Assembly (NCBI GenBank): GCA_009869945.1
Contig: WIXG01000395.1
Location: 1-64,000 of the forward strand
Direction of reading: 5' to 3'
Length of the DNA: 64,000 nt
From: Mesaphorura yosii
Lineage: Eukaryota > Arthropoda > Collembola > Poduromorpha > Tullbergiidae
A model generated the notes under the pieces. It did not search any database and had not been told where the DNA came from. It saw nothing but the letters and a program-made list of their open reading frames with translations. The position numbers and the translations under genes were made by a program. This document shows, in pieces, positions 1 to 64,000 of this stretch (the stretch's first letter is position 1; every line of letters starts with the position of its first letter).

Positions 1-3000
1 CGCCCGAGCGACTCCCCGCCTCATAAACTCCGTACTGGAGCTCTCTCGCGTTCGTGTGTGTCAAAAACCGGAAAATGCGAATCGGAGATAAGCGAATGCG
101 CTTGAGTCATGAATAAACAGCTTCACAGCTTTCAAAGGAGAAGAAGCAGCGTCTCTTTGCGCGGATGAATTGCAGTCGCGTATTTGCACAGGGAAATTGA
201 AAACCTCTTCAAAGTCATGAAGCAATTCGAGAAGTAATTTGCGGGTGAGCACTCTCCCCGCAAAACTCATTTTGCGAGTCATTTTGCAAATATGTTTGCC
301 GATATTGGTTGTTGACGACAAACCGCGCGTTTTCGCTCCATGGATGAATCTCTGGTCAGATGCGTGTTTCATTGGTTGCGTCCAACAATGAGCGTGTGAA
401 AATGCTGGGGTACGATTCAATTCCTTCTTGCTCGTCGTAAATTGGCTGACCTTGGCAGGCTCGAATTCCTGCCCGTAATAAGATTACGGGCGCAGTAATT
501 GTTGGACTCGCAGACATTCCTGCAGCCAGTACGACCGTCGCTGCAGTCGGCCGCTCGGCCGTTCTCCATTCGCCGTTCGCTCCGCTCCGTCGTTATTAAA
601 TTCTTGCCGTCCGCATGCCTGCACTGAATTGAAATGGGCGCATTAAACGCTCGAGCCGCATTGGACTGTCAACAAAAATGTGGTCTGCCAAGCGAAATCC
701 AAAAATAAAGATTGTCGTTGATATCAGAGCAGCAGCACTTTTCTGGGGGCGCGAGTGCAGAGCGAAAATGCGAGGTTAAAAATACTCTGCGCAAAATATG
801 AGTATTAAAATTAGATCTCATTTCTTCCTCATCTCGAACCATATTTTTATTTATGAGCGTCAACGCGAGCGAGCGATCGCGTTGCTTTACGGCCTCGTAA
901 ACGCTCCAGCCAAGGCCACGCCGTGTTGAATTTGGTGATGATGGCAAGCAGGCAGTCAGATTGCATAAAAAGACGAAAAGACATTTCCGTATCTTGTAAT
1001 TCGTAATTCACAATTCACGCCACTTTGCATCTGCAGAATCTTCGCAGCCCATCAAACGGAATCTTTATGGCCGAGGCGCAGCAGCTGCGACTGCGATGAT
1101 TCATGGCTCTTTGCTTTGTCATTCCGGCCGTAAACCTGGTTTATGGCCATAGCTCCATTGAGACCAAATTGAGCTTGGGCAGCCGGAGATCGCGAATTGC
1201 GTCAGACCGAATTTTATTGCCCGACCATTTAGCATTTAGTATTTAGCATAAAACCAGTGTTTTATGCCGGATTTTATGGCCACGGAGTCTGTCCGACCTT
1301 CGACGGGCTTCGACGGAACATGAGACCCCGAGTCCAGGCGAGAGTGCATCACGCCAGCAGAACGTTCTTGGCATCGTGTTTGTGTTTGGCAGATGCAAAT
1401 GAAGTCGCAAGTGGCAGTTTCCGCGAGCGAGCTCTCCGACCGACCGACCCTCTCATTTACTCCTGCGAACAGGAGTTTGATTTCATCTTCTTCACCTCGC
1501 TTGTTATTTTATTTTTGCAGCTGGTCGCGTCTTCTTCAGTCGCTCGATTTATCGTGATTCTGCCTACACAGCAGCAGCAAACAGCGACGACGACGACGCC
1601 GTCAGGCCGTCATCTCTCAAGACGCAAGACGCGAGAAGAGAGTCCAAATTTTATCAATTCGCGCGAGAAGGCAGCCGAGTTACATTTCACCTTTGCCTGC
1701 CTGCCTACTGCTTTTTGAATGAAATCCAAAGTCAAGCTACATTAGCGCAAGACAAAGCGGAGTTGTAAATGTGTCACAGCAGAAAGACGAGGTTGTGCGA
1801 GTCAAAACTTTGAACATTTGCATTTACATGCGCGGAGAGCCACTTACAAGAAGAAACACGTCGGTCGTCTTTAGCAAGGATTTTTGGCACCCGCGATGAT
1901 TCAGCATTCAGCAGCACTCTGCTCGACGTCCATCCTAGCAGTTGGCTGATGGCGATGGCAGACAGTTGTTTATATTAATATTAATAAATGTTATCGTCAT
2001 CGCAAAACACGACGAAATGGTCGTCATCTGAAACATTCGCCATTAGTGTAGTAATAATTCGCACACTTGTCCTCCGTCCATCTCCCACCCGAATCCGCAA
2101 GCGCAAACTTAAAATCGGGCCTGTCATCTCTTCCCATCCGTAAATTCACATTCCTGTCCCGTTTTAGCACCTCGCTCTGGATCAGACTAATAAAATTGGT
2201 TTAATATTCCTAATTGGCTTAATGGAATTTCGTGCACGTAATTTGCGAAGTGTAGCTGGGCCGGCCTAATAACATGTGTAGATCGGTCTCGGCCTGCATG
2301 CTAAATAGCCGCGGCTCTCGAGCGCGTAATTTGCATCTCCGCCACGTCACGCCATAGCACAATGCAATGCTTGCCTCGGCGTTCCGGTGAGAGTCCAGGC
2401 GGCCCAAAGTTTTGGTCTTTATAAATATCCAAAACATGTTAAAAGTCATCCTGCTTTTATGTAAAATAATGAAACTTCTCCAACTCTTTAAATAAATCAT
2501 ACCGCACTTTAAACTACTGGCCAAAACTTTACTCGCAAGTTGCCTCTTTCAAGTTGTCACGCCGGGGCTCACGGCGCTTGGCTCCGACTCGCGATTTCTT
2601 CTGTAGGGGCTTCTCCGTAATTGCAAGGACTGCTACACTTTCGACTCGAATACGCGAATTTCGGAGATACGGCTCGGCCGAAGGTCGGATTAAAAGTTCA
2701 ATAAATCGTGCGATTGGCATTGGACTCTGCTCGGCTTTGGCTTTGGCTTCGGACTGCTCGATTCGCCTCGTGATTGCTTTGTGATTGTGTCAGAGTGCGT
2801 GAAGTCCTGAGCCGAGGCGAAACTAAAAATACCCGCTGCGCTGCAAACGTACGCAACGCAACGAAAGGAGAAGTTTGGTTTTGTTAATGCGATCTGCGGA
2901 GAAGAAAGAAATCGTGTGTCAATTAATAAAGAGGGAATGAGAGCAGGAATTTATCTTCTCCAAGGCAGTCAGGAATTTGGCTGAACTTTTGCCCTAATTT

Positions 3001-6000
3001 CCTTTAAACTCGTATTCATTGGAGTGCACGCGCAGGTGCGCCCACGGGCGCGTCGCTGCAGGCGCTGCTCCAGGTCCGCAATTTATGTGCCCACGTGCCC
3101 GCTGCTGCTGCACCAGATTGAGTAGTTAACAAAAGTTTGGGGATAATTCAAGACACTCAGGCACAAAAATCCCTTTGAATGAGATACAAAGTAAAAGAAA
3201 AACAATGGTAACGTCTTCCCACTCTCTTTACGTTGCGTTGCGACTTCGCGGATCTTGCCAACCTCTGAGCGAGCGCTTCACTTGAAATTTATTAGCATCG
3301 ACTTGCACAGCAGGCACAAACAAAGAGAAGACGTAAAAGTTCGGCAAGTGTCCGGTCGGATTTATTTTTCAATTCATTTCGGTTTCATTCCACCTTTCTC
3401 TTGGCGAAGGTAAAGGCAATGTAATGGCAAAAATGGCAAATGGCAATGCCAGCCAGCTGATGACGCCACGGTAAGAAGCATCCTGGCTGCTTGCCGCCGC
3501 AGGAATCTCGACTCGCCTGTTCGTAAAGTCGAAGAGGTCGATATTCATTCGACTGCATGTCAGTCGAAGATCCGAAAATCAGGCCTCGCCGTACGCCGTA
3601 GCGCTCCTTCGCCTTTCAAACTGCCCATTAATCAGGCCCGCCACGCAAAGGATCGCCAAAGAGTAGCCTTCGACGAAAAACGTAGCGAAAGCCTTTGACG
3701 CTTCGACTGCCTGCGCCTTTTGGCTGACTTTTGGCGTTCGCCCGTTTATCGCGCCAGTCGCTCGCTTGGTCGCTCGTAAGGAGAAAAGTTTTGGTTTTAT
3801 TACCTGCAATACCCCGCCATCGCGTTCGCCATGGCCATTGCCATCATTGCGATTTGAGATTTGCGAGCATTACGATTATGTTTGGAGACTCGCCGTCGCG
3901 TCGTCTGTTTGATTGCTCTGCTCCGAACTAAATGACAGCGGCAGGCAGCGAGCGAACGCGGAGGAGCTGGAGAAAAGAGAGGGATCAGTTTCCGACTCAC
4001 TTGCTTCAGACGAGAAAATATCTTGCGTCGAATCTTGATATTCTCAATTGCAGCGACTGAACGAAATGATTTTGATCCGAAGAGCCCGTCAGTCCGTCCG
4101 TCTTGTCTCCGAAGAAAATCTGCCTGCTTGTCCACGTGCGACGTGCGGAGGCCAGGCAAGCATAGATTTATACAGTCGAGTATTACGTACGTGAGCGAAC
4201 ATTTATTGGGTTATGTAGATTCTGAGACTCGAGGCCAAAGAAGGAGAGAAAGAAAAGAAAAGAAAGCAGGTAGGTACTCGACTTACTCGACTTATTCGAC
4301 TCATAAGTGCAGATACGAGACGACAGACCAGAAGTAGGCTCTTTTCATTCCTGTTTCTGCTTTGTCCTCATCTTGACGGCTGGAATGTCAAGGCAGAGCA
4401 GAGCAAAGCTAAGGGGATCTGCCCGCACAAAGGTCTCTTCTGAAATCCGGATTTGAATGGAAATTGGACTGGTAATCATAATCATCGTAATTCCTCGCTA
4501 AACGCGTGCAGAGCTCACAGACTGCAGACTGCTCCGATGCGTATGTATGCATTGCTTTGCGTTGCGTGGCTTGGCTCGATCGCAAGACGCGACGCTGGAT
4601 TTATTTTAATACTCGAATGCACTTACCGTAAAAGGAGAACAGAACAATGAAATCAAGGCCGTGATTTATAATGACGACTCGCCTGGTGCTGCTGCAGGAA
4701 TCCAATAAAGTGCTCGAATGAGGAAAAATGCGAGTTTATTGCGGGCCATTTCCGCCCAATCATAACCTTTTCATGAGCGCCTTTATGCGTCTGTTTTTCT
4801 CCACGCACGGCCTTCGGACTCGACACTCGACTCCGTTCGCCATTCGCCACATGCAAATAAACCGGGCTGAGCATCTGGAATTCCAGACGCGGAAAACACT
4901 TGTCAAGAATAAATTCGGAGGCCGTAATGACTTGACAAATGAGAGGCTCGTAAAGCTGGGCTCTAAAAGATTTATGCTCATCGATTCCTGACTGACGCGC
5001 ACGGGCTCCGCTCATTCGGAAGGATTCGCCATTCGCCTTTTTTAATTGCTTCGCCATTCGCCATGTCACTTTATTGACCTCTCTGACATCAAAGCTGCCT
5101 GCCTGCCTGCCTGCTCCGGCCTTGAAAATAATCAGTTGCGACTTCTGTGAACGCTTTTATTCGAAACTGTAAAACGAATCGTGAGTTGGCAAATTTGTGC
5201 CCTCCAGCAGAGACACCAGCGAACGAACGAGCTAAATCATTTTTATGCCCTTCTTATATCGTCCAACTCGCGTCATTACGAGGCGAGGCAGAAACGGCTT
5301 GCGAAGTAATGCGAATTTGTGAATCTCGTCCGGCCCGAGTCGCGAGTCTCGGACGCCGACGAATGCGAACGGCGATTGAAGGCAGACGGGCATGGGAGCC
5401 TTTGTTCTGTGCCTGTGGCTTGAAGAGACGCATTCGGGACTTCAAAATAAACGAGATAGTCGCTGCGCTGCTCCGCTTCCTCGTTATCGATGGAAAATCC
5501 ATTATGTCATCATAAACCTGTCGGCTAAATATCATTCTCATTCTCGGTTTGAAGCTCGTAATAATCCTAATACAAAAGAAGTCGTTCTCGTCGAGCAATC
5601 CGATCGACGACTCTAAACCAAATAATTGGATTCCGTGCCTGCTTCTGCGAACAGTCTCCAGTCTGCCTGCCTGCCCTGCCGTGTCACTCCGATTTGCCTC
5701 CAATCAGCAGACAGGCTGGTCTGATGCCAAATTTATTCGGATTGGCTTCAATTTCTATCTGTCCAGCCGTCAGCTTCTTTCTGCATATTTTTGGCTGCTT
5801 CAGCTTGTCCTGAGCCGGCCCATAAATCAACAGCCGCCAATTGTAATTAGCGCCGTCTCGCTATGAAACCACGGGTGTCTGACGAATTCCAAGTGAATTC
5901 AGTGAACAAAAGCCATGAAATCAATTCTTTCACACTCGACTCAAATTATTGTTTGAAAAGTTTAAATTAAGGTTTTTCGCGTGTGGCACGTGCACGTGGC

Positions 6001-6580
6001 GCGTAATTCGCAATTCGAGAATGAGGAAAATGATTTTAAAAAATCCAGAGTCGTAACTCATAATAGAAATTATGCGTGTGGCGTGTGTGTGCGCTGATTT
6101 TGGTGGGAAGGCCGTCCTAAAATAGCCTGCTTGCCTGCTGCTAATTGTGGCTGACGCATAAAGCCAAATTAACCGGAAGTCTGTCGTTACTCGCTGCTCA
6201 TTACATCCAAGATGCAGGCAGTCGCAGTTTCAGTCACGGCCACGACTGCGTTAACGTTGGTGTTGGCGTTAACTAACAGCTCGTCCTTGAATTAAGCTCG
6301 TCTTTGATTTTATCTGCCTCCAACCGGGAAGTCGTAAATTGTAATTCGTAATCAAAAGCATAATCGTGTTTCCATGGAGTAGTGAAAGCAAAAGCGTACG
6401 TGTGTGATGCTAAATTCTTGTTCAGGTGATAAAATGGCAGCGGAGGATGTAAAGCAATCATTTACCATTTACCATTTGCGGCACTCAATTTCAGAAATTA
6501 AGAGAAACCAGTTCTCAACCAGCCGACCCAAGACACAAGAGTTGATGAATAAAATCAGCCATGTCATTTTGCGTTTTACC
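1..6580. other. Gene-free stretch, possible intergenic or regulatory DNA
   Basis: I found no convincing coding exon on either strand. The open frames are at most about 150 codons, overlap each other on both strands, lack recognisable domains and show no consistent splice junctions. The DNA is rich in short recurring words such as TTTATGGC, CATAAA and CGTAAT. It ends just beyond the AATAAA signal of the helicase-like gene. It could be intergenic DNA or part of a large intron of a gene lying outside the window. Confidence 0.6.
5095..5114. repeat. (CTGC)5 microsatellite
   Basis: Five perfect tandem copies of CTGC are read directly. Shorter runs of the same unit occur near 36893 (as GGCA/CAGG) and 61317-61333. 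This simple-sequence motif therefore recurs through the gene-free DNA. Confidence 0.85.
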
Positions 6581-6601
6581 ATTTTCTGGAGAATCTCAAT
6601 T

Positions 6602-6607
6602 TTTATT
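6602..6607 (-). terminator. Polyadenylation signal of the helicase-like gene
   Basis: AATAAA on the minus strand lies 17 bases beyond the TGA stop at 6625-6627. Its closeness argues that the gene ends here, with no further domain-coding exon downstream. Confidence 0.55.
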
Positions 6608-6624
6608 CTAAGTAAAAATCGTAC

Positions 6625-9600
6625 TCATGCTGTACAATCAGAAAGGATCGGTAACAACATCCATGCAATGCTAAAATCACTAAAAGGGTGCTTTTCTTTA
6701 CTCCTCGTGGCGAAGCTGACTTTCTTGACTTCCATTTTGGAATCCTGAAAACGAAAAAAGGTGTGCATGTAATGAATAGTGGAAACTGCAAATTGCGGGC
6801 TGGGAAGCGCGTGCGAATTTTGGTTGAGGGATTGACCAGCAACGGGAACGCCAAGCAAGTCACCGCCCATGAGTTTGGAGTGGTTAAGGCCGAAATTCTT
6901 TTGGTCTTTTGGAAGCGTTAGTCCCAGTGCCTTGTCTTCTTGGGCCAGAAGCCGTCCGGTCACAACTAGCAGGGCTTCCTCCTCCTGCGATGCAAATAAA
7001 GGAGACATTTTCATTCTCATAGTTTCTTGGGCACGCAAGAAGCAAGAAAATAGGAGCAGGCATGCAAGCAAGTGGAATGGAGAGTAGAGCCGGCCTACCT
7101 TCGTGTAGTCGCAGCCAGGGTCCTCTACCTGCTTCCGAAACAACCTCTTGACTCCACGCCGCATCATGTCCAGCACGAGGAAAGTGTCTTCAGACAGCGA
7201 ACCGGCCCCAAACATTTCGACGGCTTTTCTTTTGAGCTCCTGCACTGCCTCGCTCTTGATTTCTTTTTCCGGCACGTAGATCAGGGCGTCACGTAGAAAG
7301 TCTTGAGCAGAATTTGCAGAATTTGGCACGCCGCTGTTTTTGTTTTCCTGTGGCTGCAGATTGTCAGGAGGAGCGTCATCTGCCTTCGCCTCCGTCTCAG
7401 TCTGCGGTCTTGCTTCGTCAGACTGCCCGGCCCCCGAGAGGATCCAGACTGTCATGTTGTTGACGACCGTGCAGGCCTTCAGGAAGGACGCGTTTGGGCC
7501 CGTGAGGAGCTCGCCGTACATGATGCAGGCCTTCCTGAACTTGCGGAAGTACACCTCGGTGGATATGATTGTGGACCAATGCAAACGAATGGAAACTTCG
7601 GGCTCGCTCTCGACCTCACTATGAATTATTAGAATTATGAATCAAAAGAGCACCCAAATTGGTTAGCCTTGCGATTGCGACATTTGCTGAGCTGACTTAC
7701 TCGGGCAGTAGCCACAGCAGCTTGTCCTTGACCGGGTCCGCGAAGACCACCTGTGGATGCAACGCCGTGAACAGCACCGCCTTCACCAACGCCCAGTTGC
7801 TGCCGTGTTTGTTGAGCTCAAGCAGATCTCCAGCGCCCTTCGGCTGAATGTAGCCGCATGCTCGGAGCTGGCTCACCAGATTCGTCCTGATTCCATGCAC
7901 CAACTCAAATATGGCGGCGGTCACGAGCTCTCCCGCAGTCGGAGCGTAGCTGCCGGAGCCGAACACGACCTCCCACTCCTAAAATTCAAGAAACCCTTCA
8001 AAAACACAACTTCTCAAGCTTCGGACTTGTGGAGAACGAGAACTTGTTGCAGAATTGTGAACCTTGAACGTTGTGATGATTTCCAAGTGGTCACTGAACG
8101 AGCCACGACCAGCAGCCGCCTCCGCCTTTCTCCTGCGACGCCGTTTCTTGTTCAACGAGCAATCAGTTGGCAGATAAAATTCTCTGAGAATCATAAAGCA
8201 GCTACGAGTTAATCCCATCATTTTGTAATTTGTACTCCAAATATTTTTGAGGTGGTCCTCACTTGAGGCACATCGCAGCAATCAAAGTCAAAATTGGATC
8301 CAGGCAACGAAAGGTCACTGCGTAGATGAGGGCTCGAGTGAGTCGGGGCTCCATCGGGAAGTTCATCACCATAAATCCAAGCTTCGTGATCTACAAAGCA
8401 AAACCCGTCTTGCTTGAGACTGTTGAGATTCTGGTTAAATCACAAGACATGCCCCTACCTCTTACCTTTCTGTTGGCGTCAAGAACTCCGAGGTGAGCCA
8501 TGGATTTGTAGGCGGCATCAATTTCTTCTTTGCTGATTGGCTGCAGAAAGCTGCCCAGGCTCGCGTAAACGTCGCGAACAAGGCAGCTTGCAAAGGCGAC
8601 GAGTTTGCCCATGACGAGGCGTCTTGTCCCAGGCGGCTGGTATTTCCTCATGGCCTTGTGGCACGCCTCCGAGTACATTCGGTAGCAGCATCCGTTTTCC
8701 TCGGCCCTTTTGGCACGTGCATCGGCGGACGACTGCGAAATCCAGCCCAGGAGACTCTGGACGCCGTTCTTGTCTGGGACTTGTCGACGAATCTTGCCAG
8801 AATCAATGACGATGGCTGCCTGCACACTCAGGCAGGTCTCCGCCAACTCTGTCGTTAGAATGATCGTCCTCTTTCCCTGTCGCTGAGCACTTTTGTCGAA
8901 AATCTTCTCGTAGTCTCCAGTTTTGCTCTCAGAGTGCAAAAGGAAGAGCACAAAGGACCCGTCAGGCAGTTTTCTGGAGGAGTGGTGCAAAATCATTTGC
9001 TTCATCGTCACTAGACTGTCGTACTCGGGCAGAAACACGAGCATGGTGTCACATTTTGGTTTCAGACAGTGGAGGTAGGACACGTAGCACGTCAGCACCT
9101 CAAAGTTCACCGACATTTCGCCCTCAACCTCCGCCAGCTGCATGCTCTTCACTCCAGCCATGAATTGCGTGTCTTCTGGAATTGGAAGCGAGGGCATGTG
9201 ATCTATTTTCGGCGAGGGGCCGTCTGGGATCGCAATCACACCGAAGGACGTCTCTCCAGTGTTTTGCAAATGCTTCACAAGCTTAAGGCGGTCGATTGTG
9301 TTGCAGCTCATGACGACAACTCGCAGCGCCGGGAAGTTTGTGAGTGCCCTGGCGAGGTAGAAAATCAGGAGCTCGCTAAGCGGGTCCTGCTCTTGCAACT
9401 CGTCCACGAAAATCCAGGATGTGGTGTCGAGCAAGTTGCTGGAGATTATTAGCGCACGCAAAAGAGCTTCGTAGGTGGTGTAGGTCAGCAAAGTCTCCAC
9501 AGGCGAAACATGGGTTTCCAGGAGAGAGTGATAGCCAACTGTTTCTCCCAGCTTCTCGCCTCGCTCTGCAGCCACGTTCTGCGCCATGGCGGCCGCCTGA

Positions 9601-10055
9601 ATTCGTTGGGGAACCACGCAAATAATGCGAGTCGTGTGTTGGACGGCCTCAGCGATTTCCAAAAGGTATTGGGGAACCTGAAATTCGTATCAACAACAAA
9701 GGCGGGCGATTATGCTTGCGAAATCTTCAGATAAGAACAACATCATCACTTTAGAATGCGACATCAGCTCCTTCGACGCTGTGAATCAGGACTTTTCGAG
9801 CAGGGATGCCAATCTACTCACCTGCGTCGTTTTCCCGTATCCTGCCTGGCTTACGATAAGCGAGAGCCGATTGCCTAGGATCGTCTTGAGAATGCTTTCT
9901 CTCAGGGAGAAGATTGGGCGAGTCCCGCGAGCCAAGACGGAGGCCGGGTTATACGCTGGAATTTTCGGGACGGCAGGCAGCGAACCGAAGTACGCACTCA
10001 CGATCTGAGGCGTTCGAAGAGAGAACGGCTTCTTGACGACATTTTCCCCTACCAT
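6625..10055 (-). CDS. Divergent DExH-box RNA helicase-like protein (YTHDC2/Bgcn-like)
   Basis: Seven coding exons join in frame on the minus strand: 10055-9822, 9677-8466, 8390-8263, 8183-8063, 7978-7701, 7618-7099 and 6984-6625. They give about 950 residues. Motif I, GYGKTTQVPQ, spans exons 1 and 2 (about residues 72-81). Motif Ia resembles VVPQRIQAAAMAQ. Motif II reads DELQ (170-173) where DEAH is usual, and motif III reads MSCN where SAT is usual. Motif IV is LVFLPEYD and motif V is ILTTELAET. Motif VI is degraded to ADARAKRAE and lacks the QRxGRxGR pattern. A winged-helix/HA2 region, a SDHLE segment and an OB-fold region with NWALVKAVL follow. I see no YTH, Tudor or ankyrin part. The domain order and the NWALVKAVL segment suggest the YTHDC2/Bgcn branch, but this is inferred. 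RNA binding is likely; ATPase activity is doubtful. An acceptor at 10081-10083 extends the frame 25 bases above the ATG, so an upstream exon, perhaps with R3H, may exist. The donor of exon 4 (GTTCAC) is weak. Confidence 0.8.
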
Positions 10056-10080
10056 TCTGGATGATTTCGGATCGAGACTC

Positions 10081-11036
10081 CTGCAAAAAGACTGATTGAT
10101 CGTTGACGAAACGCCAGTGAATCCTAAAATCGCCTAAAATCTTGCAATTTTTGCAATTACTTTTGATCGTAGGTACAAAATGGAAATGGCAAAAGAAAGT
10201 GAAACGATTCATCAAGACTTGAGTTCATTGACTTTATTCGTCTCTAATTTATTAGTCAAAACGCAGAATAACGGTAAATTGATGAAGAGTGAGCCAAGAT
10301 TGACTTCATTGGTCTCTCATTTATTAGGTACAATAGTCACAAGCCAGCGTAACGGTAAATTGATAACGAGTGAGCAACCAAGATCGACTGGATCACGCTC
10401 GCTTTCATGACACACGAGGAAGTGAACCACAAAATATTACGAGATCAAGGCAGAGCGGATCGCAGCAGCTTTCGCAGAGTTCATTCATTTCTTAATTGGT
10501 ACAAGGAAACTCATGCGAAAATTATTACAGGACAAAGACGACACTTGAATGGTCAACGATGCTCCAAGGGAAAGAGTTTTGAACTATTTTCCTGGTTCAG
10601 GTCTGCATTTAATCGAAGATTATGATCGACGGACGTGACGGGCTGAATAACGGTACATTCGAATTCCTCGAACAAAGCACGAAGTGAAACAAAGCTGAGA
10701 GGCACGTCCAGCGCCACGATTCAAACCCTCATTAGCCAGTAAACAGCGGAATAAAGCGTAGCGTATTCGCGTGCATGCTGAGCATAGCATTCGACTACGA
10801 CGAAGCAAGCGCAGGAAGAAAGCCGACTAAAAAACTGATTTGTGATCATCGTATCACCAAGAAAAATAGGCAGGGAATCAGCTAATTCGTGATTTCGATC
10901 AGTGAGCAGTGAATTTGTGGTAAACGGTTGACAGTTTGTTGATAATTTGATAGGAAAGATAAAGATCGGGCTTTTTTTTTACACCGAATCTGCCGACTGA
11001 CTAGCTCCGATTTCAAGAAGAAAGCAATTATTCAAG
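10081..11036. promoter_or_regulatory. Head-to-head intergenic region between helicase-like gene and CDC5L
   Basis: The two genes are transcribed away from each other across roughly 950 bases, so this stretch should hold both promoters and the 5' untranslated sequence. A canonical acceptor, TTTTTGCAG on the minus strand, at its left edge implies a helicase leader exon somewhere inside. I could not identify a TATA box or a clear initiator. A plus-strand open frame at 10180-10410 is largely explained by the tandem repeat here. Confidence 0.5.
10210..10670. repeat. Degenerate tandem repeat of about 75-85 bp
   Basis: Two neighbouring units share TTCATT, TCTCTxATTTATTAG, TAACGGTAAATTGAT and GAGTGAGC in the same order: unit one is about 10227-10305, unit two about 10306-10385. 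A third, weaker unit near 10480-10530 repeats TTCATT, TCATTTCTTAATTGGTACAA and a following ACTCATGCG. A further AATAACGGTACATT occurs near 10650. The repeat stays open in one plus-strand frame through the first two units, giving the similar peptides NNGKLMKSE and RNGKLITSE. I think this is a diverged minisatellite and not a gene. Confidence 0.65.
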
Positions 11037-14188
<3,152 letters not shown>

Positions 14189-14294
14189 AATATTACAACA
14201 AGGATTTATTACCAATTTCCATACTGTTGATTGTTTAAAGCTGATGTCTTTATGTCGACTTCCACATGTTGTATACTTTAAATTAATTGAGTTA

Positions 14295-14300
14295 AATAAA
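14295..14300 (+). terminator. Likely polyadenylation signal of CDC5L
   Basis: AATAAA lies about 107 bases beyond the CDC5L stop. Alternatives are AATAAA at 14184-14189, which overlaps the stop codon, and at 14412 and 14438. The intergenic space before the caprin stop is only 372 bases. Confidence 0.5.
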
Positions 14301-14464
14301 TCAACTAAAAACTCCTCGGTTATTTGATGTTGCTGAAAGGAAGTCGATTTTTTGCATTTCATTCTCATTAAAGAGTGTTCAGAGATGAATGAAGGCTATG
14401 AAGGGTCTTTGAATAAATAGTTTTACATGCGAAATTGAATAAAATCCGAGATTTTGATGCACCT

Positions 14465-14470
14465 TTTATT
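14465..14470 (-). terminator. Likely polyadenylation signal of caprin
   Basis: AATAAA on the minus strand lies about 90 bases beyond the caprin TAA stop. It is convergent with the CDC5L signals, so the two 3' untranslated regions may abut or overlap. Confidence 0.55.
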
Positions 14471-14560
14471 TATCGCAAATTAAGAACACTTAGAAAAATG
14501 TAAAAGAATGAAATTTGTAGTACGAACGTTCTGTAATTTGCAAAAGTTGGTGTTGGTTGG

Positions 14561-17480
14561 TTACTGGAACATGCCACCACCGTTACCGCCGCGGAAACCG
14601 CCACGACCCGCAACCGACCCACGCCCGACACCTCCCCTTGGACCCTGCATGGACGGAGGGTAACGCTGATTCATGAACGAATTCCCACCATCGGAACGAA
14701 CTCCTCCGTCGTTGCGGTTCCCGAAACCAAACTGACGACGATCACGGCCACGATCGCCTTGACCACGGAATTCTCCTGGAATACACAATCAAAAGAAGCA
14801 AACGAATTAGTGGCTAATCTCTTCATCAATCATCAGCATTTGTTTAAAAACTTTGGGTAACTTGAGTTAATAAATAAAATGTACATTTATTGTCACCTAC
14901 CATATATATTGTCACCGCGGTCGTAGCGCGGACGTCCGTCGTAATTCGACTCGTGGGGTTTGCCATTGAGATTGCCACCTGGCTTTTGGTACTGATTTGG
15001 AGAGCCACGATAGCCGTTGTTCACCGGGACGGCCGCTGGTTGACGGCCACGATTGTGATACTGAGCGCGATCGCCATCGCGCCGATTTTGAAATTCAAAG
15101 TCTATTCCTGATCCTATGAGCAAAAGAAGCATGGAATTACTTTTCAGCGTTTTTAATTGTGCTCGCAAGGTGCAATTTGTCGTTCTTGCCTTCAGCCTCG
15201 TTGAGCCCAGCGTTGTTTGCCGGCCCATCTCCGAGTTTTGACCACTCTTGAGTCGCCGTCACCGGAGGGGCTGGCGGCGGGTTGGTCCAGTTGTCAATGG
15301 TCTCCTCCTTCAACGACAAGCTGTTCAAGTTAACGTCGCCACCGCCACCGCCGCCTCCGTGCGTCATCATTGGCGCCTGGCTTTGGCCGTGATGCTGCTG
15401 TTCGGTTCGGGAGACCGGGTTGAAGCGAGATGCCGAATTTTCATGAGAGACAATCGGCGCTGTGTAGGAAACAGCAACCACGGCAGGATCGACCCGAGTT
15501 AAATCCATTTGGGTCTCCAGAGTGTAGGCGCGCTGAAATAAGACAACGTATAATCAGATTAATTAATTCACAACTTCATTAATAATCAGCTCTACTGTCC
15601 TATCTTAGACCTCTAAACTAAACTTTAGTTCAAGTTCTCAACTTGTTTTGTATTAGTTAGTGTTTAGCTTTGCAATAATTTTTTAGCGTTCTATTAATTT
15701 TGCATTTCACTTTTAACGTTGCATGAAAAAGTTTTAAGGTTGTATGAATTTTGCATTAATTAATTTTTGACTTTGCAGTAAAACAGGCTCGCTATAAAAT
15801 GTTAACGTCCTATTAAGTTGCAGTAATTAATTTTAGTGTGTTAAAAATTTGGGAGTATTTAACCGTTAACTTCGCATTGATTAATTTTTAAGGTTCCATT
15901 AATTTTGTCTTGATTAAATTCTAACTTTGCATTAAATAATTTCTAACGCTGTACTAATTTTGAATTCAATGTTTTAACTTTGCAACAAATAATTTAACAG
16001 TCCGTTAATTTTGAATTAATGAAGTTTTATTTTACAGTGAAGTTCGTCTTACTTCACATTAATCGATTTTAGCTTTGTATAATTTGGCTCTGACTCTAAT
16101 TGGCAATTTTAATTTAGAGATTAATTCTTCATTTCAATTTAATTGTGTCAACTCACCAAAGTCTCCTTAACTTCGGTCGCTGAAGAATCTTTGAAAGCCC
16201 GAGCAGTTTGAGCATCTGCGATAGCCTTTTTCTCCTTCTCTTCTTGTTCCTTCTTCAAGCGGCGTTCGGAAGCGCTAGCAGACTTGAAATACTCCGACTT
16301 TGACAACTCGAGCAGCAGCTCCTTTGCTTCTTTGTAGGTCATGTTGCCGCAAACAGTCTTCGTTTGTTCATCTAAATGCCGACAACAACAGCAATGTGAA
16401 TAATTAGAATTGGAATTACTCGTGAATTCAATAAAATGATGCTTCCGTCTTCCGCATTCCGTGTACTGATTCTTTACTCACCGATCAGACTCGTAAGGCG
16501 CTCGGTAGCCATCTCCAGATTGCTGTCATCCCACAAGTTGGCGTCGACCGTTACAGATTGCAGTTCAGTCAAGCAGTTGAGTTGGTCTTCAGAAAGTTTC
16601 ACCGCACCGTTCTTGCCTTCACTAAAATCCCGGCGTGTTTCCTCAGACGTCTGGTGTATCATAAATAATTAGCAAATATTAGCTTCCCTGATTTACAATG
16701 CATTTAGAAAGTTAAGATTCAATGTGTTCAGTCTCACCAGCTCGCGGAGAATCGAGATGAACGTCACCACCAATTTCGATCTTTCCAAGCTGGCTGCCGT
16801 TCGTTCTTTGGCTTCCTTTGTAAGTTGTTTCTTGAGAGAGGCTTGCGATGCTTCGATCGTCTCCTTGAAGGCCTTTTCCAGTTCCTTTGCAAAGTCCAGT
16901 TGGCTTTTAACATCCTGATACTTCGAGACCGCCTGGAGTTGATCCGCATTCAGCTGTTTTCCGTTTGCCTGCTCCGCCTTGTAGCCGTCCAACTTAGTCT
17001 GCAACAAAAAATCATTGGCGTTGGGATAAATTGCGAAATAATCAAATCATGCAACCGTTGGGATGGCTGGAGCTGACAGTCTAAGCAGTAAAGTGAATTT
17101 AACAATAAATATAATTAATTCCTCACCTTTCTCTTTTCTAGGTTTCTGATCTTGTGTTCCAGTTGTTTGACGACGGAATTGTCCAGCGATCCCTCGAGGG
17201 AAGCGAGGCCAGTCAATTGGTCGTCCGATCCGTGGTTGTTTGGCAACTGGTTGACTCCCTTGGAGCCATGAGATGACTTGCGCAGAACTGCCTGTTCGAC
17301 CTTTGAGTTATTAGTTTTGGTAGTTTCATCGGTGGTGTTGTTAATTTCATCTTCTGCAGGCAGCTTGGTAGCTGCTCCTCCGGTGGGATCGGGTCGCTTG
17401 CCCTGTCTGGCCGCCTTTGACCCCTGTTTTCCATTTTTGGTGGTTTGACCACCACTCGCCGATGTTGAAGCCGAAGGCAT
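14561..17480 (-). CDS. capr: Caprin homologue, RNA-granule protein
   Basis: Minus-strand coding exons are 17480-17127, 16998-16738, 16650-16482, 16371-16157, 15532-15141, about 15113-14901 and 14775-14561. Residues 1-110 are basic and low complexity. The conserved helical HR1-type domain runs over exons 1-4: KQLEHKIRNLEKRK, LDGYKAEQANGKQL, then VCGNMTYKEAKELL, which parallels the VCGTTYKVLKEIV segment of vertebrate caprin-1. Exon 5 holds a glycine run and WTNPPPAPPV. Exons 6-7 end in RGG-type repeats (GRGSVAGRGGFRGGNGGG) typical of caprin RNA binding. Caprins act in cytoplasmic mRNP granules with G3BP and FMRP and affect translation. Exons 1-5 join in frame, as do 6-7. The 5-to-6 join does not: the apparent gap is 27 bases and the phases disagree, so exon 5, exon 6 or the assembly is misread there. 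The start is the first ATG of a well-formed exon. Confidence 0.93.
15640..16080. repeat. AT-rich degenerate minisatellite filling caprin intron 4
   Basis: A unit of roughly 22-25 bases, approximately TTAACTTTGCATTAATTAAT, recurs with substitutions and small gaps through most of the intron between exons 16371-16157 and 15532-15141. Examples start near 15700, 15746, 15871, 15923, 15975 and 16015. The intron is 624 bases, while the other caprin introns are about 110-130, so the repeat accounts for most of the extra length. Confidence 0.65.
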
Positions 17481-18872
17481 CTTCTCTGATTTGCTATTAT
17501 TGAAATCGATCGGCTGGAATTTCTGAGTTCGTGGAATGCGTGACTTCCAGTGAGGAATAAGTTACCGACTGAATAGATAACGAATGATTAGATTAGGTTA
17601 AATTAAGAGCGAATGATTAAAATCGTAGCGTAGCGAAATTGGCTGCGTGGACGATGAATGAGAGAGTGTCATCGAGTGGGCACGGAGAAGCGACGACGGT
17701 GAATCAAGTCAAGAAGCAGCACGGGGAATCGCATGCAGAAAAAATCAACAACAAACTTCACACGCATCGGAGTCAGTCCACCCGACGACGACCAAGCGAG
17801 CGAGCACATTTCCACTGCCACTGCCATGACTCGCCATGTTGCATGTGCTCGGCTCTCGCCAGCTGCAGCTGAGACCCAGCAGGATCAGCAGCAGGCGCCT
17901 GGCGCCCACTTTCCCTTTCAACAGCATACTGGCGCCACGGCGCATTGGGTCTTGCGTGTTGCGTTGCTCCTCGCACACATTTTATTGCCGGGGCTGGGCT
18001 ATTACAAATTACATGTATTTCGCGAATGTATGTATGGAGTGAGTCCATCGGATGCCTTTCTTGCTCGTCCTATCCTTCCTTTCTTCTTGGTAATGAACTT
18101 GGTCGCTCTTGCCTCTGCTTCTGTCTTTGCCTCGTCTGTATTGTGTATTTGCTTTGCTTTGCTTTACTGTACTGCTTGATAGGCCAGGCCGACTCGAGCC
18201 TTGGCGAAGAGAGGGCGCCTACGACCTATCTGCTTTGTCTCCTTGCCCAAGTGTAGTGTAATGAGCCCGAAATCAACTAACTGCGCTGCGCGTTCCTTTC
18301 GCTGGGCATAAAGGGGCTTGTAAAGCCCGACTCGAAGTTACCCGACCTTCCTTCCAGGACGAATGCCTACGCACGGCGACCGGCGACGCGACGGATCCTT
18401 CGCTCATTCGTGGGTTCGTGGTTCAAATTCGACAAATGCTCTCATGGGGCGATTCGAGCCAATTATTTCATGTTTTTGCAGATACACTCACGCACTGGCT
18501 CGACTTGTTTCCGACGCATGTCGTGAGCTTTCGTCGTCGGGACGAGAAGAGAGGCAATTTTTCAACAAGAGCGAAACTTGGGAACTGAAATTCAGCAGCA
18601 TTTTGCATTTTATTTTGTGTTTCGATCGGTTTAGCAACCGAAATCGAGTCCGAAGTGTCGATTGAGGGAAAGGTTTCGGGCTACGGACGTCCGAAAGGAG
18701 GATTTTGTGGAGATTTCAACCTTGAGGCTGGTTCGCGCGTTGCGTGCTGCGCAGAAATATTTTTTTCCGTCGTCAGTCGTCCCCCACGGCCGCCACCATT
18801 GCGTTCATAGATGATTGGGCCCCGCATGTAGCCATCCAAGGCTCGCAGGGGGAGGGCGGAGGGTTTGGGGGC
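17481..18872. promoter_or_regulatory. Head-to-head region between caprin and CNOT2
   Basis: Caprin starts leftward at 17480 and the first in-frame CNOT2 ATG is at 18873 rightward. The approximately 1.4 kb between them should contain both promoters and leader exons. An in-frame stop at 18723-18725 precedes the CNOT2 ATG. The open frames here match nothing I recognise. An additional short coding exon for the CNOT2 N-terminus may be hidden here. Confidence 0.5.
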
Positions 18873-21800
18873 ATGAACAGAGGAGGCAATTCTTCGTCCA
18901 TGGGAGGCCACATCACACCGACCTTCGGTCACAACCCGGGAGCCTCCATGTTCACGCCAAACTACATCGGAGGGGCGCCGCTGTCCCCAAACAGGGGCCT
19001 CTCGCAGTTGTCAGGGGGCTCGGCGCCTTCGAGCATCGCCAGACCGCCGTTTGGCATACAACGGCATCACGATCGCCGCTCCATGCTGGGCGTCGGGTAA
19101 TTAAATATTTTGACTCATTCATTTCATGGGCTCCTGCATTAGTAAATGGCAATGACACCTCCTCCTTAACACCTTAACTCAATGGCCAGCCAAGTTGCCC
19201 TGCCCTGTCCTGTTCCATGCTGCTGAGCTCTGGCTGGACCCAAATTCGGCCTTTGCATTGCATGTGGAATGTGAACTCGGCTATTGCTCATTGCTGTGAC
19301 TGTGGCTGTTTGTGGCACGGTTAAACAGCACGTACTATTACGAGTATAACAACTGGATAAGTCGAATGCAATGAACATGAACGGACAGGCAGTGGACCCG
19401 ACTCGTCGATTCTCGTAACGCGCCACTGCACTGTCTGAGTTTTGGCTCGTTTCATTGAACCAACAACCTCACAATTTCGTAATTCCATTCATTCCTTCGC
19501 TGTAAGACAACGATACGGCAACTCGTATGATTTATTCTTCATTTTATCTTCTCGATTTTACTACTCGAAATCAGTGATAAGTGATTAGCAAATTCTAAAG
19601 TAAAGTAACTGCGTAAAAATAAAGTAATCATTCATTCATTGACGAATTAATTCTTTAACGTTCGCCAAGATTGATCCGAAGTGGTTTAACGTAAGTTCGG
19701 GTGTGAGTGGAGATTCAAGTAGCCAGCCAAGTACACCGGCTCCCCAAGACAGTTCCTTCTCCTACAGCAACGTAGTAGCGAGGGGAATCGCACAATCTAA
19801 TCAAACATCTACTACCAGTCGATTAAATCGTCTCGTCCAGCAAATTGTGACGAGATCTGTTGCTTCAACTCCAACTCCGCGATCAACAACCAACTCTCAG
19901 CCTGCGATTAAGAAACAACTCAGAACGAATACGAGTCCCATCAATGAAAGTGAGAAGCTCATATCAAGTGTATCCTATGCTCAGGCGGTGAAGCTCACTT
20001 TGTACATTCAATCGTCTTCCAAATCGGCAACGGCAACTGCTAAAGCAATAAATCAGCAAAAAATCGGCGAAAATCCTCTTCAAGACAGAGTAAAGATGCG
20101 CACCGGAAGTATATTTTCTTCAGCTACCGAAGCAGAACAAGAACAGTCCGATATGGCTCCAGCCGATGACCATCAGGACTTGAACATGGCTGCTGCACCA
20201 GCTCCCGAAGCAGATTCAGAACAGCAGGATCTGCCGACTTCCATAGTCGAAGTCAATGAAGAAGAACAGGAATCAGAAGGAGCAGCTCAAAGCTGCTCAG
20301 AAGATCAGAATTCGGATCTGTCATCAGTTCCGTATAAGAATCATGAAGTGGTAAATTACAAATCAGTTTTTATCTGCTGTTCTTATTGCGCTTGAATAAA
20401 GATGTATTAATTGATTGATCAGCAATCGGACGAAGTTGCAATTCGTGAAGAATCTGATGAACAGGATGAGGATGGCAGTTCCGAACATTCTGAAAGTGGT
20501 CTACAACTGGAGAAGACTCAATCAGAAGTCTCAGCTCCGCAGGAAGAGAAGCAAGATGCTGAAGCAGCAGAAGCTGAATCAGTCGACTCGGTTTCATTCA
20601 AACTCGTTCGTTCTACTGCCGAGGATACTGATACTGAACAATCAGATAACAAACCAGCGCTTCCATCAGACCAAGAAAAGGTCGACTTGGCTGCTACATC
20701 TTTGAAGCCGCGTGAGCTGTTGCTGAAAATTTCTTCCACAGAACCAGTTCAAGAAGCTGAACAAGGTCCAGCTCCAGAACCGCCTATGCCGCCCGCTGAA
20801 ATACTGAAGGGGCCTTCAACTAAGAAGTTCAATTTGCAACAGGTCAAAAATGCAAGACTGGCTGGCGGAGAACTATGCCCAGTCAATGTGAATCCTCGGC
20901 CCCAGCCCGTTGGTCCACGACTGCGGCTTATTCCACCAATCTACGTGAGGGATGTAATTCGTCAGCAATTGCAACAACAGGCTGTTAAACCACTAGCACC
21001 CCTAACAAACGTGCAATATCCGCCACAATCGGTTTTCAATGCACCAGGGTATCCGTATCAGTACGTGTACCCCACCCCCACGTACCCACCAGTGTACCCG
21101 ATGCATTTCCAGGCACCAATGCAATATGGTGCTGTGCAGTATATTCCTCCTCAACCGGCCTACGTTGGTCCTGTCCAGTTTGTCCACCGGGCAGCTCCAC
21201 TTCCACAAATAATACAGCCACAGGCAGTGAGGGCTGTATCAGCCGCAGCTTTACACAATCAACACCAGTGGGGCCATTTCATGAACCAGCAGCAGCAGCA
21301 GCTCGGAGGAGCCTTCGTCCAACCGCTAGGCAACAATCAGCAACATCAGTATTGGCCATGGTCGTATCCTGCTCAAGACCAGCAGCAAGTTGAGCAGTTC
21401 GGACAGTTTCCTAGACCCTCTGCTCAAGTCCAGCCGAATCAAATTGAAGACGAGTCTTCGGATGATGATACACAGCAGCCTTGTTGCAGCAAGTCTTTGA
21501 ACGTCAACGAGCGGGTCCCATCGCCTCCACAGGCGCAGCTACCATCACCACAACGCGCGGCTAATCAAGAAATACACCTGATTACCGTCGACCACCTGAG
21601 TGAAAATATTGATAAGATCCTCGCTGAGATATCTTCAACATCTTACAAAAAAGATTATGATCCGTTGTTTGAATCGTGTTGGACCCCGAGATTACTCGAA
21701 CTTTCACAATCATCATTTGGACTGAATTTTTCCAAAAGATACGGTTATCCTGAGCCGTTTGCACATCTGCCTGGTCCGGAAACTAATTATAAAAAGCAGC

Positions 21801-24235
21801 CTGTCAAGAGAAGAGGAAGACGCAGGCGCGTTCCATTCTCGGAAATAAATCAACTGGATTCTCGTCCGAAAGTCGACTCATCTGCACCAGTGAGGCGCTC
21901 ACTGCCTCCCCTTTTGGCTGCGAAATCCCAGTCCAGCCCAGGTGGACTCTGCGGCGCTGCTGGTGGTGGAAAAGGAAATCTGCCAGGAGATGCATCAAGG
22001 CGAACTTACACAAGTTATGCTGAAGCAGCCAATTCAAGAGCTCCACGGCCCCCACCAGGCTTCAGCACTGATGAGCAGGGAGGAGGAGACCGAGGACAGA
22101 GACGTCCTCAACGATCGCCGTCGCCGCCGCCTGGTTTCCGCCGAGAGGATAGACAAGCAGCTCGGGGACAAGATCTAGGATTCCAGAGAGCAGGACAACC
22201 AAGCGTGGCTAACAACTTTATTAATCAATTGCTGGAGTGGGAAAACGAGAGATACAACCCCGCTCGTGTGGTGGGGTATCCGATCCTTCAAGACGTTGAT
22301 CTTGCAACCTTCAGAGCTGATTTGATGGCGCCTCGCGAACAGCAACCAAACTGCACCACGGTGATCGACTTCATTCGGACTTTCCATCCTTGTAACAGCA
22401 GCGAAGAAGAAGTTATGGAGATTCTTATTGGATACGCATCGAAATTAGTTTGCACCTGCGGCGCTCCTTTGTTTAGCGAAGTGCACTCTGAAAATTGTAA
22501 TAGGTGAAGGGCAGATTATTTTCTGAAATATCTATTATTCCATGTAAGCTCTCACATCTCCTTTCGTGCCTTGCTAAGGGAAGCATTCATAAAATTCTGT
22601 GTATCTAATATTAAGTTGTCCTGAAATAAAGGCGTATAAAAAATGATTGTTTTCGTTCATACTTTATGCATTCAATTTATTCCGTCGCTCTACTGGTGAC
22701 TGGTGCTAATTTGACCTGTTTGTTTCAGTCTGGGGCCGATGGGCGGAATGAATGTGCTTGCAACTGGTCTCATGGGCGGAGGACGCTCCGGACAGAATCC
22801 ATACGGAAATCCTGGCGACCATCACCCAGCGATTCTCGACCCGACTGAGTTTCCGTCGCTTACCAGCCGAAATTTGGGCCAAGGCGATTCCTACCATCAA
22901 AGCCTGCCGTCGAGACCTTATGGTTAGTTAAACTCATGCGCGTACCGCCTCGGCGGCCCTCTTTTGATCTCCAACTTCACTTTCTTAGCCAGCTCTCAAT
23001 TTCGCGGAGTCACTTGAGCGACACAGCCCGCATTGTCCTTTCGTAGAACTGAATCTCAATTAATTTCGATTTTGGCATTTCTTAAAGATTAAATTAATTG
23101 TTGAATAATTGGCACTTAACGCTTAACGACTGCTCATCGATTTTTCCTAGCGTTTAGCTCGGTTGGATTGTTAGCTGGTGCTTAATTTGGTTTAATGCTT
23201 GTTATTCGAGCAGTCGGGATGGTTAAGCAGCCTCAGTCGGAGCACACACCATTCACAATGAGTTCGGAGGACTTTCCAGCCCTGCCAGGAACCGTCCCAC
23301 CGCCGTCATCGATGGACCAAGCGTCGGGGAAGTCTGTGTCCAACTCAGCGCAGAATGACGACATGAAGGGCCAGGACAAGAATCATCTCAAACGGGGCAT
23401 CCTGACAAGTCCCGAAGGTACGATACTCGAGAACCTACCTTTTTTCGAAGCGATTATTGTAAGGTCAATAATAAAATCAAACTAAATCCCATTCTGCCTT
23501 TTTCAGGAAGGGTCACGAATATTCCAGCTTCCATGGTCAACGATCAGTTTGGAATGGTTGGGCTCCTGACGTTCATTCGTGTTGCTGAATCGGATCCTAA
23601 TTTGGTCTCACTCGCCTTGGGCTTCGATCTGACTGCCTTGGGATTGAATTTGAACGCGACGGAGAGTCTGTATCCGACGTTTGGCGGGCCGTGGAGCGAG
23701 GGACCCGTTCGGGCGGAAGACATCGACTACCCGGTTCCATTGGAGTATAACATCAGTGACCAGCTGCGCCTCGGTCAAGAATTTGTAGCCTCGATTAGGT
23801 AAGCCAAGCCAGCCCACAACATCCTCCTTTTAATTAATTATTGCCTTACCCGATTTTGAATGCAGTAAATGAATAATATTTTAATATTCTTGTAAATTTC
23901 ACAGAGACAAATTGGCCCCACTGAAGCTCCAACGCTACAAGGACGAACTGCTTTTCTACATCTTCTACACGTATACTGGAGACGTCTTGCAACTGTTGGC
24001 GGCGAACGAGCTGTACAACCGTGACTGGCGTTACCACAAGGAGGAGAAAATCTGGCTGTGCAGGGCTCCCGGGGTGCAGGCGATCGAGAAAGGGAGCACC
24101 TTCGAACGTGGCACGTACTACTTCTTCGATCCAATCAGTTGGCGCAAGGTGGCTAAGGAGCTTCATCTGGAATACGATAAGCTGGAGGAGCGCCCAAATG
24201 TCCCACCGCACTTCCTGCATTCGTACCTTTCCTGA
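18873..24235 (+). CDS. CNOT2: CNOT2, CCR4-NOT complex subunit 2 (NOT2 box protein)
   Basis: Five coding exons join in frame: 18873-19096, 22729-22922, 23214-23417, 23507-23798 and 23905-24235. They give about 414 residues. The N-terminal part is glycine, serine and methionine rich. Then come DPTEFPSLTSRN and EDFPALPG, two motifs matching the DFPALADRN and EDFPALPG pair of vertebrate CNOT2. Then YVGMVKQP, and the NOT2/3/5 domain with GRVTNIPASMVNDQFGMVGL, DLTALGLNLN, GDVLQLLAANELYNRDWRYH, RGTYYFFD and EYDKLEERP. CNOT2 pairs with CNOT3 in the structural module of the deadenylase and lets it contact mRNA-specific repressors. The domain carries a short extra segment (about QLRLGQEFVAS) before IRDKL compared with the human protein. 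The first coding intron (3.6 kb) hosts another coding unit. The true start may lie in an unseen upstream exon, since the vertebrate N-terminus is longer. The polyadenylation signal is at 24388. Confidence 0.95.
19703..22507 (+). CDS. Unrecognised low-complexity protein nested in CNOT2 intron
   Basis: Two coding exons, about 19703-20350 and 20423-22507, are joined by a 72-base GT-AG intron in phase 0 and give about 910 residues. I do not recognise the protein. Exon 1 is Ser/Thr/Gln rich and becomes acidic. Exon 2 has an acidic Glu/Ser region, then a Pro/Gln/Tyr-rich stretch (about residues 395-545), a basic run KRRGRRRR, two PPPGF motifs (about 759 and 786), and a C-terminal region with LLEWENERYNPARVVGYP ending in CTCG and HSENC, a possible short metal-binding tail. 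The motif SY(A/S)xxx occurs three times: FSYSNVV, VSYAQAV and TSYAEAA. PPPGF resembles the PPPG-phi ligand of GYF domains (GIGYF family). The frame begins at a GTG; the first in-frame ATG is 20096, so the true start is unresolved. An AATAAA at 22625 follows. Codon-level openness over 2.7 kb and a clean intron make coding status likely. Confidence 0.75.
22625..22630 (+). terminator. Polyadenylation signal of the nested unit
   Basis: AATAAA lies about 118 bases beyond the nested unit's TGA stop and about 100 bases before the second coding exon of CNOT2. The nested transcript can therefore end inside the intron. Confidence 0.6.
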
Positions 24236-24387
24236 TCGCTGAGCAGAGGTGCCGTGGCTTCAACTTCAAGTCTACAATTATACTAAGATAACGATTATGA
24301 ACAAACTGAATACTACTATAATTATACATTTCTCAGTATGCTATTCCAATACTTTGAATATGAGTGCGTTGTACTTGAAATTTCGTA

Positions 24388-24393
24388 AATAAA
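24388..24393 (+). terminator. Polyadenylation signal of CNOT2
   Basis: AATAAA lies about 150 bases after the CNOT2 stop, in a TTTCGTAAATAAATAAGC context. The stretch from here to the tRNA-Asn gene at 24675 shows nothing else I can name. Confidence 0.6.
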
Positions 24394-24674
24394 TAAGCAA
24401 TCGTAAAAGTTCGTCTGCATTTGCAGACGGCGTTCTTAATTTCTTGGAGTAAATTTCAGATCACACCTTCAAAATAGTTAATCTTGAATTCGTATTGTCA
24501 TAAATTCATAGGATGGATTTCGCTGATGAAATAGTTTGTCAGCATTCGTAAATCGCAATCATCCGCAAGAATCTCATTCCTCCCCGTGCAAAAATGCGAA
24601 ATCTCCATGCGTGGTCCGCATCCTTGCAGCCTCTGACATAAATCAGGCAATATCTGCCTCCCGTCTCTAACAAC

Positions 24675-24691
24675 GCCTCCGTGGCGCAATT

Positions 24692-24745
<54 letters not shown>

Positions 24746-24748
24746 GCG
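24675..24748 (+). tRNA. tRNA-Asn (GTT)
   Basis: The cloverleaf reads directly. The acceptor GCCTCCG pairs with CGGGGGC (one G-U), followed by discriminator G. The anticodon arm is TCGGC-TGTTAAC-CGA with anticodon GTT. The T arm is GGTGG-TTCAAGC-CCACC. Its length of 74 bases is normal, and CCA is not encoded. A T5 run at 24754-24758 gives the Pol III stop. Confidence 0.95.
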
Positions 24749-24753
24749 AACAA

Positions 24754-24758
24754 TTTTT
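24754..24758 (+). terminator. Pol III terminator of tRNA-Asn
   Basis: A run of five T lies six bases after the mature 3' end. Confidence 0.8.
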
Positions 24759-24855
24759 GCACCCGCATTTTGCACCCACTTTTCGCGTCATTTTCAGGGA
24801 ACAAAATGAAACGAGCTCCCAAAACAGAACGCAGTGCGCCACCAAAAAGAATTGC

Positions 24856-24861
24856 AAAAAA
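24856..24861 (-). terminator. Pol III terminator of tRNA-Gly
   Basis: A run of six T on the minus strand lies eight bases beyond the tRNA-Gly 3' end. Confidence 0.8.
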
Positions 24862-24868
24862 CATCTCG

Positions 24869-24958
24869 TGCATTGTCCGGGAATCGAACCCGGGTCGCCC
24901 GCGCTCTGCTCGCTCGTGACTTTGGCAGGCGAGCATTCTACCACTGAACCAACAATGC
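24869..24958 (-). tRNA. tRNA-Gly (GCC) with a 19-nt intron
   Basis: The acceptor GCATTGT pairs perfectly with ACAATGC and the discriminator is A. The D-arm part GGTTCAGTGGTAGAAT and the T arm CCGGG-TTCGATT-CCCGG are canonical for tRNA-Gly. The 5' half of the anticodon arm is CTCGC-CTGCCA and the 3' half is C-GCGGG. Between them, after position 37, lie 19 extra bases (24922 down to 24904, AAGTCACGAGCGAGCAGAG). Removing them leaves a standard 71-base tRNA-Gly(GCC). The insert sits exactly at the canonical 37/38 intron site. Its GAGCGAGC could pair with the GCTCGC of the anticodon stem in the precursor. All stems are intact and a terminator follows, so I judge it an intron-bearing functional gene. 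An insertion-damaged copy is less likely. Confidence 0.88.
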
Positions 24959-25433
24959 TCTAGTTAAGGTTTTTCACTATTTAAAGTCTATTTCAGCCAG
25001 GAGCTTGAAACCACAGCCAGCAGCGCGGAGATGGGATGAGATGAGCGAAATTCTTGTTGTGCATTCCACCGTGATTTTACTTTGCGTTGTACCATGAAGA
25101 CAATGTCTGGGTTGAGATCAGAACAACGCTTTTTGGTATCACGCTGCCCCTTCTGCAAGAAAAGTAAGATTTGATTGACTGTTTATTCTTAAACGCATTA
25201 GTGAATGCAAAATCAGCTAATATGACCATCTTTCGAATTGTACAGTGTCGTCAGAGCAGATGAGAAGCTGGCCAGCGATTTTCTTGATGGGAACTCCGCG
25301 TTCGGAAAAAGCTAATGAGAAATTCTACGCTGATCACAACTGAAAACTGCAAAATATCGGGCATCGCATACATCCATCGACGTGATAAAAGGTTCCTGCG
25401 ATTGAATTCGTAAAATGTACGGATTGCCGACGC

Positions 25434-25438
25434 AAAAA
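25434..25438 (-). terminator. Pol III terminator of tRNA-Gln
   Basis: A run of five T on the minus strand lies three bases beyond the mature 3' end. Confidence 0.8.
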
Positions 25439-25441
25439 TTC

Positions 25442-25513
25442 AGGTCCTACCGAGATTTGAACTCGGATCGTTGGATTCAGAGTCCAAAGTGCTAACCATT
25501 ACACCATAGGACC
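25442..25513 (-). tRNA. tRNA-Gln (CTG)
   Basis: The acceptor GGTCCTA pairs with TAGGACC and the discriminator is T. The anticodon arm is TTGGA-CTCTGAA-TCCAA with anticodon CTG. The T arm is CCGAG-TTCAAAT-CTCGG. Its length of 72 bases and its sequence fit eukaryotic tRNA-Gln. It lies on the same strand as tRNA-Gly, about 480 bases away. Confidence 0.95.
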
Positions 25514-28500
25514 GAGGCTCGCGAGCCGACCTCGCTTTATGGCGTATTTGACGACCCGGTTCATGGCCAGAGGTTTACAGCAAGTCACTAGCTGGTTCAG
25601 CGCAACTGTGCAGCACTTTCTTCTGTTTTTCGTATAATACAAGAGACGTGCACTGCAGCTGCGAATTCCTGTCTTCCTCGACAGATTGCATACGCGTTAA
25701 CACTGACGCAAGAGAAGACCTGCCGGCGCATTGACGTTTGCAATGAGATTTTTGCTGTTGCTGTTTTACGTTTTTACTGTGTACAAATTACAAATTACAA
25801 ATTGTGGGTTAATCTCGTGCAGCAGCAAAGAATTTCACAGGAATCTCCGCATTCCGCACAGCGATTAAGCCTGGCGCTACTTGGCAATACGATGCGAGCA
25901 TTGCTTCGTATTTTATTTCGCTCATTTTTAGTTTACGGACGCAGTAAACAACTGGAAACGACATAAATTCGAGAGCATTTTATCCCTTCGCTACTGCTGC
26001 TGCTGCATTCCGCAGATAATTAACTCGAATCTGGCACATTGGCACTGTAAAACAATGCGTTGGCCGCGTAGCACTGCCGACTAGCATCGATTTTCGGAGG
26101 CTTCTAATTGGCAATTAGACTAAAGCAGTGGCAGCGGCAGCGCGTGGAGAGATAAAAGACTGGGAATTTAGTGCAACTGCTAATGTGACTTCTCCACAAT
26201 AGCAGCAGCGAAACGAAGACATTGGATTACCAGCCACCGGGCGAGTTCGCTTTGGGGAAATATTCTTCTGCCTTTTGTATTGTATCATTGTTATTGTTAT
26301 AGACTCCATTTGTGCTTTTTTCCTATTTCGTTCTCTTAATGGATCTATTTGGGTCCATAATATCGCTTGCATTCCCCTACACGCATTCGCGCGGGCTCAC
26401 ATAAATACCAAACCAGACAAATTGGCTCACTTTAGTTTTATGACCCGCGCATCCTCCGCGAGCGGAGCGAAGAGCAGCGGAACAAAGCCACGTCGTCGTC
26501 ATCGTCATTCGTCTCCTTCGCAGCGACGCGACACTGAAATTCTTCCCGATCCGAGGCGATTGAAAATTGCAGCTCGCCAGCTCACCTGAGTCGAAAAACC
26601 GTCGCTGACGCTGATCTGAGACTGTCACGTGGCGGTGGGGACTGCCTGATCACTCGCATCACTCGTTAACATTTCTTTGATGTTTCCATTTCCATTTCCA
26701 TTCCGATTTTCCAATGCTTCTGCGATGATCATCGAGCCGGATTGGAAAAGATACAAGGAAAGCAAAGCAGAGCAGAGCGAGACGGACGGACTCTCGAGGG
26801 GAAAAGTGCCACTTAATTAAGTCGGGGTTTATGTCCGTCGCCTAGGAGCGATGCCGGTTGGGATCCTTCCTGCCATGGTTACTCGTCGCGCCGTGGCGGC
26901 TCGTCTCGCCCTTCGTCGTCATCCTCTTCGTCTCCCCACCGCGTTTCGCGTTTCGCCTTGGCTTGACTTCTTTTTATGCCATCATTTCGTTGAGAAGAAA
27001 GCGAGTCGAGTACGCACTCAAACGCGGGTGCGCGCGGCCCCGCGTCTGAAACTTTTGCTGGTACTTGTCAGTATCGTTATTACAATTTATATAAGCCCAC
27101 TTCAAAGATGCTCAGCCACAAAGCCGAAGCATGGCCATGGCTACCTTTCAAGCCTGCTGCTGCCTCCCCGCCAAGCCAAGGCAAGCCACGCGATGCTCCT
27201 CTCTCTTCGATATCATTAACTTTGAATCTGCACGTAATGATAACGAAATATCACAATTTCCAGAATAAACGGAGGAATCAAAAAAGACTTTTATTACTAG
27301 GCCGGTTTATGTGCTCCCTCGTCCTGCCATTGCCATTGCCATTTGTACCAGTTGAAGAATCCCGAAGAAATGAGCTTCATTCTCGCCGACGCAATAATTT
27401 GCCACGGTGGCCACGACCTCGGAAGAAGCAGGCAGCAGGCATAATGAGGGCAAGAAAACCACCCGACTCTCAAATGGGAACGGACAAAGGTGCTTCATAA
27501 AATGCGGTCTTCTCTCCGCAGCAGAATTTGCAGAATTTAAGCCTCAAGAATCCGGAAATCAAGACAGCTAGCTGGGAATTGGTCGAAGGAAGTTGTCTCG
27601 TGTTTGCTTTGATTCGAGTCATAAAAACCTGGGCAGGCGTGAGTTTGAATTCATTCGCTGTTTATTTGCTGCTCTGCTCTGCCCTGCCTGATTTGATTCC
27701 AGGTCGGTCGCATTGTTTCTCGCCTCTGCCGGCCTCGCAGTGCACGCGCAGCAACAACAAAGCTTGCAAAGCGCTCTGCAGGCTCGCACGGGGCGCGAGC
27801 GGTGAAAGTTGAATGTTTGGTCTCCGAGAAAGTTTGAACACAAAGAAAAGTCTTCCAAACTCCTGCGCCGTTCACGGCCCCTTTCAAAGGAACCTAGACG
27901 GAGTTGGTTCGGATCTTCTATGGAATCCCGTCCGCGAACGCGAATTCAATCTGCGATGAAAGAGCAAAACGCAAAATTCTCTCGATTTCTACGTGTTCCT
28001 GCTGGTGTTGATCTCAGAGTCCATAAATCTTCTCACAAAAAGAAAACCTTCACTCCCAAGCAACGCAACGACCGAGCCACTTCTTTATTCCCTCAATTTC
28101 TTACTCCAATTTTCGTGTTCATTTTTTGCGATGGCTCCCGTACTGATTTCATGGCGAAGGTAAACAGCAGCGGACGAACGAGACAGTCTGCGACCTACCT
28201 TCTGCCTTCTGCTTTCGACAAGAACAACGTCGTTGATCGAGTCGACCAGCCAGGACACGACGTTGGCTTGGCATGCATGCGCATATTGAGTAGGGATCAT
28301 AAATTACGAGCTTCGGCACAGAATCCCCGGCTCAGAAACCCGAAACTGCTTCTGCCTCAATTCAGAGTTTGGCAGCCTAATTTGATCACCGCCGCTTTTA
28401 TTGAACGGTCTGCGCTCGCGTTCTGGTGAATTTCCCAAGAAGCAGTCGTCGTAATGGTGGGTGCAGGTTTCAAATTGCTCGTGATTCACGATTCACGATT

Positions 28501-31500
28501 CACTCGCGCGTGGACCATAATTAAGAGAGGCACATACGAACGTAGAAGAGTAAAAGCAAGGGCACACATGCGTGGAAGTAATTTTCTTTTTATGGCTGCG
28601 GAGCATTGATCATTGAGCATTGATCACAGCATTTGAATGGTTTTGCCTTGCCAGCCATATAATTAGTTGCAGCGATTAGAAGGTGCTGAAATGGGCAAGA
28701 AACTGAGTGTACGTAAGGGTGATTCGGCTTCCTGCGTACACCCACCTGCTTTTTTATTTCAATTCACCTGCTCGCCTGCAATGCCTGCTCGGAAACTCGA
28801 TTCATTCAATTCTCCGGCCGCGGCCTGGACTGGACGGGTTTCGCTTGAGTTGGTCCGTAAATTCGCAATCCGGGACGAAGAATTCAGGAGACACACCACG
28901 CCACAGAAACGGCTGCCCTTTGCACTCCATGCAGAATGACCCTCGCACTCTCCGCTGATGTGATTGCATTGCCCACTGCCTGCCGTCATTGCCTCTCGTT
29001 CCTGTCTGTAGGAAGGTAATTTGTGCACAGAGTGCGGGAGGCTCGAGCTGGATTAAATCCAAAAGGCATAATTTCGTGTAATTACGGAGCTTCCTGCATT
29101 GAACATGAGTCCGTGTCTGTGCTGCTGCTGCACAGCGCAGCCGTATTCGCCCTCGTAATTGGTTCGGTGGAATGAGAACTCGTGCGCGAGTCATAAAGCG
29201 ACGACGACCTGTTTGATGATTTGATTAAAATGAAAACAGGGAGAGGAACAACGAATAACTTAATTTAGCCTGGGAACTCGCCCGCACTGCACTCGCTGCA
29301 TGAATGTGGATTTCGCGCAGCGAAGTTCAAAGGCTTTCTTTCCACCGGCCACCGGTCGGCCTAGTGCAGAAGGATACAGACTGATTAAAACACTGCAGTA
29401 CAGTGTTGGGATTAATTGAAATCGGCCTCAATCGACCGGGCATCCTGCCTGCCTGCAAATGGTCAGATTCATTACATGATTCACTTCGTCGCTTGCCAAG
29501 CACAAACTGAGCCGGAACTCGAACATGAACTCGAAGAGCTTCGGATTGATTAAAGGGAGTTTGTATTAAGCCATTACGCAACACGATTTTTCAAAAGTGA
29601 ATGTGCGTCATCAACATTCAACCCAAGCTTAGCTTCGTTTCTGGAGGGCACGCGACTGATTCTGGCTGATTTCATTTTAAAGGGTTTGGACGGATGAACT
29701 CATTAATTCATGTTTGACAAGCGTCAAACGGTCGGCCTGGCCTCCCTGACCAACGCAGTATAGCAGCAGCACTGGAAAATGAAGCCAACAGCGATGCGAT
29801 TTTCCCGAAGTTCGCTTTTGGCTGGCCATCCTCGGAATTCCGAATTCCGAAGCGCACGAAGTGGAAGGGAAGAACGCAACGCCGTGAATTGTCAGTCATT
29901 TCACGACTCATTGGGCTCCCTCAAATTGGAAAAACCATTTGCATTTTAATTAGAAAGACAAGCTCGATTTACTCGGGGCTGGCCCGGAGCTTCGCCTTCG
30001 CCTCTGCCCACTTCCGAAACACAATAAGCTAACATGAAATTTCACAGTGACAAATGCTCTGATGCGAAAGTGAAGGAAAAAAACAGAAACGAGAAATTAA
30101 TTGCAGTGGGAAATGTCAATGTAACCTTTTCTTGGCTTGGCTTGGCTTGACTTGTCGCTGTGATGATCACGTCATCAAATACATTTTGCTGGCAAGGCTG
30201 GTCGTTGTATTTTTTAAAATACGGTCGAGATTGTTCGGAGGAGGGGAGTTTTGGAAGTGAAAGTACACTTGTGTGCATTTTTATAGTCGGCTGCCATTAA
30301 CTTCATTAAATTGTGATGATTTGATGATGGTGATGAGCAGCAGTGGTTGTTCCTTCACTTTAATCCCACCGCTGCTACTGCAGCCTAGACCTTAGCCTTG
30401 CAATTGTGGGGTGTGTCCCGGAATAATAAAATGTGTATGAATATAAATGCACTGATTTCGGGGGTTCCCCTTTCCAGCAGCGTAAGCGTAAGAAATGAGC
30501 AGCCAAGTCTCCGGAGACTGTCAAGGAGAAAACAGAAAACACCAATGCAATGAGATGCTTCTTCTGCATTCTCGCATGTAAACAAGTCGGCATGAAATTC
30601 TCGACAGCACGGCATTCGAAAATGGGTTGCATTTCAAAGAAAACCGAGGCTGAGCCCGCAGAATACGGCTGCGCCGCGCGCTGATGTGCAGCGTCAACGC
30701 ACGCACGGATGAAACTTCATAATTACGAGTGAAACGGCCTGACTGACGTGGAGACTGGGGCACGAGTCTGGACGGAGTGAGTACGGAGGTCGCGAAGGAG
30801 AAGATAAAAGTCCGGACCTGAATCGGAGGTTAATAATATATTATTTAATGCGCTCGGAATTGCCAAGTAAATGCATTAGCATTACACAACAACAACAGAA
30901 GCCTCCGGAGAAAGTTGCTGCTGCTGCTGCTGCTGAGAGGAGAGAAGCCATTCCAGGAGACGACACAAAAGGAAATGTTAATGTAATCTAAACACAACTG
31001 CAGCGGGTTCTTGCATTTTTAAGTCTCCTTGGTTCGAGGGTAGATTTCAGCAGCAAAGTCCTGAGAATAGTTCCGAGACTGGCTGAGGGGAAGTTGTACA
31101 AAGACCGGATTCGGGAGTGAAAGAACGGGAAAGTTCATGTCAGAATTCCAAATGAGTTGGAAGGAGGTGAATAAAGAAGGCGCATGCAAATCGGAAACAA
31201 TTTTCTTGTATCAACCGCCCGGCTTCTGCTTGTTCCGCTTGCTGCTGGTAGAAATTAAAGCCCCATTCGCTCCGCATTATCTTCTCGGTCAAAAGGAATC
31301 TTTTCAACCCGCGAACCCCATTTACGTATGAATGCCAGAGATTTGAATTTGGGCAATAAGAAAGGGCTCAGCCGCTCCTCCGCAACAACGACCAACATGT
31401 AAATTGCGCTCTTCTGCGCGGCTGCTCGTTAGCCGAGCCATTGAATTTAAATCGCCGCGTCGAGAATTCATCTCTCAAAATTTCTACGCGGCGGCAGGAA

Positions 31501-32690
31501 ATGCGAAGGATGTAGAAAATAAAATCTTTAGCGATGCTTCTGAAATGAACAGAATTCGGGTTACAGGTCACCAGACTTCTTTTTAGCAGTCAAATAAATG
31601 CTGCAAACTTGAAAATGTGTGATTTTCTCAGTAAATATTCATGATTCTAGAGGTATTCTTCATAGAAGAGCTCTTAATTGCAAAGTTATTGTTTTACAAA
31701 TGCCGTCCCATCAATTTTCTCTCAGTTTTCATAAATCAGACGATGTGCTGGTTGACTGATTGACGACTGGCATTGATGAATGAAGAAGGATGTCATTTGT
31801 CAAGGCAGAGCAAGGAGATTGTCGAATTTATTCCGACTTAAAAGTCAATTAAATTACGTGCGCGTGGATTGCGCATTTCGCGTTTATTTTCGTCGCATTT
31901 CCATGATTCCATGCTCAGCATGCATTGCAATTCCGTTGCTGCATGCTGGATCGGTCGGCTGCTGAGGAGAAGCGGAGAAGGGTTTCAATTACTCCGATTG
32001 ACTGAGTGGTAGCAATGTGATTAAAGTGAAAGGAATTCACACTTGGGTAATAACCGACCAGTGCAGCGCGAGCGTGTGTGTGAAGCGCTTTCGGAACAGC
32101 AGCGCAACTTTTGTGGAAAAGAGATCAATCTCCGTGGAATGAAGAATGAAGGCAGAAATGACGCACACATCTCGCAAGATTGCCAGGCTGACTCAACGCC
32201 CGCTCCCGCCCGTCCGCATTCTTCGAGCCTGCAAAGAGAAAGAGTGAAAGAAATCTCGTTTCTTTCTTCCGAGTCAATTGCATTGCTCGTAGTCAGAGAC
32301 CCGTGAAGAGAGACAAGAATCAATTGATCATTTTACATGCCACTTTCAATTGTGCAACAATCCGTTAATACGAACAGCGCATGGCAACCGAAACACAGAC
32401 CCCAACTTTGCACGGACGCTCGCAGTTTATTATTTTCAGCGCATTCGCTCCCTGAACGCGTTCACAATCTCCCAGATCACTTTCTCCCACGATGCACCCG
32501 CGCCACCCGTTCAGTATTCCACCCAATGCACCTTGTCCTCTCGTTCCTAGCATTTCCGACCACTGAACTGAATAAAATATTCCGCGCCGTGAGCAGTTGT
32601 CAGGGTAAACGAAGTACGAGAACGTGCTCGTGCACCTGAAGGCAAGGAAGCACGTTGGAACCGTCGAGTCGGAGCCTGTGCCCAGAACTG
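25514..32690. other. Gene-free stretch after the tRNA cluster
   Basis: I see no coding exon that I can support. The longest frame (27809-28429, 206 codons) has no recognisable motif and composition unlike the five genes. Short simple repeats occur, including CCATTT units near 26690 and (CTG)6 at 30918. It may be intergenic or belong to a large intron. Confidence 0.55.
30918..30935. repeat. (CTG)6 microsatellite
   Basis: Six perfect tandem CTG triplets. A second CTG/CTA-rich run lies at about 53340-53370, next to GAT/ATG triplets from 53290. Confidence 0.85.
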
Positions 32691-32699
32691 CGACCGTTG

Positions 32700-33930
32700 C
32701 TCAGAATATTGGACGATTCAACCATTTTTTGAGCGATTAAATATGTTCTTCACATTCATGTAAATAATTTAGAAGCCTTAACTCGTACAATTACTGTAGA
32801 ACTTTTTAGAAAATTAACTTTAAAGTTGAGGATATTTTTTGATGTAAAAATTATGTAATTCACGTTATGGCTAGGGATAATTCTCGTATTTTTTCGTTTC
32901 TGCATATGCACACACATGTGTTATTCCAGTATCTCCACTCATTTTGTCTCACTTCCTTTCCCCATGAACATACCTGTTATCTTGACATCACTCACTTTTT
33001 CTCATATTCAGATTTGTGTACTAAACTAACATCTCCACTCAGCATCATGTTGTACACGTATTAGATGCTAGGCTTTTTTTCGTTTAGTGAATTTTTCACG
33101 TGAATTGTAGGCTTTACTTCTTTTTATGAAATACAACTCAAACTAGGTTAAGTTTCTCTTGCGGGTTGAAAACGTTTTGTACTGAAGTTTGATTGGTTGG
33201 TAATTCATTCAGTTCTTGTTGCTTTGTGTTCTTTGTGTGAGGTGCATCAGCCAAAATGTTGTAGAGTATTTTAGGATAAGGCCCTCGTTTTGCTATCCTA
33301 CAGTTAAGAAGCATTTTTACTCTCTTTGTAAATTGATTGAATTGCGAAATAAAACTAAGATAAAGTTAATCATTTCGGATTCAGTGTTAACGAGCATTAA
33401 TTGGGACATTTGTTCATGTCATCAGTAGTTGCTGGCTTCAAATTCACTCGGAATACTGACTTGTCTCGATCATTTTTGGATCCGGTGGTCCTTCGAACTT
33501 TGGAAATCTTTGGAATCGGTCACTGTGAAGGTTTGTTTGTGTGAGATTTGTGACTGGGCTTGGAGAAACTTTGGACGTTATCTCATAGAGATGGGCTGTT
33601 ATCATCGGGAGACGACAGCCTGAGTGCCCCTACCGAATTTTTAATCTAGATTATAAGTCGTATTTTATGTAGTCCAGGCGGCACTGGGGCTAACTGATAA
33701 AATTCATAATGTCCAGGTCCAATGTGGGTTGATCTTCCTTGTCATTTAGAGTTAACGACATCTTATCCTTCTTTGTGGGAGTCCGTCTAGCACTCTAGAA
33801 ACTGAAAATGGGGACACGCACTCCAAGTCCAACTTTAATGATCCCACTCTTTTGTGTTTTGTTTCACTTTTTATTGTTTTCCATCAATTCCATCGTGCTG
33901 GAATTGGCTGACGGGTCATTGACTGTCGAG
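32700..33930. other. T-rich compositional island, possible old mobile-element remnant
   Basis: This segment differs by eye from the DNA on both sides: long T/TG-rich stretches and few of the CGTAAT, GCATAA and CTGC words that fill the flanks. Two adjacent plus-strand frames, 33216-33428 and 33429-33623, follow each other directly. The second contains LCEICDWAW and ends in CYHRETTA, faintly like the Cys/His tail of some non-LTR retrotransposon proteins. No reverse transcriptase motif, terminal repeat or poly-A tail is visible, so this is only a suggestion. Confidence 0.25.
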
Positions 33931-36900
33931 TGTGTTGGCTGCTAAATTCAAATCTTGTGCTGATCTGTCATTTAGACCCGCTTCGGTTCAGAATCATCAT
34001 TACCCGAAGAAAGCATCGATGCATTCCTCGTTCTGAGGAGTCTTTGGGGATTCCTTCGCTCGATCCGAGAGCAGAATTTCTTTTTTGCGCCCTGCCTGCC
34101 AGCGAACGAACGCAAAAAGTGAGCTGCACTTAAAGTTGGTACTTTCAACTTCTGTACTGGAAACGAGGCCTGAGAGTGGGCTAAAAATTTCATTCTAAAA
34201 CGGTGTTCATCTCATCACTCGGAATTTGAGTCCTCATGTGAGTCCGTATTACACTCAATCTTCCTCCTGAGGAAAGGAACATGAACAATGAGAACCCAAG
34301 TTGAAGTTGCGAATTGAGGCTGGTGGAAGACAAAACTAGACGCATTTTGGTCTTGCATAATTCACAGGCTGACGTAACAACGTTCTTGACTGACTTTCTA
34401 GGGAAAATGTGTCAATGTGGAGTTCATAGTGGCTCAATGCTCCATGCAAGAGTTTTGTAGTTTCGTAAGATGAAATTGCAATTGTCTGTCGACAGAGTTC
34501 AAGAGCCAGTTAATGTGGAGCAATAAAAGGAAGGCCGGAATTTTCTTCAATGCTGAATGTTGAAGGCTGAAATGATCAGCTAGCTCAGAGATTAGCCAAG
34601 CCCGGCCATCTGCATGCACTCCGAAACAATTCCCAGAAGCAGCATCGCATAGCATGGAATTGGTTCATTGGCAAGAAAGGTCCGAGAAAGAAATCAGACG
34701 CAAACTCAAACTTTCCTCTGCTCATCTAGCAAGGCCAGACGCTTGGCCAAAATTTCTACTTTTTATGGCGTTAATTAAATAAAGTACAAATCTCGCTAAT
34801 ACGCCAATTGACAAATGAAGCAAGCTGGCTGTGAGCTAAGCTACGCTTTACGATTCGAAGATTCTTCGGCGGAATGACATTTCGAAGGTTGATTAATTCA
34901 GATCGAAAACGACGGAGCTCATAAAGGTTGAGTTACCTCCAACATTTATGCCCTTCGTTTTATGCCCGAGTGCCAGTTGCCCATAAACCGGGAACGCCGA
35001 CGGGGAGGACGCGTCATAAAAGCAGGCGGCGGGTTGATTTCCCTAAAACCCTGATAAATATTGCTGCTTACCGAAATTATGCGTCTGCACGCCGCGCCGA
35101 GTCAAGGGCCATAATAATGAACCCTATCGCGAGTATCGGGCGAGTGGCTCACCAAACAAGATAAAGTGCGCAAATTCTCAGGAGTGAACTCAAAGAAAAT
35201 TGGATGCATAAAAAGACTCGTGCATAAAGCGCGCGGTGCGTGGCTTGGCTGAGCGAATTACTCATGAGCTTAACAAAAGCGTGTCTCAATCTCAATGCAA
35301 AAATGAAATGACTTTTGTTTTTGTAGTTAACTACGCTTTCATGTTATGTCGTAATAATAACGTGAATTCCATCTTAGCCTTTCTTTCTTGCCTTCTGCTT
35401 TCTCCGTGCCGTCCGCTTTTTATTGCCTGCCTGTGCTGGCAGGACGAGGCTGCAGTGCGGCAGTAGTGCGCCATATCCGGCTCATCGCTGTTTTGTGGTC
35501 GTAATTTCGTAGTTTGAATGCTATCTGCTTACATGATAACTCAATCAACTATTGTTTTGATTATCAGAAGTACTTTCTCCGCGAGTCCCTCAACAGCGCA
35601 TAAAAGCGCCGTGCCCTGCATGCAACCTACCACTCGAAGCAGAGGCAGAAGACAGCAAAAGACTCAGCTTTATTGCCCGACGTAATGGCGATTCGGCCAA
35701 TGAGCTTCTCCCGCACAGCTTCAACGATGCCGATGCCCGCTTCTCCTTGCAGGATCTTCTTTCCTTCTCAACGCTCAATCCGCACAAATTCGAATTCTTG
35801 GCCAATCGCCTGGCATGCGATTACGATTTCTGTTAATTCGCAGTGGCATGGGAGCGCTCATTTCTGTGGCAGAACAGAATTGAAGTCGTTGTGCTTTGCG
35901 CCGTGGCGGGCTGAATATTTGGCGTCGCGTGGCATGGCGTGGCATAAATCACGATGTGCTAACAGGACAAACTGCGGTTTCGAGCCCTGGATTTTGTTGA
36001 GCTCCACTGCTGAGTTTTGAAGTGTTGATGAAAAGACAGTAATTACAAAGCATGCGAGTGATGAGATTGTGCAAGCGCTGCGCTGAAATTGTATCCGTCG
36101 AGTCGGGTGGGAAGATAGAGTGCACCCTCGTGAAAGCAAGCAGTGACAGTGAAAGGTGAGTGCGTGGCGTGGCTGGCTGGATAATGAACCGGGAGAACAA
36201 TGGAAAAGCCGCCGCGCCGCGTCGACGGCCCGTGCAGAATGGAAGGTTTGGCCAAAACAAAGGTGCACGAGTGGGGAAATAATAAATTATATATTATTAT
36301 TAGCTACAACTTCCCAGGATAATGACTCACTCCTTTGTTCTCGCTTGTTTGCGGTTTCGCATGTTTACAGTTAAAAGAGACATTAGCTCCAGCCCAACAA
36401 GTCACTTTCTCTGGGCAACATACGAGACTCCAGCGCACGTGAACACGAGTCTTAAACAACGACTGCTCGGCTCCCATTCATTCGAGGCTTGGGCACCGGC
36501 GGCGAGTGAAAGCCGTAAAGCAGTTTGCATCCGTATTTGCATTTGCCTTGTGCATTGCATTACATTGATTGATGGGCTTTAGCGTTGCGTCCTTTGACGG
36601 ACAGACAGCGAATCAAATATTCAAATAAACTCGTTCACGGCACGGAGACTTTAAATTGAAGGTTAGACTCCATTCGTGTCACTCTCAAGAATTCCTTCCC
36701 GCCATTTAATCCCTGTTAAGCTCCAAGACAGCACTCGCATTCACATTCGCATTTGCTTTGTTTGCAAAATCCAACACAGCATAATAATTTGCGAGTGCAA
36801 CCTGCGGCTGCTTTGTTTTCATGGGCTTACGAGTTGGAGGAGCTGCCGGAATTATGCAGGCTGCTATGCCAAATGCCAATCGAAGCAGGCGGCAGGCAGG

Positions 36901-37306
36901 CAGGAAGAGAAGCCAAGCCAATTCAGATTTCCGAGTCATTACACCTCATTTCGAGTTTGTCTGTCGTGACTTGTCGAGAAGGCAGGCAGGGGCTGACTAA
37001 GATAAAGTTGAGAGTCATTATTGTAGTTAATTACAGAGTCTATCTCCTCACTCCAACAGCACAATCTGAATACGCACAACACTCGCCGCTTGCCATGAAG
37101 AGTGTTTAACTCTGAGCCAAGCCAAGCCATGCCAATTCCAGGCAGGCGGGCAGGCGAGACTCCTCGAATTAAAAGCTGATACTCGAAACCTCAACGAAAC
37201 CCCGCAAAAGCGAAGCAAGAGCAACGCAAACAGTAAACAATGCAGTCAGTCTTACGGAGTTAATGCGTCGTAATGATTGAGAAATCGATCTCTCTTCAGC
37301 ATAGCA

Positions 37307-37700
37307 CGTCAAAATCCCTCAAACACAAATCCCTCTGCCAGAATCCCTCTGCGATAAAATCCCTCTGCAACGAAATTCCTCGTCAAAACCCCACCAAACG
37401 ACAAGGCTTCAGGGTAGAAGAAGGGAGGACAGTTCATGAGGTGCCTCTGAACTCGTATACCAGCCACCTGAGTAAAATATTAATCAATTGCTACAAGTGA
37501 AACAGGTCGTATTTTCAAATACAGGTTTAGAAATGTTGATTCTTCAAGTTAAACAGTGGCTGATTAGGAAGAATGAACTCTTGGAGGGATTTTGTCACAG
37601 AGGGAGATCGTCGCAAAGAGATTTTGTCGCAGGGATTCTGACGGAGGATTTTGACGGAGGGATTCTGGCAGAGGGATTTATGCTGGAGGGATTCTGTCAT
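37307..37700. repeat. Foldback built from inverted tandem repeats
   Basis: The left arm (37307-37394) consists of about six units like AAAATCCCTCTGC, each 12-18 bases. The right arm (37583-37700) consists of the same units in reverse complement, GGGATTTTGTC and GGCAGAGGGATT. Positions 37327-37349 and 37657-37679 are exact reverse complements over 23 bases. The spacer is about 190 bases. A transcript would fold into a long imperfect hairpin. The units leave open frames on both strands encoding repeated KSLCQNPS-like peptides, which I regard as a by-product. Confidence 0.75.
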
Positions 37701-40700
37701 GAATTCCTTTTCAGCCGGGCTCGACAAACTTGTTATTTCGAAGCCGCTGCGAAGTATCTCCGTTTGCAATCGTCTATCTTAATGACATCATTCGGCGTGC
37801 GCGTGGCGCGTGCAAGTTGGCGGAGAATGCAAATGCGGTTGCGACATTTCTTGTTACTCTCTGTCAATATCTTTGACTTTGCCTTTTGTCTTTCTTGGGC
37901 GCAAGCAATAATCTGTCGAATGAATTTAGTATGCGTGCGTCATTTTGAGGGCCGAAATAATCACGTCGTCCCAAAATAGATAAATAACCACGGCTGAGGC
38001 TGAAGCCCGTTTAACCGCGGACCCACAAGCTACAATGCGTCATTCTCACGGTCAACCAGGCTTGATTGGGTTTGACTTGACCGAATCAGACAAACAAATT
38101 TTCCGTAATTGATTTGCTTGTATACTTCGATTATTGTTTCGCCGGAGCAGAAAGGCAAGACAAGAGAGGCGAAATGACTGGCAGGCGCTTTGCGTCAGCG
38201 AGGCGATCAATTATTCATCTTTCCTCGGTGTTCATGTGCCCGAAATAGCAGCACAGAACCAAGCATTGAATTGTCAGGAGGGGCCCATACATTTGCAGCA
38301 GCACGCGCAAAAATAGAATTGGACTGATGGTCAGCTGAATTATGCACGCGGCAGAGGCACCAGCTTTGGTTTGACGCAAAGAATGCCTGCGCAAATAGAA
38401 TTATTCCAAAATAAAACCGCTTACACAAAAGCCCGAAAAGACGTGGCACAAATAACGCTGACTGGCTTCATATTTGATGTGCACAGGAAGACGAACGACG
38501 GCGACGGAACTGATAAGGCCAACTCTATTTTTAAAGGGACATCGCGCAATTCCATTCAGAGAGGTTTCTCAGCAATTCTTACGTGCGTGCGTAATCAGAC
38601 AGCGTAGGACGAGCTGGAAGCGTCATAAATAAGTAGGCGAAAGAGGAAAGTCGAAGTCGAATTGCACAACTTTTTTATTTATGGCGGAGGCAGAGATGAG
38701 CCGGAGCACCAGAATTGGGCTGACACAGTTCTCAGTCAGTTATTATTGCCAAACTTTCAGTCCATTTCTCCAAGAAGTGTGACGACAGGCGCGACGGCTC
38801 GTGATTGTCGCGATCGATGCTGAATGGCTGGATGCTGAGGGACTTCGAATTTTGGTGCCAGCAAAAGAAGTTAAAGAAGATGCGTTTGTATGACTCAGAG
38901 AGAGATGGCTTGCTTGCTTAAGCAGTCTCGCCATGTAATTGACCCGCTGACATCGTCATTAGGAAAAGAAGGTACAAATCGGAGTTTAATCAATCAGAAT
39001 CGAGCCTGTAAAATCTCTATGCATTTAACATTTACATTATGAATTATTTCTTGCTGCTCTGTGCTTTGTTTTCTTGATGAAGTGGCGATAAGACCTGGCC
39101 ACGGCACGGAAAAGTAAACACTGCAACTGCAGCACGGCAACGGCAAGCATAGCTCATTTAGCAGTGAATCATCACGCGTAGAGCAGAAGGAAGTGTCGAA
39201 CGAGAGTGGATGACAAATAACAATGCTGCCATTCGTCTTCCAAAGATGATCATATCAGCGCCTGGGCTGTAGTGCTCTTCATCGTCTCGAGGCGCTCATT
39301 GCGTCTGACGGGCAGCATAAATCTCGGCTCGGCTCCTCGGATTGATTCCTCTCTGCTCACGATTATGAAATATTGTGATGCTGTGATCTGTGACCGAAAC
39401 AAATTCTCTCTGCCGTTGCATAGTCTCGTCTGGAAGTGTTTGCGCTGGTGTTATTGCTCATTTTTCTTGGAAGACGCTATTAGTCATTCACAACAATGCA
39501 CGCAACGCAAACGCATAATCCACAATTCGAGTTGCTCGTTGCTTGCAGAGTGCCGTACAGTATGCTGTTGTGACCTGAACATTGAACCACAAATAATAAT
39601 ACGCGTTATTCATCAATGTCTTGAGATTTAATATCGTGGATTAGAGTCATACACGAGGAATATTAAACGAGATATCTCGCTCAAATCAAAAGTGAACAGA
39701 AAACGTGAGGGTTGCTGCTTCTGCCGTTGCGAAGAGAACAGAATCTCATCTCCTGCGAAATGGAAATTGCGGCCGGAGCGATTTGTAAGTTACTGGAAGC
39801 AGTAATAATAATTCCGGCTGAATGGGACAAGCTTAATACTACTCCACAATACAAATGTAGCAGTAAAGGAAAAGTAAGAGACTCAACGCCAACGTGCAGG
39901 ATTTTGCATCTATTTTTAATAATGCGTGTGGCAATACTCGCGACTAGCAGACTAGCATTTTATGGGTCTAATAAATATCGCCGAGAATGCAACAGTGCGC
40001 AATAATGCCAGCAATCTACGCGTTCGCTAACTGCCAGACACCCCGTGGCACACCGCCCGAATTTGCATTTTGCATGGCTCCGAATTGGAATGCGAAGTGC
40101 CGTAATAAACATGTGATTTGAGTACATTCGTGCTAACTCGAAAACTGGCTGCCAACAAGACGACGACAACAATGACCGTCGTAGTCGTGCGACGCTGTCG
40201 ATATATTTCACGGTTTGACAAGACAAAGACGGCCTGCGTTCGAAGATGGCAATTTTATAAACTCAGAACCAAATGGCTTCAATATTCATCCTGTCGCAAT
40301 TACGTATCTTGGCCACCAACACTAAGAGCGGCGTATTCTGTATTCTTGGCCATACATTTTCAACGTATTCGTTCGGTTCCGCCCGCGAAATGACAAGGAC
40401 AATGGCGCCCGCCGCACGTACGCTGAAGAAAGACGCACTGCCAAAAGATGGAAAAAGAGAAAGCATGATCGAGGAAACGCAACGCGCCGCAGAAAACGTT
40501 TCGAATGAAAAACGATTATGATGGTTAATGTAGCGTGGATAGTTTATTATAAATGTATACAAGCTGTTTGTCTTACTTTCTTGCACGCGCACGCAGGAAA
40601 ACACGGCTATGTCGACATTTTATGACATCTTCTTCGAGGAAACCTGCGCTGGAACGCGACAACAGAAAGAAATCGCTTTTGTGCTGATAAAATTCTGGCG

Positions 40701-43465
40701 CAAAATGGGACCGCAATCCATATTTGCCGCCGCCAAACCTCGCCGAGCTTCGGCCGAATATGCGGCTGCTGTCGCTATCAACATTTTGAATCTCGCATGA
40801 CGCGACGCGTTGCTTGTCTGCACTTTGGCCACTTCACTCACTCGGCTCCTCATCAGCCTGGCTGCTGCTGCTGTTTGTTGACGCTCCGTCCATAATTTCA
40901 TTTGTATCTAATTTGGGAAATGAATCCGAGCCTGTCAGCGAGCAAAGAGAAGAGAAGAGAGTCTGCGTCTCGTGTGTCTCTTCTGCTGAAGGGAAACAAA
41001 TGCGAGTGTGGAGTCGAGGAACAAAAACAAAGCTGATGGGAGCGAGCGAAGAAGGGGAAGAGGAAGAAGATGAAGTGCTCGAGTGAGAAACATGATGAAC
41101 TAAATAAATGATGTTGGACAAAAAGGTTAGATAAAGTTTAAGGAACGATGAAAGATGACTTTGTCTTATCGACTGCTACGGCGGTGCTGAAGCTGAAGAG
41201 AAGGTGCTGAATGGGCTCCGAGTCGAGTCGAAGGAGACGAGCGTCTATTCAGCGACTGATTTGCGATATTGCATTACGCTACGCGTCTCAGGCCATGCCT
41301 CGATGAAATCCGTAATGACGCCCGGGTGTTGAGCGAATGAACGGCGAGGTTTGAGAAAATACGGCCACGTGGACGGAATAAGAAAAATACGCTACGCAGC
41401 CAAACTGTAGGCATAAAAGTTATCCTCATCGAAATATTTTAACAAATTGCAACTTTCCGGGGCTTTGAAGTCTGCAGATCGTTTAGAGCCGTTTAGACTG
41501 CTTGAGCGCAAAGTTTGAGCACAAAGTTGCGAGTTCTGTCGAGTGTCCAGCACGGCACGGCGAGGCCCTCGAATCTCCACTCCGCACGTCCTCACGCATT
41601 CTGCATTCTGTGGGCTGCTGGTGCTGCCGAGACCAAATCTGAGTCTCTCGGCTCTCAGATTTTATTTTCTCAATGATGACACTTTGATAAGTGAAACCTG
41701 ACAATGCTCTTTGCCTAATAAATGCAAGTAACTCAATATCTGTGGAGGTTCTTCAAAGAAGAAAGAAAGCAGTCAACGCAACAGCGCGGCGCAGCGGAGA
41801 GGCTCGGCTTCGTTTGTCTAAAGATTTTGTATCTCCAGAGTGAGAGCGAGAATATTCCCATACATTACTCGAGTGTCGAGTCTCAACAATTTGAAGTTTA
41901 TGTTGGCATGCTAATGCAAGTCAAAGTCATAATCAGCTTGTTTCAAACTCATCTTCCCAGCACTGAAATGCAATGCACTTTGCAATCCACCCTCGCTGAA
42001 AGAATTCATTCATATTACGGCTCCTGCCAGACCCTTTCGCCTTTCCTTAGCCCACATCTTCGCCTGCTTGGCCTGGTTAATGGTTTTCCATTCCATGTGT
42101 TAATGGGAGCCGCAATCTTTCAACCGGCAAGGCACGCAAATGCTGCTACTGTTGCGATCTGCCATGCACAAGACACCGAATTAACCGCTTCTACTCCGCG
42201 CTGGTCTGCGGCTGTGCGCAGATGTGTGTCAGGGAGCGATAAAGTGAAGATGATGGGCAGCCGCAGTTGGGTACGTAAATACTTCATACTTCTCCAATGA
42301 ATTTCCCAAGAAGTAAATAATTTAACTACTTAAACGCAGCAGCATTAAACTGTAAAACGGCTGGAATGCAGGGCGCTCATAAAAGAAACATGAAAACGAC
42401 ATCTGCGAACACGACCGCCGAGCCGATCTCATCCTGTTTACAATAATTCATCACTTAACAGGGAATGAAATGAGCAGAAAAGAATGGAAATGCTGTACTG
42501 CAACTGCAATAATTGACGACTGAAATGAAAGGGAACGCTGCTCCTCCGTCGAGTCGACTCGTCTGCATGCCTTCATAGACTCCCAACCAGCTTTTAATTC
42601 CCTCACTTTACGCTTTATGACGACTGCACGGCCATTACAACTTTATTTGGCTCGTAATCTTCAAGAAATGCTGATGGAAATAAAATAAACGCATTTTTCA
42701 TCGCCTTCGACCGACGACCGACTGGTCGAGGCCCGTAAAGGGAAGTGCTTTCCATTTGATGATGTGTCAAAGGTCGGAGACACTTTAAATTATGCCCGAC
42801 ACTTTGCAAGCAAGCGCAACAAAGACGCACTTATCTTTGCTGAGATCACGCTGTTCAGAGATCAAAACATAAGCAGTGCGAAGCTGTGAGCTGAGAAGGC
42901 TGAGATGCAGTACATGAAAAGTGTGTGTCAGTTCTGTGACTGTCACTGTCACTCTTTCCAGGGCCAAATTCAAATTCAAAGTTGACCTTTAGGGAATAAC
43001 AATAACAATTTCACCCGTCTTATTTCCATTCTGCTTGCTTTCCATTTCTGCTGAACGCACAAGTCAATTTCGCCATTTGAGCTGCAAATACGCATGATAA
43101 TATTTTGAAAGCGAGGTGAAAGACGCGAGACGATTCAGAAAATAAAAATAAATTTCTTCAGCGCGTCGAGCACCTTCGCCGTGAAATGCTCGGTCACTTC
43201 GAGTGCCTTGGCGCTCGAGCCTTCTTATTCTGAGCCGCACGGAGCTTCGGCTTTGGCTGCTTTGCAGGTGGGCACTTTGCATAATGCATACTCCAACCTG
43301 ACATTTAACATTTACAGTCAATGCCGAACATGAATACACAATTTGGGGAATTCGCATTGCAGCTGCAGACTGCCTTTTCTTTCGTGGAGACTTTCTTCTT
43401 TCTGCTCTGCGTTGTCGAAATGTCAAATTCTGCCGGCGCGGCGTCACGCGCATTGTCAACGCACC

Positions 43466-43517
43466 ATGCAGAATGCTAGAATGCTAAGCACGAAGCTAAG
43501 CATTCTGTGTTCTGCAT
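43466..43517. repeat. Short inverted repeat (hairpin)
   Basis: ATGCAGAA at 43466-43473 pairs with TTCTGCAT at 43510-43517. AGAATGCT at 43478-43485 pairs with AGCATTCT at 43499-43506. A further AGC/GCT closes a five-base loop ACGAA. One asymmetric internal bulge and one A-A mismatch interrupt the stem. It is too short for a typical animal pre-microRNA unless pairing extends outward, which I do not see. Confidence 0.6.
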
Positions 43518-44206
43518 TTTACATTTCCTTGAGTCTTGAGAACGCAATCGTCTTGATCACAATCGATGCCAATCGAGCGAACGAGCTGCCGCGAGTAATC
43601 GTGCGTAGTAATACTACGCAAGATGTGTGCAAGATTTTTCATTAGGGCCAATTTAGGCCTTGCTCTGAAGTGTGAACGTGAAGCCGATGAGTTGTTGTTG
43701 CCTGCCTTCTCCCTTGCTATATTTACATAACACGATTTTCATTCCAATCAAGATTTAAAGCAGTGCAGTGGAGCAACGCAACAAAGCAAGCAAGCAGACG
43801 AGCGCTATTTAAAATGAAATTGTAACAAACTCTCTTTTGATCTCTCCATTAAATCGGTTTTTTTCTCATCTTTCTCAGCCCAATCCTGATAAATGACCGA
43901 GGATTGTGATTAGTTTGGATTGGAGGGGAACGAGATTGATGAGTCCCTTCGAAATTCGAAGTCTCGTGCACTTGTTTGTTGTTGCTCTGTTTCATCTGTT
44001 TTGTACTACTTTCCTTAAAGAAATTGTGAACTGTTGCTTGCTACTTTTAAACGCAAACGCTGGCATTTGCGCTACCTTCGACTTACGGAAGAGCCAAGTG
44101 AAACAACAATTCGGCACCTGACTGTAGGATATTTGACAATTTCAATTTGGTCGTCGTCTTTCAGCTTCAGCCTCGTCCGTCCCATTTTCCTGAGTCATTC
44201 TCGTGC

Positions 44207-44225
44207 GTGCATGCATGCATGCACG
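44207..44225. repeat. Palindromic CATG/TGCA run
   Basis: CGTGCATGCATGCATGCACG is a near-perfect self-complementary alternating purine-pyrimidine run. Confidence 0.7.
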
Positions 44226-47200
44226 GCGAAGGGAAGAAGAGTCTTAATTCCCTGCCCATGAAAATTGACTTATGAATTCCTTTTCAGCACAAAATACATA
44301 ATAACATGCCCATTAATGATGCATTTATAAATGACTCAGCGCAAATCCTTATCGACCGATCCCAAGAACCAAATCAAAAGCAGCCCTGCTCAAGCTCATG
44401 CTAATGCTAAACGTTAATCTTCCAGTCCGGGCATTCCGCGCGTCGTCGATGTCGTCGTGGCTGCGACATCGCAACAGGAATTTCATTTCACCAACTCGTC
44501 CGTCGTTGATTGTTTGCTCGTCTAATTTACCAGTTCGACCTGCCATGCCTGCAGCGATCGAGTTTTTGGTTTTTCGTTACAAAATGTTGACAAACTTTTA
44601 TTTTGAAAGCAACATTGAATTTTGCCGTTCAGTCTCGAGTTACAATCGCGTCGGACGTCGTCATGAGTCGCGTTACTCGCGATGTCGCAATGAAATGTTG
44701 ACTTCTTGCCGCTTGAGAGCTCACTTTTCAGTCGCATTGTTTTTGCTTTTCTCATCTCGTTTGCCTGCGAGACTCCTCCGCCGCCACGATTTGTTTTGAA
44801 ACACAATCATTTTGTTGTCATGCTGCCAAGATAATGAGAGAAGAAATGAAAGCCTCATAATTTTAGCAAAGACAACGTGGCCTTTATTCCACGAGAAGCC
44901 TGCCTCCTCTCGGCCGGTGTGTGTAAACGGAGTGCGAGTCGGAATCCGAAACAAATTGTAGCAATTTGGGATAAACAAGCAGAAAGCGCGCGAGCGAGCG
45001 GGAGCGTCGTTGATCATGTCAAAGAGAAAGTTTCGGGTCGTACGCTCCTGAGCGAGCAGGAAATCAAAAGGATTCCGGGAAACAAAGTGCGACAAGGCTC
45101 TCAAGAGGCCAAAACTACTGCTCCAAAAGTTTGAGCGGAGAAACTTGCCAGGCATTCGTCTTAATTCCGGTGCGGGTCGAAGGAATACGCGGCGGCGGCT
45201 GCACTGCAATTAAGTTTAAGAATTTTTTTACGCAAGTATTCTCATTCTCATGCTTTGCTTGAGCAGGTGTTTCACGCGAAGAAGCCTTCGATGTCGAAGG
45301 AATTCACGGTGAGCCTAATGAACGAGGCAGACGGCCGTCGATTCGGTGGAGATTCGAAGAGGTCACTCCGAATGAGTCTGTGTCCGTGTTTGATGCACAG
45401 CGAAGAGGAAGCTGCAAGTGCGTCGTGCGTCCGAGAAAGGAGAAACCCCGAATTCTGTGCGTAATGCGTGTCGGTCGTCCAACTCTGCAACCGTGCAAGC
45501 TGTACCGTATTAAACTGCCTGTAGCCTCCGTCTCCGTCTGCAGTTCGTTCGCTTTGGCTTTGGCTCCACTGACAAGCAGGAAATGAGACCAGAATGTGTT
45601 TCGTTCTCTCCGAGCCCACATCGCGATCGTGTTCGAGAGATTTTTGTCCCTCGTTCTCGGCCGAGCTGCGTTCAGTCGGGAGACAACCTGTGAGGAGAGA
45701 ACAACTTGTCGTTGGCGAGTCATTATTCACAGACCAAAGCAGTCAGGCTAAAAATAAAGCACGAGCGGAGGCCGTCTTCCAGTGCAACAATTTGTACAGT
45801 TACTCATTTCGCGTTTTTCATCGCCCCGCACAAAGGAAGTCGAATTCGTTCGTAGTTCTTTAAGTGGTTCATATTTGTTTAGAATTCCAGAGCAATTATG
45901 CTTTAAACGCTTCTCTGTCGGAATGTGACGATTGGACAAAGTGTCTCACGCTCCCCGACACCAAAACCAAAACTCGCACTTCCTCCGCAGTCGCAGTGCT
46001 TTGGGTTCATATTTTCTCAGAGTGCGTGTGCATCAGTGACAAACAAAGTCAAAGTGCACGAGGGCCTTTGAGATTACGAGCATCTTGGCTCAGACTTGAC
46101 TGCTCTGCGCTGCGTTCGGAGACGAGATAATCGTAGCACAGGGATCTCGGAGATCAGCAGACCCTTGGAGTGCATGCATTCAGTGTGCAGTGACACTTTT
46201 GTGTCTCACGCTTGTAGTTTGTGGTTTGTGTTTGTGCGTCAGTGGAAAATGACTCGAGAAATTCTGAAATAGGGACAAAGGACAGGAAGACCTAGCAGAC
46301 CAAGCAGGACGGACAACACAATCGACAACGGAATCAAATCTGTTTCTGCTGGAAGCGAGTCCATTAAACAGTTGACAATTATAACAACAACAATTTAAAG
46401 TTCCTCACAGCGACAAAGCACAAAAGACCTGCTCGCTCGTCGGAAATATGTCGTTGTCGCTGCAGTATTGATCTTGGCCTGAAATTGTTCAAATTGTGTG
46501 TGTGCATAGATTACGGATGGACGGAGGGGTCGTGCACTTGTGAGCTGCACAGCGGAAACTGCAGATCGGGCACGGTAAGAAGCCAAGCCAAATCACTAAT
46601 ATTTAATATTTATTCCCTCGCATTCCTGGAAGATTAAGTCCAGCTGCATTCACAGAAGCTGCGCTTACGGTCTGAATTTCTCTTTCCCGTCCTCGATTCC
46701 AAAGGTCAGTCGTGTCAGGCTTGTCTTGTGATTAGTTTCACTCAGGCTTCGCTTCGGCCAGGGCAGGGCAAGGCAGGCCAGGCCTTATCAGCGACCACTC
46801 ATTTTGTTTACAGAAAAGACAAAGCGATACGAGAAATTAGGCACAAGAATAGTAGCAGCAGCAGATCTCTTCTCATTTTCCAAGTCATAGAAGTGTTGAA
46901 TGTTGTTTACAAATATCACAGGCACACACGCATGTGGTGGCGTGGTGTATTTCAAGAGATGCGAGCCAACTTGTTTTGGCCGTGAAGACGATAATTTCGG
47001 CCCTTCACGGCGATCAGCGTGAGTTGAAAATGGAAGTGGAGTCGGAATACAAATTGAAATGAATCCTCGGCAGTCAGGATTCCATTCACGTTGATTTTGT
47101 ATGGTTTGTTAATAACATGAAATAAAACTTGCAACTTGTACTTGCCATTGCCATTGCCTTTGCTGTGGATGTGAAGGACGGGACAAGTGCGGCGCACAAT

Positions 47201-50200
47201 TTGTTAAAGAGTTAAAACACGGTCGACGACGACGGTCGAGACGTGCACGCACAAAAGAAAGGTAAAAACACACGGAAAAGGTTTTAAGAGGCACCTCAGC
47301 AGGAGATCGCATCTTGACTCGCTTACCTGCGTCGAGAGTAATAAAATGAAACTAACCGCAATCGCATCTCGTTGGAATCTCTTGGAAACTTGAACGAATT
47401 CGTTGTCTTGTCGTTGCTCGGTCGGGGAAGTATCTAGAAGAAGGCAGGCAGATTAGTTTCAACTTACGTCCCTGCCTTGCCTGACGTGGTAAAGTGAAAG
47501 AAGAAAGACGAGGATGTTTGACCACTTGAAATAAACGCAGCATGGCCGAAGACCGGCCGTCCGGGTGTTGGCAACATAAATTTGAGAGTGCGACCGAGAA
47601 AATGAAGAAAGCCGAGGACGAGAGAAGTCCGAAGGTGCGCACCGGCCATGTCGGCCAAGCAAGGCACTTTAATCTCGTTACTTCATTTGCGCCGTACTTC
47701 ATTCAATAACAAACTCTTGTCTGGGAATCGTGGAACGGACTATTTTGGATTATTGTATCATTACAAATTGCACGAGCACCGGAAAAGTGGAGCGAGGAAC
47801 AATACTCTAGTGAATTCCTCTTCCGCGAAACTTTTGCGCAAGAAAGAATAGAAATGTAGGCTTCTCTTATCTGCCTGAGAGAAATTACGGCTCTTTCTCG
47901 TGAGATTGCACTTTATTTTCGAATTCCATTTCCAGAACGAACGAACAAGAACGAATGTGCAGCCCCGTAATTTCCTCCTCCTGGAATTGATATCCAATTC
48001 CGACGCTAATTACCGCTAATTTATGGCGCGAGTTATTTATAATGACACAATTCGTATTGCACTGCACTGCACAATGCAGAGCGAATAATTGAGATTGGAG
48101 AAAGGAAGTTGGTGCTGATGAGACATTTTGACACAAATTGATAAATTGGGGACAGGAAAACAACAAAACAAGTTAATGGGCAGCATACGACTGAATTCCT
48201 GCTCGTTGTCCTCACCGTTTCCAATTCGAATCCAATAAATCCTTCTCCTGCCATTATAATTGCGTTTTCTCGTGCACCGCTCGTGCTCGGTGCAGTGCAG
48301 CGTCTGTTTTGGCGTCTCGAGGCAAGAAGTGACACATTTGAAGCCCTGCAAACGTCTGAGCTGGTCATCATCGCCGCCGCCGCATTTGTGCAGAGCGAAT
48401 AAAGAAATCATGGTGACACTTTTACAACTCGGGAAGCCATAACAATAATCATATCAGAAAAAGACTCGCAGTCTCGTTTTGATGTCTCGGACGGGAATAT
48501 GAAGGATATTTGGAGAATAATGACCGTGAAACTGCCGCGTGTTATTTATAGTGTCTCACCTTCAAACCGATGGGATCTTGGACGGGGAACATTTCGTTCC
48601 TCGGATGCGACTTTTTTAAACCAACGCTGCATTGCACGCTGTAAACTGCAAATGACACACAAGACCAGTACGACGCCAAGATGCTGGAGAAGAGTTAAAA
48701 ATGTAATACTGGCGTTTTACTATTATTACACTGCGCCATGCAGTTTCAGTTTCGCCTGTCGCGTTTCGCGCAAGAAGAAGGAGCTCGTGAGGATTTTCAC
48801 ACTCATATCTTTTTAAACTCCAGTTGGAAGTGGCACTAATGGGATCTAATCAATCACGAGTCTCGAGTCTGCCTGCACTGCACTCCAACGCACTGCATTG
48901 CAACGAAACTTGAAGCAAGTCAAGTTGAAACCGAATCGAGTCTAGGAGATTAGGCTTATTTGAACGGCTTGCTCGCTCTCGCGCTTCGCGTGGCGTGCAC
49001 GGAACAATTCTCGTTCTCTTGTCTCGTTCGCTTTCCCCGACGGCTCAGGTTCATCTCGACATAAGACAAGACAGACATTTCACACGTTGCCAATGCCAAA
49101 ATGCACTTCCCGTGTAATAATTTGCATGCGCTACAAATTTTAATACACAGGGCAGAGGGTTTGAAATTATGAGGAGCTTATTTTCGTACTCCGGTCAAAA
49201 AATTCATCATTTTAAGCATAGCAGACTTAGAAATGGTCTTGGCCTTAGCAAATTCGCGACTCATATTCGCAAAACACGAGCATGCCTTGCCCTTCCATGT
49301 TTTGTGAGTTTTGTTGTTGTTTGTGGTCTTTAATCATTCATAACGCGCAGACAACGTGGACATTAACATAAACAAGCCGTTGGCACAAATTCTGAGCCAT
49401 TTCCACGCTCGCTCGGCTCGATAACTCGGCTGCTGGAGTGAAAGCGAGCAGTGCAACGTTCACAGCACGTGAAACTTGCAATATTTATATAATAAGCTAA
49501 ATAGCTAAACACTAACGCGACGACGTCGACGTCAACGTCCTTCCGTGTGCGTTCTGGTTTCTGTTACAACGGGCGTACGCAAACGGGCTGTTCGTTCGTG
49601 TTCAATTCGCCATAATGCAGAAACGCAATAGGCAATGTTGTGCCACGATATTTATAATACACGACGGCGACGCGTATATGTAATTTGTCGTGTTTCGTGT
49701 ATGCTTGTTGTCGTTGTCGGCGCAAGCTGTTGTCATTCGCCACTACAGCCTGCAGCTCGTAAGTGAAACTGAGTGCTCAATTCGTGCAATTTAATAATTA
49801 GGAATTTCAGATCACCGACTTGATAGCAGCTCGCGTGTCGCGTGCAGGCGGCTGGCTGCTGGCGGCTGCGGCGTGGGCTGGCGCAGTGAACTTGTGCGGC
49901 TATGGCTGTGGGAGCGAACGGGGCCCAATAAAACATTTATTATTGGTGTCGGACGCATGTTATCGAATCACGACTCCTTTGACGTGGCTAATTACTCAAG
50001 CGTGGCTCAGCGGCAGCCACGCCAAGTGCCAGCCCGCACACAGCCACGGAAACACGGGAAATGCGCACACGTCGTCGGCGGCAGCGGCATGGCAAGCGCA
50101 TTTAATTTGTACAGCCGAGTATTGACATGGCGAACGAACAGAGCGAGCTTAACATCCCGTAATTTATGCCACTCATATTTCACGAGCCCGCGGTGCATTA

Positions 50201-53200
50201 ATCTCCTGTACTGCCCAAAAATCCGGGTGCACAAACATCCGGCGTGGTTACTTCCAAGAAGGCCACAAAATTCAAAACTGACTGCACCGCACTTGTTCGT
50301 TCTCTCGTTCGTCGTCCGTGTATCAATTAGAGCCGAATGATATTCCGTCGCATTTGCATATTAAACTCTTTTGTCATTCCACTCGCCCGCGAATGGTGTA
50401 TGGCGAATTTTGCATTGGTAGGTGATGGAAATAAAGCTGAGGGAACGAAGCACGCTGAGCACTTGGACACGTGTTCCAAAACACGGTGACTTGCGTGTGC
50501 CTGGAAGGAATCAATAAACGAGAGAACTTTCGACATAAAATCTCTAGCAGGTACAAAATTACAATCACTTAAAAAGTCCTTTCTTTGCCCACGCCTTGCC
50601 TGGCCTGGCCTGACTTTGACTGACTCCGACTCGGCTCGCAAAAGTTTTTCATTACGAATGCGAAAAAATTATTTGCGGAACAAATTAGTTGTGCATGCAA
50701 TGTTCGCGTTCGCGGTTCGTACGTTTCACTTCATTCATTCATTCGGGGCCTCACGACTCATGAACGAATGACACGTTTCATTCCACGCACGCTGGTTCGT
50801 TCCGAGTGAGGGACAGGAAACTCGCCCATTGTCAAGTAATTTATTCATGGAAAATGAAATCAAATCGCAATTAAATCCCAATTCAAGTGCTTTCGTTTCA
50901 TTACTTTGATTAAAACTGAGAACTTCTGCATTTTGCATTTTATTGGGCCACTGCTGTCTTTGCTGTCCCATTGAAATGAAAATGAAAATAAAGTCTGTGT
51001 TCTGGATTCTTTCACAACAGCGAATGATAACCTCGCTTTTAGTTTATGACTGAATTATTTATGAGCAGTGCATGCATGCATTTTAGTGTTACGCAACTTT
51101 GCTGTTGCTGTTGAGATTATCAGCTCGAGTTGACTGAGACTAAGTAGCGCAGCGTTCGGATTGGTATTCACACAAGTAACTGCAGCAACGCAACAAACTT
51201 CCTTTTCCTTGTGTGGTGCCAGTTTTATGACTGAAATTACGCAGTGCGGGAAGTCAGAGCGCAGAGAAGCAGTGAGAACAGGAAAACAAGTTCAAGTGAG
51301 ACCTCACACAGCCAGCCGCAGTAATTATTCATCCGCTTTATTGATCTCCTAAAAGCTATTTCAGTTTCGTTACACTTCATGTTGAGTCGAGTCAATGTCG
51401 CTCGACCCGTCTTAACCTTCTCGACTTCTTCGACTCAAACTCAAGTGTGCAATTGGCGCAATGCAATGATTCATTGAGCATTAAAGTACGTGTTATTGGG
51501 TGTCAGTGCGACAAATGTGACAGCCACGCAGTCAAACATGCAATGCAATGCAACGCATTGCCAGTCTTGGCGCAAGAATGTACCGTTTTCATCAAAGAAG
51601 TGAGCTTCTGCCTTCCCTGCTGCTCTGCTACTTCGCGAATTGAAGCACACTTATAATTCATTCTTAATTGAATGAATGCACCGTGCAATTTCAATTTGAG
51701 AGTGTCCACTGTACACCGACGAATGCGAATGTTAAATTAAAATGGACGTAGTGGAACTCTGCATGCATTGGCTAGGCTTGACGTGGCTTGGTAATTTAAT
51801 TGACGCATATGAACTCTGCTGTGCTGTTACGTGACTCTGAAGAAATTGAAAATGAATGGCAAGTCAAGTATTGTGAATTGTGAATAATTTAAAGATGCAT
51901 GCAAAATGACTGCACTGAAGCATAGCACAAAGACGACGGAGTTCTGTGGCGCACGGCACCTTCCATTCCAGTTTATTAGTCATCCATTGTTGTGTTGTTG
52001 GGTGACTGGACGCGAACGCGAACGCAGACGTAGACGCGTTTAGTACTCCGCCTGACATGACTTGACTCTTTCTTTGTCCATAATCTGAGCAGATATGCCA
52101 TTGCCATTGCCTTGCCGTTTAACATTTCATCATTTTAGCAGATGCGTCATGCGTAATAAATGTGAATGATTGACGTGAGACGAGGATGACAAACTTTTAT
52201 TTTTTGGAATTATTAATTTTGTATTACAACCGAGGATAACAACTCGGCTTTGGCGTGAATAAACGGCTGCCAATAACATCCTCCTGCCAACCAAGTGTTT
52301 TGTCGTTCTGCTGAACAATGGCCACTAAATTCCAGTTAAACACTGCTGCTCGGTAAACAACTCAATGTGCGATGGCGATAAATCCATAATCTGCGGCGGA
52401 AGCAGGCAGACAGACGAGAAGGGCTCTGCAAAAATTGTGCACAGATGTGCACAAGTCAAATTGGCAAGTGGCTTATAACAAGTAGCCAAGCAGCAAGCAC
52501 GCATTGGCCCATAGGCTCTGGCTTGGAATCGTCAAAATCGAGGGACTTTCGCTTTCAGTTTCGGAATCTGTCATCTCATCATTGGGAGCTCAAATAGCAA
52601 TTAGCATCGACTCTTGTTCTCATAATTCTCGTTATCGTCCTCGTTCTGTGAATGAATGAATGCCAGGACGATGCTGGCAGGCAGTTGCATTTGCTGTTGC
52701 AGTTGTTGAGGGCTAATGGATGCGTCCTGATGACAGCTGAAGGTAAAGCTGCTAATGCCATGCCAGCGCTAACTAATGAAGTATTGTAGCGACGGCGACG
52801 TGGGCAACAAGAAAGCGAGCGAAGGAAGAAATAATCCACCTAATTATAGCTCGGCTCGTTATCAGTCACAAAGTGCTGATCAGGTTGTATGCCTGTAGTG
52901 GCTTTGGCTTATCACCTGCACTGCGAAAACTGGGTACCTGCTTCTTGAAGAATTCTGGTCAACCACAACGCGTATTCGCAATTCGCGTGGAAGGAATTCA
53001 GCTTCATTTTTAGCGATAGCAAAGAAGCAACGCAAATGATTCATTCATTCCAGAACGGGAGCGTTTGGCTGGCGTTTATTGCGAGGGAAGACAAACGAGT
53101 AACGAGGCAGAGCTCATTTGTTGCTCGTCAGAGAGATGTTTTTGTTTAATGTTTGCATTTTATTATATTTTGTATTTTCTCCCGTAACCTCGTCTTCCTT

Positions 53201-55767
53201 CCTTCCTGCTCCATTTCTAAGGCCCGCGCCACGCCGAGCCGAGAAAGGGTGCTGGAGTAAAGAGTGAAAGAGTAAATGACTGGGATGAAGAAAATGATGA
53301 TGAGCCGACGATGAAGATGATGATGATCATCACCACGACGCTGCTGCTGCTGCTACTACTACGCTGCTGTTTCAGACAACATGTGAATCCATTTCGACTC
53401 GACTCCATTCGTTCCAACTTTTGCCCGCTCCCGCCTGTTTGTTTTATGCAGCGCAGCCCGAGACGAGATGAACTACGCGGCCAAGCGCAAGCGAGGAGAT
53501 TTATTGTACTGCCTCGGATCAGAGACGCAAGCGATATAATTAAAAAACTAATAACGATTATGATGCAGATGATAATTAGTAGGACGACCGATGATTTTTA
53601 GCTGCATTTCAAGCAAACAGCAAAGATGCGTAGTCGAGTTGCAAGTCGTGGAAATTAGCAGTAATTCAATTTGTCTATTAAGCCTCGCTCTGCTCTGTTC
53701 TTCGCTTTTCGTACGTGTACGCGAGTCTCTTAGATTAACATTCCAAGACGAAGACGGTTTTTCTGAATGAATCTGCTTAATGACTTTCAACCTTGCCTTG
53801 TCGTGTCGTTAATTCTTTTCTTTCTCAAGTGAAATGGATTTTTGCTGCACTGCACTGGCGACTGGCAGGCATTACAAATTTGCTGCTGCAGTGCAGGTGC
53901 AGGCGCAGAGTCTACGCGCTCGTTGAAAGCTCCTAGAGCGTCGTCAGTGAAGCTTGACGCTGGCTTAACATGCATCTCTCAAAGAGATAAATTGAAAGTT
54001 ATTTAGAGTTTTAGTCTCCGAGTCAGAGCAGAGCAGAGGTTTTCACGAGACGAGATGTAAAATACTAGAAAATATATGCTCGGGCTTGACACTCCGTTTT
54101 TATTCGGTGCTCGCTCGTGTCGGTTCTGCACAAATTTATTGTCCCGGTGCTCCGTATCGAGCAAATGAAACCAGCCGAGATTATCCTGACAGCTATGCAC
54201 GAAGTAATGCAATGTTCTAAATGAAAACTGCAGCATTTAAGCACTCAATTACTTGGCATCGCTACCGCATGGCATAGAGAATTTATGTTTGTGTACGCGT
54301 TTCGCCGTGGTGGTATTTCACTTAACGCGATTGCGATTTACGAGCCGACGTAGCCGCAACAATAAAATGACGACGCAATAAAATCCGATAAAAAAATATC
54401 AAAGCGTCAAAGGGCTCCTTCCCTTTAATTGAAAAGAGACTGTCCACCCGTACTGCACTGCGTTATGACAAAAGCGTGAGCTATTTTTATGTGATAAGCG
54501 TTAAGCGTGCAGGACCCAACACGAAGGCGAACGCGATGTGAGCGCGAACATAGCTAATTTGCTTATCGTGGTCGAAGGGCTTTACGCACAGCCTAGCTGG
54601 CCGTCTTTCTGCACAATGCACGATGAGTCACGTCACTCCCCTCTTAACGTTTGTGTCCCTGCTAATAAACAAAGAAAGCACGGTCGTATTAAGATTATGA
54701 GCGTGAATACAACGTTCCTTGCTTTTATTTATCAGTTTTCACTTTGATCGGATCCGGATCGCATCTTTTCTTGTTTCCAGTATATTTTCAGTATATCTAG
54801 TGTTGATTGTTGACAAATTTGCGGGTTACAGGCGTTTCTAAGTCCTGAGGAGGAAAGTTTGACTTTTTGAACGCTGATTTTAGACTCTTGGACAGCAAAG
54901 GACTAAAGGACTAATTTTGCATGTGTTAAGTGACCATTTACGAAAGTGTTTGAAATATGACTCATTTCTGTGTCAATTCCTTTCTGCAAAAGCCCCCGCC
55001 TAGCTTAATCGGAGGAATTCACGCCCGTGCCGTGCAAAGGTAGAGTGATTGATTCCTTCATTGCCATTTCAGTCAAAGAATGCGAGGTACACTCTGGAAT
55101 TTTAATTACGCATTTCAAAATCCACAAATCAACGCGAACGCGTTTGCAAGACAAATGTGCTGTGTGCGGTGCGGTGATGAGATCGCTGATCGCTCGGTGG
55201 CTGATGAGTGCAAAGAATGCTGGAACTAGCGTTAGCGCGAACGTAAAAATAGGTCGCGAAATCTCCCGTAGCTGCAGCATAAGCCTGGCGTTGGAAGGAA
55301 GACAATTTCCATTTTCCATGTTTAGCACGAGAAGATTTCTCGAACTCTGAACAAATTCTATTGAAAGACTACATGTTCGATGACTCTCATGGCAACGCAA
55401 AGGCGCATCCTGATCTTCAGCCAACTGAAGCGTGTGCGTGCTTGAGAGTCTGAACTGAACTTCATCTCAATCTCTCTGCTCTCCTTCTCGACTCGATTCT
55501 CGATCTCATCGCTTAGTACAAAAATATGGACTAGACTCAAGAGCATCCGCATTCTTTTCGGCTTAGGTCTGCAAGCATGTACGGATGTCTTGGAATGATG
55601 TTAGCACTTGTCTCACCCGAAAAAGCAGACTCAAACAAGGAAATCAAGGAATTTGGTCGATCATTTATGTGAATGAAGATTTGATAGTTGGAATTAAAGG
55701 AATTATTTAACATTTCTAATTGGCATTACAAAACCTGACTAAAGTTTTGTATTTACTTAAGCTTAGC

Positions 55768-55793
55768 GTGGCGTGGTGTGGTGTGGCGTGGCA
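55768..55793. repeat. GTGGC/GTGGT pentamer repeat
   Basis: About five tandem pentamers of GTGGC or GTGGT follow an AAGCTTAGC. A looser version occurs at 35920-35945. Confidence 0.6.
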
Positions 55794-58700
55794 AACTTTG
55801 TTGTAATTACAGAATGAGCAAAGGCAGTCGAGGTTTGGAAAGGATTTTCGGGTTTCACGTCACCGGCGTCGCCGTCACCGTGTAAAAGTTTGACTCAATT
55901 GTTTTTTAATTGTAAAAGAAAGTCACAGTAGCAGTTGCGACTCACTTGAAACTTGTAAAACTTGGCACCACAAACTTGAGGTTTCCTTCCGACGTTATTA
56001 ATTCCATGACAAGCTTATTTCAAACTAATTCACAGCAAGGCGAGGCAAAGCGAAGCCAGGAGACGGTAGCGACTTAACTACGCGGCGCAAATGCAAATTT
56101 TAGTCGACGGCAGCGACAGACGAGTCGGCGTTGGCGCTGGCGGACTTTTCTCGACTCGAGCCCAACTGTTTACTGTTTTCGAAGAGAGATTTAGCGAGGA
56201 GATAAAGTTTTAGGCTTTTAAAACATAAATAATAAAATGTCTCAAAACATACGTTTTATTAGCTTCACATTTTCAAGATCCTAACAATTTGCTATTCAGT
56301 AAACAAATCAAATCAGGCGTCTTGACTGGACTGCGCATACGCTATTTTTGCAATTCCAGATTCAAAGACGCTCCAAATTCAAAATCATCTTCCTTCTTTT
56401 TCTGCTGCATTGCATTCGCGCTTTGGCGACGGCGACGAACCCTTCGCAAGTCAGGCCAAGTTGACTGATTGACAGAAACATCAAAAATGATATTTTCACT
56501 TATCGAGTTACGGAGGTGTACAAATATTTCGGCCGTGGCCGTAACGCCGTAATTCAGTGCTTCGTGTTAAGTACACGCCTACAAACAAGGAAACATCAAC
56601 TTTTCTTTCGTTTACTTTCAGACTTCATATTTTATTACATCACCGATGCGTTCGCATTTGCCGAGTTTGGCCCCCAATTTCTTGGCTGCACACTGCACAC
56701 GATTCCTGTAATATTTATAAGTTTTCTTTCTCTTGTTTCTGTTCGATTCGATATCGTTCATCATTAATAATATCTGTTGCTCCCCTTCTGCGGGGAAATG
56801 CTCGACGCGGACGAGACGGTTCACGCATTTCTTGGCTTTCGCTTTGTGTGGCTCCGCCGCAGGCCACCAGTGACATTGATTACTCGCAAAAGATGCTCAC
56901 CATCTGCGACAGCCTCCGCGTACCTCTGCCCCTACCACTTTCCAGTTCAGAGCACTCTCCCCAAACAAAACGGAAAGTCTCGTATTCTGGCAAAGGACAC
57001 TTTTTCACACGATCTTGGAAATTTTGACCTTCGAAATCGCAAAAGGCGAAATCGCTCCGCCGCGTCTAAAGGACTCCAAAGAGTTCAATAATTAGGAACA
57101 AGGCGGAATGGATCTGAGCAACGCACTACGCACTTGATGGGTTTTGTAATTTGAGTTTGAAAACTCTTCGGGGCTTCTCCGCTTTCTGTTTCTGCCCCTT
57201 CTGAAGTTTGAGTGCGAGGAGCCCGTAATAATTCAAGTTATTACTTTTTTGATTCGCTTGAGCTGCGCTAACTGCAAACTGCGTGTGGAATTTCATTACG
57301 GATGGGAGAAACTAATTAGTTGCACATGTAATGATTTGCTGTTCATGTTGCTAAGATTAAAAGCAGCTCCGGCATGGAAACGCACACTGTCTACTCGGCT
57401 AGGAAGAGGCAAAGTGCAGAGGAGCTTGAGTTGTGAGCAGCTTTTGCTTGGAAGTACTAAGAAGCTTAATCCAATTTTGAAGTCAAGCCTCATTTTTTCT
57501 TTGACTTTGCCATGAAAAATTTAAATAAGTCGAAATATATTTCTTCTTTCGTACTTGCGTGAAGGTGCAGCGCAGCCGATCTTCTCAGCCTCGTCACAGC
57601 TCACAAGTTTTCTTTTAATTTTAAAAATCTTTTCCTTTCCCACTTTTTTACTCGTAACTCCTTCGCTCCGCATGCATCTCCGGCTCGCATTACACGAGCT
57701 CAAGCACAAGCACCTATCAGGATTCGTTTGAAAGCAGCAAGTATGCCGAGAAGTTTGTTGGTACTTTCCCAGTTAAAGTTGTACATGATTACTTGAGCTT
57801 TCTTCGCACTTTTCTAATTTCTTCTACCACTTTCCCGCTCCTCTCGAGCAGAATCCTTACGTGGAGTCGCTCTTCTGCTCGTGCTTTCACTCGTACTGCT
57901 CAAGTTGTAAAAGAGTTGCAGGAGACTTTTAGCGAAATGAAATTTTTATAAATTGCGTGGCTTATTGCCTCTTCGTCAGCGAAGAAAGTTGTTCCGAGTC
58001 TTTCATCGAGGGTCGTTGATCACTGCGTACTTCGTCTGCTAGTGGCTCACCTCTCCAAGCATGCAGCCAGGCAGGCACGGCTTGCTCGAATGTCAACTGG
58101 ATATGATAATTCAAAATAGGTTATGGCATTTCTTGATATCTCCTCGACAGACTGCTTAAACGCGTTGAGCGTGGCCGCGTGGCGCGTGCTTCAGCCGTCG
58201 GAGTGTCCCACTTCCGAAGCGTTGAGCACGTGAGAAGTTTGGAAATGGAATCGGAGGACGCTGAAGTATAAAAAAAACTCGTTCAAGTGCTGCGGAGCAA
58301 TGCAGGAGCAGGAAAGAAAGGTAGCAACGAAAGAATGGGCAGCTCAGCCTGTCTTGAGACTTTGTGAGAGCCTTTTCATCAAGTTTGAAGTTGTTTGAAT
58401 CGAGTGCGCAGTTGCTCATTAAAGCCGGCTCTCAGGCCAGGCCGAGATTTTCCGTGCAGTGTAGTGCACTCCGCTGACCTTAATTTCATTCAATTCAGCT
58501 TAATTGGTCCAGGAAGCTGGCATTGGCGCTGCTGCTGTGCTTTAGAATGAAAATAATTCTTTCATCTTCATCAAGAATTTTATTCCCAATTATTTCTTCT
58601 TCTGGCTGACTGCGCCGCGTCGTGGCACACAAAAGCTGACGACTTCATGAGCGTGGGTTTGCAGGAGAGCTAAAATTAGAATGAAAAGAAATGGAAAAGT

Positions 58701-61700
58701 AAACGAGCGAGCAATAAAATACCAAATGCGCTGAAACTGCAAACAAAAACGGGGCCTGTACTCGAGAAATTCAGGACTCCGTCTGTCTCCGCGCAGCGCA
58801 CGTAATTCGGTAAAGAGAAAATCATATTCGGCTCGTAATTTCTGAACACAAACTTTTGTTTACCTTAAATATTTGTGTTTACTTGCTTCCTTTATTGCGC
58901 TCAAATGCCATTTTCTCCTCTTAATGTGAAAAAATGCTCATTTGGATGTTGACAGCTTTTTAAATGAACAAATATTTCTTTCATCTGTAACGAGCGAGTG
59001 TGGAGCTGATCTCTTGAAGCTGCTTGCTGGAGAAGGCGACAAAAGTCTCTTATTGCGTTGCGTCGACGTCGTGTCGTGTTTGCACGTGTGTGAAATTCAT
59101 CCCGTAAAGGTTCTTCAAACTCGGGACTGGGCGCATTTCTTCCATTCGTAATGTAAAAGTTGCCGGCGAGAGTGAAAGGTGAGGCAAAACTCGCAAAACT
59201 TGTTACTGGCTGGCTCAAAGCCTCGTGCGAGTGTGAGGCTATTCATTTTCATGAGATTATTATCTAAAGTAGAAGTTACAACTGTTTTTCTTTGATTATA
59301 AACATAACTTCCGTTTCGCACTGCCTCCTCGAAAGCCTGCCTAACCTCCGAATTTATGCTCTCACTTGCGCGTCTGCAAGCAAAATGCCAAAATGCGGGC
59401 ATGAGCATATTTTTCTGCATGTTTCCACTCGGCGTTTGCTTTTGCTTTTGCTTGTTGATTTGGTTTACTGCAAATGAAAGGAAGCCGTGGCCCACAAATC
59501 TCCGACTGCTTCTGCTGCGGCTGCTGCAGTGGGTTAACTGCCTGTTCTGTGCCTGGCCTGTTTATGAAACTGAGCAAACACGATAAACAGCGGTAAATAC
59601 GCACCGTGCGAAAATGTGATGAGAAAAATACGGCAGTGAATCTATTTCAGTCTGTTGCGCTGGTGGGCTTATTTGATCGAGACTTTCGAGACTGTCGTCA
59701 GGCTGAAGATCGAAGGCGGCGGCGGTGGGTAATCAGAAAGATAACATCACGTTCCTCATTTTAATAATTCCTCCGAAAGACGGGCTGGAGGAAATTCGAC
59801 TTGAGAGCTCCCTCACACGCCGATACAGCCAAGAGAGCGCCCAAGAGTTCATTTATTGCCTCCCGCATATGTTTATGCTGCGGATTCAAAGGTTCAATAC
59901 ACTCGCTCACCAACTTATTCAATTTCTTGTTCAACGACACGACACGGCACAGCACGACGCGCTCAGAAACCGAATATTTATTGCAGCGTCTCAGATAAAA
60001 GCAGAGCATTTTCCCAATGCTGCGTTGCCTCGCATCGTCTATCGTGTCGTGATACTCATAAGATAAGAGCAACAACTGCACGTGCAATCTCACTTTCTCA
60101 AATTGCGGGTGGCATCGCCCCGCTTCGGTCCGCGTGGACGGCAAGCCAGGAAAGTGAAGGAGCAGAGCTGAAGTATTCGAGTTGAGAGTACATTATTTTG
60201 GCCCATCTCTTTTTATGAGACTCTTCGTATGGACAATCGATTGGTTGATTGTGTATTATGTACCGCATTGGCATTGCTCTGGTCGTGGTCTTTGGGTCTT
60301 CCGTATCGATCTCCGCTTCTTTTCTTCCTTGCCTGCTCATCTTTTCCGTGCTCTCCTTAACAATCCAGTATGAGAAAAGAAGAGAAACTTTTGGGTGCTA
60401 TGGTGCTATCGGAAAGAAGATGATGAAGATGGAAAAAGGATAGAAAAATGTCAAAGATTCGTCGTAAAATACATAAAAACGTTAGTTCTGCACTAATTCA
60501 ACTCCTCTACGCAGGCCGTTGTCTCTTTCGCGCACTTGAGTCTTACTTATGTCAGCTCTCCTTCACTTGGCGCAATCGAAGTGAGCGCCCGAATTTTATC
60601 GTCACGACCGTCGTCGTTTGCCGTTTTGACAGGCCGCTGGGAATCATGGACCAAATGGGCAACTGTTTAATAAGATTCAGGGAAAGTGTAGGAGAGATCA
60701 GAAATATCGGGAGGAAATTGAGAACAAATCGCACTCGCTCCGACGCGAATCTCGAGAATATTAAATGCTTTCTCCAGACTTCTCAGTTTCTCACATGCCC
60801 ATGCCGCCCTGCTCGTAATTTAAGCTAATAACGCCATTCCGCCCTGAAAAATCAATTTCAGGCCGACATCAGGCTGACGTTGCACGAATTTTAGACACTT
60901 TTATAAAAATCTGTCGTATCCGCCTGGGTCTCAGATTGAACGTATGCGAAAACGAAATGGCAGATGAAATTCACTCCTCCGTTCATGCATTTGATTTTTC
61001 ATGCAATTCTACATTGACCTGGAATTCTGTGGCTGCAATGAAGCATGTGCCACGATAATTTTGTTCGGCTGACCAAAAAACGTCAACAGCGAGTTGACTG
61101 ACTTTTTCAAGTTTGTGCAGCTCATAAAATGAATGAACGTGCAGGAAAGCAAAAGAATCTTTTTAACAAGTCGAAATTGTTCCTCAAGAAATTAAAGTTG
61201 TAGTTTTCGCCCGCCTGGAAAACTTTCATTGTTCTACTTGCGTCTGTAGCACGCGCCGGGTTTTTCATTATTCTCGGTTGGGAAAGGAAAACTTTTGCTC
61301 ACTTGACTTTCTTTGCTTGCCTGCCTGCCTGCCGGGCCGCAACGAAACAGGTTGAGCATTGTTCTGCCGTGCAGCTGGATTAATGTAATAAGAATGCAGG
61401 CTGCCAGGAAACCCTGAAAGCCATTCTTCATTCTGTCACACGTCATTCTTCTCCTTCGTATTCATTTTTCTTCCAGTCCATATTACCCACAATGCAAATT
61501 AGATGCAGGCAGGCTTCTTCGGCGCTGCATGCAAGCCAAGCCACTTAATTCACAAACTGTTCACTTTTTACGTTCGATCAGCGCCCGCAGCCCAACGCAA
61601 TAAAGATGCGACACTCGGCAGAAGAACCGCACGCAAAAATAATTGGAAGCTTGGGCCAAGCAATTTCCTTTTGTGTCATTGAATATCATGCACGCTGTGA

Positions 61701-64000
61701 ATAATTCTCAAAAGAAATTGAAAGTCTGTGGCGGTGCGGTGGCAGGAAAAAAGAGAATAAGTTGCAGTTAGTCGGAGGTTTGTAAGTTGTGGTGGCAAGA
61801 CGGAGGCGAGCCAGGTTGCTAAATTGCTTATAATGCAAGTTGGTCCTTTCTTCAATGACTTGTCAGACTTTCTCTCGAGATTATTTTAAGCGCCTGAAAT
61901 GAGGAGAGAGAAGCCAGGATGACAGATTTGAAAGCATGAGACTTTCCTCCACTCTTTTGGGGCAGACTTTGCTACTTTGCCTTTGCGAGCTACCAACTTG
62001 TCGGAAAAGTTTGTTTGGATTGAAAGTTGTGAAAACGGCGAAAAGTGGGTTGAAGAGGAGATAAAATGTCTTGGATGGGCCAGGTGCATAATTCCTTAAT
62101 GCGCGGGATGCAAGTGAGTCAGAGATAAAACGAAGAACGGCTCGACAAGGAAAAGTAAACGAAGCCGACGAGTCGAGCAGGAAGTTTTATACGCAATGAA
62201 TCTTGTAGAAGTTTTCAGTTTAAGAGCTCAGTACAGTGCAGGTAAGTGAGGCCATGCGATCTTCCAGTCAGGAGAAAGATTGGTAACGCCAGAGAAAGAT
62301 GCAGAGACCAGTTGTCGTTTCCACGATAAATGAGTGCCGACTGCGAAACCGAATCGAGAAAATCTCGATCAGGAGTCAGAAAAGGTCAGCAGCGCCTGCG
62401 ACAACAAACGTTCAAATCGAAGGAGGGCATTTTAGAATTTCTTCTGTGGCATGTTTCCGTTTCAGACGATTCAAAGCAGGTTTTAGTAGAGAGCTTTCGT
62501 GGTTGTTATTGGATGGTTGAGTAAGTCGCTTGAAAGGTGAGTGGTCTCAGAAGGGACTTGGACTTGGCTCGTCTTTGACTGCAGGAATGCTAAAATAAGG
62601 AAAACAAATCTCTCAATAAACACTGATTTTGACCAAAATCACGAGAAACGAGATGCAAGTCGGAGAAAGGAAAATGGAGCGATCTCTTTGAATTTCCTTG
62701 CAGCAGGTTTACGCATTAACGGCCTAGCATTGCATTTCACATACTACTTTCGCCCGTTACTTGAGTCTGAGCCCACTCGTCTTCCATTACTTCTCCGTTG
62801 CACATATTTCCTTGTTTGCTCTCCAACCGACTAGCCGCGCAAGTCACAGTCACTCGCATTAGGAATGAAGGAATAAAAGCTATAAACGTGTACTTGTACG
62901 CATAAAAACACGCACATTTTTTCTGTTTCCTTTTTTCCATCCGCGTTCTCGCTGTCAACTTCAATCTCTCGGCGACTTCATCCAGCTCCCTGCTTTCTTT
63001 CTCCGTCGTGTTCTTGTCGTAGTCGCATTCGCGTAGCCCGCACGACTACGACTCGGGTTTCTCAAAAGACAACTGAACGCGTGTCCACGAAAATCCGGCA
63101 GACAGCCACAGCATCCGACCATCGAGTCTTTCCCGGTTAAGTTGAAGCTCTCGAGGCACTTTTACTCGACTGCTTATGGTTTGTGTGCCTCACAAACTCG
63201 CGTCGCGTCTTCTGATCAAATCAATCCAAATTGACTCACATTCGAACGAACACGACTCGAACATGTGTTCTTGCCTCCCTGCAATGTGGTCACAATTTTA
63301 CTCGTGTGGAAATTTCTACCGCTTTCGGCTTTCGTCTTTCGTTTTATGCAGTGAAAGTCCAAAGTTTAACCTACAAAGCCGCTCCGCTGCACTTGCACTA
63401 TTTTGTCTGACCTCTGACCCGTCTTTATTCTGCATGACCCTCTGTGCCGTCCCGTGACTTAAACAGTCGATGCTACCTTTTTTGTGCTGCATTTTCTACC
63501 CGATCAGTTCAGTGGCAACCCAAGTCCAAGAGTCGAACCACAGTCGTCCACTCGTCCTCTCGTTATTTGGCACAAAGCCGACGACGTTGTCGTGTCGTTT
63601 AGTCCGGCAGGCAGTAGAAAGTTCAGAGAGCGAGCCAACTATCGGCACGTCGGCGGATGACATTTCTTTTCAGTGGTAGGTTTTCAGTGGGCAGAAGAGC
63701 GAACTTTCGATAGTCGGCCGCGTGACGATTGGCGAGGCAAGACAATAAATCATTCGCAGAGGGCGATTGTGAGCAAAGAATGTCTCCTTTCCATGGTCCA
63801 CTTATTTCCAATTACCTTTTCATCGAATCTGGGCGAGCAGAACAGAGCAGAGCACCTTTCCCTCCGCAATAAATATTTGGTCCATCTCCGCGGCTGTTGT
63901 CGCCAAATCGCCGTGGTCGTGGTCGGCAACCAGCTGAAGCAGAACACGATCTGATCGGCTAAATAAATCTATCGTGGAACACTCCGGTGCCTCGCACAAT

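Follow-up and report, generated by a model that had tools for sequence, protein, structure and literature searches.

Short introns between positions 37 and 38 of nuclear tRNA genes form a textbook class, and the classic set of animal tRNAs that carry them consists of Tyr, Ile(UAU) and Leu(CAA). To our knowledge, tRNA-Gly(GCC) has no intron in the well-studied animals, and a search of the open-access literature turned up no animal Gly(GCC) with an intron, a result that is weak evidence of absence.

An anticodon-intron pair is required for 3′ cleavage by the human splicing endonuclease TSEN (PMC8479045), is strictly placed in human pre-tRNAs (PMC10539383), and is C-G in 16 of 16 Drosophila intronic tRNAs (PMC6614914); the last of these also reports that the animal/archaeal ligation route gives circular introns in flies. 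A 2014 review (PMC4090602) gives lengths of 6–133 nt for eukaryotic tRNA introns, calls the route of their gain unresolved, and states that isodecoder genes tend to be uniformly intron-bearing or uniformly intronless, mixed sets being supposed to have separate origins. The same review describes lineage-specific introns, read as gains, in Kluyveromyces lactis Gly(UCC) and Lachancea thermotolerans Ala(UGC), tRNAs that have intronless genes in relatives, and cites Fujishima 2010 for transposition of tRNA introns in the Thermoproteales.

The intron described here lies in a window of 64,000 nucleotides, the whole stretch analysed, from contig WIXG01000395.1 of the collembolan Mesaphorura yosii. It resembles the animal Tyr-GUA, Leu-CAA and Ile-UAU introns, which are processed by TSEN and RtcB, in its 37/38 position, short length, anticodon-intron pair, and 3-nt bulge, and the same genome has introns in all three of those families; it differs from them in its host, Gly(GCC), and in its presence in one of the three copies found. 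As in the two yeast cases, a lineage-specific intron is read as a gain; however, the K. lactis Gly(UCC) gene seems to derive from a bacterial Glu tRNA (PMC4090602), whereas here the intron-bearing and intronless copies of Gly(GCC) share identical exons. As in the Thermoproteales, similar intron ends recur across tRNAs; those introns, as outlined in the same source, are archaeal, large in scale, and of bulge-helix-bulge type, while the likeness here is short, and the splice-site helix imposes part of it. We estimate a probability of about 0.8 that this tRNA-Gly(GCC) locus works as a Pol III gene and that its intron is a canonical eukaryotic one, spliced by endonuclease; its transcription, cleavage by TSEN, and ligation are inferred.

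The tRNA-Gly(GCC) locus and its intronless copies

Positions 24869–24958 of the window (minus strand) matched the Rfam tRNA family RF00005 with 55.5 bits (E 3.2e-09). With introns disallowed, ARAGORN reported an undefined tRNA; with introns allowed it reported Gly(gcc), placing the intron after base 37 and giving its length as 8 nt. Reading by hand placed a 19-nt intron, AAGTCACGAGCGAGCAGAG, at 24922–24904 (minus strand), between A37 and C38, and this placement was unique, as a shift of one base in either direction alters the exons. The spliced product is 71 nt long with four intact stems: acceptor 7/7, D 4/4 with one G-U, anticodon 5/5 with one U-G, and T 5/5. A run of six T residues (24861–24856, minus strand) follows a 7-nt trailer. 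These results bore out the sequence-only reading, which had described 19 extra bases after position 37, intact stems with a perfect acceptor, and a terminator. The features of the locus, all on the minus strand, are:

24923..24958, 5′ exon of tRNA-Gly(GCC), positions 1–37, 36 nt (RF00005, ARAGORN; same as in the intronless C23 gene)
24926–24924, anticodon GCC, within the 5′ exon
24904..24922, 19-nt intron AAGTCACGAGCGAGCAGAG between positions 37 and 38 (ARAGORN, hand reading, intronless copies)
24869..24903, 3′ exon, positions 38–73, 35 nt (RF00005, ARAGORN; same as in the C23 gene)
24925..24928, C32-U33-G34-C35, exon strand of the 4-bp anticodon-intron helix (folding, pairing count)
24906..24909, GCAG, intron strand of the helix, positions −6 to −3, G(−3) pairing with C32 (folding, pairing count)
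24903..24905, 3-nt bulge A-G/C38 with the 3′ splice site at the slash (folding, pairing count)
24853..24861, Pol III terminator T6 with GCA after it (context common to 51/73 tRNA genes collected from the genome)

When the whole window was scanned with cmscan at gathering scores, three tRNAs and nothing else were found. A tRNA-Asn gene (24675–24748, plus strand) is convergent with the Gly gene at a distance of 120 bp, and a tRNA-Gln gene (25442–25513, minus strand) lies upstream of it. Convergent tRNA pairs 120–180 bp apart, among those listed, were C118:147806–148168 (Tyr-Tyr), C276:43450–43753 (Lys-Lys), and the present C395:24675–24958 (Asn-Gly). In 51 of 73 tRNA genes collected from the genome the first downstream run of four or more T residues was directly followed by GCA, and such a sequence, often repeated, occurred within 60 nt of 61 of the 73. 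In the window GCA followed 31 of 806 T runs, counting both strands and including the flanks of its own tRNAs; two of these sites lie past the Gly gene (24853–24861, minus strand) and past the Asn gene (24754–24761, plus strand). This looks like a lineage-specific context for Pol III termination. A genome search for U6, made with this terminator context in view and with 48 of 7217 candidates scored, gave one copy, an apparent retro-pseudogene with an A-rich tail. A search for COX1 gave no match. A Pfam scan of 10 window open reading frames gave one match, a piece of CDC5L/Cef1; for another CDC5L piece, the human protein gave the highest score of the 12 solved sequences that matched, and by this the organism looks animal-like.

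The genome searched (G000) comprises 93.0 Mb in 1127 contigs, the window being on contig C395. A 26-base pattern covering the D arm and anticodon, with up to three mismatches allowed, found three Gly(GCC) genes, and a DNA similarity search returned the same three. The intronless gene at G000:C23:273115–273185 is identical to the spliced window gene at 71/71 bases, and the intronless gene at C347:73152–73222 differs solely at pair 7:66, through a compensated swap. The same pattern search found no second intron-bearing Gly(GCC). When 1.5-kb flanks of the three loci were compared, similarity was confined to the gene and the immediate terminator region, with short hits elsewhere of E 0.028 or weaker. 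We rejected an origin by segmental duplication, since genes with non-homologous flanks do not resemble recent segmental duplicates.

The sequence-only reading had proposed that all Gly(GCC) genes be listed by presence of an intron, and that many intact intronless copies with no second intron copy would suggest a pseudogene made by insertion. On such a reading the locus would be a tRNA-Gly copy broken by a chance 19-bp insertion at 37/38. The pattern and similarity searches gave one gene with an intron and two without, and so far agree with such an insertion. The genome, however, also yielded nine other intron-bearing tRNA genes, and the introns of Tyr and Cys have the same 3′ end as that of Gly.

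Introns of other tRNA genes and splice-site geometry

At least 10 intron-bearing tRNA genes, with nine distinct introns, were found in the genome: the window Gly(GCC) gene and the following.

Tyr(GUA), three genes, on C118 (two) and C1038
Cys(GCA), one gene with an 11-nt intron, L053, G000:C112:5716–5798, minus strand
Val(AAC), two genes with introns of 12 and 16 nt, L085 at C56:6119 and L088 at C98:29312
Ile(UAU), two genes, on C53 and C726
Leu(CAA), one gene, L110, region of C334:8511, minus strand

The Tyr, Ile(UAU), and Leu(CAA) introns provided positive controls; those of Cys, Val, and Gly lie beyond the classic set. The counts are lower bounds: patterns running from A-box to B-box pass over genes whose boxes differ (it took a D-arm pattern to find the two Ile(UAU) genes), the census is one of classes other than His and the TAGT A-box class (Asp, usual Val), and the RF00005 genome search, which gave at least 63 tRNAs from 63 of 4105 candidates scored, did not include the window Gly gene. 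Boundaries were set by hand where ARAGORN gave an 8-nt intron (Gly), an intron after 35 (Cys), after 40 (Val on C56), or after 41 (Ile on C53), no intron (Val on C98), or Ala (Ile on C726). Both Val(AAC) genes have the D arm TGGCGTAGTTGGTTATCGCG, which differs from the D arm of the intronless Val(CAC) gene.

Several matches were left out of the intron count. Pattern matches on C419, C5, C70, C35, C278, C850, and C190 were not tRNAs by ARAGORN. An odd tRNA-like gene at C254:23682–23761 (L065/L072), called Tyr with an intron at 34, was also omitted. Another odd gene, at C269:11185–11257 (L067), was called Ser(GGA) and has no long variable arm; both are possibly pseudogenes or of foreign origin.

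In the constrained fold of the Gly precursor, GCAG of the intron makes four of four Watson-Crick pairs with C32-U33-G34-C35 and is followed by the 3-nt bulge AG/C38; the anticodon arm alone gave the bulge-helix-loop that was expected, with −12.0 kcal/mol. This arrangement is common to the Gly, Cys, and Tyr precursors, in which C32-U33-G34-Y35 pairs with GCAG of the intron, followed by a bulge A-R/N38 and then the 5-bp anticodon stem, with four Watson-Crick pairs in Gly and Cys and three plus a G-U in Tyr. The introns of Cys and of the three Tyr genes end in AGCAGA followed by A or G, matching the 3′ end of the Gly intron. Both Ile introns made 4/4 helix pairs and both Val introns 3/4. The Leu(CAA) intron made 0/4 pairs with the ARAGORN boundary (28 nt) and 4/4 with a redrawn one (37 nt); we moved its 3′ boundary because TCTGG occurs twice and the move restored the helix. 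With that boundary, the pair between pyrimidine 32 and purine −3 and the 3-nt bulge were present in 9/9 distinct introns (10 genes); before it was moved, the pair was present in 8/9. The helix may count for less than the single anticodon-intron pair, because in extracts of yeast and Xenopus a double strand between anticodon loop and intron was no prerequisite for splicing, according to the 2014 review (PMC4090602).

The Gly intron thus fits the eukaryotic nuclear introns spliced by TSEN in its 37/38 site, its length (19 nt, within 6–133 nt), its C32-G(−3) pair and 3-nt bulge, the intact mature tRNA, and the Pol III terminator. Two other classes were rejected. An archaeal-type intron would have a bulge-helix-bulge, whereas Gly has a 3′ bulge only, its 5′ site lying in the loop (bulge-helix-loop, constrained fold); and a group I self-splicing intron has a ribozyme core that takes up at least about 100 nt, as against 19 nt here.

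These features bear directly on whether the insert broke the gene by chance. Four pairs with bases 32–35 are expected from 4 of the 256 possible four-mers, and landing at one of about 70 junctions with those four pairs has a chance of roughly 2 in 10,000, as a rough estimate; the Gly insert does not look random. The exons, identical to an intact gene at 71/71 bases, show no decay, the insert lies exactly at the canonical site, its 3′ motif is common to the Tyr and Cys introns, and the terminator is of the usual type. A chance insertion would account for the two intact intronless copies with no second intron-bearing Gly found, and for a predicted precursor fold that is not a cloverleaf; we nevertheless judge a pseudogene improbable and favor a working gene with a spliced intron.

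Precursor folding and a proposed splicing route

The intron sequence GCGAGCA is the reverse complement of the exon sequence TGCTCGC, and the sequence-only reading had suggested from such pairing that the intron could create an alternative precursor fold. RNAfold gave −34.3 kcal/mol for a misfold of the Gly precursor and −31.4 kcal/mol for the cloverleaf with intron, a gap of 2.9 kcal/mol, and the pairing of GAGCGAGC was present in the minimum-energy fold. Such a fold could in principle regulate maturation by opposing GAGCGAGC to the anticodon stem. Equal gaps, however, arose by chance: among 1000 introns that were random except for the native last six bases (GCAGAG) the mean gap was 2.79, 42% being at or above the native value, and among 1000 in which the first 13 bases had been shuffled it was 2.41, with 38% at or above that value. 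The intronless Gly gene had a still larger gap, 3.8 kcal/mol. The predicted probability of the anticodon stem was 0.001 in the Gly precursor and likewise 0.001 in the intronless Gly tRNA, as against 0.67–0.996 in the Tyr and Cys precursors. As the random, shuffled, and intronless gaps are comparable, we attribute the misfold signal to the Gly tRNA body and the energy model and not to the Gly intron. The complementary bases are real; the fold as a special feature did not hold up, and a regulatory role for it is very improbable.

We propose instead the route usual for spliced introns of this kind. The precursor would retain the tRNA body, with GCAG of the intron paired to C32-U33-G34-C35 so as to lengthen the anticodon stem across the 3-nt bulge; TSEN would cut after A37 and within the bulge (AG/C38), and the ligase RtcB would join the exons, yielding the same tRNA as the intronless gene does. 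Six matches to RtcB (PF01139) were found on contig C152, jointly spanning positions 15–426 with small gaps. In-frame stops lie inside three of the six and, judging by the lengths of these matches, are probably due to short introns. Given these matches, the exons are probably joined by the animal/archaeal route. The sole Cys(GCA) gene found, with up to three mismatches to a 29-base query, bears an intron; TSEN subunits are thereby implied, such introns are probably spliced here, and necessarily so if the assembly and that search are complete, and the decoding of Cys codons may require tRNA splicing. The window Gly gene, on the other hand, could be dispensable, because two intronless copies exist.

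Origin of the intron

Among the copies found, Gly(GCC) was the only set with both intron-bearing and intronless members, which suggests a recent intron gain at one of the three Gly(GCC) genes. One gain is the simpler account because the alternative requires two losses, and the identity of the exons indicates that the gain or loss, or the last conversion, was recent. In the alternative, the intron is old and ancestral in Gly(GCC) and has disappeared from two of the three copies, for instance through conversion with a spliced copy. A set of one intron-bearing gene and two intronless ones fits either gain or loss, identical exons without flank homology fit gene conversion, and apparent losses are frequent in yeasts, according to the 2014 review (PMC4090602). 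Two losses are nevertheless needed where one gain would do, and the other intron-bearing sets had no intronless member among the copies found, in a census that is a lower bound. That Gly(GCC) is not known to carry an intron in the well-studied animals also speaks against an ancestral intron. We consider an old intron a serious but unlikely alternative to recent gain.

If the intron was gained, one candidate source is an intron from a tRNA-Tyr gene elsewhere in this genome. A stretch of 11 bases with a single gap, AGCG-AGCAGAG, is common to the Gly and Tyr (C118) introns, and their local similarity score, the best of 8 comparisons, was reached in 35 of 5000 shuffles. The anticodon loops of Tyr, Cys, and Gly(GCC) all start C32-U33-G34-Y35, so that an intron ending in GCAG would be splice-competent at once in any of the three. 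Because this shared loop sequence also dictates GCAG, the likeness is suggestive only, and we hold copying from Tyr as a tentative and rather unlikely proposal. If true, it would show an intron spread between tRNA families, seen beside its empty site.

Whatever the source, Gly(GCC) presents an exon-identical pair of intron-bearing and intronless genes within one isodecoder, accompanied in the genome by other introns that share this 3′ end. Such a pair offers a before-and-after view of tRNA intron gain or loss and makes gain versus loss testable in close relatives. It also suggests a rule of compatibility, by which tRNAs with C32-U33-G34-Y35 loops can accept GCAG introns.
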